Source: Sphaerolaimus hirsutus
Lineage: Eukaryota; Nematoda; Chromadorea; Monhysterida; Sphaerolaimidae
DNA length: 64,000 nt
Direction: 5' to 3'
Assembly (NCBI GenBank): GCA_964036195.1
Contig: OZ038452.1
Location: 29,895,785-29,959,784, forward strand
Shown here: piece after piece, positions 1 to 64,000 of the stretch
How the letters are laid out: every line of letters starts with the position of its first letter
Numbering within the stretch: position 1 is the first letter of the stretch
Translations under genes and position numbers: made by a program
The notes under the pieces: generated by a model
The model's input: only the letters and a program-made list of their open reading frames with translations
The model's database searches: none
What the model was told of the DNA's origin: nothing

Positions 1-730
1 TATTAGGGAGAAAAGTTGGCCCAACTGTGAATGAGTAATGTGCAATTATTTTGGATGGAATGAAGATGGAAGATTGTAAGTGCTATAACGTTTGATTGGA
101 AAGAGATATTGAAAAAACGTTTTTGTCATATTAATTCTCTCTGTCTTAAGTATGTTATAGACTGTTCAATAACCAAATTTTCATGCTGCAAACCCCAGTA
201 AAATAAGCATAAAATATTGAGACACCATTGAAAACTTTGAAGTGCCATAACTTTTGATTGGAAAGAGATATTGAACTCATTTTTGTTTTAAATGAATCCT
301 TGTTGTCTTAAGTATATGATAGCATGTTCAAAAAAACTAATTTTTTCATGTTCAGAAACTGGGTCAAGTTGACATACGGAATTTAGTCATCACTAAACTG
401 ACCACAAAAATAGAATCTGCAGGTTGTCCCGATCATTTGAAGTGTTGAATGATTCAAATCAGGCCAGAAATGGTTGAGTTATTAAGCTTCAAAGACACTC
501 ATCCAGATTGCCCATTTTTTGTATATTTATTGACCATCTATTTAAAGATCCCCCTCATCTCGGGCCTGGGTGATTATTTGAGCAAACAAATTTTTTTCGT
601 AGTAGCCGCAGCATCAAACCCCAACATACTCAAACGGCATCAAAATTGGGCAAGGGAAAAGAAATTGGGAAGCAAAAAAATGTGGTGGACCCCCAGCCTA
701 CTGTTCCTCTATGTGTGAAAAGTCTCAACT
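1..730. repeat. Non-coding flank with a diverged duplicated unit
   Basis: Two copies of a roughly 150-base unit sit at about 75-225 and 240-390. Both contain TTTGATTGGAAAGAGATATT followed by a TCTTAAGTAT stretch. An 89-codon ORF at 449-718 has no recognisable domain, no splice context and no coding-like composition, so I do not call it a gene. Confidence 0.4.
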
Positions 731-940
731 ATTCTGCACGGTAGTGTACATGGCGGTTTTTATTGCATTTTTAGACGTCTGTGTACGTTACAGACAACAA
801 GTTACTACTTGGATTTCAAAACATTTCTGGCGAAAAAATAACCCCCCGACCTTCGAAATACCCCCCCTCGTTTAACCCCCCTCAAAAATCTCACTCTGAA
901 AGAATAAACCCCCCTGGGGGTATTTCGAGGAAATACGGTA
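730..940. mobile_element. C-rich palindromic MITE, one half
   Basis: Ends in CCCCCTGGGGGTATTTCGAGG then AAATACGGTA, the terminal sequence of a family found six more times here. Only the right half is recognisable. The matching left terminus (TACCGTATTTCC) is absent upstream. Confidence 0.6.
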
Positions 941-1273
941 AGTGCCGAGCGATTCCGTTTAGAACTTAACTTATAATTTTCCAATTTACTTTCCAATATT
1001 ATTAAAAATTATTTAGTATGGGCATTGGGGATAACAAACGTAAATACAGTAAGCATGTTGCTGTAGTGGGTAGAATGTTAAAACAATTGAGGCGTCTAAT
1101 TCTAAAAGTCGACAAGTCCACAAAATGTGATTTTGAGTAAATCGCATTTTAAGTCTCCGATCCAATTCCAGGCCCGTGGTGCATGTCTAATTTGGCTCTC
1201 TCATGCTTTTCATAAAGTTCCATATGTTGACAATAAAGTGTCAAATTTTCAGTCCCTGCTCTCAACGTATATG

Positions 1274-1473
1274 NNNNNNNNNNNNNNNNNNNNNNNNNNN
1301 NNNNNNNNNNNNNNNNNNNNNNNNNNNNNNNNNNNNNNNNNNNNNNNNNNNNNNNNNNNNNNNNNNNNNNNNNNNNNNNNNNNNNNNNNNNNNNNNNNNN
1401 NNNNNNNNNNNNNNNNNNNNNNNNNNNNNNNNNNNNNNNNNNNNNNNNNNNNNNNNNNNNNNNNNNNNNNNNN
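1274..1473. other. Assembly gap, 200 N
   Basis: Exactly 200 undetermined bases, the usual placeholder length for a scaffold join of unknown size. ORFs across it are meaningless. The flank at 1474-1640 is a degenerate piece of the CAGGGGT / AGCTATCTAT hAT family seen intact at 44521 and 60337. Confidence 0.99.
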
Positions 1474-1866
1474 GGCTGGTAACCATCACAAATCGCCCAC
1501 CTATATATTAATCCCAGAGGTTACTCAGCTATCTATTCATCAGGGGCAATGCTTTGGCGACTATCCCCTGAAACCGCCCCCTCCAAATCGGCCAGGGACA
1601 ATTTTTGAGAATTAAATTTCAAACCTTCAAAATCACTAATTCATGTTCCTATTGCGTATTTTCAGGTAATCTTGTACTATAAATACCCCGGGAGATTTAT
1701 TGTTTCACAGCGGAAATTTTGAAGTGGGGTTAAACAAGGGGGGTATTCTGAAGGGGTGTGTAACACATGCAGATGTGAAAAAATGCAACAATAACCACAT
1801 ATAAGAGTCTATAGACTAACCATATTTCTATTTTTATGTTGGTCACAATAATCGACCCGTCACAAG

Positions 1867-2538
1867 TAGGGTTGGGTTGGCCGATGTTTTTGTTTAAACG
1901 TTTTTTTAAAAAAAAAAAAAACGTTTTTTTTTTTTTTAAAACATGACGTCCGAAATGTTTTTTTTTTTAAAAAAACATCGGCCAAAATTTTTAGTACTAA
2001 GCACTAGGTATTTTGCAAAATTTTTGCGCGCAAGCGCGCAATTTCACACACAAATTGACATTGATGGTTGTTTTCATTGGTTTTGTTGCATTTTTAGTAT
2101 CAAAACATCCATTTCTATGTGCTACCATGGGTGAATAAGCCGACATATGTTGCTGTAATATATAATATTGAGGTAATGTGCTTCCATGTACCTCCACAGT
2201 GTGTAACTTCACTCCAAAGTAACAACCTCCTTTTATAACCTTGTTTGATCACCATTCCGTGCCAAACTTTACCTGAAGTCACGAACATTCGACTATAAGG
2301 CGATATACGAACGATATGTCGACGAAAAATGGATATTTTTGACACAAATCACCACTTATAATGCTATCCCATGGCTCCACAGCCATTATATGGTCATATT
2401 TAACATCACAGAGTATTGCCAGTGTCTGATATACCTATATATGTTGACACTAGGTCATATCTGGGAGCTTTTAAAAAAAAACGTTTAAAAAAAAAAAAAA
2501 CATCGAGTTAAAAAAAAAACGTTTTTTTTCCAACCCTA
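1867..2538. mobile_element. hAT MITE, TAGGGTTGG family
   Basis: Starts TAGGGTTGG and ends CCAACCCTA, flanked on both sides by the 8-bp duplication GTCACAAG (1859-1866 and 2539-2546). The ends carry long T/A homopolymers broken by ACGTTTT. The core holds a conserved segment with ATATAGGTATATCAGAC, shared with the copies at 17269, 28237, 30023, 48303 and 49509. There is no transposase ORF, so it is non-autonomous. Confidence 0.93.
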
Positions 2539-2774
2539 GTCACAAGTAATGTCACATACTTTATAAAAACGTGTACACTGAATTGCGAAGGGCAGTTACA
2601 AAAGCAGCTACCTAGGTGCATTTCAGCTATGATTCCAAACGTTTCGGAAACATGTATGGATATGAATACTAAGTTTAAAAGTCCCATTCCACTCATTTTC
2701 ATATTTACTGTGGTATTCAGTTTAGGTTTAGTTGAGGTAGGTTTTTATCAATTGAATGCACGACTTGTAATAGG

Positions 2775-3375
2775 TACCGTATTTCCTCGAAATACCCCCC
2801 CCCCCTCGTTTGACCCCCCTCTCGAGACCACTATGAAACAATCACCCCCCCCTCGAAACACCCCCCCCAGATTGAGTGTAAAGAGAACGTACATGACAAA
2901 TGCTGCAATTTGTGTTCTGCGTAGTGCAGAACACACGTTAAAACGTTAAAATGTCGGAATCACGTGAGCCCATCTACGTACTACTATTAGTCTACAGGAC
3001 TCATTCCGAATGTATACCCGCCCCGAATGTATACCCGCACCGAATGGAAGCATACCCGCTCCGAAGGTAAGCCCGGCCCGAAGGTAACTGATGCTACCTT
3101 CGGGCCGGGCTAACCTTCGGAGCGGGTATGCTTCCATTCGGGGCGGGTTTACATTCGGGGCGGGTTTACATTCGGAGAGGCACAGGCTCAGTCTATACAT
3201 GTCAGTTATTGATGAATGTTTCTACCCCAGCGCACATCACAAACAACGGTTTTGTACTACCATATCAAAAATAATGGCGCAATAATACCCCCCCCCCTCG
3301 TTTAACCCTCCCCCCTCTCGGGAGCACTATGAAACAATCACCCACCCCCGGGGGGTATTTCGAGGAAATACGGTA
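2775..3375. mobile_element. C-rich palindromic MITE with TA-type ends
   Basis: Left end TACCGTATTTCCTCGAAATA, right end its reverse complement. The interior is dominated by C runs on one arm and G runs on the other. The outermost TA is compatible with a mariner/pogo-type TA duplication. It carries a nested hairpin at 3006-3175. Confidence 0.8.
3006..3175. repeat. Long near-perfect hairpin
   Basis: Two arms of about 80 bases read CCGAATGTATACCCGC... and its reverse complement around a loop of about 9 bases near 3086-3094. Each arm is itself made of short repeats of the form CCGAANGNNNACCCGC. It is GC-rich, unlike its surroundings, and sits inside the C-rich MITE. Confidence 0.85.
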
Positions 3376-3979
3376 TACAGATATTTACAAATTGAGTATC
3401 TACGGGACCACTAAACGCTGGGAACGCTTTTAATATGCCCTCAAGTGCCAAATTAACTCGACCTAATTATTTGTCGGGCAGTGTGCTTGTATTCAATTAT
3501 ATATTTTTGTATGTAAATATTTTGCAATTACTCAAAATAGCTTTTGATATTGCCCGATGAATAAATAAAATATCTACCTAAAAGACATATTTTCACTGTG
3601 AGCGAAAGTCATGAGATGCATGTTTTAGAAGCATTTTCCTAAAACTCATAATTTTTGAAACTCGAAAAACGAGTTTTCATCTTCTCAATTTTTGTACCGT
3701 TTTTTTATCAGGGCATATCATAGAACTCAAAATCACGTAAATAAATGATGGAACTCAAAATTCCCACAAACAATAAATGATTCATTGGGCGGGGGTGGGG
3801 GGGGGGAATGTGTGTGAAAAACGCAACAATAAAAATTATTAGTCACGCAAACCCGGAAACGAACGCATTTTGTAAACAAAATGTAAATAGATCTATCGTT
3901 CATCGATAGATTTCAATCGATTATCGCATATTGCTCGTTTTTATGAATCACCAAAAACAAATTTGCGTGAAATGCGGCG
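3376..3979. other. Unique AT-rich intergenic DNA upstream of the 4.07 kb gene
   Basis: No ORF of interest. The stretch 3780-3815 is G-rich (GGGCGGGGGTGGGG). Nothing else recognisable before the TATA box at 3980. Confidence 0.4.
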
Positions 3980-3987
3980 TATAAAAA
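3980..3987 (+). promoter_or_regulatory. TATA box of the secreted Cys-rich gene
   Basis: TATAAAAA lies 79 bases before the start codon at 4066, which leaves room for a start site near 4010 and a 5'UTR of about 55 bases. The position and the short leader fit a highly expressed secreted-protein gene. Confidence 0.7.
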
Positions 3988-4065
3988 CGAGAGAACGCGC
4001 TTAAAAAGTAAATCATTTAAAATTCGACTTGATTTTTAGTCACTTTTTGCAAGAAACACTTAAAA

Positions 4066-5247
4066 ATGAAGTACTTTTTGCTGGCGGTCACTTTTCTGGG
4101 TGTCATGGCTGTATCCCATGGGAAACCCGCGAATGCTGAAGAAGCATTTTACGTGAGTTTTTCATATATTTTTTCGCACTTTAACTTCAGTTCACTAGAT
4201 ACACTTTACAATGAAAGTTACCATATCCCAATTGAATACAAATGACAAAAATTCCCAAGCGCATTAATTTTCTCCACTGTGGGTGAATTTGGTGCGCAAT
4301 GTTTCACCTTTTTTATTCAATAAATTACGGTAGCGTTCCATGGGATTATAACTTTCAGTTCGATTAGTATACGATGTGCATTTTATGCATGTTCTTCCAA
4401 TTTTTTGGGGTGCGCAAATCTATCTGAACTGCACAGTTGTTAAAATGTACGTAGGTACATATAGCTACTCGAAAAATACGCGTACGCGAGTACGCGGTAA
4501 ATACATACTTATACCATTTACATGGTACTTTGAAAAAGTAATATACTTAAGTTCAAAAGTACACGCGTACATACAGAGAAAATGTATTTTTGGTTGCTAA
4601 AATCACAATTTTCTGTTGCTAAAATAAGAATTTTTTGAATAAATCATTTTTTTTAAAGAATACTTAATAATCACTAAAAACGACATCTATTATGTTTTCC
4701 AGTGTAAAACTCATTCTCACATGTAAAAAGTAGTAGCTTTTACGTTTTCCGGGGGAAAAGTACTCGCTTTTACATTTTCCTGGGGCAAAATATTTTACTC
4801 ACATTTACGCATCAGTACGAGTAAAAAAAGTATTTTACATTTTCTATACTTTTTGGTGAGTAAAAAATAAATACTTACATTTAAATATAAATACTTTTTA
4901 AAAAAAGTTCAGTAATTATAACAACTCTGCTGAACTGATACAAATTCCGAGATCATTCGACAAAATACGGTAATATCATCCCAAAAATTGTCGCGCAGGA
5001 ATGCTGGCTGTGCGCCAACAAATCCGTGCAAGAATTCATGAGCGCCACTTGTCGCAACCAAGAAAACTTCACTCTGCAAAAAGCGGAGTGCACTTTTTTC
5101 GTGGCAAATTTGGCCGGAAATAAATGCGACAGTTGCGACGGAGAAATTCTGGAGCGATCCGCGCGGCAATATTGCAACTTTTTAATAGCACACGGCGCCA
5201 AAGAAGGCAGTGACGTCATCGAATGGTGCATTTTGCACTGGGATTGA
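4066..5247 (+). CDS. Small secreted cysteine-rich protein (2 exons)
   Basis: Exon 1 is 4066-4152 and exon 2 is 4999-5247, joined GTGAGT...CGCAG in phase 0, giving 111 residues. Residues 1-19 form a signal peptide (MKYFLLAVTFLGVMAVSHG). The mature part has eight cysteines at about C31, C34, C47, C60, C72, C75, C88 and C106. Two halves share the spacing CxxC-x12-C, which suggests an internal duplication. I recognise no family: the spacing does not match saposin, ShK, EB or DB modules. A TATA box lies upstream. A palindromic MITE begins 15-20 bases after the stop, so the 3'UTR must run into transposon DNA. The 846-base intron contains ACGTTTTCC-type repeats. Role is unknown; an extracellular peptide or effector is possible but unproven. 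Confidence 0.82.
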
Positions 5248-5261
5248 GTGATCTAAATATT

Positions 5262-5626
5262 GCCGCCGCGCACGCTAGTTTACTGCCAGTCAACTGAAAA
5301 ATTAGTCAACTCATAAATCGACTTTGAATGGCATTTGAGTTGACTGAAAGGTGTTCGTCAACTACTACAGTTAACGGATAGTAAAAATAGATGATCCTAG
5401 TAAACTCAAATGCGTGGTGGGAGGCTGGCGCCAGTTTCGCGAAATGAGAAGTGAAATGGCAAAAGCGAAGAGAAATTACCTACTTTTTTTTGCTTCGGTG
5501 TTGCCAATTCACTTGCCGTTTCACTTCGCCCTTGCTATTTCACTTCTCACTTCTCATTTTGCGGAACTGTCCCCAGATTTGAGTTTACGAAAGTGTCATT
5601 AGTAAACTAGTGTGCGCAGCGACATT
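5262..5626. mobile_element. CACTAGTTTAC-family palindromic MITE
   Basis: Left arm GCGCACGCTAGTTTACTGCC, right arm AGTAAACTAGTGTGCGCAGC in inverted orientation. A smaller inverted repeat (5420-5575, AATGAGAAGTGAAATGGCAA and its complement) is nested inside. Related copies lie at 38005, 39286 and 49363. Confidence 0.75.
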
Positions 5627-5699
5627 GCGTAGTAGCTGATTGAAATTACATTGAAACAAGTCTAATCAACTGTACTACAATAGGCTGCAAGGCTTAACT

Positions 5700-5875
5700 A
5701 AATGCTTAACACCAGTCACGTTTTTTCCGCACAGTTGACAAGTGACATGACAAGTGGTAGGTCAATTGACAAGTCGTCTTATCAGTGACAAGTGCTTCCA
5801 TTCACCATTTGCTTGTCACTTAAAACCATCATGATACTTAGCACTTTTATTGTCACTTGTCTACTTGCGAAATAG
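5700..5875. repeat. CACTTGTCA-rich palindromic repeat
   Basis: Repeated motifs GACAAGTG and CACTTGTC in both orientations form a diffuse palindrome. Similar material is at 10040-10215. No clear boundaries. Confidence 0.45.
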
Positions 5876-5883
5876 GTCCATTG

Positions 5884-6457
5884 GGGGCAGTCCCACATCC
5901 TGTATAGTTTAAAATGTCATGCAATATTTTTCATTTAAATAAGAAGTATATTACCTACCGTATTTCCTCGAAATACCCCCCTCAAAATGGCCACTATGAA
6001 TTTATTAGCCCCCCCCCCCAAATTGAGTGTACAGAGAACATACATGACAAAACTGCGGTTTTTGATTCGGGCATCGCAAAACACACGTTAAAAACTATGA
6101 ATTGTTACGTTAGAACAGTGTTACATGCTTATATAAGTCAATACTCTTATATATAGCGGTTATTGTTGCATTTTTCTACGTCTGCGTACGTTTCAGACGA
6201 CAATTTAGATCTGGAATTTCAAAAAATTTCTGGCGAAATAATAAGCCCCCCCCCCCTCGTTTAACCCCCCTCAAAATTCTCACTCTGAAACAATTACCCC
6301 CCGGGGGTATTTCGAGGAAACTTTTAACATTTTGCAACAAATCATGTCATGTAACTTTAAACATTTTGCATGACAATCGACAATTCGTACGAAATTTTCC
6401 ATGACAATTCGCACTTCACTTGACACTTTACAGAGTGCGGGACTCCCCCAGATGGCA
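5884..6457. mobile_element. GGGGCAGTCCC MITE with nested C-rich MITE
   Basis: Left end GGGGGCAGTCCCACATCCTG, right end GCGGGACTCCCCCAG. The interior has the family's AAAATGTCATGC / TGACAATT motif. A C-rich palindromic element (5957-6321, starting TACCGTATTTCC) is inserted inside. Confidence 0.75.
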
Positions 6458-7172
6458 AATGGATACTTTTTCAAGTGATAAGCTGAATTAAGAAAGTGAC
6501 AACTATTTAGATGTACGTGAAAATACTCTTCCCTGAGGCACTCCCCTTAGCAATGTAAAAAATCATATAAAGTTTCATGCGATGTGAAACAGTCATGTGA
6601 AAAAAAAAAATTTATTCGGCACATGTTATTTTTCAGGATCTAGGAATGCCACCTGGTTTACTAAAAGGTTAAAATGTCTAAATCCATACTATACTCGGCG
6701 TACGTGATACTTTGCCCTCGCACTGATTTATGTCTCGTGTTGGAAGCGTGCCAATGATTAATCAATCATGCGATTTCCGTGAAATATGAAAAAAATTCAT
6801 CGATGTGAATATGTTAATGAATAACATTATAACAACAATCAATTGTGTCATCTTTTTATGAAACTCGGACGCGTTAACGATCGTTGGCATACTTCCAGCG
6901 GGAACCACGCGTGCAGGGTGAAAGTAACCGGAGTATACCTAGTTTGATACACTATGAATCGCAAGCATAGTGACCATTTGCATGCAAGATACATTTCAAG
7001 TAAATAATTGAATCTTCGAGTGGGTAAATACCATCAATATTAAAAGTGGGTGAATTAATTTACAAGTGCTTATATATTCACGCAAAGTGCACGCGCACTA
7101 CGACATACGATGGAAAACAGCCGTATTATTTATCCTTCGAGAAAAGTTAACCAAATTGTTCACCTGCACCAT
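6458..7172. other. Intergenic, no gene seen
   Basis: AT-rich sequence with no coding signature on either strand and no clear element boundaries. Confidence 0.4.
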
Positions 7173-7549
7173 GGGGCAGTCCCGGACCCTGTAAAATGTC
7201 ATATGAAGTGTCAAGTCAATTATAATGTCAAACGACTGGTAACAATATAAAATTTTCCAGATAAGTTTACATGACTCATGATTAGTGATGGAAAAGCGCC
7301 ATGGCGCTGGCGCCTGCCGCTAGCGCCAAAGGAAAAAGCGCCATGGCGCTTCTGGCGCTTGGCACTGGGGTTTGGAAAAGCGCCATGGCGCTATTTTTGC
7401 CTGGTGCCAGGAATAAAATTCCTGGCGCTAGCGCCAAAGCAAAAAGCGCCAGGGCGCTTGGCGCCAAACTCCTGGCGCATTTTCCATCACAACTGTTGAC
7501 ACTTCGAACTGAAACTTGACATTTTACACGGGCCTGGGAGTAGCCCCTA
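7173..7549. mobile_element. GGGGCAGTCCC MITE with nested GCGCCATGG element
   Basis: Left end GGGGCAGTCCCGGACCCTG, right end GGGCCTGGGAGTAGCCCC. Nested at about 7283-7490 is an element bounded by TAGTGATGGAAAAGCGCC and TTTTCCATCAC, made of GCGCCATGGCGC palindromes. The alanine/leucine-rich ORFs on both strands here are translations of these repeats. Confidence 0.75.
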
Positions 7550-7761
7550 GCAACCTACGACCTTGACATCGAAAAGCCAATCGCTTTATTTTGTTGAACG
7601 GGGTCATCTCCCACATTTCTCATCTGCACACACAAATCGATTTACATCAAGGTTCGACATTCAGTAGTAATTTTATGATGCACAAATTAGAAGTCTAGAA
7701 GTGCCACCGATATTTGGCTCCATCGAGCAATCACGATTTCTCACAATGGCCGTAGACACTC

Positions 7762-7907
7762 CAGTTGACAAGGACACCAGATGTCAACTAGTTCCCATCC
7801 CAATTCGAAGCTTGCTCACGCAACATAATTCAACATTTAGAGAACGTCGACTCGTCAGCAAGCTTTGAATTGGGATCGAAACCAGTTGACATCTGGTGTC
7901 CTTGTTG
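7762..7907. mobile_element. CAGTTGACAAGGACACC palindromic MITE
   Basis: CAGTTGACAAGGACACCAG at the left returns as CTGGTGTCCTTG at the right. An inner inverted repeat (CCCAATTCGAAGCTTG) is also present. Same family as 25596-26690, 31116-31384 and 62975-63228. Confidence 0.8.
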
Positions 7908-8444
7908 GTGTAGAAAAAAATAAAGGCAAAAATAAAATAATACACAATTTAATCCAATTTCTGGACAACATTCATTTATTTTATTGAGCATATAGCAAAA
8001 TAATCAAAGGTAAATACATGAAAAATAATCACACAAACACATTTAATCACAACAGCGCGTTCGGAATCAATTTCAAATAGTTTTTATGCAAGTTTGCTTA
8101 TACAGATCAAACGATGTAATTAAATTGCATAAATATGACGTTGACAGTTAAAAATCATACTAAAAATGCCAAATTTTTAAGTAACATTAGCTGTCTTTTA
8201 AGTAGTGTGAAAGATGCCCGAAAAATGAAAATATTTGCATGCGTAATACCCGAATATATATTACCTTATAAATGGTACATAGGTGCACATGGAAAAATTA
8301 TTACTGGGATCAACTCCGCAAATGAAGAAGTGTCAAGTGACAAGTAAAGTTATTTACAAGTGGCACTTGAATTACAAGAAACATAATCATGTGACAAGCA
8401 TTTCTAAATTTACCTGTTCTTATCGATGGACTTAACGCTTGAAT
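7908..8444. other. AT-rich intergenic DNA, no gene seen
   Basis: A 70-codon ORF at 8135 has no recognisable features. Nothing else stands out. Confidence 0.4.
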
Positions 8445-8756
8445 ACCGTATTTCCTCGAAATACCCCCCTCAAAATGGACACTATGAACTTATAAACCCC
8501 CCCTCGAAACACCCCCCCCCAAATTTAGTGTATAGAGAACGTAAATGACAAAGGCTGCGGTTTGTCATCTGGGTAATGCAAAACACACGTTAAAACGATG
8601 ACTCTGTTATGTGAGAACAGTGATTATACGTCTACACACTTATAGCAGTCTTTAGAGTCTTATAAATGGCAATTTTTGTTGCATTTTCGACGTCTGCGTA
8701 CGTTTCAGACGACAATTTAGTACTTAGTTTTCAAAAACTTTCGAGGAAATAAGGTA
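8445..8756. mobile_element. C-rich palindromic MITE, mainly left half
   Basis: Begins TACCGTATTTCCTCGAAATA and carries the family's AGAGAACGTAAATGAC segment. The right arm has decayed to TTCGAGGAAATAAGGTA. Confidence 0.7.
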
Positions 8757-9116
8757 GCTGCCTCAATTTAACCCTACTCACTTACTCTTGTCACTTTTTC
8801 ACTTGCAAAATTATTGCCTATTGACAAACGTAAACTAACTTTTTTTAAATAAAAAAATAAATAAATAATGTGTTGGTCACATCAGCGGGTTTCCAAGGCT
8901 GTTGTCATAGCAAAATGAGATATGATTCGATATAAAAGCGGTTAGAATTCTAAAAAAAGCACTTCTGAAAATAAACACAGAAGAAACTCAGCGTGGTTTC
9001 ATAGAAGTACTCAATGTAAATAGCTAAATATTGCAACGAGTAAACAAATAAAACTTTAGGTCTTTCGGAATTCGTATCTGTTTGGGAAAATTTAAATTTG
9101 GAGTCAGTTAATATAC

Positions 9117-9603
9117 TCCGTGATTACACGGTTTACACGGTTTTTCTGGCGGCGTTTACACTGTTTTTCTGGCGGCGTTTACACTGTTTTTCTGGCGGCG
9201 TTTACACGGTTTTTCAGTGACGACAAAAAATGCGATTTTTCAACCGTTCTTGTGGAAATGTCGTGAAATATTTTACATGTTCAATACCTCAATCGATCAT
9301 GATTGTGCCAGCTTCACTGCCTGAAGCAAACATCAAATTCCATAATTTCCCTAATCACGCACACTCAGTCGCACTTTTTTCATGTTGTCGGTGGTTGTTA
9401 CCCTCCGACAACAAGAAAAATACGTTATCTGGTGTGCGTGATTACGTATGTAGAAAAGTTAATTATTGTTCCATGCAGTGAGGTTGATCAAATCATGATC
9501 AATTGAGGCGTCCATCTATCTACTAATTGATTTTCATCCCAAAATATGGTTGACAAAATCGAAATTTTTGTCGTCACAAAATAACCGTGTAAACGGCGCC
9601 TAA
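9117..9603. mobile_element. Palindromic element with short tandem repeats at one end
   Basis: The left end holds about four copies of a roughly 23-29 base unit (GGCGTTTACACTGTTTTTCT). The right end reads TTGTCGTCACAAAATAACCG then TGTAAACGGCGCC, the inverse of the left terminus (CAGTGACGACAAAAA). The two overlapping ORFs at 9230-9506 have no recognisable domain. Confidence 0.55.
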
Positions 9604-10039
9604 AGTGAAAAGTGCCAAATATCAATAAGTGCCAAATTGATTTTCACGTGTGAGAGAAAAACTGAAATTTTAGGGAACACTTGACACAGTGTTGTTCCAT
9701 TTTTTTGCCTTCTTTGTAAAGTTAAAAATATCACCTACAAAAAAGTAAAAAAAATTCAGAACCACCCTGTATTCCTTGTAATAACGCAAACAATGAAACT
9801 CAGATCTAAAAAATATTCTGTTAGAAAATCCAAGATCTTATATTTTATGAAATTATGCATGCTCTGAAATAAAATTTCTTCAGTGCTGTAGTTAAGAGTG
9901 GAAAAGATAATCCAAAGAAAAGATAAATATGATCCTGATTCACCAATCCCAAAAGCGAACAGTCTATCTTAAAATTCATACACAAGACACACAGAGCTCC
10001 GTCAACTGGAAATTAGTTTCTGTCAACTCCAATGAATAC

Positions 10040-10215
10040 CTTAGGGGCCAATTCCGAAAGTGGACAAGTGAAAAGAAAGTTATAAGTTAAAAAAACACTC
10101 GATTGGTGATGATGAGCGTTTGAAGGTTTATTTACAAATTTTCTTGTCGCTTATAAGCTCACGATTCACCTGACATGCCACTTATAAGCTTACTACCATC
10201 TTGGCACTTGTCCAA
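10040..10215. repeat. CACTTGTCC palindrome downstream of the main gene
   Basis: GTGGACAAGTGAAAAG at the left and TTGGCACTTGTCCAAGTG at the right are inverted relative to each other. It lies just beyond the 3' end of the main gene, and a minus-strand AATAAA at 10127-10132 falls inside it. That motif could serve as the gene's poly(A) signal about 280 bases after the stop. Confidence 0.45.
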
Positions 10216-10410
10216 GTGTGAAATTGACACCTGGTATACTGTTCATTTTCCGCGTCCGGATCGCCTTTCCAATCAATCAAAATAATTTCCAATCAACAGA
10301 CCAAACCATTCATTCAAAAAATCAAGTCAAAATTCTTATCATTCACCCCCAAAAAACACTCGCAAAGTCTAGTCACAACACCAAAAAAACGGACGTAAGA
10401 TTATCATTTT

Positions 10411-10563
10411 TCAACTTAATTTGCTATAGCGCATTCCTTTCTGTTGGCCGGCGCCCGTATCAGCGGCCCCTTCCAAATCGCTTGTCGCAGCCTCCAAATT
10501 GGCACTTTGCCAGGAGTCGTTTTCATTTCCGTTTGACCCTCCACCCTCGCCGAGACCGGTGAT
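10411..10563 (-). CDS. Last exon: cytoplasmic tail and stop
   Basis: Phase-0 acceptor CCCAACAG, then 50 codons and TGA. The tail begins ITGLGEGGGSNGNEND and ends KGMRYSKLS. It is acidic and Ser/Gly-rich with no recognised signalling motif. It joins exon 12446-12582 in frame, extending the cytoplasmic part that starts RSGRVPRGPPGGR. Confidence 0.8.
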   Translation of the reverse strand: MTGLGEGGGSNGNENDSWQSANLEAATSDLEGAADTGAGQQKGMRYSKLS

Positions 10564-13500
10564 CTGTTGGGGGGGGGGGGGGTAAAAAGGGGTGCGGTGA
10601 CATCGGGAGTCTTGTAGATTTGAACCCCCACCGGCAGGGTTCGAACGGGGGTGTGTCGGTGCAAGTAGCAAAAGTAGTAGAAAGGCGGCATGGCTTTGGC
10701 GCCCTCAAATGGCGCCATTCCATCACTAATCATGTGTATATTTGATGTTTTTGGAGGGGGGGTCGCAGGGGTTCAATATATGGGGGTTTTCAAGCTTTAG
10801 AAGGAAAAAAGGGAGGAGAGAAATCGCTAGATACATATGTAGATAGCTGGAGCGTTTGGTGGGTTACCCAACCCCCCCATACTGTACCTCTGCAGTGCCC
10901 ATGAAGACCCAGTGCTCAATTATGGGGGCCGTACCTAAGCACCAGGTCTACATTGGCACAGGACATTGTTACTTGTGCATCGGGATACTTGTGCACTGAT
11001 CCTGCGCCGTTCGAACTTGGGTTCAAACGGGATCCCGACCCGAATCCCGAGAAATTTCGGGATTTTGTGGTCCCGAACCCGAAATAACAAAAAAACGAAT
11101 CCCGATCCCAAAAATTTTGACTCAATCCCGATCCCGGGAAATTTGCCAACTTTTTCAAATAACATTTTTTGCACTAAAATGTGACCAGCAACCTCCAATG
11201 TCCAATTTATGGCATTTTTCCGGCATCCGTGCGTGTTTTTAGACCTTTTAGACTTTACATATTAGAGAAAATCCTTCAAGTGGAAAACTTTTTCAAAGTC
11301 CCAACCCCGATCCCGAAAAATGCCAATCGCGGTCCCGATCCCGAATTCTCTGAAAACGAATCCCGATCCCGAAAACCCAATCCCGATCCCGAATTCTCAA
11401 AAAGCCAATCCCGATCCCGAAAAGTCAGTCACGTTCGAACCCTAGTTCGACTCGACTCGACTCGACTCATGACTCGAAACCAAAATGGATGACAACAACT
11501 CGACTCGACTCGACTCAACCGAAAAATACGGCTGTGATTATTTTTCATAATAATTTTTGACATGTCAACTCGAATTTGCACCCGGGTCAACTAAAAACTC
11601 ACGCGCGCCTCAGCGGTATCATAGCTGGGATTTTCAAATGCCACAGAGGGGTCATTGTGTAATTGCGTAGATCCGCTGTTGCGACCAAATGGAATATTTC
11701 CTGCGATATTTTAGAATGATGGGAAAATGTTTGTTGAACATTTGCTATGAGATTCAATGGATTTTCTAGGAGAAGCAATCTTGAAAGTCACTTCGATTAT
11801 GAGACAAATTGACTGCCAAACATACCTTTCTGAGGTATTTTCGGGGTATTCAAAAATGTACGGTTTTTAGAACGGATCATTTAAATGGGGCAGGCCTGAT
11901 ACGCACACGTGCCCGATACGCACATATGCCCGTTTTTTTCACTTGACACTTTTTCAAGTGAATTTCAGATATGAGTAAAGTGAAAAAAAGTTGCGCAATG
12001 ACATTAGTGAACTTTTTTCACTTCACTCATATCTGAAAATCACTTGAAAATGTGTCAAGTGAAAAAAAACAGTGAAAAATAGCCATTTTTATGAGTGAAG
12101 TGAAAAAGTTTACTAATGTCATTGCGCAACTTTTTTTCACTATACTCATATCTGAAAATCACTTGAAAAAGTGTCAAGTGAAAAAAACGGGCATATGTGC
12201 GTATCGGGCACGTGTGCGTATCAGTGCACGCCCCATTTAAATGTGCCTGCCGTTATGGATTCACAGTGTTTTCTAGTGATTTGTTCTAGTTTAAACAAAA
12301 CATCGTTGCCACAGTTTTCTAGAAAGAAATGGTTCGCAATAACGTCAAGTCCCCAGTTATAATACAAAATGTCAGAATAAAAAAAATATATTTTCCAAAA
12401 AACCACCCCAAACAAACTTTGTACCCAGGCGCCCACACTTTTCACCCTTCCCCCTGGGGGTCCCCTTGGCACTCTGCCAGACCGATACATGTACATTCCG
12501 AAAATGCCCGCGCCAATGACCAGTGCCAGCATAATAACAACTACTACTGTTGTTGCACCGCCGCCTCCGGAGTGGGCGGAGCCTGGGGTAGGGGGCGATT
12601 GGTTCGGGGGGGGGGTAATTGAGTTTGGGTATATTGATAGATAGTTGTTTTTTGTGTGTGTAGTTGAAAGTTTCACATTTTAGAATGTCCGTATTTGATT
12701 GAAAAAGTTAGATTGAACAATCTGATTTCTATTATTGAAAATTTATCGGCGCCATAGTATTTTTATACGGTATTTTCCATTTGACACATTTGAAAAACAG
12801 ACGAATTTATATTCTTATCCAATCGTAGCCATTCGAACATTTTATTATGAATATCCTCAAAATTAGATTCAAATACTAACACAGACGTCAGACTCTTAAA
12901 TTTAACCCCCGCCCCAAAAAACAACAACTCACTCTGCCCCCCTCTGCCACTCCAAGACTGCGGAGTTATATACGGGGCGGAAAGTTTGGCCCATTTTGTC
13001 ATAGTTGGCCCAACGCCAAGCCCCAAAACTTGAATGTTATAAGAAGTGTCAGCGGTCAAGTTTTTCAGCGTGACCGAATTTTCGCCCGTTCTTTGCACTT
13101 GCCAATTTTCCTCACTGCCAGATGGCCGATAATAAACCGCGTAGACCTGCGTAGAGAATTTAGAATTTTCCGTTGAAATCGATAGTGGTTTTCTATTGCT
13201 TCTGTGGAAGTCTGTAGACAAGGGAGTTTCATCAAGGGTGTCATTTTAATGTTTATCTGTATGATAACACTATGTAGCTAATATGATAAATATCCAACAA
13301 ATGTTGCAGGTGCCAATTCAATTCGGGTAGACAAGTGGCAAGAATAAAGGACGTAGCCAGCGGGGGCGGGGGGGGGGCGGCCGCCCCCCCTTCCCGGGTC
13401 GGTCAAAAAAATATGCCAGAAATGGCACTTCCATAAAGCGATTTTCTCGGCAAACCGTAAAAATTTCGGCGCCGCACGGTATGCTTTATTCATACCTATG

Positions 13501-16500
13501 GTTTACGACCAAAAAAATCACTCAAATGTGTCCCGGTGGCTGTATATGTATGTAAAATACATACAGTACAGCATTATTTGGCGCTAATGCCAACGCCAAT
13601 GGCGCCATGGCGTGGCGCCTACGAATGGCGCTGGCGCCAAGGCTCCATTCTTTTACCACGAGGGGCAAATTTTAGGTGGGGGGCGCCGCCGCCCCCCCCC
13701 GTTCGACGGGCTTCGTATACAATCCGCCCCCCCCCCGCTCAAAAATCCTGGCTAGAATAGTGGTGGTTAGTCACATTCAGAGTAGAAAAATGGAATCTCC
13801 ACGGAAAAAATTGTCAAATTCCAAACCGAAAAATGAAAAAGTGATAAACGATTTGTTTGTACTGAGAAGAGTAGATGGAAACATCCAGTGTACATTATAT
13901 GCCAATTCTCTGGCATCCAAGTGCGTTTTAGACATTTCGGTAAAAAATTCGGAGAAACCCGACGAAATCCCGAAATTTTCGAGCAAAAATCCCGATGCGA
14001 TCCTGGAAATTCAAAAAGCCAATCCCGATTCCGAAAAACCAATACCGATCCAATTTGAACACTACCCAATTTCTCATGCCCCACCTGTATTTTTGTTTTC
14101 GTACTTTCGTCGGGCGACCAGCGAACTAGCGCAGTGCCAAAAGTGTCAGTGGTGGCGATTTTGACATTCTCCGGCGCTGCCAGAAACCCTGAGTTTCAAA
14201 ATTTGCGTTCATTTTATTATTTCATTTCAGTTCCATAATTTTCATTAGTCGCTGTAGCCTTCGGGGTCTAGTATGGGTGTTGGGGGTTACCGCTCCAGCT
14301 ACCTATTCGCAAAAATTTTGCTATCTAAGTTTTTGGCTACTATACCCTGAATACTCCCCCTAAATCAGCCAGCTATCTATATTTTTCAGAAATTTTACCG
14401 CAATTTTTGCTTAGAATAGCTGATTTTCCTAACTTCTCGCCCATTTCCATCTTCCAAATAACTAATTCATTTGCTTATTTCCAGCTACTTTTGGCTATGT
14501 ATGTCTTGATTTACCTATTTTCGCCCATTTTTAGCGATTTTACACCCTTTTCTGTTTTCTACACCTTGAATTTTCAAAATACAGTCATCCCCGGGTTGTC
14601 GGGTGGAGTGAAATTCTTGAAAACTCACCCGATAATGCGGGGAACCCGATAACCGGGGGATATAATGTTAAGAAGTTCGATATGCAACAGGAAAAAATGA
14701 TCGATATCCGTTAGGGAAAAAATAGTCGATATTCTATATTTTTCAGAATTTTGAATATTTGATAAAAAAATAGTCGATTATTTGATTTGATTCGAAAATT
14801 TGATAATCTATATGATATCTTTCATTCACTGCTTAAAAATACCCTAAAATCGAGCCATTTTGTATATGAAAAAACAGGCGTTATTTTCAAATTCCACCCG
14901 ATAACCAGGGAATGCGGGGAAACCTATAATCCGGGGAATTTTGTTCTCACGTGTCCCCGTTTTGCAGAATTCCACCCCTTAACACGGGGAACCCGATAAG
15001 CGGGGGAACCGTTAACCCGGGGACGACTGTATATCGAACACACACGAACCCCCAACACACCCCTCCAAAAAAATGCCACAAAACTGATTCAAATCTACAA
15101 ACCCCCCCCCCCCCCACGAACTATGCCTTCCCTCATAGACACAAGTGAGCGCTGCGGCGCTGTACTGCCTCGCGCAAGTGGCCATTTTTGCACTAGAAAT
15201 CCGGTCATATTCCGGCCGCGCCTCGTCCGTTTCGGTACTTATGTCCCCGTTTCCGAATCGATAATCGCAGACTGGCAGGCAACTCGAGGGAACTCCGTTG
15301 CGCGAACAACATTGCCTGTGGTCTAGGCCGTCTGGGAAATTTGGGGGGTTTATTTTGAATGTTGGAATATTTTGGAGTATTTGGAATATTTTTATAAATA
15401 TTAGAGAATCTCTGAAAAGATATGATTATATTTATTTCTCTGGAAATCCCTGGAAAAAAAAAATATATATATATATATTTTTTTTTCTGATATTAAAAAA
15501 CTCCAAAATACGTTTTAAATGCTATTGACGGTTTGCCGAACATTTTTCGATACGGTAATTTTCACATCTCTAGACATTTTGAGAGCAGTTTTGAAGAAAA
15601 CACCCAAAACCAAACTCTCAAAAAAACTCACCCATCACGCACTCCCTCAATTTAACGAACATTTCATCGTTCCCTCCGCACTCCCTAATAACTCCCGCCC
15701 TGGGGCCAATTCCAATTTCCGACTGGGTCACAAGTCCAGGGCCGCAGCACGATTTGGGGATTTTTTGGCGCGCGCAACATTCGGACACATTTGCTGGCGC
15801 CGGCGGCGCTATCACCACGTGAACTGGGGGGTATTTTGAGGATTATTGTAAATAGCTTTTGTAAAACGATATCGAGAAAATTTACTTTTTGTCCCTACAC
15901 ACACTAGTTGACAATGACATCGGATGTCAACTATGGGCAGACTGGTTTCCATTCAGATTTAAGTTGATGCGTCGCGGCACACACGAATATTCATTCCTTT
16001 TTCACATTGCCACGTGCACTAAAAAAATTCCTGCGACCCGTCAACTAAAATATCAATCGACAGTTGACTACCGGTGTATGTAGGGCAGAGTTGGAAAAAC
16101 GTATTTACGTTTACCCGAAATACCCGGTTATTCGGGTATTTATACTTACGTTTACGTTTACGTTTTCCAAAAATACCATTACGTTTTGTTACGTTTTCCT
16201 GACCAAAATACCCGGGTACTAAGGAAAACGTAAAAAAAACTTGTGAACGTTCACACATGGTCAAATGGGATGCACCACCTGCAGCTAGGGATGGAAAAAA
16301 AGCGCTTTTTTTAACGGCCCCGCTTTTTTTAAAAAAAAGCGCTTTTTTTAAAAAAACGCGCTTTTTTCGCTTTTTTTCAAAAAATGTCAAGACGTTACCT
16401 AAAAAGCTCCCAAATATGGTCCTGAGTCAATATATACAGGTATATCAGACAAGTGGCAGTACTTGTGATGATATATAGCCATATAATGGCTGTGTAATCA

Positions 16501-19500
16501 TCTGATAGCATTATAAGTGCTGATTTCTGCCAAAAAAATCCAATTTTATGTTGACTCATGATTTATATAGCCGTTTTTGAATGTTCCTTGACTGCAAGTG
16601 ATGTAAGTCATGGAATAGTGCTTAAATTTGGCTATAAAAGAAGGCTAATACATGACAGTGATGTTTCACACTGTAGAAAAGTGGAAGCACGTTGGCTGGA
16701 TATTTTTTACTACACTGACATATCTCCTCAACTTATTATTACTAGAAGCAATACCACTAAAATGCTACAAAACCAATGAAAACAACCACCAACGGCAATT
16801 TGCATGTGAAATTATGCGCTTGCGCGCAAAAAAATTGCAAAATACCTAGTGCATGAGTACAAAAATTTTTGCCAGCGCTTTTTTTTAAAAAAAAGCGCTG
16901 GGACCCTTGCGCTTTTTTATAAAAAAAGCGGCGTTTTTTAAAAAAAAAGCGCTTAAAAAAAAGCGCTTGCCATCCCTACCTGCAGCCAACAATATTCTTA
17001 TGTTTTTGCATAAAGGTAGCATGTTACACATACAAAAAAGCGGTACGAAAAAAGTGACTTCACGCTTGCACTTACACATGGAATACTGGGTACATATTCA
17101 TAAATGTGTTCAAATGCTGAACACAAATACATTTTTGTTTGTTTGTGGAGCCTTGCGTTTACAAAAATTTTTGGTGATGAATTCCGACGACGCCACTTAC
17201 AACAACTGTGAGTAGCACACGTTTTGAAACTGGCAGGGCGAGTGCAAGATCTGGTGCCAATCCCAGACTAGGGTTGGAAAAAAAACGTTTTTTTTTAACT
17301 CGATGTTTTTTTTATAAAAAAAACGTTTTTTTTTAAAAAAAAACGTTTTTTTTTAATAAAAAACGTTTTTTTTTAAAAGCTCCCAGATATGACCTTGTGT
17401 CAACATATATAGGTATATCAGACAGTGGCAATACTCTGTGATGTTATATATGACCATATAATGTCTGTGGAGCCATGGGATAGCATTATAAGTGGTGATT
17501 TGTGTCAAAAATATCCATTTTTCGTCGACATATCGTTCGTATATCGCCTTATAGGCGAATGTTCGTGACTTCAGGTAAAGTTTGGCACGGAATAGTGATC
17601 AAACAAGGTTATAAAACAAGGTTGTTACTTTGGGAGTGAAGTTACACACTGTGGAGGTACATGGAAGCACATTACCTCAATATTATATACTACAGCAACA
17701 TATGACGGCTTATTAACCCATGGTAGCACATAGAAATGGATACTTTGATACTAAAAATGCCACAAAACCAATTAAAACAACCGCCAATGTCAATTTGTGT
17801 GTGAAATTGCGCGCTTGCGCGCAAAATTTTTGCTAAATACTTAGTGCTTAGTACTAAAAATTTCGGTCGATGTTTTTTTTTAAAAAAAAACATTTGGGAC
17901 GTCATGTTTTTTTTTAAAAAAAAACGTTTTTTTTTAATAAAAAACGTTTAAAAAAAAACATCGGCCAACCCTATCCCAGACTCTGTAATATGCCCTGTAA
18001 AATTTAAAATTTCATGCAAATGTCAAAACTCATGTAAAATGCCCAGCAAAATGCAAAGATTTGCCACCTTCCAGGGCATTTTGCATGACTTTAGACACTT
18101 TGAATGCCATTTGACATTTTACAAAGCATTTTACAGGATCTGGGACTCCCCCAGAATCACCAGTGTAGTTGGATTTGGCCACTCACAACAGAAAGGGGTA
18201 CAGATGGAGCGATTGACCCATCTAAAGGTGAAAATAATGGTATTTTCCAAAGCACAATGGCATATACTGTGTGTGTGTAAAATTTTTACGTTTACGTTTT
18301 TTTTACGTATTCCTTGGTATTTTAAAAATACCTTACGTTTTAGTATTTATACTTTTGATTTTGAAAAGGTATTTACGTTTACATTTACGTTTTCCAAAAA
18401 TACCAGTATTTGCACAACTCTGATGTAGGGTTCAAACGGGATTGACCTTTCGGGATCGGGATCGGGATTGGTTTTTTGAGATTTCGGGATCGGGATCGGG
18501 ATTGGCCGGGATTGGGGTCACGGGATCGGGATCGGCATTTTTTCGGGATCGGTATTGAGGTCTTGGGATAGAGATTTTGGCCAATGTTTTGGCATCCACA
18601 GTTGTTCATAAAGGTCCAAAAACACTGTTGGATGCCAGAAACGCGGCATAAAATGAACGCTGGGGGTTTGCGTTCACATTTTTGCATGCAAAAACGTCGT
18701 TTTTCACTTTTGATAATTTCCACTAATTTTTCCGGAATCGGGATCCCGGACTTTGGAGTTTCTCGGGATCGGGATTTGAAAAGTTTCGGGATCGGGACTG
18801 CTAAATCCCGTCACGGGATCTGGAATCGGGATCGGGATCCCGTTTGAACCCTAGGTGTATGTAGCGCCAATGTGGCAGGTGCATATTGAACAATTTCAAG
18901 TGCTATTGCTAATGTCCTAATTGTCAATCAAAATTTGAGTTTACATGGAAACCAGTTGACACCCAGTGTACAGCGCTTTTTAAGCGAACCCAAAGTGCCT
19001 ACACAAACATTTGATATATGTCGATTGATGTCACTTGTCAGTTGACATTTAAATCGAAAGTGTGTCAACAAATGACATTTAAAAATATGTAATAAAATTA
19101 TTCATGTGACACACACCGGCACACTTTTGATTAAAAACTGAATCAGTTGACAACCATTAATCAGTCAATTAATATTTGCATACAGAAACCAGCGTCCAAC
19201 CTTCGAGATCGATCGGTTTTTCCGTGCATTTTTCGGCCCCATTCCGATTTTGACACGCCTGGCACATATATCTGCCAGCGTCCTTTTTATTCACTTTTCG
19301 CACAGTCAGAAATTGAACGAATTTGGACTTGTCGGGAATTTGGGGCGGAATTGTGCGCGTCTCGTATTTTCCGCCGACCACCAAGCGCAGCTGCGAGGGG
19401 AAAATTTAGGTATGTACATAAATATTTATAATTTATTACTTTACTCCTGCTCCAGAAATACACTGTCTAGAGTACCCAATGTGCTAGTAACAAAACTTAA

Positions 19501-22500
19501 TGTCCCAAATACCTACCCACTGTCCCGAGTAGCAAATGCCCATAACACCCATTACAAACTGTCCGAGAGATTGATCAAAATACTCACTCTTAAAATACCC
19601 GCAGGAAGTCCCTACGGGGCAGGCCTGATACGCACATCTGCCCGTTACGCACATTTGCCCGTTTTTTTCACTTGACACTTTTTCAAGTGATTTTCAGATA
19701 TGAGTGACGTGAAAAAAGTTCACTAATGTCATTGCGCAGCGTTTTTCACTTCACTCATATCTGAAAATCACTTGGAAAAGTGTCAAGTGAAAAAAACGGG
19801 CAAATGTGCGTAACGGGCAGATGTGCGTATCAGTGCACCCCCGTCCCTACCTCCTAATCCCAAATACAGACACACTGACCCGATACTCACGAATACTCAA
19901 ATACCAAAGCTACAAATAAGCAGAATGCCAAAACCTATTCTCCAATAGAGACACACTGGCCTACAAATACGCACCTACAAATATCCAAATATTTACCCAA
20001 ATATCCTACAAATACCCACAAAACAGTCACCCTTCCAAATACGCACTTTTCCCTTGGCGGTATCCTCTTTAAACCAAATCACAGTGGGCGGGGGGAAACC
20101 GGCCACTTTGCATCCCAACGTAACATCGACTTTGTCCAACGTTGAAACTTGCGACTCGATCGGAACCAGCACAACGTTAACTGGAAAGTATTTCACGCTT
20201 CATGGTTATGTGACAATCTTTAGAAATGAGTCAATTGCAAGCCATAATTTATGAATTCATATTTGTCGAAAACATTTTGTCGGATACACGCGATTTAGGC
20301 GTTCGTCCAATAGGTTTATTTTGACGCAATTTACCCCCCCCCCCCAAAAAAAAAAGAAAGAAAAGAAAAGTGTTTTAAACGACGTCCACTCCTATTTCCA
20401 TTATCAACGGGCACCAAAATTCGAAAATTCAAAAGAAATTTTTTTAAACAAAAAAGTACTCAACACCCAATACCCAAATTCACACCAAAATACCCCAACC
20501 CCTCAAGTACCCCAACCCCTCAAATACCCCCCACTAACATCTAACCCTGAGTATCCTGGTCACCCTGACTGGCATATCCCCGGCGATATGCCCCACACAT
20601 TCTATCACACCGCTGTCGGAAGATTCTAAGTGATCGATTGTGAAGGACGCTTTCCCGTGGCCGGATGTCTGAGTGTTTGTTTTTTGGGGGGGGGGGGGTT
20701 AAATATGTGTGACCCGCCCCTAGGGGTCTAGGGGGAGGGCACACCCGCCAAACGCCGAGGGCTGTGCAACTATTCCAGACTAGATTTGCCAGGTAAGAGA
20801 AACATGACATTTTTCGTGACATACCCTAAATCCTCGAATAAGACCCCAGGGGAGTTATTTTTTCCTCAACGTTTTGGAGGGGGAGTTATTCCACGGGTGG
20901 GGGAGTTATTTTTTCCTCGTAAAACTTGGGACTTAATTCATTGTATGGGTGCAGTCTGTAAACTCATGTAATTCAGGTATTTAACTGTCCAACAACAATA
21001 AAAAGATGTGTATACACTGCATACACATAATGTATTTGCTGTCGCTGCTCTAGGCTAATAATTTTGTGTATTTTTATATTGTATCGTTTTCATCCAGAGG
21101 GGGGCAGTTATTCGAGGGGGGGGGGGGGTATTTTTTCCTCACCTCGCAAACAGGGGGGACTTATTCAAGGGGGAGTTATCCGAGGGGGGTCATATTCGAG
21201 GATTTGCGGCATTTATATTTTTGCAAATTTTGTAATTGATAATGCTTGCATCTGACGTGACACTTTACATCTTCTTGAAGCGGGCCCTGGTATGAATGTA
21301 TAGTGGACCCTTCCATCACTAAAACCCCCCCTCAAAATTCCCACAAAATCGCAAAAAAACACCATAGTTTTTCCATCTGAGGATGTCAAATTCACAATCG
21401 GATGCGGCGCCTGGTCTTCGATGCCGGGCATTTTACAAATTACATTCAAACTGTCCCCTTCGAGGAAAATGCCATTTTTGTTTTCCGGTTCGAAACTTAT
21501 TGTGGGCCGAATGCGCTCTGGAAATCGAGAGTGGTCGGATTAGGGAAATATCGTTTTAAAAAGCGGTTTTTTAAACTTAGTTTTTTTTGGTGGAAATTTT
21601 TGTTTCATTTGATTTCAATAAATTTAGAAATAAATAGGACTCTAATTAAATACCAAATGAATACAAAAATTGCGTTATTTTTTTTTCTAACTGTATCTTC
21701 TATCACTATTTTTTCGATGCATAAATCAGAAGTGTATTTATTTAGAACATTAGAATTTTTTTGAAAAAAATCGTCGTTTTTAAAAAACACCCACACCTTT
21801 TTTACAGGAAAATAAACCGTTTTTCACAATCCTAAATACCAAAAACAATAAAATCGCTCACCATCCACAGTGGGCACACTCAAAGTCTCGCTGTGCACAC
21901 TGCACACGTTCAATTTCGAACTGCAAGCGGTCACGTAAACCACGTAATTGCGCATTTTAAGCAATGATAGTTTGAGCGATTTTCGATCTGTCTGCAGTAT
22001 CTGTTTCCTGCGAAAAATGTATGAAAAAGTAACACGTGTTTTTGTTTTATAAACAACGTTGTTATAACGTGGGTTTTTTTTAAAGAACCCAAATGCTTTT
22101 GGGTCAACATATATGTACATGCGACAGTACTTTGTGATATTATATATAGTCCCTCGCCATGAAAAAAACAAGTCCCCTCGATCAAGTCCCCTTCAAATCC
22201 GATGTAGAAATAATTCCTCAGGGGAACTAATCGAGGATTTAAGGTAAGTTTATTTCTTTCCCACTTTAATCACAACTTACAACTTTTCTCGCAACCATCT
22301 AAACCTGACTAAAATTCAGTTATTTTTATTGCGTTATTTCTTTAATCTCCAAAAAAATTAACTAACCCCTTTTGGCGGCCGTCAGCCAGATGCTCATAAA
22401 ACGTAACGTTGAACGTTAAATCGGCAGAGTTTATAACGTTATCGTTCACGTCTTTGCCGCCGTGTCGCCACGAAACGTTGTACAAATCGTATACGGCATC

Positions 22501-25500
22501 GTAATGTACTTCCAGTGTATGCGGTGCTTTGGGTGCATCTGGTTCTGAGTTTTAAAGAACAATGTGATAAAGTGTAGTCAGGAGTAGTGATGGAAAAAGC
22601 GCCAAAAGTATCGTGGCGCTTTTCCGTGATGGCGCCAAGCGCCAATTTTAAAACAATTTATACTCAAAGCATCAATATGTTGTACATTTTTCTTCATTTT
22701 AAACCCGATAATCAATGATTATCGTACATTTTTGCACGTTTTGTTTTAGCATTTATATTTATTTATGAATTTATGCTGCTCCCAACCAGGGTTTGGCCAT
22801 TTTTTTTGCCTTTGGACCCCCCAACAAAAACTTCGGCACCCCTAAAACAGAACAAAACAAAACATAACCCACTAGGTCGCTCTTCAATAATCACGCTGAC
22901 ATTATTACTGGGCATGCTCATTCCATGTTCGTTTGACGCCAAAATATTGACGTCATATTGTTTCTGCTTTTCGAGACCGACCAGCACGTAGCGTTTTTCA
23001 TCCGTAGTTATCTGGGGTAGGGGAAAATTGAGAGACCTTGTGTCGGTGGTCATCTCTAAATAGATGAGCAGCGGGTAGAAATAGATGAGCAGAGGGTAGA
23101 TATAGATGAGCAGCGGGTAGAAATAGATGAGCAGCGGGTCTAGATGGACAATGGGGTTTAGACGACACTACTAGACTTACGCCAGAGAAAGTGTCTGTTT
23201 GGGTTTGGACGATATGACTTTTTGATATCGATATGGACGCTCGATATCGATATTGAATAGGAAGAAATGGTCGATATCCGATATTTGATATTCGATATTC
23301 GATATGAAAAAATAGGGCCCTGTGGCATTACGCATGTAAACCCATCACGTGTAGACCCGGCACGCATTAAATTATATCCGACATGGTGAAAATAGACAAC
23401 AAAACACATGACCTAGTGATTTTGAAGGTGAAAATCTAAAAAAAAGTATGAAAATTGCCGATTTTTTGTGAAAAGTAAGGTAAAATTGCTCAAAAGCGCT
23501 CCAGATAGCTAGATAGTTAAGCAATTTGCGGCGGGGGTGTTCAGGGGAAAGTTGCAACAAAAAATTGCCTCTGGGATAGATAGATAGCTGAAACGTTTGG
23601 GGTAGGTTTAGCCGCCCCCTTTCTTACCCCTGCTTGTGGCACTTCCGTAGAGCGATTTTGTGGGCAGTTCGGAAATTTTTTTCGCACTAGCGCCCATTTC
23701 GGCACCGTGCAGTATATTTTTGTCATACCTGTGGTTGATGACCAAAAAAGCACTCAAAATGTGCTCCCGTCGCTGTATATGTATGTAAAATAAATACATG
23801 TACAGGGTACAGCACTATTTTGCGCCATTGCCAACGCCAATGCCGCCATGGCATCGCGTCTACGAATGGCGCTGGCGCCAAGGCACCATTCCTTTACCAC
23901 AGGGGTCAAATTTTAGGGGGGGGGGGACCGCCCTCCCACGTTCGCCGAGCTCCGTATACAATCCACCCCCGCTCAAAAATCCTGGCTACGTCCCTGTAGA
24001 TGCGTGATGGGTTTACATGCGTAATAGGCTTGACTCCTCATTTTTCACTTGTCCACTTGCAAAAGTGGCACCTACAGTGATAATTTTCCACAAATAAAAA
24101 GCCCAAATTTTTACGTGGTGTTCAAATGCAATTGTGCAAGTGGCTAGAGAAAGAAATTAAAAATAGTTCACCGACCGTACACCTTACAGTGAAATCAAAA
24201 TTACGCAGTTTTTAACGTGACTTTATTCATCAAAATACGGTAATATTCTCTGTAAAGCACGCGGTCCGATCAGGGGGCAGTCCCAAGCCCTGTAAAGTGT
24301 AAAGTAAAGTGTCAAATGTAAAGTCAAATGCAAAGTCAAGTGTCAATCAAAACAAAAAAGAAAAGATTCTATTACTGAACTTTGCATGACAATTGACACT
24401 TTACTTTGCATTTGACTTTACATTTGACACTTTACTTTACACTTTACAGGGCTTGGGACTGCCCCAAGTGTACAAATAACAAAAAACTCACATTTTGATC
24501 CAATACGCCATTTTTGAACACACGCACAATGTAATGCTTCACCTGCGCGTAGAATCAAATGGAGACGCAAAACAAGGAAACCATTATTGACAACCGAAAA
24601 TGTCAAAAAAAATTTTAACATAGAATTTCCGTTTTATTTTTTTTGTTTTTAAAGATTATTTTAGGATATTTTTTTAGATGTAAAAACTCAGCACTCACAA
24701 CCCATCCGAAAAAATAGATACTAAAAATAAAAAACACGTTCACAACCCCACTTAAACCCCCCAAATAAAATTAGGATACGCACCTCTGTATCCTGTTTTG
24801 GAGCCGCCCACGCAATGGTCATATCCTGATCAGCCAGCGAAAGTATATGCAAACTTCTGGGGGGTCCGGGTAAGTTCAATCTACCCTCCAAACCGCACTT
24901 TAGGAGGGAATCCATATATTCCACGCAAGTGAGATGCTCCCTATCTACCATATTATAGGGGCCGTAACAAAATGCCATGCAGTGTTCGGGGATGCCCGCT
25001 TCAACGCAGCAAGGTCTGTGGTTTTGCGTTATATTGTTAGGGTGAAAATGTCAACTGTCAAATGTCAACTGTGGATAAGTCAATTGGCAAATGTGCGAAA
25101 CTGGCTGAAAGTGTCCAAATTTTTAAGTGTTTTTCCACGATGAAGTTTTTACTTGTCCCTAATAGTTTTCGAATTTTAATACTAGAATAGTTATATATTT
25201 TTGAGTTCTTTCCAGGAGTAATTTCCATAATTTCTATAATTTTACGAGGGGGGGGTGGAATTTTACGTTTATGATTCAGGTGGGATATAATAAATCCGTG
25301 TGAAAAGTAAATATTCAGTCAACAAAACAATCAAAAACTAAAAAAAAATATCAAATATTCTCCACCTGTGATCCCTGCCATCAATTGCGCAGTTAATCCA
25401 ATTAGAAACGTGTCCCAAACATTTGGGGCCCCTTTTAATGAGAATTTCCGCCGTAATATTATAAGCGCACAGACTTTTGCAGTGGTCAGAAATTTCGTGA

Positions 25501-28500
25501 TCATCACAGCATTTGTGCAAATCTGCCGCCGCCGCGTTCGCAGTTTCTGCGAGAAGAAGACGATTTTTTATCATGAGCCAGATTCACAAACTAGTTGACA
25601 AGGACACCAAATGTCAACTGGTTCCCGTCCCAATTCAAAGCTCGCTCACGAGCCGACGAACGACGATCAAATGCAAAAGTGTTTAATCGTGTTGCTGTTC
25701 TTGAATGAATGAAGCTGTACTGTTGGAAATTGGAATACATCTTGATGTACATATGTGCAACGATGGAAAAAACACAGAAATTGAACACAGAAACTCATTG
25801 AGTTTCTGTGTTTTTGTTTTACACAGAAACATAGAAACTCACAAATTTTGAAAAACTCAAAACTCAAATGAGTTTTTTCTTGGAGAACACAGAAACACAG
25901 AAAAGTTTTTTGAGTTTTTTTTATAGCGAAGTGGTTGAACACATTTTCAAAACGCACATGAATTCAGTTAAACTAAACAAGATAAGATATGCATGTATAG
26001 CATGTAAATATGTATATAATGTATTCAAATTTTATGATGGAACAAAAAATAATTTAAGGATGGCATGCACATCTCCTGGTGGACATGTTAAAATATAGTT
26101 GTAGTTCAAATCAATTCTGTAGTCTTCCATACAGTGCACATCCATTGAAGAATTTTGGAGTACTGCGTAAATTGTCCTTTGTGAGCATTTTGTTGATGCT
26201 GGTGTTGCGATGTGGGTGGATGTCCTCATTGTGGACATTTTTATGGACTTTTTTGACACTTGAATGAATACACATATGTTATGTGGGGCTAAAACATGTG
26301 CAAAACCAATATTTTATAAGAAAACCGCTGTTTCCACATCAAAATGCTGTAAATCAGATTTTTTTGGGGAAAACTCGATTTTTTTTGGACAAAAACTCGA
26401 GTTTTTTAGAAAAAAACTCAAAAAAACTGAGTTTTAACAAAAAACACAGAAATAAAAACAGAGTTACTCAAGTTTTTTTCGATAAAAAAACTCAAAACAC
26501 AGGTATTCATTTTTGAAAAACTCAAAACACAGAAAGTGTTTTTTTTTGGAGAACTTACCCATCGTTGCATATGTGCACTTTAAGTAAAACGGTCTACAAA
26601 AATGCGTAGTGTAACTCGTCAGGGGTGCGAGCGCAAAGTTTTGAATTGGGATGGGAACCAGTTGACATTTCATGTCTTTGTCAGTCAGTCGGTGTAGGGC
26701 GGCCATGAAAATGGCATGCGTCAAATACCGTTGGCACACTTCCAGCGTGAAATACGCGGGTCAGGCCTCCTACGCACAAATGCCTGGTACGCACAAACGC
26801 CCGGTACGCACAAAATTGTGCCCGCCACGCACATCTGCCCGGTAACTTACATGGCTGATGATCTTTGCGTACCGGACAGATGGTCACTAATGTTATTGCA
26901 CAGCTTTTTTCACTTCACTGATATCTGAAAATCACTTGATAAAGTGTCAAGTGAAAAAAAACGGTCAAAAATAGCCATTATCCACTGTTTTTTCACTCGA
27001 CACTTTTTCAAGTGATGTTCAAATATGTGTGAAGTGACAAAAAGTTAACTAATGTCATTGCGCAACTTTTTTTCACTTCACTCACAAGTGTGATGTGAAA
27101 AACACAGTCAAAATGTAATGTAATGTCATTTCGTACCGGGCAGATGTGCGTGGCGGGCACAATTTTGTGCGTACCGGGCATTTGTGCGTACCAGGCATTT
27201 GTGCGTACAAGTGCACCGCCAAATACGCTCCAAGGTGTCAAGTAACTGCACCATACCGCACCCAATTAACCCCCAAACCAACCACTACTACAACAAAACT
27301 GTTCATCGCACACATATCCAATGGGGCACTCTTTTTTGCTATTGCCCGACACGCATTGTCGGGTCTGCCCTGGGGGCAGTCCCAGACCCTGCAAAATGCC
27401 CTGTAAAATGTCAAGCGTCATGCAAAGTCCCTAAACTCACGGAAAATGTCCTGGAAAAATGTCACATGACTGGTAGAAAAATCAAACGTGACATTTTGCA
27501 GGGCATTTTACATGACCTTAGACACTTTACATGACACTTGACACTTTACATGGCATTTTACAGGGTCTGGGAGTGGCACCGGAGCTCAACAAAAGGGGTT
27601 GCCCGCCGGAATTTACGCAATATGGCCCCATGGCGGGCGGGCCCAAATGGCTGTGCGTTAGAAATTCGACGACTTCTGAACGGAGAGATGAACCGTCGGT
27701 TGCGTGAGCCACGACCGATACCTGGGGGGGGGTTATTTGATGATGGGGGGTATTTAGAATGTGAGGCGCGGGTTAAGTGAGTGAAATTGTGCACTATGGT
27801 AGAGGTGGCAGTTGTTTTTTCAACTGATTTTTTTTAAATCTGATTTTTAAAATAAAAATCACAGGGTGGAAACTAATATTTTCAAACAATCAAAATGTTT
27901 TTTTTAAATTGGTAGACATGCACTAGGTGATTTGAATTCTTTGCACACAAGCGCACCATTTCACATACACATTAACATTGGTGATTGTTTTCATTGGTTT
28001 TGAGGCCCTTTTATTATTTTAGCACTCTATACACCCATTCTGGACGATCTTGAAAAAATGATTTCAATGTTTAAAAAAATCTTGAAATCTTGAAATTAAT
28101 TTTTGGTCAAATTGATTTTTTATCGTTTGAAAAAAATTAATTGTTTCCTTAACAACCGCACTGTGGATTAATTGGTTTAATCCCGATTCAGAGTCCCCAA
28201 TCCCAATACCAAAAATGTTCAAATACCAATCACGATTAGGGTTGGCCGATGTTTTTTTTAAAACGTTTTTTATTTAAAAAAACGTTGTTTTTTTTAAAAA
28301 ACATGACGTCCGAAATGTTTTTTTTTTAAAAAAAACATCGACCGAAATTTTTAGTACTAAGCACTAGGTATTTTGCAAAATTTTTGCGCGCAAGCGCGCA
28401 ATTTCACACACAAATTGACATTTGTGGTTGTTTTCATTGGTTTTGTGGCATTTTTAGTATCAAAGTATCCATTTCTATGTGCTACCATGGGTTAATAAGC

Positions 28501-31500
28501 CGTCATATGTTGCTGTAGTATATAATATTGAGGTAATGTGCTTCCATGTACCTCCACAGTGTGTAACTTCACTCCCAAAGTAACAACCTCCTTTTATAAC
28601 CTTGTTTGATCACCATTCCATGCCGAACTTTACCTGAAGTCACGAACATTCGACTATAAGGCGATATACGTACGATATGTCGACGAAAAATGGATATTTT
28701 TGACACAAATCACCACTTATAATGCTATCCCATGGCTCCACAGACATTATATGGTCATATATAACATCACAGAGTATTGCCACTGTCTGATATACCTATA
28801 TATGTTGACACAAGGTCATATCTGGGAGCTTTTAAAAAAAAAACGTTTTTTTTATAAAAAAACATCGAGTTAAAAAAAAAACGTTTTTTTTCCAACCCTA
28901 ATCACGATCCCGCAAAAATTGCATAATTTGCCAAATGACATTCTTCCACTCACCAAATACAAAGTGCTAGGATCGAGTCCATACAAAACGTGTCCCGATT
29001 TGACCCCTTCCACTTTGTCCCATGCCAGTTCGCCCGCCGCGTCGACCCGATACCAAATCGTGTAATTTTGGACTTTGTCGGCATTTTTTTCCGGCGGATC
29101 GAATTTGATTTTCGCATCCGTGCTGGTTATCTGATCGACGGTCAGGTGCCGCGGCGGGGAAGGGTGACTTTCTGTGTTTCGCGTGAGCAATTTGAGCAGT
29201 ATACGAGAGCGATTGAAATTACGAATGGATAGATATGTCCCAGAAAGTTATGTCCCATTTTGTGGACCTATTTCGGACTTGGTACGAGTAAGGTAATAAC
29301 CTTGCGTGCTACGGTAGCTATTGCAACGAGAGACGACGAAAATGGTACATAACTTTCTGTGACATATCTATCCATTTGTATGTTCATGTGTTCTCGAATA
29401 CTGCTAATTTGCATTTTTGCATCCAAAAATTGTTATTGGTGGAATGCGGGATATTTTTTAGACATTCACCTATTGAATATTCGGATATTTCAAATCAATT
29501 TTTTTATTTCCAAAAACCACACCGTTCTAAATTAATTTTTTTTTTACATTTGGAAATCACTTTCTACAAAAACACACAAAAATACACAAGAACGTACGAT
29601 AGCCCAAATGCAGGCAGGAATAGGATGGTGTTCATGTCCAGCGTCAAGCACAACACGCTGGTCCAAGTCCAGTGCCTTGCTCTCCCCCTTGCAAAGTCTG
29701 CGTTATGGGGGGGCTATTTGAGGGGGGTTGGGAAAAATTAGTCAAAAACTACGTTTAAAGATGATCACATTTTTGTTTAAAAAATTTCAGATAGACTTGA
29801 TGTTTCTATAATCTCTTTATATTTTTCCAAAGTTCGATATCTAAATATATTTATTTGATTCGGTTCAAACGGGATAGACCCGCGATCGTTTTGAGAGATA
29901 GTCTGAGATAATATTTTATCATATTTGACAAAATCACCCATTTTCAATGTTAGCTGTGGTGCATACTTGCAATACTTACTACCGCTACTTGTACTTGCAG
30001 AGAGGTACAGGGTGGTTACAATTAGGGTTGGCCGATGTTTTTTTAAAAAAAACATGACGTCCGAAATGTTTGTTTTTTTTAAAACATCGACGGAAATTTT
30101 TAGTACTAAGCACTAGGTATTTTGCAAAATTTTTGCGCGCAAGCGCGCAATTTCACACACAAATTGACATTGGTGGTTGTTTTCCATTGGTTTTGTGGCA
30201 TTTTTAGTATCAAAGTATCCATTTATATATGCTNNNNNNNNNNNNNNNNNNNNNNNNNNNNNNNNNNNNNNNNNNNNNNNNNNNNNNNNNNNNNNNNNNN
30301 NNNNNNNNNNNNNNNNNNNNNNNNNNNNNNNNNNNNNNNNNNNNNNNNNNNNNNNNNNNNNNNNNNNNNNNNNNNNNNNNNNNNNNNNNNNNNNNNNNNN
30401 NNNNNNNNNNNNNNNNNNNNNNNNNNNNNNNNNGGGAATCCATATATTCCACGCAAGTGAGATGCTCCCTATCTACCATATTATAGGGGCCGTAACAAAA
30501 TGCCATGCAGTGTTCTGGGATGCCCGCTTCAACGCAGCAAGGTCTGCGGTTTTGGGTTATATTGTTAGGGTGAAAATGTCAACTGTCAAATGTCAACTGT
30601 GGAATAAGTCAATTGGCAAATGTGCGAAACTGGCTGAAAGTGTCCAAATTTTTGAGTGTTTTTCAACGGAAGTTTTTACTTGTCCCTAATAGTTTTCAAA
30701 TTTTAATAGTAGAATAGTTATATATTTCTGAGTTCTTTCCAGGAGTAATTTCCATAAGTTCTATAATTTTACGAGGGGGGTGAAATTTTACGTTTATGAT
30801 TCACGTGGGATATGGTAAATCCGTGTGAAAAGTAAATATTCAATCAACCAAACAATCAAAAATTAAAAAAGAAATATCAAAAATTCTCCACCTGTGATCC
30901 CTGCCATCAATTGCACAGTTAATCCAATTAGAAACGTGTCCCAAACATTTGGGGCCCCTTTTTATAAGAATTTCCGCCGTAATATTATAAGCGCACAGAC
31001 TTTTGCAGTGGTCAGAAATTTCGTGATCATCACAGCATTTGTGCAAATCTGCCGCCGCCGCGTTCGCAGACTCTGCGAGAAAAAGACGATTTTTTATCAT
31101 GAGCCAGATTCACAAACTAGTTGACAGGGAAACCAAATGTCAACTGGTTCCCGTCCCAATTCAAAGCTTGCACACGAGCCGACGAACGACGATCAAATGC
31201 AAAAGTGTTTAATCGTGTTGCTGTTCTAATGAAGCTGTACTGTTGGATCAAATTTTATGTATGTGCACTAGGCGGAGTAAAAGTGTGTAAATACAATAAT
31301 GCGTAGTGTGACTCGTCAGGGGTGGGAGCGTAAAGGTTTGAATTGGGATGGGAACCAGTTGACATTTCATCTCCTTGTCAGTCAGTCTGTGTAGGGCCAT
31401 GAAAATGGCGCCCCTTAAATACCGTTGGCACACTTCCAGCGTGAAATACGCTGCAAGGTGTCAAGTAAATGCAATATACCGCACCCAATTAACCCCCAAA

Positions 31501-34500
31501 CCAACCACTACTACAACAAAACTGTTCATCGCACACATATCCAATGGGGCACTCTTTTTTGCTATTGCCCGACACGCATTGTCGGGTCTGCCCTGGGGGC
31601 AGTCCCACACCCTGCAAAATGCCCTGTAAAATGTCAAGCGTCATGCAAACTCCCTAAACTCACGGAAAATGTCCTGGAAAATGTCACATGACTGGTATAA
31701 AAATCAAACGTGACATTTTCAAGGGCATTTTACATGACACTTGACACTTTACATGACACTTGACACTTTACATGGCATTTTACAGGGTCTGGGAGTGGCA
31801 CCGGAGCTCAACAAAAGGGGTTGCCCGCCGGAATTTACGCAATACGGCCCCATGGCGGGCGGGCCCAAATGACTGTGCGTTAGAAATTCGACGGCTTCTG
31901 AACGGAGAGATGACCCGTCGGTTGCGTGAGCCACGACAGATACCTGGGGGGGGGTTATTTGATGATGGGGGTATTTAGAATGTAAGGCGCGGTATAAGTG
32001 AGTGAAATTGTGCCCTATGGATTAAGGATGGCACTTTATTTTTTCAACTGATTTTTAAAAATCTGATTAAAAAATCACAGGGTGGAAACTAATATTTTCA
32101 AACAATCAAAATGTTTAAAAAAATCAATTTTTGGTCAAATTGATTTTTTATCGTTTGAAAAAATTAATTGTTTCCTTTCCAACCGCACTGTGGATTGATC
32201 AGGCCTCAGGGGTACGGTTTAATCCCGATTCAGAGTCCCCAATCCCGATACCAAAAATGTTCAAATACCAATCACGATCCCGCAAAAATAGCATAATTTG
32301 CCAAATGACATTTTTCCACTCACCAAATACAAAGTGCTCGGATCCAGTCCATACAAAACGTGTCCCGATTTGACCCCTTCCACTTTGTCCCATGCCAGTT
32401 CGCCCGCCGCGTCGACCCGATACCAAATCGTGTAATTTTGGACTTTATCCGCATTTTTTTCCGGCGGGTCGAATTTGATTTTCGCATCCGTGCTGGTTAT
32501 TTGATCGACGGTCAGGTGCCGCGGCGGGGAAGGGTGACTTTCTGCGTTTTGCAAGGTTGTATTTGCTTATGTAATTTGAGCAGTATTTATACAAGAGCGA
32601 GTAACTTACAAGTGGATAGATGTGTTCCAGAAAGTTATGTCCCGCATTGAGTACATATTTCTGACGTGGTACGACTGTGCTGATAACCTTGTGGGTTACG
32701 GTAGTTATTGAATATTATATTGAAGATATTGACCGCAGAAATGGGACATAAGTTTTATGGGACATATCTATCCATCCATATGTTCAAGTGCTCTCGTATA
32801 CTGTTAATTTGCATTTTTGCATGCTAAAATTGTTATTGGTTATTGTTACCGTTTTTTTTAACATTTGGAAATCACTTTCTGAAAATCTCAAAAATTGAGA
32901 GAAAAAAACGTACGATAGCCCAAATGCAGGCAGGAATAGATGGTGTTCATGTCCAGCGTCAAGCACAACACGCTGTCCAGGTCCAGTGCCTTGCTCTCCC
33001 CCTTGCAAAGTCTGCGTTATGGGGGGCTATTTGAAAGGGGTTGGGAAAAATTAGTTCATTTTCAAAAACTACGTTTATAGATGATCATTTTGTTTTAATT
33101 TTTCAGATAGACTTGATGTTTCTATAATCTCTTTATTTTTCCAAAGTTCGATATCTAAATATATTTATTTGATTTGGGTTCAAACCGGATAGACCCGCGA
33201 TCGGTTTTGAGAGATAGTCTGAGATAATATTGTATAATATTTGACAAAATCACCCATTTTTCAATGTTAGCTGTTTTTCAATAAAAGCTTCTTTTTTGGA
33301 TTGATATTTTCCATGACATTCGACACTTGATTTACATGGTGCGGGACTACCCCAACCTCCAAAACCCCCACCCACTTCAAACAATCTCCCGTGACCCCCT
33401 TCAATTTGCAACAATTCGTGTGGTCCCTTCCATCAGCCAAGCAAGGCGCCACGCTGCTATATTCCGTTCTGCATTGCATGGTGACTTGTAGGGCGCCAAA
33501 GGCGCTAGGGGGCTTGGATAAATCGCAGATTTGGTCCAGACAATCATCGTCCACATTATTTTGACGGCAGCATTCTGAGGGGGGGGGTTAATAATTTTTT
33601 TAGGGTGTTGGGGAATTTATATTTGCGAGTGGGGATTTTTTTAGGAAGGAGTTTTTATTTGAGGCAGAAATGGTTATTGCGCGCGTGAATGAAACTTGAC
33701 CATCTGAACTTTTCATGAAAAATCAGCACTCAAACGACGAAGCGGCGGAAAATGTAAAAGTAGAAAATACCCCACGTAAATAAAATAAAAATTACCCTTG
33801 ACATCATTCACTTTTCCAGGGTCCAATTTTACATCCTGTGTTGCGACCAAAACTCGAACCGATGGCAAACTGTCCCCATAATCGTTCATAGCCGTAACGT
33901 AAACGTAATATTGCGTTGCGGGACGTAATTCCGTTACGTTGTAACATTGTTCCTTTTTGGACATTTCGGCTTTGATTGGAATCTGTGAAATTTGGAAGAG
34001 TACTTTTTAATTTGGAAGAGTACAAACGATTTTAGTTTAAATGTAATTTTTCCATGTTGCTATTCTGAACGTAAAGATATTTAACGAAAATATTTGGCTA
34101 AAGTTCCATTTTCTGCATGGGGAAACTCAAAAATTCTTCTCTAACGATCTCCTTGGCAACGTGAATAAATTTCAAATTTCAATTGACAGATGATCAAATG
34201 AAAACTTCTTTAGAAGTTGCACCTTTACAACATGATAAACAATTTTATTTATAACATTCAACCAAAAACGATCAAAAATGATCTCAGAAAAGCATCATTA
34301 AAATAAATTTTAAAAAAAACACAATTTAACCAATAACCATCAAAAATTGACTCCGCCCACTCAACCAACCTTTTTAAACGCAAACTCCCTAACTTCCGTG
34401 GAATTGGTCGCGTGATTGTGGGTAACGAAAACCCACGCTTGCCGCTTTCTGCGAACCTTTATCGTCGGCAATTGGCTACTGTCCAAAACATTTGGGCTGA

Positions 34501-37500
34501 ACGCGTTCGCGGGAATCTGGGAGGAAATTCAATTCGGCTATTGTTTTTAAAATGGTTTAAAAACAAAAGCATCAAAACCGTTCTTTAAAAAAACTGCAGC
34601 CGTAATTTACGCGGAAGTATGGAATTCAGATGACGAGCCACTTCGAAGAACATAGTAGCTGATTTTTTCATGGACATCGTTAACACAAATATGCAAAATT
34701 TTCAAAGATAGCATACTATTTTTCAAACACATTTGAGTTCGCCGGAATGAGCAGTCTGTCAACTGCTGCTATTGGATTAAAAAATGGTTATTATGGTTAG
34801 TCTTCCAAATATGGGCAATTTTGGGAAAATATAATGAAATATAACTTCAGAAAATCTCTCAAAAATAAAATATGATTGAATATGATTTAAAAATCTCAGG
34901 AAATCTCTCACATCGAAAATAAAATAAAATTCGGAGAAATTTCGGGTAAAACTTTAATTTAAAAAAATCATATATCTTTATATTTTCTCACATTTTAAAG
35001 AAATTTTCGGAACGCTAAACATAGTAAACTCAAATGTGTGCGAAACAGATCTATCAGTTTTGGAAATTTCGTCCGTCAACTAAAAATTGGGCTGCCCGAC
35101 AAAATGATCACAGACAATTGAATTACGCACCAGAGGGACGAAATCGCTCCCTTCTCCGGATCCAATTTCATCGCTGGATTCATATTCGGATTCCTCGTCG
35201 GAATCTTCGAAAACCTCGTCTTCGTCTGCGAGAGATTACGATAGCAGAGAGTTATGTACCCGTTAGTTATGTCCGATGGGATTTTGGTCACTGGGTGTGA
35301 AAACTATCAAGGGATATCGTGATTAGCATTGAAACAATCTATGGGTGATTTATATTTAAAAATATAAGATTTTATGAGATTTATGATTTTTCCACGATTT
35401 TCCCGAGATTTACATTTTTGATGCATCTGTCTGTAAATAAGATAGGTCAAGACAGGGCCGTATCCAGGGGGGGGCGGGGGGGGCTGCAGCCCCCCCCCCC
35501 CTCCCGGGGCGAGAACAAAAAGTGACCGGAAAATGCGACTTTTTCAACGTCAGCGTAAAAAATTTTGCGCGCAAGCGCGCATTCTTCACCAGACATAAGC
35601 TATTATCATCGGATTTGCTGCATGTGGCCACAAATCGTTATAAATACACTCAATGTTGTGTTTTTTTGCTGTTTTGTATGTATATTTACATACATATACA
35701 GCATTCCATGGCGCGGACGCCAACGCCAATGTCGCTATGGCGTGGCGCCTACTAATGGCGCCAGCGCCATGGCACCATTCCGCCACTATGTAGCTAAAAT
35801 TTTAGGGGGGGGGCTGAGCCCCCCCCCCCCCTCGCCGGCCTCCGTAAACAAGCAGCCCCCCCCGCTCAAAAATCCTGGATACGTCCCTGGGTCAAGATAT
35901 TGTCAAGTGAAAATATTCATGTTTTCGGTGCAAAAAATTGCATATAATTTAGAGCGATCTTATTTTGGAGAGATTTTCTGAAATAAGGTATATTTAATCA
36001 TACTCTCTCAAAATCACAAGTTTTAAATGCCGATCATCTTTACGAAAAAAAAGAATTCAAATACGTCATGAAGTCATTCAGGAACATTCCGCAATATCTC
36101 CATTTTCTAATTATACCCACTTGCGGCAACCCAAAGCACTCAAATACACAATGAAAATTTGTGTGCATAAATGTGTGCCACTTAAATCATCAATAAAGGT
36201 AGCCGCCGACAAATAATTATAACGGCAACTAATTCTGCAAACTACTCCCTAAGTGCGTAAATACGCGTCACGCTCACGTCACACACAGCACAGTATACCA
36301 TATTTGAGTGCCGTTCTATTTTTAATCAACTTTTTTTACCTGCCGTTCTATTTTTTTACTAATTTTTGACCTACCGTATTTCCTCGATATACCCCCCTCA
36401 AAATGGACACTATCAGTTTATAACACCCCCCCCCCAAATATAGTGTATAGAGAACGTAAATATCAACGGCTACGGTTTGTGATACCGGAAACGTAGAACA
36501 CACGTTAAAAACAATGAGTGTGTTATGTTTGAACAGGGTTTATACCGTCTACGTACATATTTATATTAAGTCTATAGAGACTTATACATGGCGGTTTTTG
36601 TTGCATTTTTCGAAGTCTGTGTACGTTACAGACAACAATTTAGTACTGGGATTTCAAACAATTGCTGGCGACATAATACCCCCTCGAAATACCCCCCTCA
36701 AAAACTTCACTCTGAAAAAACAAACCCCCTGGGGGTATTTCCAGGGAATACGGTATTTTTGTAACATAGTTTTATTTTTAAATGTAACTTGAGCATTATT
36801 TTGACTCCAGAGCATCACTATGAATTTTTCATATTTATTCCAACGTTATTCGAATGTGACCGTTCCCGCCATCCATTTTTCTATAAATCTCTACCCCTCA
36901 ACAAATAAATGGAAAAAGTTTTTGCATCGTGTTTTGCCAACAATTACAGTCTTTAGCAAATAGGAATTCTGATAAAAATCATATAAATTGCAAAATAATC
37001 GAAGAAAAAGCAACACAACCCCCCGCAAAAACATTAAAAACACAAAAACCCACCCGGTCGATTGCCGCCACCCCCCAAAAGGGGTAGCCCATCGAGACCC
37101 CCCAAAAAGGGGAACCTAGGCAACTCCTTAAAATGCAGCGTGTACTCGGAAACCGGGGGGTCCGCCTGCACGGTGTCCCAGCAAACTGATAGACTGTGCG
37201 CGTTAATTTCGTCCACTCGCACGTCCGAGGGCGCCTCGGGAAACGGCAGGAAATTTCGCTCGTAACACTGGAATGGGGTTGGAGGTAGGGTTCAAACGGG
37301 ATTGCCCTTTTGGGAGCGGGATCGGGATTGGTTTTTTGAGATTTCGGGATCGGGATCGGGATCGGGATTGGCATTTTTTCGGGATCGGGATTGGGGTCTT
37401 GGGATAGAGAGTTTGACCAATGTTTTGGCATCCACAGGTGTTCAAAAAAGGTGTAAAAACACTGTTGGATGCCAGAAACGTGGCATAAAATGAACGCTGG

Positions 37501-40500
37501 GGGTTTGCGTTCACATTTTTGCATGCAAAAACGTCGTTTTTTCACTTTTGATAATTTCCACTCATTTTTCCGGGATCCCGATCCCGGAAAAATTAGTGGA
37601 AATTATAAAACGTAAAAAAAGACATTTTTGTATGCAAAAATGTGAACGCAAACCCCCAGCGTCCATTTTATGCCACTTTTCTGGCATCCAACAGTGTTTT
37701 GAGACCTTTATAAACAACTGTGAATGCCAGAACATTGGCCAAAATCTCTATCCCAAGACCCCAATCCCGATCCCGAAAAAATGCCAATCCCGATCCCGAT
37801 CCCGTGACCCCGATCCCGGCCAATCCCGATCCCGAAATCTCATCAAACCGATCCCGATCCTGAAAAGTCAATCCCGTTTGAACCCTAGTTTTAGGTGAAG
37901 GTTTTGGCTTCAGTTTCAGTTGTACTTCAAGCTTAAAGCCCAGCAGTGATTCAACAAAACCAATCAATCCCTTTCAAAAACTTTCATGTGCCCAAACGAC
38001 ACTGGGCCAATGTGCCTGCGCACACTAGTTTTCACACGAAATTTCGAAAACTCACAATTCAGCTTAGAACGCATTTTAGTTTTGTACAATCAGGTGGCTG
38101 TCAACTACAGTTGACGGAGATGACAAAATAACTCCTTGTGGACAACTCAAACACGTTTAAAGCTCATTTATGAGTTTTCGAAATTTCGTGTGAGAACTAG
38201 TGTGCGCAGGGCCAATGAGCACATGACGAACCGGGAGCACACATTTGTTCGCAGCCATGCTTGATGTCTTGTTTCAAACAGCAATCCCTGTAATCGAAGG
38301 TCAGATTTTGTCGCAAAGCGTGCGCCAGTCCCGAACTGTCGGCGCCTGAGAAAAATTGTGGCAAATTTTGAGCTATTTCGAAAGTGGATTTTGCTGACAA
38401 ATCTGACAAAAATTACCACTCCCCTTTGATTGACTCCCCACTCAAAAACGTCTGATGAAAAAATCCGTGCGGTTTTGCTGGAGGATTTACAGTGTTATCA
38501 GTTTTGTATGTGTTTTTGTACCAAGTTAAAGCGGTAGTTGACAGATTAAAGTAGTTGACAGACTCCTGACTCTGGTCAACTAAAATGTATTAACAGTATA
38601 GATTTATCAGATTCGGGAATTTCGGCTGTCAACTAGTTTGCGTAGCTGAAAAAAACCTGTCAACTATTCTTACCCAAAACTTCCACCTCAAACTCCAAAA
38701 ATTGCTGCATTTCTTTCAAATTTTCATCCAATAATTCGCAAGTGTATTCGGCCGCGTCCGAAGATCGAACATTCTTTATAATCAGGGTCATTTCTTCTTC
38801 CTCTGAGAATTGGGATAAGATTTGGCTACATTTATTCAATTAAAAAAATATAGTAATATATTCAATACCGTATTTCCTCGAAATACCCCCCCTCGAAAGA
38901 CCCCCCCCCCCTCTCGAGACCACTATGAAACAATCACCCCCCCCCACAAATTGAGTGTAAAGAGAACGTACATGCCAAATACTGCAGTTTGTGTTCTGCG
39001 TAGTGCAGAACACACGTTAAAACAATGTCGGAATCACGTTAGAACAGTGTACATACCATCTACGTACTACTATTAGTCTACAGGAGTCTTTACATGTCAG
39101 TTATTGATGCATTTTTCTACCCCAGCGCACATCACAAACAACGATTTTGTCCTAGGATTTCAAAAAAGTTCTTGTGAAATAATTACCCCTCCCCTCGAAA
39201 TACCCCCCCCCCCCCCTCTCGGGAGCACTATGAAACAATCACCCCCCAGGGGGTATTTCGACGAAATACGGTAGTCTATTGGCGAGCTGTTGTCGCTGCA
39301 CACACTAATTGACTAATGTAACTTAAGAATTTTAGTAAACTCGTAAATCAGTGTTGAATGCACTTGAGTTTACTGGAATGAGTTATTTTTACTCTCCATC
39401 AACTGTAGTTGATAAAAACCTTAATCATTTTAAAATGCCATTCAAGTAAATAAAAAATTACGAGTTTACCAAATTTTTAGCTTGCTGGCAGTAAACTAGT
39501 GTGTGCACTGGGACGCGCTATCATATACAATGAATTTTACCGTATTTTGATGAATAAAGTTACGTGAAAAATTGTACACCAAATTCACCCATAGTGAGAG
39601 AACTAGTGGTGGGAACAGTTTGATTTTTAAGATAGAATAGGGTAACATTTTGTAAATAAATTGTATTGTTGGTGTTTTTACGCGCAATGCAAAAAAACGA
39701 AAGTTGAAAACTTTGCCATTTTCAACTGATACTAAACTGATAGTTTCAATTTTAAAAATTTTTCATCTTTTATTTCACATCCAGTAGATAAATATGACAT
39801 ACTCGCAATTCACCAAAACAGATTTTTTAAGACAATTAAAAATAAAGTTTGACATACCGCAGTCGCAGCAGGAATTCATGAGGCATTTTTTGCCTTTGGG
39901 ACAAGTCGATGACTCGTCGAAACATCGGCCAGAACAGTCTGAAAATGAATCTTTTTTTAAAAGGAAAAAAAATAATAATGGGGAATTTCAGTTACTTTGT
40001 TTTATAATAAAAAAATATCTATTTTCAAGTACAAAAAAATTAATTATAAAAGATTAGCAAAATTGAAAATCTCATTGAAAAATTCATTATCCGCAAAATC
40101 CACCAAAAGTACTTCAAAATAGGGATGGAAAAAAAGCGCTTTTTTTTAACGACCCCGCTTTTTTTTTAAAAAAAAGCACTTTTTTTAAAAAAAAACGCGC
40201 TTTTTTCGCTTTTTTTCAAAAAATGTCAAGAAGGTACCTAAAAGTTCCCAAATAGGGTTCTGAGTCAATATATACAGTTATATCAAACAAGTGGTAGTAC
40301 TTGTGATGATATATAGCCATAGAATGGATGTGTAATCATGAGATAGCATTATAAGTCCTAATTTCTGCCACAAAAATCCAATTTTATGTTGACTCGTTAT
40401 GTATATCGCTGTTTGTGTATGTTTCATTACTTCTAGTGAAGTTAGGCATGGAATAGCGCTTAAATAACGTTGTAAGAGAAGGCTAATGCATGACAGTGAT

Positions 40501-43500
40501 GTTACACTCTGTAGAAGTATGTGAGAGCACATTGGCTGGATATTATATACTAGACTGACATATCACAACTTATTATTACATGATACCATGCAGGAATAGA
40601 AGCAATGGCACTAAAAATGCCACAAAACCAATGAAAACAACCACCAATGGCAATTTGCATGTGAAATTGCGCGCTCGCGTGCGAAAAAATTGCAAAATAC
40701 CTGGTGCACAAGTACAAAAAATTTTGCCAGCGCTTTTTTTTAAAAAAAAGCGCTGGGACCCTTGCGCTTTTTTTTAAAAAAAAGCGGCGTTTTTTTAAAA
40801 AAAAGCGCTTGAAAAAAAGCGCTGGCCATCCCTACTTCAAAAATTACAAACTGGAAAATACAGAGGATGGCAAATGCGATTGTAGAAAATGTAAATTTAT
40901 CGAGACGTTTTTTTATCATCAAAAACAACAATGAACATTTCAACGACAAGTTTGGTCACTTAAAAATTATTTTACTTAACACTTATTATTACTTTTCCTG
41001 TCACTTGTCCGGTCGCGTAATTGCCATCCCTTTAACTACCGTATTTCCTCGAAATACCCCCGGGGGTGAGGGTTTTTTCAGAGTGAGAATTTTGAGGGGG
41101 GGTTAAACGAGGGGGGGGGGTATTTCGAGGGGGGTTTATTATTTCGCCAGAAATTTTTTGAAAACCAAGTACTAAATTGTCGTCTGATACGTACGCAGAC
41201 GTCGAAAATGCAACAAAAATCACCATTTATAAGACTTTAAAGACTTGTATAAGTGTGTAGACGTATAATCACTGTTCTCACATAACAGAAGCTCTCGTTT
41301 TTAACGTGTGTTTTGCATTACCCAGATGACAAACCGCAGCCTTTGTCATTTACGTTCTCTATACACTAAATTTGGGGGGGGGGTATTTCGAGGGGGGGTT
41401 TATAAGTTCATAGTGTCCATTTTGAGGGGGGGTATTTCGAGGGGGGTATTTCGGGGGGGGGGTATTTCGAGGAAATACGGTAGTTGTCTCGTTAAAAAAC
41501 TTTTTTTTTAAACCCACCACTAGTCGTGTTAAATCGCACATATTGGTCAACTGAAAATCGATCGGCGAACTCCGGTTCAACCGTCAACCCCCGGGCAACA
41601 ATTTTTTGAGGGGGATCCAAAATCGCATCGAATGGGTTCGCATTTGTGTTTGATTCAGTTGTCGCCGAATGGGGCCGGCCTTTTTTCCATACGAGCTGTG
41701 AATATAACATATTTCTGTACATTTTTGTTCGGGGTTTTAACATGTTGAGTGGGTTTAACATCCGGATTTTCATTTTCCATTTTGGTGTTGTAAGAAAATT
41801 TTTACATTGTATGTTTTAGCCGCTGAAAGTAAGCACAAAATTAGTCATTTTTGCATTCTTGTGTTGTTGTTTTTTTTGCGAAAAGGACCTTCCAAAATTT
41901 CGACCGATTTTAGTCAAATTTCATTCGACTTCTATTGGAGATCAGCAAAAATTAAATTTATTCTGCAGCAAAAGTACCAACATACAATGCCAGAAAAGTG
42001 TTTTTCGGCGTCAAAAAAGTGACACTTGTCTTAACAGTTACAACTCCATTACAACATTTCCTCATTTACAGTTTGCACTGACTGCAACTTGTATTCCACA
42101 TGAATGTTGATCTTTTCAGTATTGGACGCATTTGAGTTACATTGGATGAATAATTTCTGATCTCCACCGACAGCAGTTTCGGTTCCCCATTCCGGTAAAC
42201 TCAGCCGACGGACCCCCATTCCGGTAAACTCAAATGCGTCCAAAGCATACTTTAATCAGTTGCCGAAATTTCGGCCGTCAACTAATGAGCCTGGTGCTAG
42301 GGTTCAAACGTGACCGCGGTCCCCAAGGACGTAGCCAGGGGGGGGGCGGGGGGGGCGGCCGCCCCCCCCCCTTCCCGGGTCGGACAAGAAAATATACCCG
42401 AAATGGTGCTTCCGTAAAGCGATTTTGTCGCCAGTCCGGAAAAATTTTGCGCGCAAGCGCGCATTTCGGCACCGCACAGTATATTTTAGTTATACCTGTG
42501 GTTTAGGACCAAAAAAGCACTGAAAATTCGCCCCCGTCGCTGTATATGTATGCAAAATACATACAAGTACAGCACTATTTGGCGCCAATGCCAACGCCAA
42601 TGGCGCCATGGCGTCGCGCCTACGAATGGCGCTGGCGCCAAGGCGCCATTCCTTTACCACAGGGGTCAAATTTAGGGGGGGGGGGGCGCCGCCCCCCCCG
42701 TTCGCCGAGCTCCGTATACAATCCGCCCCCCCCGCTCAAAAATCCTGGCTACGTCCCTGGCGGTCCCGGTACATGGTTCGGCTAATCCCAGTCCCGGTGC
42801 GAGAGTATAGCGAGATTAAAGCTACCCGAGATTTAACCCATCGATTGTAAAGCCAAAGTACCTCGCTAGGTAAGCCAAAGTATAGCGACATTAAAGCCAA
42901 AACTGTCATAAAAAAATGTGTCATTATTAAAGCCATTGTGTGTCATTATTAAAGCCAATATGTCGACTCGCAAGCCGCAATACAGGGAAATATTTAATGA
43001 TACACATACAAAATGGATGTATAGTTTTTAAATACATGTGGCGGTAAGTTCACAGCCATTTTTGGGGTAATCCTCTTTTGAATGGACACGTGTGGATAAT
43101 TTCTGTTTGGCTCGATGAAGTGGATCATGGAGAATTTCGGTGTGAACAAAGGATGGATAACAGACGTAAATGGCATATCCTGCATGAGAGCATCATACAG
43201 AGAAAGAAACGGTTTCTTTTATATTCTGCTGCATTACTTTCCCTTGTATTTTCGTGTCTGTTTTGCATTTTTTCATCCATTTTGTTCAACTATCAAATTT
43301 TTATCTATAAAATTCCACAGGAATGGCTGGCGCCACCTTTGGAAAAATTACTGATGACCATGTAATTCATGGCTTGTCAATCAGGAACATAGGCGGCGCA
43401 ACGACCCAATTTGCACTTGTGACATTTACAAATTTCACGTTGTGACACCTTCTTATTGGAGCCCTTATGTGAAGTTGGCAGCCAGCCAAAAATTTTGAAA

Positions 43501-46500
43501 TCACTACAAAATCACTACAACTACTTTTTTCAATGAGTGATTTTCATGTATCCTCTGGCACGTAAATAAATACATATAAATATGAAGTAAATATAATGTA
43601 CACATGGCTTTAATAATGACACAAAATATGCACTATGTACGCATGGCTTTAATAATGACACAATGGCGCTACGCACACTGAAGCCGAAATATTCGGCATA
43701 CGCACGTTTTTGACAAATGCCGAATTAAATGCTGAATAGAAAAAAACTTGCTGAACTCAAATCGTCCGTACTCTTGAAAATTAGGCGGTTTGTCAATTCA
43801 GCATGTATTTCAGCATTCAAAAGATGCGTACACTTTTTCATGCGGAAACATTCAGCAATAGGATAAAATCTCAAATGCTGAAATGCAAAGATAAACGAGG
43901 ATTGGTTTTTGAGATCTCGGGATCGGATCGGGATTGACCTTTTGGTATCGGGATCGGGATTGGTTTTTGAGATTTCGGGATCGGGATTGACCTTTCGGGA
44001 TCGGGATTGGCATTTTTCGGGATCGGTAATGGCATTTTTGAAAACATTCTAATATACACGTTTTTTGCCAATGTTTTCACAAAACAGGCTCAAAAACACG
44101 TCTGGATGCCAGAAAAGAGGCATAAAGTGGACATTGGTTAAAATTTATTAATGCAAAAAGGGCATTTAATGAGGTTGACCAAATTTTCTGGGATCGGGAT
44201 CGGGATTGTATAAATTTTTTCGGGATCGGGATTGTGATTTTGAAAGTTTCTGGATCGGGATCGGGATTGGCTTTTGAGATTTCGGGATCGGGATCAGGAT
44301 TGAGGTTTCAGGATCGGGATCGGGATCACCAAATCCCGAAATGTTTTAGGATCGGGATCGGGATTCCGTTTCGACCCTAGTGCCAACCCTATCCAATATA
44401 CATAATCACTATTGTCTATTGACCGAAGTTGATGCTGTACAGAGAATGTAACTAATTATATCTTGTCATAAAGTTGACATCAAAAATTGTCATCAATTAT
44501 ATCTTGTCACACACACTAGTCAGGGGTAGGAAAGGGGGGGTTCCCCCCCCCCCCAAATCGCCAAGCTATCTATCTATTCCAGAGGCCGCTCAGCTATCTA
44601 TCTATCCCGGAGGCAAAATTTTGGGCTACTATCCCCTAAACCCCTCCCCCCAATCGGCCAGCTATCTACCTATCTGGAGCGATTTTTGGGAAACTATACC
44701 CTAATTTTCGCTCAAAATCGCTATTTTCATACCTATATATAGATTTTCACCTCCAAAATCACTAGTTCGTGCATCTAACTGCCTATTTTGAGCTATTTTT
44801 AGTACTATATGTCCTTATATACCCATTTTTAGAACTATTTTTCACCTACTTTCAGCAATTTTTCTCCTTTTCCTCCCTTCTATGCCTATATATTGAGCCC
44901 CCGCGAACCCCCCCCCCCAGAAAAATTTACAGCTATCTATCCCTCCGGAGGAGTGATTTGCTATCTATCCAACACCCAGGAGGGCCAAAAACTAGAATAC
45001 CCCTGACACTAGTTGACATCAAAAATTGTGTCAACTAAATTTTGGATAATTATTGGTTTTACTTGGCAGCAGGGTTGGCAAAATCTCAGAAAAAAAAATC
45101 AAATACAATTTTTATACAATTTTACTACAATTTTAGTAAAAAGAATTTCACAAAAACTAATCCTGGTCACAAAGAATAAAAAATAAAAATAAAATAATAA
45201 TAAAATAATAATAAAATGGAAAATTGAAGAATAAAAAAATAAAAATAAAATGGAAAATTGAAGAAAAAATAAAAATATAATATAATTTATTTACAATTTT
45301 ACTGCAGTTTCAGTAAAAATAATTTTACTAAAACCAACCCTGCTTGGCAGACGCTACAGTGTATGCACAACTTCATGTGTGCAGTGGCAAAAAGGATGAA
45401 AATTGGGGTTAAGGGTGACTTCTAGTGAAAATTATGGTCATCGTTTTCAAAAATACTTACTTTTACATTTTCCCATGGAAATAAAAGTAAAAAATTCTAC
45501 TATACGTTTTCTGCACTCAGGAGTGACTAAAAATGAATATTTTACATTAACTTTGAAAACATTGATTACTTTCAACAATCTGGTTGGCAGGCATGCTTAG
45601 GGTGACAAATTTCCGTTTCCGTTTTCTGCAGGCAAATTTTTTCCATTTTCCATTCCGTTTTCCGGTAATTGAATTAATTTTTCCGTTTTCCGTTCCGTTT
45701 TCCGACTACAAAATTTTTTTCCATTTCCGTTCCTGTTTTTCTGGCTAATTATCCCTTTTCTGGCTAAATTTTCAGTTTTTCTGCCTTTTTCCGGCTGAAT
45801 TTTCAGTTTTTCCGGCTGAATTTTCAGTTTTTCCGCCTTTTTCCCATTTTCAGGCTCAATTTTCAGTTTTTCAGCCTCATATTCCCCTTTTCTGGCTCAA
45901 TTGTATGTTTTCTGTTTCAGCCAAACTGGTAAACATGCATGCAGGTTTTCAATTATGTGACTTTTTTCCATTTTCCATCAAAATTTCAGCAATTTTTAGC
46001 ATTTCCAGGAAATTTCCACAATTTTTTTTGTTTTCTGGCAAAATTTCATTTTTCCATTTCCAGTTTTCCGGCCTTGTTTTCCTTGTTGCTGAAATTTTAT
46101 TTCCGTTTTCTGGCAAGTGCAAAAAAATTTCCGTTTCCATTTTCCATAACAAAATTTTTTTGACACCCTAGGCACGCGCTGTTCCAATGTTTATCATTAC
46201 TATTCGCTCATGTATAGGGTTCAAACAGGATCCCGATCCCGGATCCCGTGAAATTCCGGGATTTACCAGTCCCGATCCCGATCCTGAAACCCCAATCCTG
46301 ATCCCGATCCCGAAATATCAAAAATACCAATCCCGATCCCGAAAGTTTTCAAATCCCGATCCCGAGAAACTCCCAAGTCCGGGATCCCGATCCCGGAAAA
46401 ATTAGTGGAAATTATAAAAAGTGAAATAATGACGTTTTTGCATGCAAAAAAGTGGATGCAAACCCCCAGCGTCAATTTTATGCCACTTTTCTGGCATCCA

Positions 46501-47800
46501 ACAGTGTGTTGAGACCTTTATGAACAACTGTGAATGCCAGAAAAATGGCCAAAATTTCTATCCCTAGAACCCAATCCCGATCCCGGAAAAATGCCTATCC
46601 CAATCCCGATCCCGTGACCCCAATCCCGGCCAATCCCGATCCCGAAATCTCAAATTACCAATCCCGATCCCGATCCCGAAATCTCAAAAAGTGAATCCCG
46701 ATCCCGATCCTGATCCCGAAAAGTCAATCCCGTTTGAACCCTACTCATGTACACACATTGCCCAAATTCCCAAAATGGTTCGTACGTTTTTTCTGTTTAC
46801 ACACTGTTGAACTGTGCTGAACTACAATATCTCAAGAATGAGCAGTTTTTAAAAAAAATTTATGGTCTTCATTTTTGAAGATCATGTTCATACATGTTCA
46901 TAAAAAATGTTTCATGAAGATGTATGAAAAACTAGATGAGATCTGGATCATTTCACAGCAGTAGATTTTCTGCCAATTGCTGAACTGGTTTGCTGAAATG
47001 AAAGTGTCTGGATACAATTTTTTCACAAGATGCTGAAATGTTAAATTCAGCATATGACCAAAAATGCTGGAAAATCATCTAAATCCGTCCGAATTTGTCC
47101 GAATTCGTACGGTTGCTGAATGTCTGGACCCAAAAATGCTGGTCTAAAACCGTCCGAACAGCATTTTTTTAGTTCGGATTCGGCAGATGAAAACGTGCGT
47201 ATGCCGAATATTTCGGCTTCAGTGTGCGTAGCGCCAATGGGGTTAAATAATGATACACTTTTGGTGATGGGTCGATTGATTGACTGCGGCTTTAGAGACG
47301 AGGCACTTTGGCTTTAATCTTGATGTACTTTGGCTTGCGAGTCGATGGGTTACGAGTCGCTGTGGTTAAATAATGGGTTTCCCTCTCCCGGTGCCGACCC
47401 CCCAGCCCCAGTCCCGGTCCCGGTCCCGACATTAGAAAATTTCTGGTCCCGTTCCGAAAAACTAGTCCCGTTTGGACCCTACATGGTGCCAATACTCCCC
47501 AGGAAAACTTTTCACATCAACCCCCCCCCCCCAAAAAAAAAAAAAAACATCCTCAAATAACCCCCCTACCTGTTTACTATCACTCAAACAGGAAGCCCTC
47601 ACAGCGCAGTGAATATTCACCGCAAATCCCTGAACAGCATATAAAAAGCCATTTTCCCTAGAATATAGGGTGCCTTTATTTGTCCTGCTCGAGGGTAATT
47701 GCGTCCCTGAAGGGACCCCACTTTGTGATAATGTAGGGTTTAGTAGGGGTAAAAGTAGGGCTAGAATATGGCACAGCGTGTGTAGGGATTGAGAGCCCAT
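10411..47800 (-). CDS. IGDB-like Ig/FN3/DB-module transmembrane protein (whole gene)
   Basis: Multi-exon gene read on the minus strand from a signal peptide (start at 47800) to TGA at 10411-10413. Exons, high to low: 47570-47800, 42070-~42200, 41518-41695, 38674-38802, 38232-38345, ~37072-37267, 35131-35225, 34370-34516, 33796-33982, 33376-33574, 32914-33011, 32324-32541, 31802-31943, 31506-31592, 30892-31072, 30434-30543 (cut by gap), 24784-25015, 24492-24542, 22873-23011, 22367-22544, 21862-22007, 21363-21517, 20539-20668, 20047-20180, 19201-19390, 15632-15823, 15122-15331, 14085-14188, 12933-13146, 12446-12582, 10411-10563. A second set of exons at 25.4-29.7 kb duplicates five of these. 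The mix of Ig, FN3 and nematode DB modules in a type I membrane protein matches the C. elegans IGDB family as I recall it. An adhesion or receptor role is inferred. Exons are clearly richer in GC than introns, which are packed with transposons. Confidence 0.85.
10575..10732. mobile_element. TAGTGATGGAA element, one end
   Basis: Reads GGCGCCATTCCATCACTA at its right end, the same terminus as the elements at 7283 and 22588. It sits in the last intron directly before the final acceptor. The poly-G/C run at 10568-10582 forms the acceptor's pyrimidine tract on the minus strand. Confidence 0.5.
11017..11444. mobile_element. TAGGGTTCAAAC hAT MITE (GATCCC repeats)
   Basis: Ends TTGGGTTCAAACGGGATCCC and CGTTCGAACCCTA, flanked by GTTCGAAC (11009-11016) and GTTCGACT (11445-11452), a target duplication with one mismatch. 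The interior is runs of ATCCCG, which produce spurious proline-rich ORFs. Confidence 0.75.
11445..11520. repeat. (ACTCG)n microsatellite
   Basis: Tandem GACTCGACTCG units in two blocks separated by about 30 bases, immediately next to the hAT MITE. Confidence 0.85.
11887..12234. mobile_element. GGGGCAGGCCTG hAT MITE
   Basis: Ends GGGGCAGGCCTGATACGCAC and CAGTGCACGCCCC, with the 8-bp duplication ATTTAAAT on both sides (11879-11886, 12235-12242). The interior is CACTTGACAC / TTTTTCACTT palindromes. Sister copies are at 19616 and 26758. Confidence 0.9.
12446..12582 (-). CDS. Exon: transmembrane helix
   Basis: Phase-1 acceptor CTACCCCAG and phase-0 donor GTGAAA. Encodes SAHSGGGGATT, then a hydrophobic span of about 22 residues (VVVVIMLALVIGAGIFGMYM), then the basic stop-transfer stretch YRSGRVPRGPPGGR. 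This fixes the topology: domains outside, short tail inside. Confidence 0.85.
12933..13146 (-). CDS. Exon: second half of last FN3 domain
   Basis: Phase-0 acceptor TTCTCTACGCAG and donor GTGAGT in phase 1. It holds the C'-G strands: VYAVYYRPSG, then VTLKNLTADTSYNIQVLGLG (the L-x3-T-x-Y core of FN3), then a linker SWSGRGGQ into the membrane exon. Confidence 0.85.
13349..13752. mobile_element. CAAGGACGTAGCC hAT-like MITE
   Basis: AGGACGTAGCCAG at the left and AAAATCCTGGCT at the right, flanked by AGAATAAA and AGAATAGT (diverged duplication). The interior has G and C runs plus GCGCCATGGCG palindromes, as in the copies at 23588, 35453, 42324 and 57763. Confidence 0.7.
14085..14188 (-). CDS. Exon: first half of last FN3 domain
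   Basis: Phase-1 acceptor GAAACTCAG, phase-0 donor CAG/GTGGGG. Encodes FLAAPENVKIATTDTFGTAL then VRWSPDEST, a typical FN3 A-C region with the conserved W. Found purely by phase and domain continuity, as it is open only between splice sites. Confidence 0.8.
14582..15029. mobile_element. pogo/Tigger-like MITE
   Basis: Ends CAGTCATCCCCGGGTT and AACCCGGGGACGACTG, flanked by TA on both sides (14580-14581, 15030-15031). CAGTC-type termini rich in CCCCGG with a TA duplication are typical of pogo elements. The interior is AT-rich with repeated AACCCGATAA motifs and no transposase. Confidence 0.85.
15122..15331 (-). CDS. Exon: second half of fourth DB module
   Basis: Phase-1 acceptor TTTCCCAG completes an Asp to give DGLDHRQCC, the DB signature, followed by SRNGVPSSCLPVCDY, an acidic insert, and the tail ATCARQYSAAALTCVYEGRH. 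Donor GTTCGT, phase 1. The C-x-YEGR tail matches the other DB-FN3 junctions in the gene. Confidence 0.82.
15632..15823 (-). CDS. Exon: first half of fourth DB module
   Basis: Acceptor TACCCCCCAG, phase 1, donor G/GTGAGT, phase 1. Encodes a linker HVVIAPPAPAN, then VSECCARQKIPKSCCGPGL and LRECVM. It joins the next exon to make CVM-DGLDHRQCC. The module is somewhat diverged: CC replaces a single Cys at the third position. Confidence 0.8.
16286..16978. mobile_element. hAT MITE, TAGGGATGG family
   Basis: Ends TAGGGATGG and CCATCCCTA, duplication CCTGCAGC (16278-16285, 16979-16986). Arms are AAAAAGCGCTTTTTT runs. The core resembles the TAGGGTTGG family, so the two families share descent. Sister copy at 40120. 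Confidence 0.92.
17254..18165. mobile_element. GGGGCAGTCCC MITE split by a hAT MITE
   Basis: Left end GGTGCCAATCCCAGAC, right end GGATCTGGGACTCCCCCAG. The TAGGGTTGG element at 17269 interrupts it, using TCCCAGAC as the duplicated target. The left terminus begins GTGCCA and the right ends CCCAG, the same GT...AG edges as the copy that interrupts the CC-repeat exon. Confidence 0.75.
17269..17973. mobile_element. hAT MITE, TAGGGTTGG family
   Basis: Exact ends TAGGGTTGG / CCAACCCTA and the 8-bp duplication TCCCAGAC (17261-17268, 17974-17981). Same core as the copy at 1867, opposite orientation. Confidence 0.93.
19201..19390 (-). CDS. Exon: second half of third Ig domain
   Basis: Phase-0 acceptor CCCCTCGCAG, phase-1 donor G/GTTGGA. 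Contains FVQFLTVRKVNKKDAGRYMC, the Ig E-F strands with the D-x-G-x-Y-x-C motif, then QACQNRNGAEKC and PIDLE. An extra Cys pair (QAC, EKC) follows the canonical Cys. Confidence 0.87.
19616..19842. mobile_element. GGGGCAGGCCTG hAT MITE
   Basis: Duplication GTCCCTAC on both sides (19608-19615, 19843-19850). Ends GGGGCAGGCCTGATACGCAC and GTATCAGTGCACCCCC. It lies in the intron between the two halves of the third Ig domain. Confidence 0.92.
20047..20180 (-). CDS. Exon: first half of third Ig domain
   Basis: Acceptor ACTTTCCAG, phase 1, donor GTGCGT, phase 0. Encodes VVLVPIESQVSTLDKVDVTL then GCKVAGFPPPTVIWFKED, a classic I-set B-C region with Cys, PPP and Trp. Its partner Cys is in the next exon (RYMC). 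Confidence 0.87.
20539..20668 (-). CDS. Exon: second half of second Ig domain
   Basis: Acceptor AACACTCAG, phase 0, donor T/GTTAGT, phase 1. Encodes KASFTIDHLESSDSGVIEC with the S-D-S-G-x-x-x-C motif, then VGHIAGDMPVR and the G strand VTRILRV. I chose GTTAGT over nearer GT sites because only it restores phase with the next exon. Confidence 0.82.
20826..21209. mobile_element. G-rich palindromic MITE (TAAATCCTCGAATA ends)
   Basis: TAAATCCTCGAATAAGACCC at the left and GGTCATATTCGAGGATTTG at the right, with G-run arms. Probably a relative of the C-rich TACCGTATTTCC family. Confidence 0.65.
21363..21517 (-). CDS. Exon: first half of second Ig domain
   Basis: Acceptor GATTTCCAG, phase 1; donor GTGTTT, phase 0. 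Encodes ERIRPTISFEPENKNGIFLE then GDSLNVICKMPGIEDQAPHP. It has the B-strand Cys but no clear C-strand Trp, so this is a diverged Ig fold. Confidence 0.82.
21862..22007 (-). CDS. Exon: second half of fourth FN3 domain
   Basis: Acceptor TTTTCGCAG, phase 2; donor G/GTGAGC, phase 1. Encodes KSLKLSLLKMRNYVVYVTAC then SSKLNVCSVHSETLSVPTVD. Two extra cysteines lie in the F-G region. Confidence 0.83.
22367..22544 (-). CDS. Exon: first half of fourth FN3 domain
   Basis: Acceptor AAAACTCAG, phase 1; donor GG/GTTAGT, phase 2, matching the phase-2 acceptor downstream. Encodes PDAPKAPHTLEVHYDAVYDL, then YNVSWRHGGKD and LTFNVTFYEHLADG, an FN3 A-C' region with the conserved W. Confidence 0.83.
22873..23011 (-). 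CDS. Exon: end of third FN3 domain
   Basis: Acceptor CTACCCCAG, phase 0; donor A/GTGGGT, phase 1. Encodes YVLVGLEKQKQYDVNILASN then EHGMSMPSNNVSVIIEERP, the FN3 L-x3-x-x-Y-x-V-x-x-x-N core and G strand. Confidence 0.87.
23055..23150. repeat. Short tandem repeat, about 25-base unit
   Basis: About four units of ATAGATGAGCAGCGGGTAGA in an intron of the main gene. 23190-23330 is a degenerate patch of GATATCGATAT repeats, probably a relic of the ATATCG hAT MITE seen at 58472. Confidence 0.8.
23588..23996. mobile_element. CAAGGACGTAGCC MITE, degenerate left end
   Basis: Right end CTCAAAAATCCTGGCTACGT CCCTG is intact. The left arm has decayed (GGTTTAGCCGCCCCC). It has the GCGCCATGGC palindromes of the family. 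Confidence 0.65.
24262..24472. mobile_element. GGGGCAGTCCC MITE
   Basis: GGGGGCAGTCCCAAGCCCTG at the left and CAGGGCTTGGGACTGCCCC at the right form a nearly perfect terminal inverted repeat. Interior motifs AAAGTGTCAAATG repeat in both orientations. It lies in an intron. Confidence 0.85.
24492..24542 (-). CDS. Exon: 17-codon middle piece of third FN3 domain
   Basis: Acceptor CTACGCGCAG and donor GTGAGT, both phase 0. Encodes VKHYIVRVFKNGVLDQN, the FN3 C strand. It fits exactly between exon 24784-25015 (ends WAAPKQDTE) and exon 22873-23011. Confidence 0.87.
24784..25015 (-). CDS. Exon: end of third DB module and start of third FN3
   Basis: Acceptor CCACAG, phase 2; donor GTGCGT, phase 0. It completes GRDHR and continues PCCVEAGIPEHCMAFCYGP, then LTCVEYMDSLLKC, then the FN3 start LNLPGPPRSLHILSLADQDM and TIAWAAPK. 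A partial second copy abuts the N gap at 30434-30543. Confidence 0.9.
25366..25546 (-). CDS. Exon: first half of third DB module (copy 1)
   Basis: Acceptor TTCTTCTCGCAG, phase 1; donor AG/GTGGAG, phase 2. Encodes ADLHKCCDDHEISDHCKSLC, then AYNITAEILIKRGPKC and WINCAIDGRDH. This is a textbook DB module. Copy 2 is at 30892-31072. Confidence 0.9.
25596..26690. mobile_element. CTAGTTGACAAGGACACC palindromic MITE with a nested hAT
   Basis: Arms ACTAGTTGACAAGGACACCA and CCAGTTGACATTTCATGTC with inner inverted repeat CCCAATTCAAAGCT. The uninterrupted version is at 31116-31384. In this copy it is split by the CAACGATGG hAT at 25758. Confidence 0.8.
25758..26567. mobile_element. CAACGATGG hAT MITE (absent from copy 2)
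   Basis: Ends CAACGATGGAAAAAACACAG and CCATCGTTG, duplication CATATGTG (25750-25757, 26568-26575). Arms are repeats of CACAGAAACTCAAAA. The matching place in the second copy (about 31255-31266, ATGTATGTGCAC) is uninterrupted. Confidence 0.9.
26758..27220. mobile_element. GGGGCAGGCCTG-type hAT MITE (absent from copy 2)
   Basis: Ends GGGTCAGGCCTCCTACGCAC and GTGCACCGCC, duplication AAATACGC (26750-26757, 27221-27228). Copy 2 has a single AAATACGC at 31444-31451, an exact empty site. Confidence 0.93.
27283..27369 (-). CDS. Exon: second half of CC/lustrin-like Cys repeat (copy 1)
   Basis: Acceptor CTGCCCCCAG lies at the edge of a MITE; donor G/GTTGGT, phase 1. Encodes QTRQCVSGNSKKECPIGYVC then DEQFCCSS. 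C-x-CPxGYxC-x-CC is the pattern of the nematode Cys repeat also called lustrin-type. Copy 2 is at 31506-31592. Confidence 0.82.
27370..27579 (-). mobile_element. GGGGCAGTCCC MITE forming an intron (copy 1)
   Basis: 210 bases bounded on the minus strand by GTGCCACTCCCAGACCCTG and CAGGGTCTGGGACTGCCCCCA/G. These are the family's own termini. Splicing GT to AG at the exact element edges restores LLLSSG-QTRQCVSG in frame. Without splicing the Cys repeat is broken by stops. The interior has AAAATGTCAAGTGTCATG repeats. Confidence 0.75.
27580..27721 (-). CDS. Exon: end of second FN3 and first half of CC repeat (copy 1)
   Basis: Acceptor CCCCCCCCCAG, phase 0; donor G/GTGCCA, phase 1. Begins VSVVAHATDGSSLRSEVVEF (the FN3 F-G strands continuing from TLYL of exon 28954-29171), then GPYCVNSGGQPLLLSSG, the start of the Cys repeat. 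Confidence 0.83.
28237..28900. mobile_element. hAT MITE, TAGGGTTGG family (absent from copy 2)
   Basis: Duplication ATCACGAT (28229-28236, 28901-28908), ends TAGGGTTGG / CCAACCCTA. Copy 2 has the single, empty ATCACGAT at 32271-32278. Confidence 0.95.
28954..29171 (-). CDS. Exon: first part of second FN3 domain (copy 1)
   Basis: Acceptor CACAG, phase 1; donor GTGAGT, phase 0. Encodes SHPSPPRHLTVDQITSTDAK, IKFDPPEKNADKVQNYTIWY and GHVLYGLDPSTLYL. Nearly base-for-base identical to 32324-32541. Confidence 0.87.
29598..29697 (-). pseudogene. Tail exon of second DB module, frameshifted copy 1
   Basis: 100 bases instead of the 98 in copy 2 (32914-33011). Extra bases near 29623 and 29660 break the frame that in copy 2 encodes LCKGESKALDLDSVLCLTLD. 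The splice sites are intact. The first half of this DB module has no counterpart in copy 1. Either base-call errors near a contig end or a decayed allele. Confidence 0.75.
30023..30233. mobile_element. hAT MITE, TAGGGTTGG family, cut off by the gap
   Basis: Left end TAGGGTTGGCCGATGTTTTT after a candidate duplication GTTACAAT (30015-30022). The element runs into the N gap after about 210 of an expected 670 bases. A repeat at a contig edge explains why assembly stopped here. Confidence 0.9.
30234..30433. other. Assembly gap, 200 N
   Basis: Exactly 200 N. It separates two near-identical blocks: the sequence right of the gap restarts inside the DB/FN3 exon also present at 24905-25015. Confidence 0.99.
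30434..30543 (-). CDS. Exon: end of third DB module (copy 2, truncated by gap)
   Basis: Acceptor ACCGCAG at 30544-30546, then CCVEAGIPEHCMAFC... to VEYMDS, cut by the gap. Identical protein to 24905-25015 over the shared part. Confidence 0.85.
30892..31072 (-). CDS. Exon: first half of third DB module (copy 2)
   Basis: 181 bases, same splice phases as copy 1. Encodes ESANAAAADLHKCCDDHEIS... to INCAIDGRDH. Only one or two residues differ from copy 1. Confidence 0.88.
31116..31384. mobile_element. CTAGTTGACA palindromic MITE, uninterrupted copy
   Basis: Arms ACTAGTTGACAGGGAAACCA and GAACCAGTTGACATTTCATC with the same inner repeats as 25596-26690 but without the hAT insertion. Confidence 0.8.
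31506..31592 (-). CDS. Exon: second half of CC repeat (copy 2)
   Basis: 87 bases encoding QTRQCVSGNSKKECPIGYVC and DEQFCCSS. Identical splice sites to copy 1. Confidence 0.82.
31593..31801 (-). mobile_element. GGGGCAGTCCC MITE forming an intron (copy 2)
   Basis: Same element at the same site as 27370-27579, 209 bases, with GTGCCA and CCCCCAG at its edges. Confidence 0.75.
31802..31943 (-). CDS. Exon: end of second FN3 and first half of CC repeat (copy 2)
   Basis: 142 bases, phases 0 and 1 as in copy 1. Encodes VSVVAHATDGSSLRSE and PYCVNSGGQPLLLSSG. Confidence 0.83.
32324..32541 (-). CDS. Exon: first part of second FN3 domain (copy 2)
   Basis: 218 bases, acceptor AACGCAG, donor GTGAGT. Follows exon 32914-33011 in phase (C/AA gives Gln), making the junction LGY-QSHPSPPRHLTV. 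Confidence 0.9.
32914..33011 (-). CDS. Exon: tail of second DB module
   Basis: Acceptor CATAACGCAG, phase 2; donor C/GTACGT, phase 1. Encodes LCKGESKALDLDSVLCLTLD then MNTIYSCLHLGY. Joined to the previous exon it gives GDCLK-LCKG, restoring the C-x3-C spacing seen in the other DB modules (CMAFC, CLPVC). Confidence 0.85.
33376..33574 (-). CDS. Exon: body of second DB module
   Basis: Acceptor CCCCCTCAG, phase 1; donor AA/GTGGGT, phase 2. Encodes ECCRQNNVDDDCLDQICDLS, VTMQCRTEYSSVAPCLADGR and DHTNCCKLKGVTGDCLK. All conserved DB cysteines and the ADGRDHxxCC motif are present. It is in single copy: the duplicated block stops just before it. Confidence 0.92.
33796..33982 (-). CDS. Exon: end of first FN3 domain
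   Basis: Acceptor ATTTCACAG, phase 0; donor G/GTAATT, phase 1. Encodes CYNVTELRPATQYYVYVTAM then NDYGDSLPSVRVLVATQD, the most canonical FN3 F-G region in the gene, and a linker KLDPGKVNDVK into the second DB. Confidence 0.9.
34370..34516 (-). CDS. Exon: middle of first FN3 domain
   Basis: Acceptor TCCTCCCAG and donor GTTGGT, both phase 0. 49 codons: IPANAFSPNVLDSSQLPTIK, VRRKRQAWVFVTHNHATNST, EVREFAFKK. Confidence 0.82.
35131..35225 (-). CDS. Exon: acidic insert in first FN3 domain
   Basis: Acceptor TCTCTCGCAG, phase 1; donor GTGCGT, phase 0. Encodes DEDEVFEDSDEESEYESSDE then IGSGEGSDFVPL, an acidic Ser/Glu/Asp loop inserted between FN3 strands. Possible calcium-binding or phosphorylated linker; function unknown. 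Confidence 0.75.
35453..35889. mobile_element. CAAGGACGTAGCC-family hAT MITE
   Basis: Ends CAGGGCCGTATCCAGG and CCTGGATACGTCCCTG, duplication GGTCAAGA (35445-35452, 35890-35897). Has the poly-G/poly-C arms and GCGCCATGGC core. Confidence 0.9.
36374..36754. mobile_element. C-rich palindromic MITE
   Basis: TACCGTATTTCCTCGATATA at the left, GGGGTATTTCCAGGGAATAC then GGTA at the right. Just upstream (36295-36370) is a fragment of the GCCGTTCTATTTTT family that is intact at 55683. Confidence 0.75.
37072..37267 (-). CDS. Exon: end of first DB module and start of first FN3
   Basis: Acceptor CCCATTCCAG, phase 0. Encodes CYERNFLPFPEAPSDVRVDE, then INAHSLSVCWDTVQADPPVS and EYTLHFKELPR, clear FN3 A-C' strands. 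Only two donors give the needed phase 1: G/GTGGCG after 37072 or G/GTCTCG after 37099. Both are weak, so the 3' end is uncertain. Confidence 0.7.
37286..37887. mobile_element. TAGGGTTCAAAC hAT MITE (GATCGG repeats)
   Basis: Ends TAGGGTTCAAACGGGATTGC and CCCGTTTGAACCCTA, flanked by GTTGGAGG and GTTTTAGG (6 of 8 match). Two GGGATCGGGATC-rich arms surround a palindromic core with TGGATGCCAGAAACGTGGCA. It starts only 18 bases before the acceptor of exon 37267 on the minus strand. Confidence 0.8.
38005..38213. mobile_element. CACTAGTT-family palindromic MITE next to the DB1 donor
   Basis: Arms TGCGCACACTAGTTTTCACA and GTGTGAGAACTAGTGTGCGC, flanked by GGGCCAATG on both sides, with a few extra bases at the left. 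It lies about 20 bases from the putative donor of exon 38232-38345. Confidence 0.75.
38232..38345 (-). CDS. Exon: first DB module, body
   Basis: Acceptor TTTTTCTCAG, phase 1 (two other in-phase AG sites lie just upstream); putative donor G/GTTCGT. Encodes GADSSGLAHALRQNLTFDYR then DCCLKQDIKHGCEQMCAPG. Unlike the other modules it has DYRDCC, not DGRDHxxCC. An intervening exon carrying about 20 residues before CYERNF is missing. Confidence 0.65.
38674..38802 (-). CDS. Exon: second half of first Ig domain
   Basis: Acceptor AATTCTCAG, phase 1; donor G/GTAAGA, phase 1. Encodes MTLIIKNVRSSDAAEYTCEL then LDENLKEMQQFLEFEVEVL. The S-D-A-A-x-Y-x-C motif is the Ig F strand. Confidence 0.88.
38867..39273. 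mobile_element. C-rich palindromic MITE
   Basis: TACCGTATTTCCTCGAAATA to GGTATTTCGACGAAATACGG TA. Closely matches 2775-3375 but lacks the nested hairpin. Confidence 0.82.
39286..39515. mobile_element. CACTAGT palindromic MITE
   Basis: GTCGCTGCACACACTAATTG and CAGTAAACTAGTGTGTGCAC as inverted arms, with AACTCGTAAATC / ACGAGTTTACC inside. Confidence 0.7.
39794..40057 (+). CDS. Unrecognised 87-codon ORF in an intron of the main gene
   Basis: Starts MTYSQFTKTDFLRQLKIKFD and continues IPQSQQEFMRHFLPLGQVDD, with coding-like amino-acid use for the first 55 residues, then low-complexity Lys/Asn. A strong acceptor-like tract (TTATTTCACATCCAG) lies 10 bases upstream, so it could be an exon of a nested plus-strand gene. 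No domain recognised. May be chance. Confidence 0.25.
   Translation: MTYSQFTKTDFLRQLKIKFDIPQSQQEFMRHFLPLGQVDDSSKHRPEQSENESFFKRKKNNNGEFQLLCFIIKKYLFSSTKKLIIKD
40120..40834. mobile_element. hAT MITE, TAGGGATGG family
   Basis: Ends TAGGGATGG / CCATCCCTA, duplication CTTCAAAA (40112-40119, 40835-40842). Same AAAGCGCTTTTTT arms as 16286. Confidence 0.93.
41038..41482. mobile_element. C-rich palindromic MITE, reverse orientation
   Basis: TACCGTATTTCCTCGAAATA at the left and CGAGGAAATACGGTA at the right. G runs precede the family's internal segment, the mirror of the copies at 2775 and 38867. Confidence 0.82.
41518..41695 (-). CDS. Exon: middle of first Ig domain
   Basis: Acceptor ATTCACAG, phase 0; donor G/GTGGGT, phase 1. 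Starts LVWKKGRPHS (Ig C strand with Trp) and continues LTVEPEFADRFSVDQYVRFN. Joins exon 38674-38802 in phase to give NTTS-EEEEMTLII. Confidence 0.83.
42070..42200 (-). CDS. Exon: start of first Ig domain (5' edge uncertain)
   Basis: Donor ACT/GTAAAT, phase 0, is clear. Encodes GGDQKLFIQCNSNASNTEKI and NIHVEYKLQSVQT, the Ig B strand with Cys. The upstream edge runs into repeated GAGTTTACCGGAATGGGG (two tandem copies) and the right arm of a CACTAGT-type MITE, so no convincing acceptor can be chosen. Confidence 0.65.
42324..42759. mobile_element. CAAGGACGTAGCC hAT MITE
   Basis: Ends CAAGGACGTAGCCAGG and CCTGGCTACGTCCCTG, duplication GCGGTCCC (42316-42323, 42760-42767). Core palindrome GCGCCATGGCG. 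Confidence 0.94.
44521..45006. mobile_element. CAGGGGT hAT MITE (AGCTATCTAT family)
   Basis: Ends CAGGGGTAGG and TACCCCTG, duplication ACACTAGT (44513-44520, 45007-45014). Interior repeats AGCTATCTATCTAT. Confidence 0.92.
45070..45342. mobile_element. CAGGGTTGG hAT MITE
   Basis: Ends CAGGGTTGG and CCAACCCTG, duplication CTTGGCAG (45062-45069, 45343-45350). Only 273 bases, AT-rich. Confidence 0.94.
45598..46170. mobile_element. TAGGGTGACA hAT MITE
   Basis: Ends TAGGGTGACAAATTTCCG and TTTTTTTGACACCCTA, flanked by GGCATGCT and GGCACGCT. Filled with CCGTTTTCCG / TTTTCTGGC repeats. Confidence 0.87.
46215..46743. mobile_element. TAGGGTTCAAAC hAT MITE (GATCCC repeats)
   Basis: Ends TAGGGTTCAAACAGGATCCC and CCCGTTTGAACCCTA, exact duplication CTCATGTA (46207-46214, 46744-46751). 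Confidence 0.94.
47570..47800 (-). CDS. First coding exon: signal peptide
   Basis: I chose the internal Met at 47800 over the ORF's first Met at 47866 because it begins a clean signal peptide (MGSQSLHTLCHILALLLPLL) ending near NPTLSQS. It continues with RENGFLYAVQGFAVNIHCAV and ends SDSKQ at donor CAG/GTAGGG, phase 0. The VNIHC stretch could be the B strand of a further Ig domain whose remainder I cannot find in the 5 kb intron. Confidence 0.72.
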
Positions 47801-47833
47801 GGTCTGGGTGAGGGTCTGGGTTTTTTGTTGACA

Positions 47834-48033
47834 ATTGGCGCTACGTGTATTAGTTGACAGTGTCAACTGGTTTTTGAATATGTCGATTCAGGTTTTAGTT
47901 GACTGATTGCAGACGCACGTGCCGAAATGTTGAAGAATGCATATTGGGGAGTGTTCATTTGAACTAAAATGTCATGTTTCCCGTCAACTAAAATCGTAGT
48001 TGACATGGAAACCAGTTGACAGTGTCAACTAGC
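47834..48033. mobile_element. GTTGACAGTGTCAACTGG palindromic MITE upstream of the main gene
   Basis: TTAGTTGACAGTGTCAACTG and ACCAGTTGACAGTGTCAACT AG are inverted arms. It lies directly before the start codon, so it must form part of the 5'UTR or promoter unless an upstream non-coding exon exists. Confidence 0.75.
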
Positions 48034-48302
48034 GTTCATAGTATTATAGAAAGAAAATCTGTTTTTGACAATTTGTATTCTATTTATAAATGAGTACTAT
48101 ACCTAGTAAGTTTAGATTTTTGTAGTAGGTAAGTTTTAGATGATTTTTGTGACAAAATAACTAGAAAATAGAATCAATGCGAATAGAAACTTGACAAAAA
48201 AGACAAAGCAAAAATATGTATAAAAACCTGGTATTAATAAATGGCATCAAAACTGAACCATTGCAAAATAAAATGTCAACATTAGTTTAATATAACACTG
48301 AA

Positions 48303-48940
48303 TAGGGTTGGAAAAAAACGTTTTTTTTAACTCGATGTTTTTTTTAAAAGCTCCCAGATATGACCTAGTGTCAACATATATAGGTATATCAGACACTGGC
48401 AATACTCTGTGATGTTAAATATGACCATATAATGGCTGTGGAGCCATGGGATAGCATTATAAGTGGTGATTTGTGTCAAAAATATCCATTTTTTGTCGAC
48501 ATATCGTTCGTATATCGCCTTATAGTCGAATGTTTGTGACTTCAGGTAAAGTTTGGCACGGAATGGTGATCAAACAAGGTTATAAAAGGAGGTTGTTACT
48601 TTGGGAGTGAAGTTACACACTGGAGGTACATGGAAGCACATTACCTCAATATTATATACTACAGCAACATATGACGGCTTATTCACCCATGGTAGCATAT
48701 ATAAATGGATACTTTGATACTAAAAATGCAACAAAACCAATGAAAACAACCACCAATGTCAATTTGTGTGTGAAATTGCGCGCTTGCGCGCAAAAATTTT
48801 GCAAAATACCTAGTGCTTAGTACTAAAAATTGCGGCTGATGTTTTTTTTTTTTTAACATTTCGGACGTCATGTTTTTCTTTATAAAAAAAAACGTTTTTT
48901 AAAAAAAAAAACGTTTAAAAAAAAACATCGGCCAACCCTA
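48303..48940. mobile_element. hAT MITE, TAGGGTTGG family
   Basis: Duplication ACACTGAA (48295-48302, 48941-48948), ends TAGGGTTGG / CCAACCCTA. Confidence 0.95.
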
Positions 48941-49362
48941 ACACTGAACATATCTTTTTTATCAGGAATTTTTGGTTGAAAGGTAAATATTTGGTAGTTG
49001 AGCGAAATTTTCCAATAGTAGTGTTTTCAAAATCTTGCAAACAGTTAAAAAAACGGAAAAATCCCACCCACCTAATCGATATGTATACTCGGCAGACATG
49101 ATACTCTACAAATAGGTATGATTTATGTCTTCGGCTGGCAGACGGCCAACGGGAAACTTATGAGCCGACTCCCTGCTCCTCTTTATCCCGACTCCTAACT
49201 GGTTCAGTCAGCCGCAGTTCACTGCGCATTGCGGTTTTGATGTCATGATGGAGTGTTACCCCCAGAAAATGTAGGCTGTAATGTCGCCCGAGTATACTCT
49301 ATTAATTTGTGTCTATTTTAATTGACCGAATTCACCTGCCCCAGCAAAAATCAAACGTTATA

Positions 49363-50275
49363 ATGGCGCTGCGCGCACTAGTTTACAGCCAGTTGGTAAA
49401 CTCATAAATCATGGATAAATTATCATAAATTTTGAATGCATTTGAGTTTACCAAAATGAACTGTCTGTCAACTGCAGTTGATGGGTATTAAGAATAACTA
49501 ATTCCAGTTAGGGTTGGCCGATGTTTTTTTAAACGTTTTTTTTTAAACGTTGTTTTTTTTTAAAACATGACGTCTGAAATTTTTTTTTTTTTAAACATCG
49601 GCCGAAATTTTTAGTACTAAGCACTAGGTATTTTGCAAAAATTTCGCGCGCAAGCGCGCAATTTCACACACAAATTGACATTGGTGGTTGTTTTCATTGG
49701 TTTTGTGGCATTTTTAGTATCAAAGTATCTATTTCTATGTGCTACCATGGGTTAATAAGCCGTCATATGTTGCTGTAGTATATAATATTGAGGTAATGTG
49801 CTTCCATGTACCTCCACAGTGTGTAACTTCACTCCCAAAGTAACAACCTCCTTTTATAACCTTGTTTGATCACTATTCCGTGCCAAACTTTACGTGAAGT
49901 CACAAACATTCAAGTATAAGGCGATATACGAAGGATATGTCAAAGAAAAATGGATATTTTTGACACAAATCACCACTTATAATGCTATCCCATGGCTCCA
50001 CAGACATTATATGGTCATATATAACATCACAGTGTATTGCCACTGTCTGATATACCTATATATGTTGACACAAGGTCATATCAGGGAGCTTTAAAAAAAA
50101 ACGTTTTTTATTTTAAAGAAACGTTTTTTATTTAAAAAAACGTTGTTTTTTTTTAAAAAAACATCGAGTTAAAAAAAACGTTTTTTTTCCAACCCTAATT
50201 CCAGTCAACTGAAATGCGTTCAAAGCCGATTTATGAGTTTACAAAAGATGTGACAGCAAACTAGTGTGCGCACGC
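49363..50275. mobile_element. CACTAGTTTAC palindromic MITE split by a hAT
   Basis: GGCGCTGCGCGCACTAGTTT and CAGCAAACTAGTGTGCGCAC are the arms. The TAGGGTTGG element at 49509 sits in its middle. Confidence 0.8.
49509..50197. mobile_element. hAT MITE, TAGGGTTGG family
   Basis: Duplication ATTCCAGT (49501-49508, 50198-50205), ends TAGGGTTGG / CCAACCCTA. Confidence 0.95.
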
Positions 50276-51055
50276 GCATTTTTATTTTACTATGGTGCCT
50301 AGTAACCCAAACAAAAATAGAATGCATTTAGTGTGGCTTCACGCATATCATTTTGCTTGAGATATAAATACTCAATCAATAAAAGAATAGAAAGGAATTG
50401 GCACTATACCGTAAATTCTCAAATAATCCCCATGTGAATAATTTTTTCGCCAGACCTTTTTTTTTGGGGGGGGGGGTAGTGAAGGGGGAATATTATTTCA
50501 TTAAAATTTTCAAAGATGTTTCTGTTAACTCATTTCACCTTATGTTGTTTTAACAAGATAACACGCCATTTTTGCTAAATTAGACAGAACAATTTTTCAT
50601 ATGCCTTTAGGGGGTTTTTATTCAGGAGGGGTATAAAATTTCTTCTATTAGAAAAGATACGGTATTAGAGAAAAGTCGCAAAAAAATACTACGGAAAACG
50701 GAAAGGCGGAAAAATTTGAGCTGCCGGACAACGGAGTAAAAAATTTGCCTTTAGAAAATAAAATACACCGCAACGATATAAACTCGGCGGACATGAAACG
50801 AATCAGCGATTCGGCCCTTCGTTACCGATGACGAATGTTTTTTAAATCGAACTTGAATGAACGGATTCCATTCGGTTCACAATAAATTTGATTCAATCCT
50901 ACTTTTTATGCGATAACGATGTGAATTTGATAGACAAATCATTATAGAAAGTCGGAGTGTTAGGTCTTACGTAAGATCTTATCGTCGCAGTCCCGACAAA
51001 TTCATTCAAAAAATTACGTATGAACTTACCGCTGCGTCCAAGTTACTGTTGCGTT
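50276..51055. other. Mostly unique DNA; one degenerate palindrome
   Basis: 50408-50662 has GTAAATTCTCAAATAATCCC and a G run near 50466, a decayed relative of the C-rich MITEs. No gene seen between 50.66 and 51.05 kb. Confidence 0.4.
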
Positions 51056-51280
51056 TTATACAAACGAAGTAAAAGACGCATGATTTCCGTTCGCGTCAAC
51101 GATAATGACCGCAGAATCAATTAAGTCAACACAAGTGTCAACTTGTGTGTGGGCTGCCATCAGCGACCAATTGCGGTCGCTTAATCGCATTCCGCAGCCA
51201 TTTTTGTTGACGCTGACGGAAATCCTGTGTCTTTCATACTTGGTAACATTCTCGCAAACGGTAACTTGGACGTGTGCCAA
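51056..51280 (-). CDS. Possible terminal exon of an unrecognised gene
   Basis: Open from an acceptor-like ATATTCTTAG to a stop at 51056. Reads VQVTVCENVTKYERHRISVS, VNKNGCGMRLSDRNWSLMAA and DSAVIIVDANGNHASFTSFV. Composition is protein-like and the region is not repetitive. A candidate upstream exon ending ATAG/GTAAAC at about 51349 is out of phase, and a strong GTAAGT site follows the stop in another frame. It may be a broken gene or a chance ORF. Confidence 0.3.
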   Translation of the reverse strand: MAHVQVTVCENVTKYERHRISVSVNKNGCGMRLSDRNWSLMAAHTQVDTCVDLIDSAVIIVDANGNHASFTSFV

Positions 51281-51759
51281 CTAAGAATATACGCAGTTGT
51301 ACGAAAATTCCTTAGACCATTGACTTCTATAATGTCCGTCGAGTTTACCTATGAGAAGATTCATTCCAAATGTGCATGGGTGCCAAATCCAGAAAAATCC
51401 AGTTACATATAAATTTAACAAACGTTTTTTTATTCTTCCTTATAATAACATAAATATCTAGCTTCGTCTGCATCAAAAATGTTTCCGGATAGGTAAATGT
51501 TATACAATTAACTAAAACAATCATTCAAACTTCACTCATCTCCACCTATACAATTTCGAGAGAACTGCACGCTAAGGATGCTTCAATGCAAAAGATAGGA
51601 GGCACAATCACAGGCCTCATTGTGCCCGATTCGTGTATGTTTTTGCACACAATGCAGTCACTATTTATTAGTACAAATGCCCTTTACAAACACGATCCAC
51701 AATCTTGACAAACAGGGTTAGTAGATGGCAAAGTTGCTTCCCAAGAATGCAATTGCACA

Positions 51760-51965
51760 TGTATAGGGGGTTGACTTGAGTTTTTAGGGGCTGAGTTTAC
51801 AATTCAGGGTTGAGTTGATGGGTGTTGATAAATTAGGGTTGAGTTGACAGAAGTTTAAAGATAAGGGGCTGTTGACACAAGTTTAAAAATTAGAGGCTGA
51901 GTTTATGGGAGTTGAGTTGATGGGTGTTTGCCAAATTAGGGGCTGAGTTTATGGGAGTTAACAAT
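51760..51965. repeat. GGGCTGAGTTTATGGGAGTT tandem repeat, left block
   Basis: Units of about 29-40 bases with GGGCTGAGTTTA / GGGTTGAGTTGA. The same unit resumes at 54190, on the other side of the 120-base satellite. Confidence 0.85.
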
Positions 51966-51989
51966 AACATTACCATAATCCTTAAGTGA

Positions 51990-54190
51990 GGCCTCCGGGG
52001 CTAAAAAATATAAATTGTGATATAATGCATTTGTGGGTTACTGATTACAATGATTTGAAATATGCACTCCATTCTGACAGTACATTACGATAACCCTGAA
52101 ATTGAACCCAAAATGGGGCCAAAATTTTCAAATTGTGAAATGATGCATTGTGGGTTTCTAATTGCACTGATTTGATACATAATGCACTCCATTTTGACAC
52201 TACATTACCATAACCCTGAAAATGAACCACTGGGGCCAAAAACTTTCAATTTGTGAAATGATGCATTTTTGGGTTTCTGGTTGCACTGATTTCAAATTTA
52301 GGTTTCTGATTGCACTGATTTGATATATGCACTCCATTGACACTACATTACCATAACCCGAAAAATGAACCCATGGGGCCAAATACTTTCAATTTGAGAA
52401 ATGATGCATTTTCAGGTTTCTGATTGCACTCATTTGAAATATGCACTTCATTTTGACACTACATTACCATAACCCTGAAAATGAACCACTGGGGCCAAAA
52501 AAATTCAATTTGTGAAATGATGCATTTTTGGGTTTCTGATTGCACTGATTTGATATATGCACTCCATTTTGACACTACATTACCATAACCCTCAAAATGG
52601 ACCCATGGGGTTAAATACTTTCAATTTGAGAAATGATGCATTTTCGGGTTTCTGATTGCACTCATCTGAAATATGCACTTCATTTTGACACTACATTACC
52701 ATAACCCTAAAATGAACCCCCTGGGCCAAAAACTTTCAAATCATAAAATGATGGATTTGTGAGTTTCTGAGTGTAGTGATTTCAAATATGCCCAGGGCTT
52801 AAAAAATTAGAAATTGTGAAATGATTCAATGTGGGTTTCTAATTGCACTGATTTGAAATATGCACTCCGTTTTGACACTACATAACCCTGAAAACTACAT
52901 AACCATAACCCTGAAAATGAACCTCTGGAGCCAAAAACTTTCAATTTGTGAAATCATTCATTTTTGGGTTTCTGATTGCACTGATTTCAAATTTGGGTCT
53001 ATGATTGCACCAATTTGATATATGCACTCCATTTTGACACTACATTACCATAACCCTAAAAATGAACCCATGGGGCCAAATACTTTCAATTTGAGAAATG
53101 ATGCATTTTCGGGTTTCTGATAGCACTCATTTGAAATATGCACTTCATTTTGACACTACATTACCATAACCCTAAAAATGAACCCCCTGGGCCAAAAACT
53201 TTCAAACCATAAAATGATGGATTTGTGGGTTTCAGAGTGTAGCTATTTCAAATATGCCCAGGGCTTAAAAAATTAGAAATTGTGAAATGATTCGATGTGG
53301 GTTTCTAATTGCACTGATTTGAAATATGCAATCCATTTTGACACTACATAACCCTGAAAACTACATAACCATAACCCTGAAAATGAACCTCTGGAGCCAA
53401 AAACTTTCAATTTGTGAAATCATTCATTTTCAGGTTTCTGATTTCACTCATTTGAAATATGCACTTCATTTTGACACTACATTACCATAACCAAAAAAAT
53501 GAACCCCCTAAGCCAAAAACTTTCAAATCATAAAATGATGCATTTGTGGGTTTCTGATTGTAGCGATTTCAAATATGCACTCCATTTTGACACTACATTA
53601 CTAAAACTCTGAAATTGAACCCCTAGACCCAAAAATTTCTAATTGTAAAATGATGCATTTTGCAGGTTTCTTATTGCACTGATTTGAAATGACTCAATTT
53701 CAACTCTACATTACTGTAAGCCTTAAATTGAACCCATGGGGCTAATAAATTAGAAATTGTGAAATGATGCATTTGTGGCTTTTTGATTGCCTTGATTTGA
53801 AGTATGCACTTCATTTTGACACTACATTACCATAACCCTGAAAATGAACCCCCAGGGCCAAAAATTTTCAAATCATAAAATGATGTGTTTGTGGGTTTCT
53901 GATTGTAGCAATTTCAAATATGCACTCCATTTTGACACCACATTACTAAAACCCTGATAATGAACCCCTGGGCACAAAAACTTTCAATTTGTGAAATGAT
54001 GCGTTTGTGGGTTTTTTATTGCAGTGATTTGAGATGTGCACTCCATTTCTACTCTACATTACCATAACCTTTTAAGTCTAACCCTTGGGGCTAAAAAATT
54101 GAAAATTGTGAATTGATGCATTTGTGGATTGATGATAGTGATTTTTTGAAATATTCATACCATTTTCACACTACATTACCATAAACCTGA
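51990..54190. repeat. Minisatellite, unit about 115-140 bases, about 17 copies
   Basis: Each unit contains ACACTACATTACCATAACCC, then TGAAAATGAACC, GGGGCCAAAAA, AATGATGCATTTTTGGGTTT and GATTGCACTGATTTGAAATA. Units vary by substitutions and short deletions. No ORFs of note. Confidence 0.93.
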
Positions 54191-54600
54191 AAATGAGTTT
54201 ACGGGAGTTTCCAAATTAGGGGCTGAGTTTATGGGAGTTTCCAAATTAGGGGCTGATTTTAAGGGAGTTTCCAAATTAGGGGCTGAGTTTATGGGAGTTT
54301 CTAAATTAGGGGCTGAGTTTATTGGAGTATCCAAATTAGGGCTGAGTTTACAGCAGTTTCCAAATTATGGGTTGAGTTTACAGGAGTTTCCAAAATTGGG
54401 GGCTGAGTTTATGGGAGTTTTCAAATTAGAGGCTGAGTTTATGGGAGCTTACAAATAAGTGGCTGAGTTTATGGGAGTTTGCAAGTTAGGGGCTGAGTTT
54501 ACGAGAGTTTGCAAGTTAGGGGCTGAGTTTATAGGAGTTTCCAAATTAGGGGCTGAGTTTACAGGAGTTTCCAAACTAGGGGCTGTGTTTACAGGATTTA
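54190..54600. repeat. GGGCTGAGTTTATGGGAGTT tandem repeat, right block
   Basis: About 14 units of 28-30 bases (AGTTTCCAAATTAGGGGCTG). The plus-strand translation is a Gly/Val/Ser-Lys-Leu-Gly-Ala repeat, an artefact of the period being near a multiple of three. Confidence 0.93.
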
Positions 54601-55145
54601 GAGGGGTCCCCATGGGGTGCCATTTTTGGGGGGTCTCCAGGGGGTGCCATTTTCTGGAGGTACATATGGGGGTGCCATTTCAAGGGGGTCCACATAGGGT
54701 GCCATTTTTTGGGTGGTCCCCAGGGGTGCCATTTTTTGGTGGTCCTCAGGGGGGTGCTATATTTTTTTTTGCAGGGGGGTCCTAAGGGGGTGCCATTTTG
54801 GGGTGGAACCCAGGGGGTGCCATTTTTGGAGAGTCCCCAGGGGGAGCCAACTTTGGGTGGGTCCCCAGGGGGTGCCATTTTTGTGGGGGTTCCTAGGGGG
54901 TGCCATGTTTGGGGGTCCCCAGGGGGTGCTATTTTGGGGGGTGCTATTTTGGGGGGTCCCAAGGGGGTGCCATTTTTGGGGGGTCCCTAAGGGGTGCCAT
55001 TTTTTGGTGGTCCTCAGACGGTGCCATATTTGTGGGGCCCTAGGGGGTCTCATTTTTGGGCGGTTCCCAGGGGGTGCCACTTTTGGGGGGTTCCCCGGGG
55101 GGTGCCATTTGGAGGGGGGTCCCCATTGGGGTGTCAGTTTTTGCA
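54600..55145. repeat. GGGGTCCCCAGGGGGTGCCA tandem repeat
   Basis: About 12 irregular units of 35-50 bases with core GGGGTGCCATTTTTGGGGGG. It is open in several frames on both strands (GVPF, MAPPGDPP motifs). I regard these as shadows of the repeat, not genes. Confidence 0.9.
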
Positions 55146-55162
55146 AGCCTCTGAGTAGTGGG

Positions 55163-55632
55163 TACCTATAGCAGGATTCTCTCCAACCTTCAGTTGGGTT
55201 TTGTGGTTCTCTACAATTAATACCACAAACACAAAAAGAACAGCAAAGCACAAATGTAACCAATTGAAAATTACAACAAAGTTTGACACCTTGCAAAAAC
55301 CACACTATCATATCACAAAACCTATACCACACAGAATGCACACTGCACACCATCATACCAAATCGCAAACTGTCCACATTTTACTACCGAGTTTCATGCC
55401 CAACCATTTTACAGTTAACAGTTTTACATTTTACCAACCAAGTTTACAAAAATCCATTCCAAAACATTGCATCTTTGGTATTGGTCTTGTTATTGTTGGT
55501 ACATTACATACTGCATTTCAAAACACATGCCTAGCATGTGGGCAAACTTAACTAAAGTATCATATTTTCTCCAATGGTATTAATTGTAGAGAACCACAAA
55601 ACCAGACCGAAGGTCGGAGAGAATCCTGCTAG
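55163..55632. mobile_element. Palindromic MITE with AGCAGGATTCTCTCC ends
   Basis: TAGCAGGATTCTCTCCAACC at the left; GGTCGGAGAGAATCCTGCTA at the right. The inverted repeat extends over TTTGTGGTTCTCTACAATTA. The inner region is ACCACAC-rich. Confidence 0.8.
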
Positions 55633-55682
55633 TTTCATACATTTTTAATCTCCACAAGGAAACACGAAAAAAACATAATACC

Positions 55683-56095
55683 GTATTTCTTCTAATAGTA
55701 TAACGCCGTTCTGTTTATTTGGTCAACTTTTTTATCTGCCGTTCTATTGGAGGCTGCCGTTCTATTTTTTTCACCAATATTTTTCACACATTTTTCATCT
55801 GAACATAGTGTCTTTAACGAGACGTGAATAACATTTTAATATCAGAGTGCCAATTCAAACAAAACCAAATGTGAAAACAAACCTAATTCACTGTTCGGAA
55901 CACCGTGGATGTTATCGCCACCCACTTTCTAATATTTTTGTGTTTTGGCACTCTTCCAATGCAATTTCTACCAGTAACTTCTATTGGAGGCGGCCGTTAT
56001 ATTGTTTTCGTGAGCACAAAAATGTGCCAAAACCTACCGTTCTATGGGAGGTGCCATTCTATTGGGGATGTGCCGTTCTATTAGAAGAAATATGT
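55683..56095. mobile_element. GCCGTTCTAT palindromic MITE
   Basis: CCGTATTTCTTCTAATAGTA at the left and TTCTATTAGAAGAAATATG at the right, with several GCCGTTCTATT units in between. A fragment of the same family lies at 36300. Confidence 0.7.
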
Positions 56096-56585
56096 ATATC
56101 TTTAAACTCTAACAAAAGTAAATCTTACTCACATTACAAAACAGTAAGAAAAACTTTAATACTGATATTATCTGCTGTTAATTAGTCTGGCATATGAAAA
56201 ACATCACTTTTCAAAGAAACGGTGAACAGCAAAATATGTTTTCGAAAACATACATAAATACACATACACGCAGTTTATGGATGTAAAATAGTTGAAAGGT
56301 TTGTTCAAAAATTACTGGGACAGGTTACAGTGGGTATAGACCTTGTTAAATGGCATGATAAATTTCAAGTTAATGCAAATTACTGAGGTAAAAAATTAAA
56401 CATCAAAAATGGAAACAATGAAACCATTTGAAAAACAGCTTCCAAAATTTTAGTATTTATTCAATAGATTGTTGCAATTTTTGCATGAAAGCATGCAATC
56501 CCATGAACATATGGAAAAACAAATAAGAATCAAGAACAAATGGAAGATTTAACAGTAAAAATGCCTCAAACCAATGAAAACAACC
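56096..56585. other. AT-rich intergenic DNA, no gene seen
   Basis: No features beyond A/T-rich sequence. Confidence 0.4.
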
Positions 56586-56586
56586 A

Positions 56587-57091
56587 CCCAGGGGTCTCCT
56601 AGGGGGGGGGGGGGGGCTGGGGGGGGGGCTGCCCCCCCCAAATCGGCCAGCTATCTATCTATCCCAGAGGCCACTCAGCTATCTATCTATCCCAAGGCAA
56701 AATTTTTGGCTACTACCCAAAAAGCCCCCCCCCAAATCGCTCAGCTATCTAAATATCTATCTGGAGTGGTTTTTGAGAAATTTTGCCCCAATTTTCGCTC
56801 AAAATCACTAATGTTCGCGCTATTTTATAGTTTTTCACCTTCAAAATCGTGCTTTCCGGCTATATACATGGTTATATACCTTATTTTAGCCATTTTATAC
56901 CTACTTTTGGCTACTTTTAACTGATTATTAGCAATTTTTTCCCCTTTATGCCTTCTTAACCTTGAAAAAGCCTATATATTGTGCCCCCGCCAGCCCCCCC
57001 CCAGAAAAATTTTCCAGCTATCTATCCCTCCGGAGGAGCGATTTGCTATCTATCCAGCCCCCGCGAGGGCCAAAATCCTGGAGCCCCTGCA
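56587..57091. mobile_element. CAGGGGTCTCC hAT MITE (AGCTATCTAT family)
   Basis: CCAGGGGTCTCCTAGG at the left and CCTGGAGCCCCTG at the right, with AGCTATCTATCTATCCC repeats and G/C runs. I could not find a matching 8-bp duplication. Confidence 0.75.
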
Positions 57092-57762
57092 ACTTTGACT
57101 GTAGCTTATCAACGGTTTCGATGCTTGCATTAAAAAAAACATTTTTTATTTTTCAAAACTACAGCCACCCCCTAGTCCCAATACTTTTGGAACAGACCAA
57201 AAACACATGGTCACATAAAGTAACTAGTGAGTGATATTTTCAAAAGTGACTGAACATGCAGGCATAAACGAGCTGCATGAATCAATACTCGTTACCTGCT
57301 ATTTATCAAAGCCTCAACTTGTTTACTTGTAAATGCATGGCAATATTTATCGTTATAAAATATTTACCATGTTCATTATTTTTGGTGGAAATATGTGTAG
57401 TTGAGTAGAGGTTCGTTAGTGAAAAATTTAGCTCCCGATTCGCAAGTGCACAAGATAAGTGATAAAAAGTAAGCAAAGTTATGACTGGTCTTTTTCAATA
57501 GATGAAGCGATAAACATATTCATAAGTTTACTTGTTACTCAGAAATTGCGATTTTGCACCTATTACTCACAATTTTATGCAAATATATTTACTAAACCCC
57601 TGCCTTACATATCCAAAAATGAACCAAAAATTATACAGTTTTTGATCATAATGTTTAGTTTTTACTATGGAATGATCAATAACGACATTTATCAGATTTT
57701 ATTCATTAAAATTATGGTAGGTTCGGCACAAACATTGCACTCAGCCGAGTATCATCTCGGGC
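57092..57762. other. AT-rich DNA, no gene seen
   Basis: An ORF at 57459-57773 (104 codons) is rich in Ile/Phe/Tyr and has no recognisable motif. Confidence 0.35.
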
Positions 57763-57843
57763 CAAGGACGTAGCCAGGGGGGGGGGCGGGGGGGGCGGCC
57801 GCCCCCGCCTTCCCGGGCCGGACCAAAAAATGGCACTTCCAGA

Positions 57844-58463
57844 TAGGGTTCAAACGGGATTGACTTTTCGGGATCGGGATCGGGATCGGGATTCACTTTT
57901 TGAGATTTCGGGATCGGGATCGGGATCGGGATTGGGGTTTCGGGATCGGGATCGGGATCGGGATTGGTTTTTTGAGATTTCGGGATCGGGATCGGGATCG
58001 GGATTGGCCGGGATTGGGGTCACGGGATCGGGATCGGGATTGGGATAGGCATTTTTCCGGGATCGGGATTGGGTTCTAGGGAAAGAGATTTTGGCCATTT
58101 TTCTGGCATTCACAGTTGTTCATAAAGGTCTCAAAACACTGTTGGATGCCAGAAAAGTGGCATAAAATTGACGCTGGGGGTTTGCATCCACTTTTTGCAT
58201 GCAAAAACGTCATTATTTCACTTTTTATAATTTCCACTAATTTTTCCGGGATCGGGATCCCGGACTTGGGAGTTTCTCGGGATCGGGATCGGGATTTGAA
58301 AACTTTCGGGATCGGGATCGGGATCGGGATTGGTATTTTTGAGATTTCGGGATCGGGATCGGGATCGGGATTGGGGTTTCGGGATCGGGATCGGGATCGG
58401 GACTGGTAAATCCCGGAATTTCACGGGATCCGGGATCGGGATCGGGATCCCGTTTGAACCCTA
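57844..58463. mobile_element. TAGGGTTCAAAC hAT MITE (GATCGG repeats)
   Basis: Duplication CTTCCAGA (57836-57843, 58464-58471). Arms are GGGATCGGGATC arrays around the TGGATGCCAGAAAAGTGGCA core. The long Arg-Asp/Pro-Asp ORFs on both strands are translations of this array. Confidence 0.95.
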
Positions 58464-58471
58464 CTTCCAGA

Positions 58472-59122
58472 TAGGGTTCAAACGATATATCGTATCGAAT
58501 ATCGGATATCGACCATTTTTTAGTATCGAATATCGATATCGAAAATTTTGAAAAAATATCAAATATCGAATATCGATATCGAAAATTTTGAAAAAATATC
58601 GAATATCGATATCGAATATCGACCATTTTTTCGATATATCGAACCTGTATTGTGTCCCCAAATTTACTTTTCATTTTCATTTTGAGATGTTTATGGTTGA
58701 TCTGATGTGCTTGTAGTATTGTATTTGATGAGTAAAAGTACAGTACACTTTGATTCATCATGTTTTTCTTCTATTTTCTACCACTGAGTGATGTAAAGCT
58801 TGTTAAAATCACTTGCACCATTCAAATTTCAGTAAAGAGATGATTAAACATGTGTGCAACCACATGAAAATACAATATACCACTTGAAATATGCCTTGCT
58901 ATACCAAAAGCATATCGCAATATCGAATATCGAAAATATCGAAATATCGAATATTGACCATTTTTCAATATCGAATATCGATATCGAGGTTCCATATCGT
59001 ATCGATATCGATTATCGAGTTTCAGAAAAAATATATCGAATATCGAATATCGATATAGAAAATTTTGAAAAAATATCGAATATCAAATATCGATATCGAA
59101 AGGTCATATCGTTTGAACACTA
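58472..59122. mobile_element. TAGGGTTCAAAC hAT MITE (ATATCGATATCG repeats)
   Basis: Starts TAGGGTTCAAACGATATATC, ends GATATGACCTTTCGATATC in reverse with terminal GTTTGAACACTA. It is flanked by CTTCCAGA at 58464-58471 (shared with its neighbour) and 59123-59130. Same termini as the GATCGG family but a different internal repeat. Confidence 0.92.
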
Positions 59123-59538
59123 CTTCCAGAAGATAATTTTGTCGACAGTTCGAAAAAATTTTGAGCGCAAGCGCGCATTTTCCCTTCACAGCATATATTT
59201 TCGGCTAACTGGTCTCCGCGGCTTCAAAGTCAGTCAAAATAGACTCTCCGCGCTGTATATGCCTGTAAAAAACAGACGTTTACTGGCGTTTTGGCGCCAA
59301 TGCCAACGCCAGTGACGCCATTCCCCTACTACAGGGGTAAAATTTTAGGGGGGGGGGCGCCGCCCCCCCGTTCGCCGGGCTCTGTATACAATCCGCCCCC
59401 CCCGCTCAAAAATCCTGGCTACGTCCCTGTCTCGGGCATAAATTAGTGATTAATTACGGGGTACATCCCTGATGAACACTCCAGCTGTTTTTCTTGTCAT
59501 TTTTTCTGAACTGACCGCCAGACCGCATCCTTTACAGA

Positions 59539-59965
59539 GAATGTTAAGGGTCGTTCACACGGTTTCGTGTGCCGACAAAAAAGTTAAGCAAGAAAGTTCC
59601 ATAATTCCGGAATAAAGTTCCGTATCTGCGGGAAAAGCCAGTGAAGTATACTCACTAGTTAAGAGTACACACATGCCAATTTGCAGATAATTTGAGCCTA
59701 TGGTTCAAGACTTATAAGCATTTGAAGTTGAATTTCAGTTGTCGGTTCGGTTTCAAAACAAAAACCGAACCGACAACTAAAATTCATTTTCAAATGCCTA
59801 TAATTCTTGAACGACATGCTCAAATAATCTGCAAATTGGCATGTGTGTACACTCAACTAGTGAACACACTCCACCGCTTTTTCTTGCAGATATGGAACTT
59901 AATTCCAGAATTATGAAACTTTTTCACCAAACTTTTTTGTCGGCACACGAAAGCGTGTGAACGCT
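59539..59965. mobile_element. TTCACACGGTTTCGTGTGCC palindromic MITE
   Basis: CGTTCACACGGTTTCGTGTG plus CCGACAAAAAAG at the left; TTTTTTGTCGGCACACGAAA plus GCGTGTGAACG at the right. Confidence 0.8.
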
Positions 59966-60336
59966 GCTTTACCATATTTCGATGAATAATGCCACAATGA
60001 TGAACTATACATCAAATTCACCAATTGAGAATTGAATGCATGAATAATAATAACATTCAACCATTTTCTTGCATTTTTATGATTTTTCTGTACCTGAGAA
60101 TTTTTTCTCAAATATGGGGAAAAAATGTTTACTAGGCGGAAATGGCAAATACAGAAAAAAACCTGCTTTAAAAATACCTCCATAAAGGTCAATTGTTGCC
60201 GATAGAAAAATACAACAGCAATTTTCAGCGAATTTCTACACAGGTAAAAAAAATCGTTTCGGGGAACACCTCCACTCAAAAAAATTCAATCACCCCCCAA
60301 GTAAATATTATGAATATCCCCCTGGTGAGGTGCCAG

Positions 60337-60675
60337 CAGGGGTCTCCAAGATTTTGGCCCTCGCGGGGGCTGGATAGATAGCAAATCGCTCCTCCGGAGG
60401 GATAGATAGCTGAAAATTGTTCTGGGGGGGCTGGGGGGGCTTAGGGGGGGGGCGCGCGGGGGCACAATATATAGGCTTTTTCAAGGTTAAGAATGCAGAA
60501 ATTGGGGCAAAATTTCTCAAAAACCACTCCAGATAGATAGATAGCTGAGCGATTTGGGGGGGGGGGTTTGGGGTAGTAGCCAAAAAATTTGCCTCGGGAT
60601 AGATAGATAGCTTGCCGATTTGGAGGGGGGGCAGCCCCCCCCCCCCGCCAGCCCCCCGCCCCTAGGAGACCCCTG
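60337..60675. mobile_element. CAGGGGTCTCC hAT MITE
   Basis: Ends CAGGGGTCTCC and GGAGACCCCTG, duplication GGTGCCAG (60329-60336, 60676-60683). AGCTATCTATC repeats and G runs. Confidence 0.94.
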
Positions 60676-60699
60676 GGTGCCAGCTATGCTATGTAGCAA

Positions 60700-61205
60700 A
60701 TCCAAAATCTCATAAATATAATTCAATAACACATTGTGGTTACAAATTTCATTAGTTGAATAAACAAAACAGCAAAATGAAAACATACAAAATACTTATC
60801 CATCCACTTGACAAAATCACATGACCTTCAGTTAAAATCTATGATTTTATCTACCAGGCAATTTTTTGAAGAAAAAAAAATACATAAACCACAATTTTCT
60901 AATGTGTAAATTAGTATTTGAGTGTAAAGATTCACTTGTGTAAACCAAAACAAAACAAACGAAAAACAAACAAGTAATCATTGGTTTAAGAGGCAACAAA
61001 AAGCCACAAAAATGTGATTTCAACAAATTTTTTGCCCCACAACAATGGGAAAATGCAATAATTTAGACTTTGTTTGACAAACCAGAGTGGCATTTTACCT
61101 GGGATTTGGCTGGCACGGAAAAAGATGAATACCTTTTCAATATACATTTTACCTCTATGAAACTGCACATGCAAACACATTGTATTGGCTGTATCAAATG
61201 CATTG
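60700..61205. other. AT-rich DNA, no gene seen
   Basis: Nothing recognisable on either strand. Confidence 0.4.
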
Positions 61206-61213
61206 GTTCAGGA

Positions 61214-62067
61214 TAGGGTTGGGAATTTCAAAATTTTCGAGTTCGGGTATCGGGTCCTAAAAATTTCGGGTCGGGTATCGGTTCCAAAAATTGTTGCGGA
61301 TATCGGGTTCGGGTATTGAGGTCGGGTATCGGGTCGGGTTTTCAGGTTAAAATGACGGGTATCGGGTAATAGAATTGTCCGGTATCGGGTAATAGAATTG
61401 TCGGGTATCGCGTAATATATTGTTGGTATCAGCAGGGACGTATCCAGGATTTTTGAGCAGGGGGGGGGGGCTGAATGTTTACTGAGCCCGGCGAACGGGG
61501 GGGGGGGGGCTCACCCCCCCTTTAAATTTTTACCTATAGGGTGAAGGAGTGGCACCAGGGTGCTGGCGCCATTCGTAGGCGCCACGCCATGGCGCCCTTG
61601 GCGCCAGTGCCATGAACGCTGTATATGTATGTAAATATATATACAAATACAGCGAAAAACACACCATTGAGTGAATTTAAAAGGATTTGCTGCGACAGGG
61701 GACAATGTAGTCATACTTTCTATGTCTTAGGAATAATGCGCGCTTGCACCCAAAAATTTTTGCATTACACCTTGCAAAATGGTACCGAAAGTTGCATTTT
61801 ATCTAGTATTGGATTGAACAACAAAAATAGAGCATGTAGTGTATCTACCACAAGGGGTATAACTACGTGCAAATACACATGGAGACAGCAGTTTTTTTCC
61901 AGAAAAATTTTTTGATCGAAAAAAAGCATGACCATTGAATTGCGATATAAAAATTAGATCCAGTTATCACATCCAGGATACCATCACACCATGGTGGCTG
62001 AGGCTTAGGTTTCGGTTCCAAAAAGTGTGCGGGTATCGGGTTCGGGTCGGGTCTGGTTCCCAACCCT
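61214..62067. mobile_element. TAGGGTTGGGAATTTC hAT MITE (TCGGGTATCGGG repeats) with nested insertion
   Basis: Ends TAGGGTTGGGAATTTC and GGTTCCCAACCCTA, duplication GTTCAGGA (61206-61213, 62068-62075). Arms are TCGGGTATCGGGT repeats. A CAGGGACGTATCC-type element begins inside at 61433; its right end is not clear. Confidence 0.92.
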
Positions 62068-62075
62068 AGTTCAGG

Positions 62076-62960
62076 ATGTATTTGTGTATATTTTTATGTA
62101 TGCAATTTTACACGGTGCATCAAACATTTTGCATTTATGATCACCTAGGATATGATCAATGGATTTTATGAATGCAATAATTGGATATTTTTGTGACGAA
62201 AAATCAGTGACACATAACGGCAGAAAGATTCAAACGAAAGGGTTCAAAGGGTTCAAGATTAAAATAAAAATTCAATTCAAATGACATAAAATGGGATGGG
62301 CACACAGCAATAATGTAATGCATTTATTTACACAGAAAAACAATGTATACATAAATATGTACATAGTACAGCATAAAACTCAACGTGATGAGTTCGGTAG
62401 GTGAAAACAAAGTTTCAGGTGAACATAAAAACATCAACAAAATTCCAACACTTGAATGAAAATTTTACAATGTGTAAAAATATTTACAAATTTACAGGTA
62501 CAAAATATACTTACAGGAACTGAGAAGTAAAAATCTACTTGACATATTTACAGGGTTTAAATTTTGCAGTTATTCACTAATTTTAATGTTGAATTTGCAC
62601 ACAATAAAATGATGTCAATGCAGAATTTGCATACACTGTCAAAGATTTTCAGGGGTTTTTCATCACGAAAAACTGCATAGTAAATTCATGATGTCAGCAA
62701 AAATTGACTAATTTATACCGATTTAATGTCATGAAGTCTGTGTATACAGTTATTTTTGAATAATATTTAAAAAAAGGTAAATATAAATTCTATTTTCACA
62801 GGAACATGCAAAACTTAAAAATGAGGATTTTTTCTGTCAACTGGCATCTGCATTGTGCTTCAGATTTTATTGACGACGAGTGGTGAGAGATAAAGTCAAG
62901 CGACAAGTAAACAAGAAACATGCTTCCATGAATTGGTGCAATTCAACCTGAAAAATGGCT
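62076..62960. other. AT-rich intergenic DNA, no gene seen
   Basis: No ORF or element boundary recognised. Confidence 0.4.
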
Positions 62961-62974
62961 TTTTTAGCGTAGGA

Positions 62975-63228
62975 TTGGCCCTGCACAAGGACACAAAATG
63001 GTTCCCATCCCAATTCAAAGCTTGCTCACGAGCCGACGAACGACATTCAAATGCAAAAAGTGTTGAACTATGCTGCAAATGAAGCTGCAGTGTCAAAATA
63101 AATATTGCAGTATGTACAACGCTGGCATGAAGTATATGTATGAAAATGAATGCGTAGTGTGAGCAAGCTTTGAATTGGGATGGGAACCAGTTGACATTTG
63201 GTGTCCCTGTCAACTAGTGTGTGCAGGA
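62975..63228. mobile_element. GTTGACAAGGACACC-family palindromic MITE
   Basis: CTGCACAAGGACACAAAATG and CATTTGGTGTCCCTGTCAAC are outer arms; CCCAATTCAAAGCTTGCTCA returns inverted as GTGAGCAAGCTTTGAATTGG G. Confidence 0.82.
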
Positions 63229-63271
63229 CCAAAGCGACAGTTACTTTCATAAAGATATTTGCTATTTACTT

Positions 63272-63534
63272 GACTAAGTTTAATACTAAATTCACACCTG
63301 GACCTCATTTTAGCAAGCAGTATACGTACATTTCCAGAAAAAATCTGCGGGGTGAATAAACTTTCATCACAGGGTAAAACGCCACAAGAACATATCAAAC
63401 GAATGGCGATCACAAATACAGGGGACGTATCGAAAGGATTGGCAGATGTACACACTCGTATTAAAATGAGGGAAAATAAACAAAATCGCTGTAAATTGAT
63501 CAAGTTTCCCGCGCAAGAAACTTTCCTAGGATGA
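63272..63534 (+). CDS. Unrecognised ORF, about 87 codons
   Basis: No ATG near its start; the best-looking part is FPEKICGVNKLSSQGKTPQE then HIKRMAITNTGDVSKGLADV and RIKMRENKQNRCKLIKFPAQ. It is Lys-rich and hydrophilic with no domain I know. Could be an exon or a chance ORF. The 178-codon ORF on the opposite strand overlaps it, and at most one of the two can be real. Confidence 0.22.
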
Positions 63535-63775
63535 AATTTATACGATAATTCAATTAACAATGAATTCTCAGCTGTCTTTCGCTGAGTATTTTGCTTATTT
63601 TTTAAATCGAAACACAGAGTTATGAGAAGCGAGGAAAAAAGTTGTGACCGTGAACGAATGAGACCACCGAAAATTATTTTATTTCCATTTTCGAAAATTG
63701 TAAATAAAAAATGGATACAAAGTATTGAACCGTAATCGTTATACATTTTCTGTTGTCTAATTGCTAAGCAACAGT

Positions 63776-63783
63776 TATAAATA
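63776..63783 (+). promoter_or_regulatory. TATA box of the gene at the right edge
   Basis: TATAAATA lies 170 bases before the ATG at 63953. A leader of about 140 bases would result. Confidence 0.5.
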
Positions 63784-63952
63784 CCAAGGCGGAATATCGT
63801 TAAAATTGCATTTTAAATGTTAATTTGAAACGCGCTGATATTGACAACATTGATTAAACGTAACTTGACTCAATTGTGTCCACTCTTTAAACTTGTTTTG
63901 TCATTTCACAAAGAATAAATTTAGGTCCGGAAATAGCCACGGCGGCAGAATA

Positions 63953-64000
63953 ATGTCAATTTCTTATTATTTTTTATCTGTTTTAACGGTTATTCAAGCT
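63953..64000 (+). CDS. Start of a secreted-protein gene (cut by window end)
   Basis: ATG followed by MSISYYFLSVLTVIQA, a hydrophobic signal peptide ending with a plausible cleavage site (IQA). No other start or stop interferes. The rest lies beyond the window, so the product is unknown. Confidence 0.55.
   Translation, partial: MSISYYFLSVLTVIQA

Follow-up and report, generated by a model that had tools for sequence, protein, structure and literature searches.

The origin of new introns is a question of long standing, and few animal systems in which transposons make them are documented: within animals and land plants, PMC9860276 (Gozashti et al. 2022) reports introners, described as intron-generating non-autonomous DNA transposons, from two groups only, and both are animal groups. 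The locus described here raises the question in a precise and testable form, since the window (the whole 64-kb stretch of DNA that was analysed) contains an element inside a coding exon, together with the sites at which it is probably spliced, a duplication by which it can be dated and scattered relatives. An earlier note had described a lustrin-like repeat interrupted at 27370..27579 by a MITE running from GTGCCA to CCCCCAG and apparently acting as an intron; the coordinates proved exact. Is this element removed as an intron, where would it be cut, and did its insertion create the intron?

On the minus strand, positions 27579..27370 read GTGCCACTCCC...GGGACTGCCCCCAG (210 bp), with the start GTGCCACTCCCAGACCCTGTAAAATGCC and the end GGCATTTTGCAGGGTCTGGGACTGCCCCCAG on the coding strand. 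This element (A) follows ...GGQPLLLSS(G) in the lustrin-like domain, and its flanks, when joined, read ...GGQPLLLSSG/QTRQCVSGNSKKECPIGYVCDEQFCC in frame. Read through without splicing, the frame hits a stop inside the element (ORF 27527-27772). A second element (B) is inserted at the identical codon of a neighbouring unit, and A and B are one insertion duplicated in tandem, not two independent cases. Positions are collected in Table 1; in the splice sites below, a slash marks the cut.

Table 1. Positions within the window of the elements, their dispersed relatives and the surrounding exons.
Feature	Position	Strand	Remarks
Element A, inferred intron	27370..27579	-	210 bp, GTGCCA...CCCCCAG, near-complete inverted repeat
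Element B, paralogous copy of the same insertion	31593..31801	-	209 bp
Tandem unit A (FN3-lustrin-DB)	24906..29800	-	aligns to unit B, 30434-33116
Exon before element A	27580..27721	-	end of FN3 domain and first half of lustrin-like domain
Exon after element A	27283..27369	-	second half of lustrin-like domain (QTRQC...QFCCSS)
Exon before element B	31802..31943	-	
Exon after element B	31506..31592	-	
FN3 exon, unit A	28954..29171	-	
FN3 exon, unit B	32324..32541	-	
DB-module N-terminal exon, unit A	25366..25546	-	
DB-module N-terminal exon, unit B	30892..31072	-	
Copy C	17254..18154	+	antisense in inferred intron of the same gene; nested insert 17270-17972
Copy D	24268..24465	-	ends GGGGCAG...CTGCCCC; in intron, starting ~26 nt past the donor of an FN3 exon
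Copy E	7173..7541	-	nested unrelated stretch; edge GT and AG both absent
Copy F	5882..6449	-	interrupted; edge GT and AG both absent
Copy H	6539..6655	-	weak relative, nhmmer E 0.02-0.03 (under the inclusion threshold); edges GT...AG
Fragment G	33300..33355	-	single end; in intron, ~22 nt past the donor of a DB exon

The element is hosted by a large minus-strand gene, probably a roundworm gene, which combines FN3, lustrin-like and DB modules. This combination, chiefly the DB module, is typical of nematodes. Recognisable exons extend from an FN3-like one at ~37 kb (19.5 bits, below cut-off) to an FN3 domain at 13.0 kb (27 bits), with a DB module between them at 33.3-33.6 kb (52.5 bits in Pfam when unjoined). 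The FN3 domain at 13.0 kb is one of the minus-strand ORFs that flank copy C, together with an Ig I-set match at 19.2-19.4 kb (19 bits, below cut-off) and a DB match at 15.3 kb (26.3 bits). A possible signal-peptide ORF (47.5-47.9 kb) and a transmembrane-like ORF (12.2-12.7 kb) were read by eye, and neither has an informative Pfam match. We infer that all these minus-strand exons form a single gene. When the exon before element A was joined to the upstream FN3 exon, the FN3 score rose from 32.3 to 43.7 bits, and joining across inferred introns raised the upstream DB module from 52.5 to 61.4 bits; the joined DB module of the unit (PF01682) scores 64.4 bits, above the gathering cut-off of 25 bits. 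Since joining raises both the FN3 and the DB scores, the gene model is on firmer ground outside the lustrin-like domain.

The two FN3-lustrin-DB units align in six collinear blocks with 85-95% identity. Over their FN3, lustrin and DB exons (729 nt) there are 14 synonymous and 2 non-synonymous differences (dS 0.094, dN 0.0035, dN/dS 0.037; one-sided binomial p 4e-8). Elements A and B differ at 5 of 208 aligned bases and in 3 gap columns, and three nearby intron stretches differ between the units at 13/279, 4/59 and 8/166 positions. Because dN/dS is 0.04 between duplicates that both carry the element, the gene stayed functional with the element inside it, and selection on the protein continued with the element in place. 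Because both units carry it, the insertion predates the tandem duplication, or was copied by conversion.

These figures bear directly on the possibility that the element is not spliced at all. The stop within it would then end the frame, the protein would be truncated and the exons downstream would be decaying. This does not fit the purifying selection on the exons at both sides of the element and in both units. By contrast, a redundant copy of a DB-module exon (CKGES...) at 29600-29720 in unit A, apparently a decaying leftover of the tandem duplication, carries two single-base indels relative to its twin in unit B. An unspliced element is thus hardly credible. Judging from the DNA sequence, element A is very likely spliced out as an intron, and here the proposal of the earlier note is supported.

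Where would splicing cut? We listed the GT-AG pairs whose donor lies 75 nt or more into the exon, whose intron measures at least 40 nt and whose frame stays open into ...CPIGYVCDEQFCCSS; 24 such frame-keeping pairs were found in copy A and 29 in copy B. All 24 products of copy A, trimmed to the MGPYC start, were scored against Pfam. The element's own edges are the best-fitting splice pair of those tested: their 46-aa product matches the lustrin family (PF14625) with 24.0 bits (E 5e-5) over positions 5-46 of 46, so that the claim that splicing exactly at these edges restores the frame stands, with the best lustrin match of the 24 pairs. The Pfam gathering cut-off is 27 bits; the 76-aa product of the same pair scores 22 bits, and no PF14625 hit is listed up to E 1 for the joined product of 254 aa. 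Because the match is below the cut-off and absent from that listing, we call the domain lustrin-like. The second-best pair combines an inner donor, CCT/GTAAAA, with the edge acceptor (17.8 bits), and the third an upstream donor, TGC/GTAAAT, with the inner acceptor TTTTACAG (16.2 bits). None of the remaining 21 products matches PF14625 up to E 10 (HMMER filters can hide weak matches); three of them match EGF_Tme5 below cut-off (14.5, 16.1 and 9.5 bits).

These two runner-up pairs, the third with its acceptor read as CATTTTACAG/GGC, stand for another explanation, in which the element is intronic but is cut at other sites, so that some of it is exonic or some of the apparent exon is intronic. By consensus their sites look the stronger ones, and the frame is kept in both copies. 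At +4 to +6 the edge donor GTGCCA is weak, and 4 of the 5 other donors that we located are closer to the usual AGT at these positions, the fifth (GTGGAG) being no better than GTGCCA; the string FN3N was not found and was left out of this comparison. Stronger-looking sites near element A (TGC/GTAAAT and CATTTTACAG/G) form a frame-keeping alternative, and an inner GTAA...CAG pair recurs, by eye, in 5 of 6 independent copies. Against these sites speaks the fall of the lustrin match from 24.0 bits to 16.2 or 17.8 bits. With TGC/GTAAAT, moreover, the piece added to the exon differs between A and B by an L to V change, and the 37 nt of exon that would be discarded are identical in A and B. We judge cutting at other sites to be quite improbable.

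The acceptor at the element's edge, CCCCCAG/G, is in keeping with the acceptor style of this gene: the exon directly upstream has the acceptor CCCCCCCCCAG/G, and a C stands at -3 in all 12 acceptor strings located, the element's own excluded. Runs of nine C lie at or just before the CAG of 3' splice sites at 27717-27734, 31939-31956 and 33565-33589 on the minus strand. Acceptors of nematodes are T-rich, and such runs are thus unusual against them.

The element belongs to a family of repeats. In blastn, A matches its own reverse complement over 199 bp (78%, E 3e-35), as well as copies at 17.97-18.15 kb (E 2e-28) and 24.3-24.5 kb (E 1e-10). A 21-base pattern of its terminal inverted repeat (TIR), searched with at most 3 mismatches, occurs 7 times in the window, 4 of the 7 being the ends of A and B, and 0 times in 100 shuffles; this is a repeat family beyond chance. 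Searching with a profile built from copies A to D brought in further members at 7.2-7.5, 5.9-6.45 and 33.3 kb, as well as a weak match at 6.54-6.66 kb. The element is short (210 bp), consists of inverted repeats over nearly its full length, has no coding capacity and has several dispersed copies in the window (C, D, E, F, the fragment G and the weak H), all of which is typical of MITE or foldback elements. No target-site duplication was found: in all seven copies compared (A, B, C, D, E, F and H, with offsets of up to 3 bases) the longest flank shared by the two ends is 0-3 bp, which is within the range of random flanks. Because of this we call the element MITE-like and assign it to no superfamily. 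A scan of the window against Rfam gave no family at gathering score. The search of IMG/VR with a 19-base TIR pattern returned one contig, whose surroundings, by eye, hold no such inverted repeat, and we take this hit as chance.

With 10-11 nt of flanking sequence included, the RNA of element A is predicted to fold into one long hairpin of -137.4 kcal/mol, a stability that none of 200 shuffles reaches (z -16.3). Folded alone, intron A reaches -126.3 kcal/mol and leaves 4 bases at its start and 7 at its end unpaired, and intron B takes a similar fold at -113.2 kcal/mol. In the fold with flanks the GT is unpaired and the AG of the 3' splice site lies within a small hairpin, CUGCCC-CCA-GGGCAG, that uses exon bases; this AG is unpaired only if the intron is folded without its flanks.

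Are the splice signals native to the family, as had been proposed? GT...AG edges are present in A/B, C and H and absent in D, E and F, that is, present in 3 of the 6 independent copies with two ends (by eye). Because D, E and F lack them, edge signals are not fixed in the family, and the proposal is only partly supported. Part of the AG is probably supplied by the flanking base, the element ending in ...CCCCCA and the flank beginning with G. An inner pair within the inverted repeats, with GTAA near the left end and CAG near the right, is commoner (5 of 6 copies, the exception being H); used at both ends, this inner pair falls outside the frame-keeping pairs of copy A.

Copy C has the edges GTGCCAATCCC...CTCCCCCAG on the plus strand and is split by a nested insert of ~700 bp, lying between two 10-bp repeats ATCCCAGACT. 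The copy, placed at 17254-18165 by the earlier note, does have the GT...AG edges reported there; it had been called intergenic, whereas the exons around it suggest that it lies antisense within an intron of the one minus-strand gene. We considered copy C as a second element-made intron, as Cys-containing ORFs at 18.2 and 17.2 kb first resembled the halves of a DB module. Adding them to the DB module did not raise its score (26.8 bits without; 24.4, 24.0 and 19.1 with), neither ORF matches Pfam alone, and by eye their frames cannot be joined at the element edges. For these reasons copy C was left as an ordinary intronic copy, and the window would hold one independent element-made intron. A scan of a collection of genome contigs (genome_contigs) with the spliced lustrin-like domain gave 135 stretches that fit a pattern, none of which encodes a relative.

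Did the element make its intron, or did it enter one? Probably, in our view, a foldback element was inserted in the lustrin-like coding exon and became in place an intron spliced at its edges, before the tandem duplication. A non-autonomous foldback (MITE-like) element would have landed in sense orientation between ...GAGCTCC and GGGCAG.... Its left end GGTGCC would itself give the 5' splice site G/GTGCCA, and its right end CCCCCA, with the next G, the 3' splice site CCCCCAG/GG. Removal of the 210 nt would restore the exon with its frame unchanged, and no target-site duplication would be needed. Pairing of the arms along nearly the whole element in the RNA may draw together the two weakly defined splice sites. 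The FN3-lustrin-DB unit would have been duplicated only after the insertion, both units inheriting the element.

Alternatively, the element inserted itself into an intron that was already present, and what remained of that older intron then disappeared, or its splice sites shifted to the element's edges. The family is indeed common in introns: C, D and G all sit in inferred introns of this gene, two of them close behind a donor (D ~26 nt and G ~22 nt past it). Intron A, in turn, consists of the element throughout: nothing foreign to the element precedes it on the 5' side, and no more than 2-3 nt follow it on the 3' side, whereas D and G retain at least 22 nt of intron on the donor side. Also relevant is a Cys-rich exon at 39851-39938 on the minus strand (DCSGRCFDESSTCPKGKKCLMNSCCDC), which has a CPxGxxCxxxxCC pattern like that of the lustrin exon and begins at a comparable phase and position (phase 1, four codons ahead of a Cys). 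If this exon were a lustrin repeat, the intron position could predate the element. Pfam gives it no match above cut-off and does not call it lustrin, and its likeness to the lustrin exon is reached by 1770 of 5000 shuffles in which the Cys are fixed (282 of 5000 free shuffles). We rejected it as an element-free lustrin paralogue, since Pfam does not recognise it and the likeness is no better than in Cys-fixed shuffles, and retain it as a caveat. That an older intron was taken over appears unlikely, and an origin of the intron by insertion into the exon is the reading that we favour.

Introns made by transposons are known as a kind, and element A would add one from a nematode-like animal. As with the introners of PMC9860276, it would fill its intron to both splice boundaries, has terminal inverted repeats, would leave the exon length unchanged after splicing and would have splice sites in part carried and in part recruited at the insertion site; mixed recruitment and unchanged mRNA length are described there as usual for introners, and the legend of Fig. 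2 includes an Acanthoeca family with inverted repeats and without target-site duplication. By the criteria of that source, similarity between introns has to extend to within ~5 bases on the exon side or 10 on the intron side of both splice boundaries, and a family has to comprise at least 4 introns in non-paralogous genes. Element A is similar to copy C out to both of its inferred splice boundaries, with C an ordinary intronic copy and A and B paralogues; unlike such families, the element accounts for one independent intron in this window. In Amoebophrya, according to PMC7789003, introner elements carry inverted repeats and have predicted hairpins that join the exon borders. Element A likewise has inverted repeats at the intron ends and a predicted hairpin; it differs in pairing along nearly its whole length, and in having GT-AG borders and no direct repeat, where the elements of Amoebophrya, defined among non-canonical introns, bear direct repeats at the borders.

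The word stem 'nematod' is absent from the main text of PMC9860276, and in the titles and abstract openings from searches of open-licence PMC papers we recognised no introner of a nematode (PMC12235515, on introners, nematodes and MITEs, stands outside this negative). It is rather doubtful whether, in a nematode-like animal, these elements form a true introner family, with ends that can carry GT and a near-complete AG, an inner GTAA...CAG pair, and exon insertions that would be neutralised at once by hairpin splicing and would spread genome-wide as new introns. Should other copies lie flush between coding exons across the genome, they would add a new animal lineage and an introner type with a whole-element hairpin. 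Should there be no other flush copies, the locus would still show cleanly how splicing can render a transposon insertion harmless.

Splicing of exonic DNA transposons from RNA, by which a gene tolerates the insertion, is familiar from Tc1 in C. elegans and Ds in maize, and there it often uses cryptic sites near the element and leaves extra bases. Compared with Tc1 and Ds, the removal of element A would be exact, and the element has been retained through a duplication.

Three further observations concern repeats in and around the gene. That D and G begin so shortly after a donor could be a hint that exon borders are preferred. The stretch 26757-27221, which adjoins the lustrin exon, is present in unit A only, contains inverted GTACGCACAAATGCC-type repeats and is apparently another foldback insert. 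The insert nested in copy C has the ends AGGGTTGG...CCAACCCT, and similar sequence was seen by eye elsewhere in the window, for example at ~28.24-28.9 kb and 30.02-30.23 kb.
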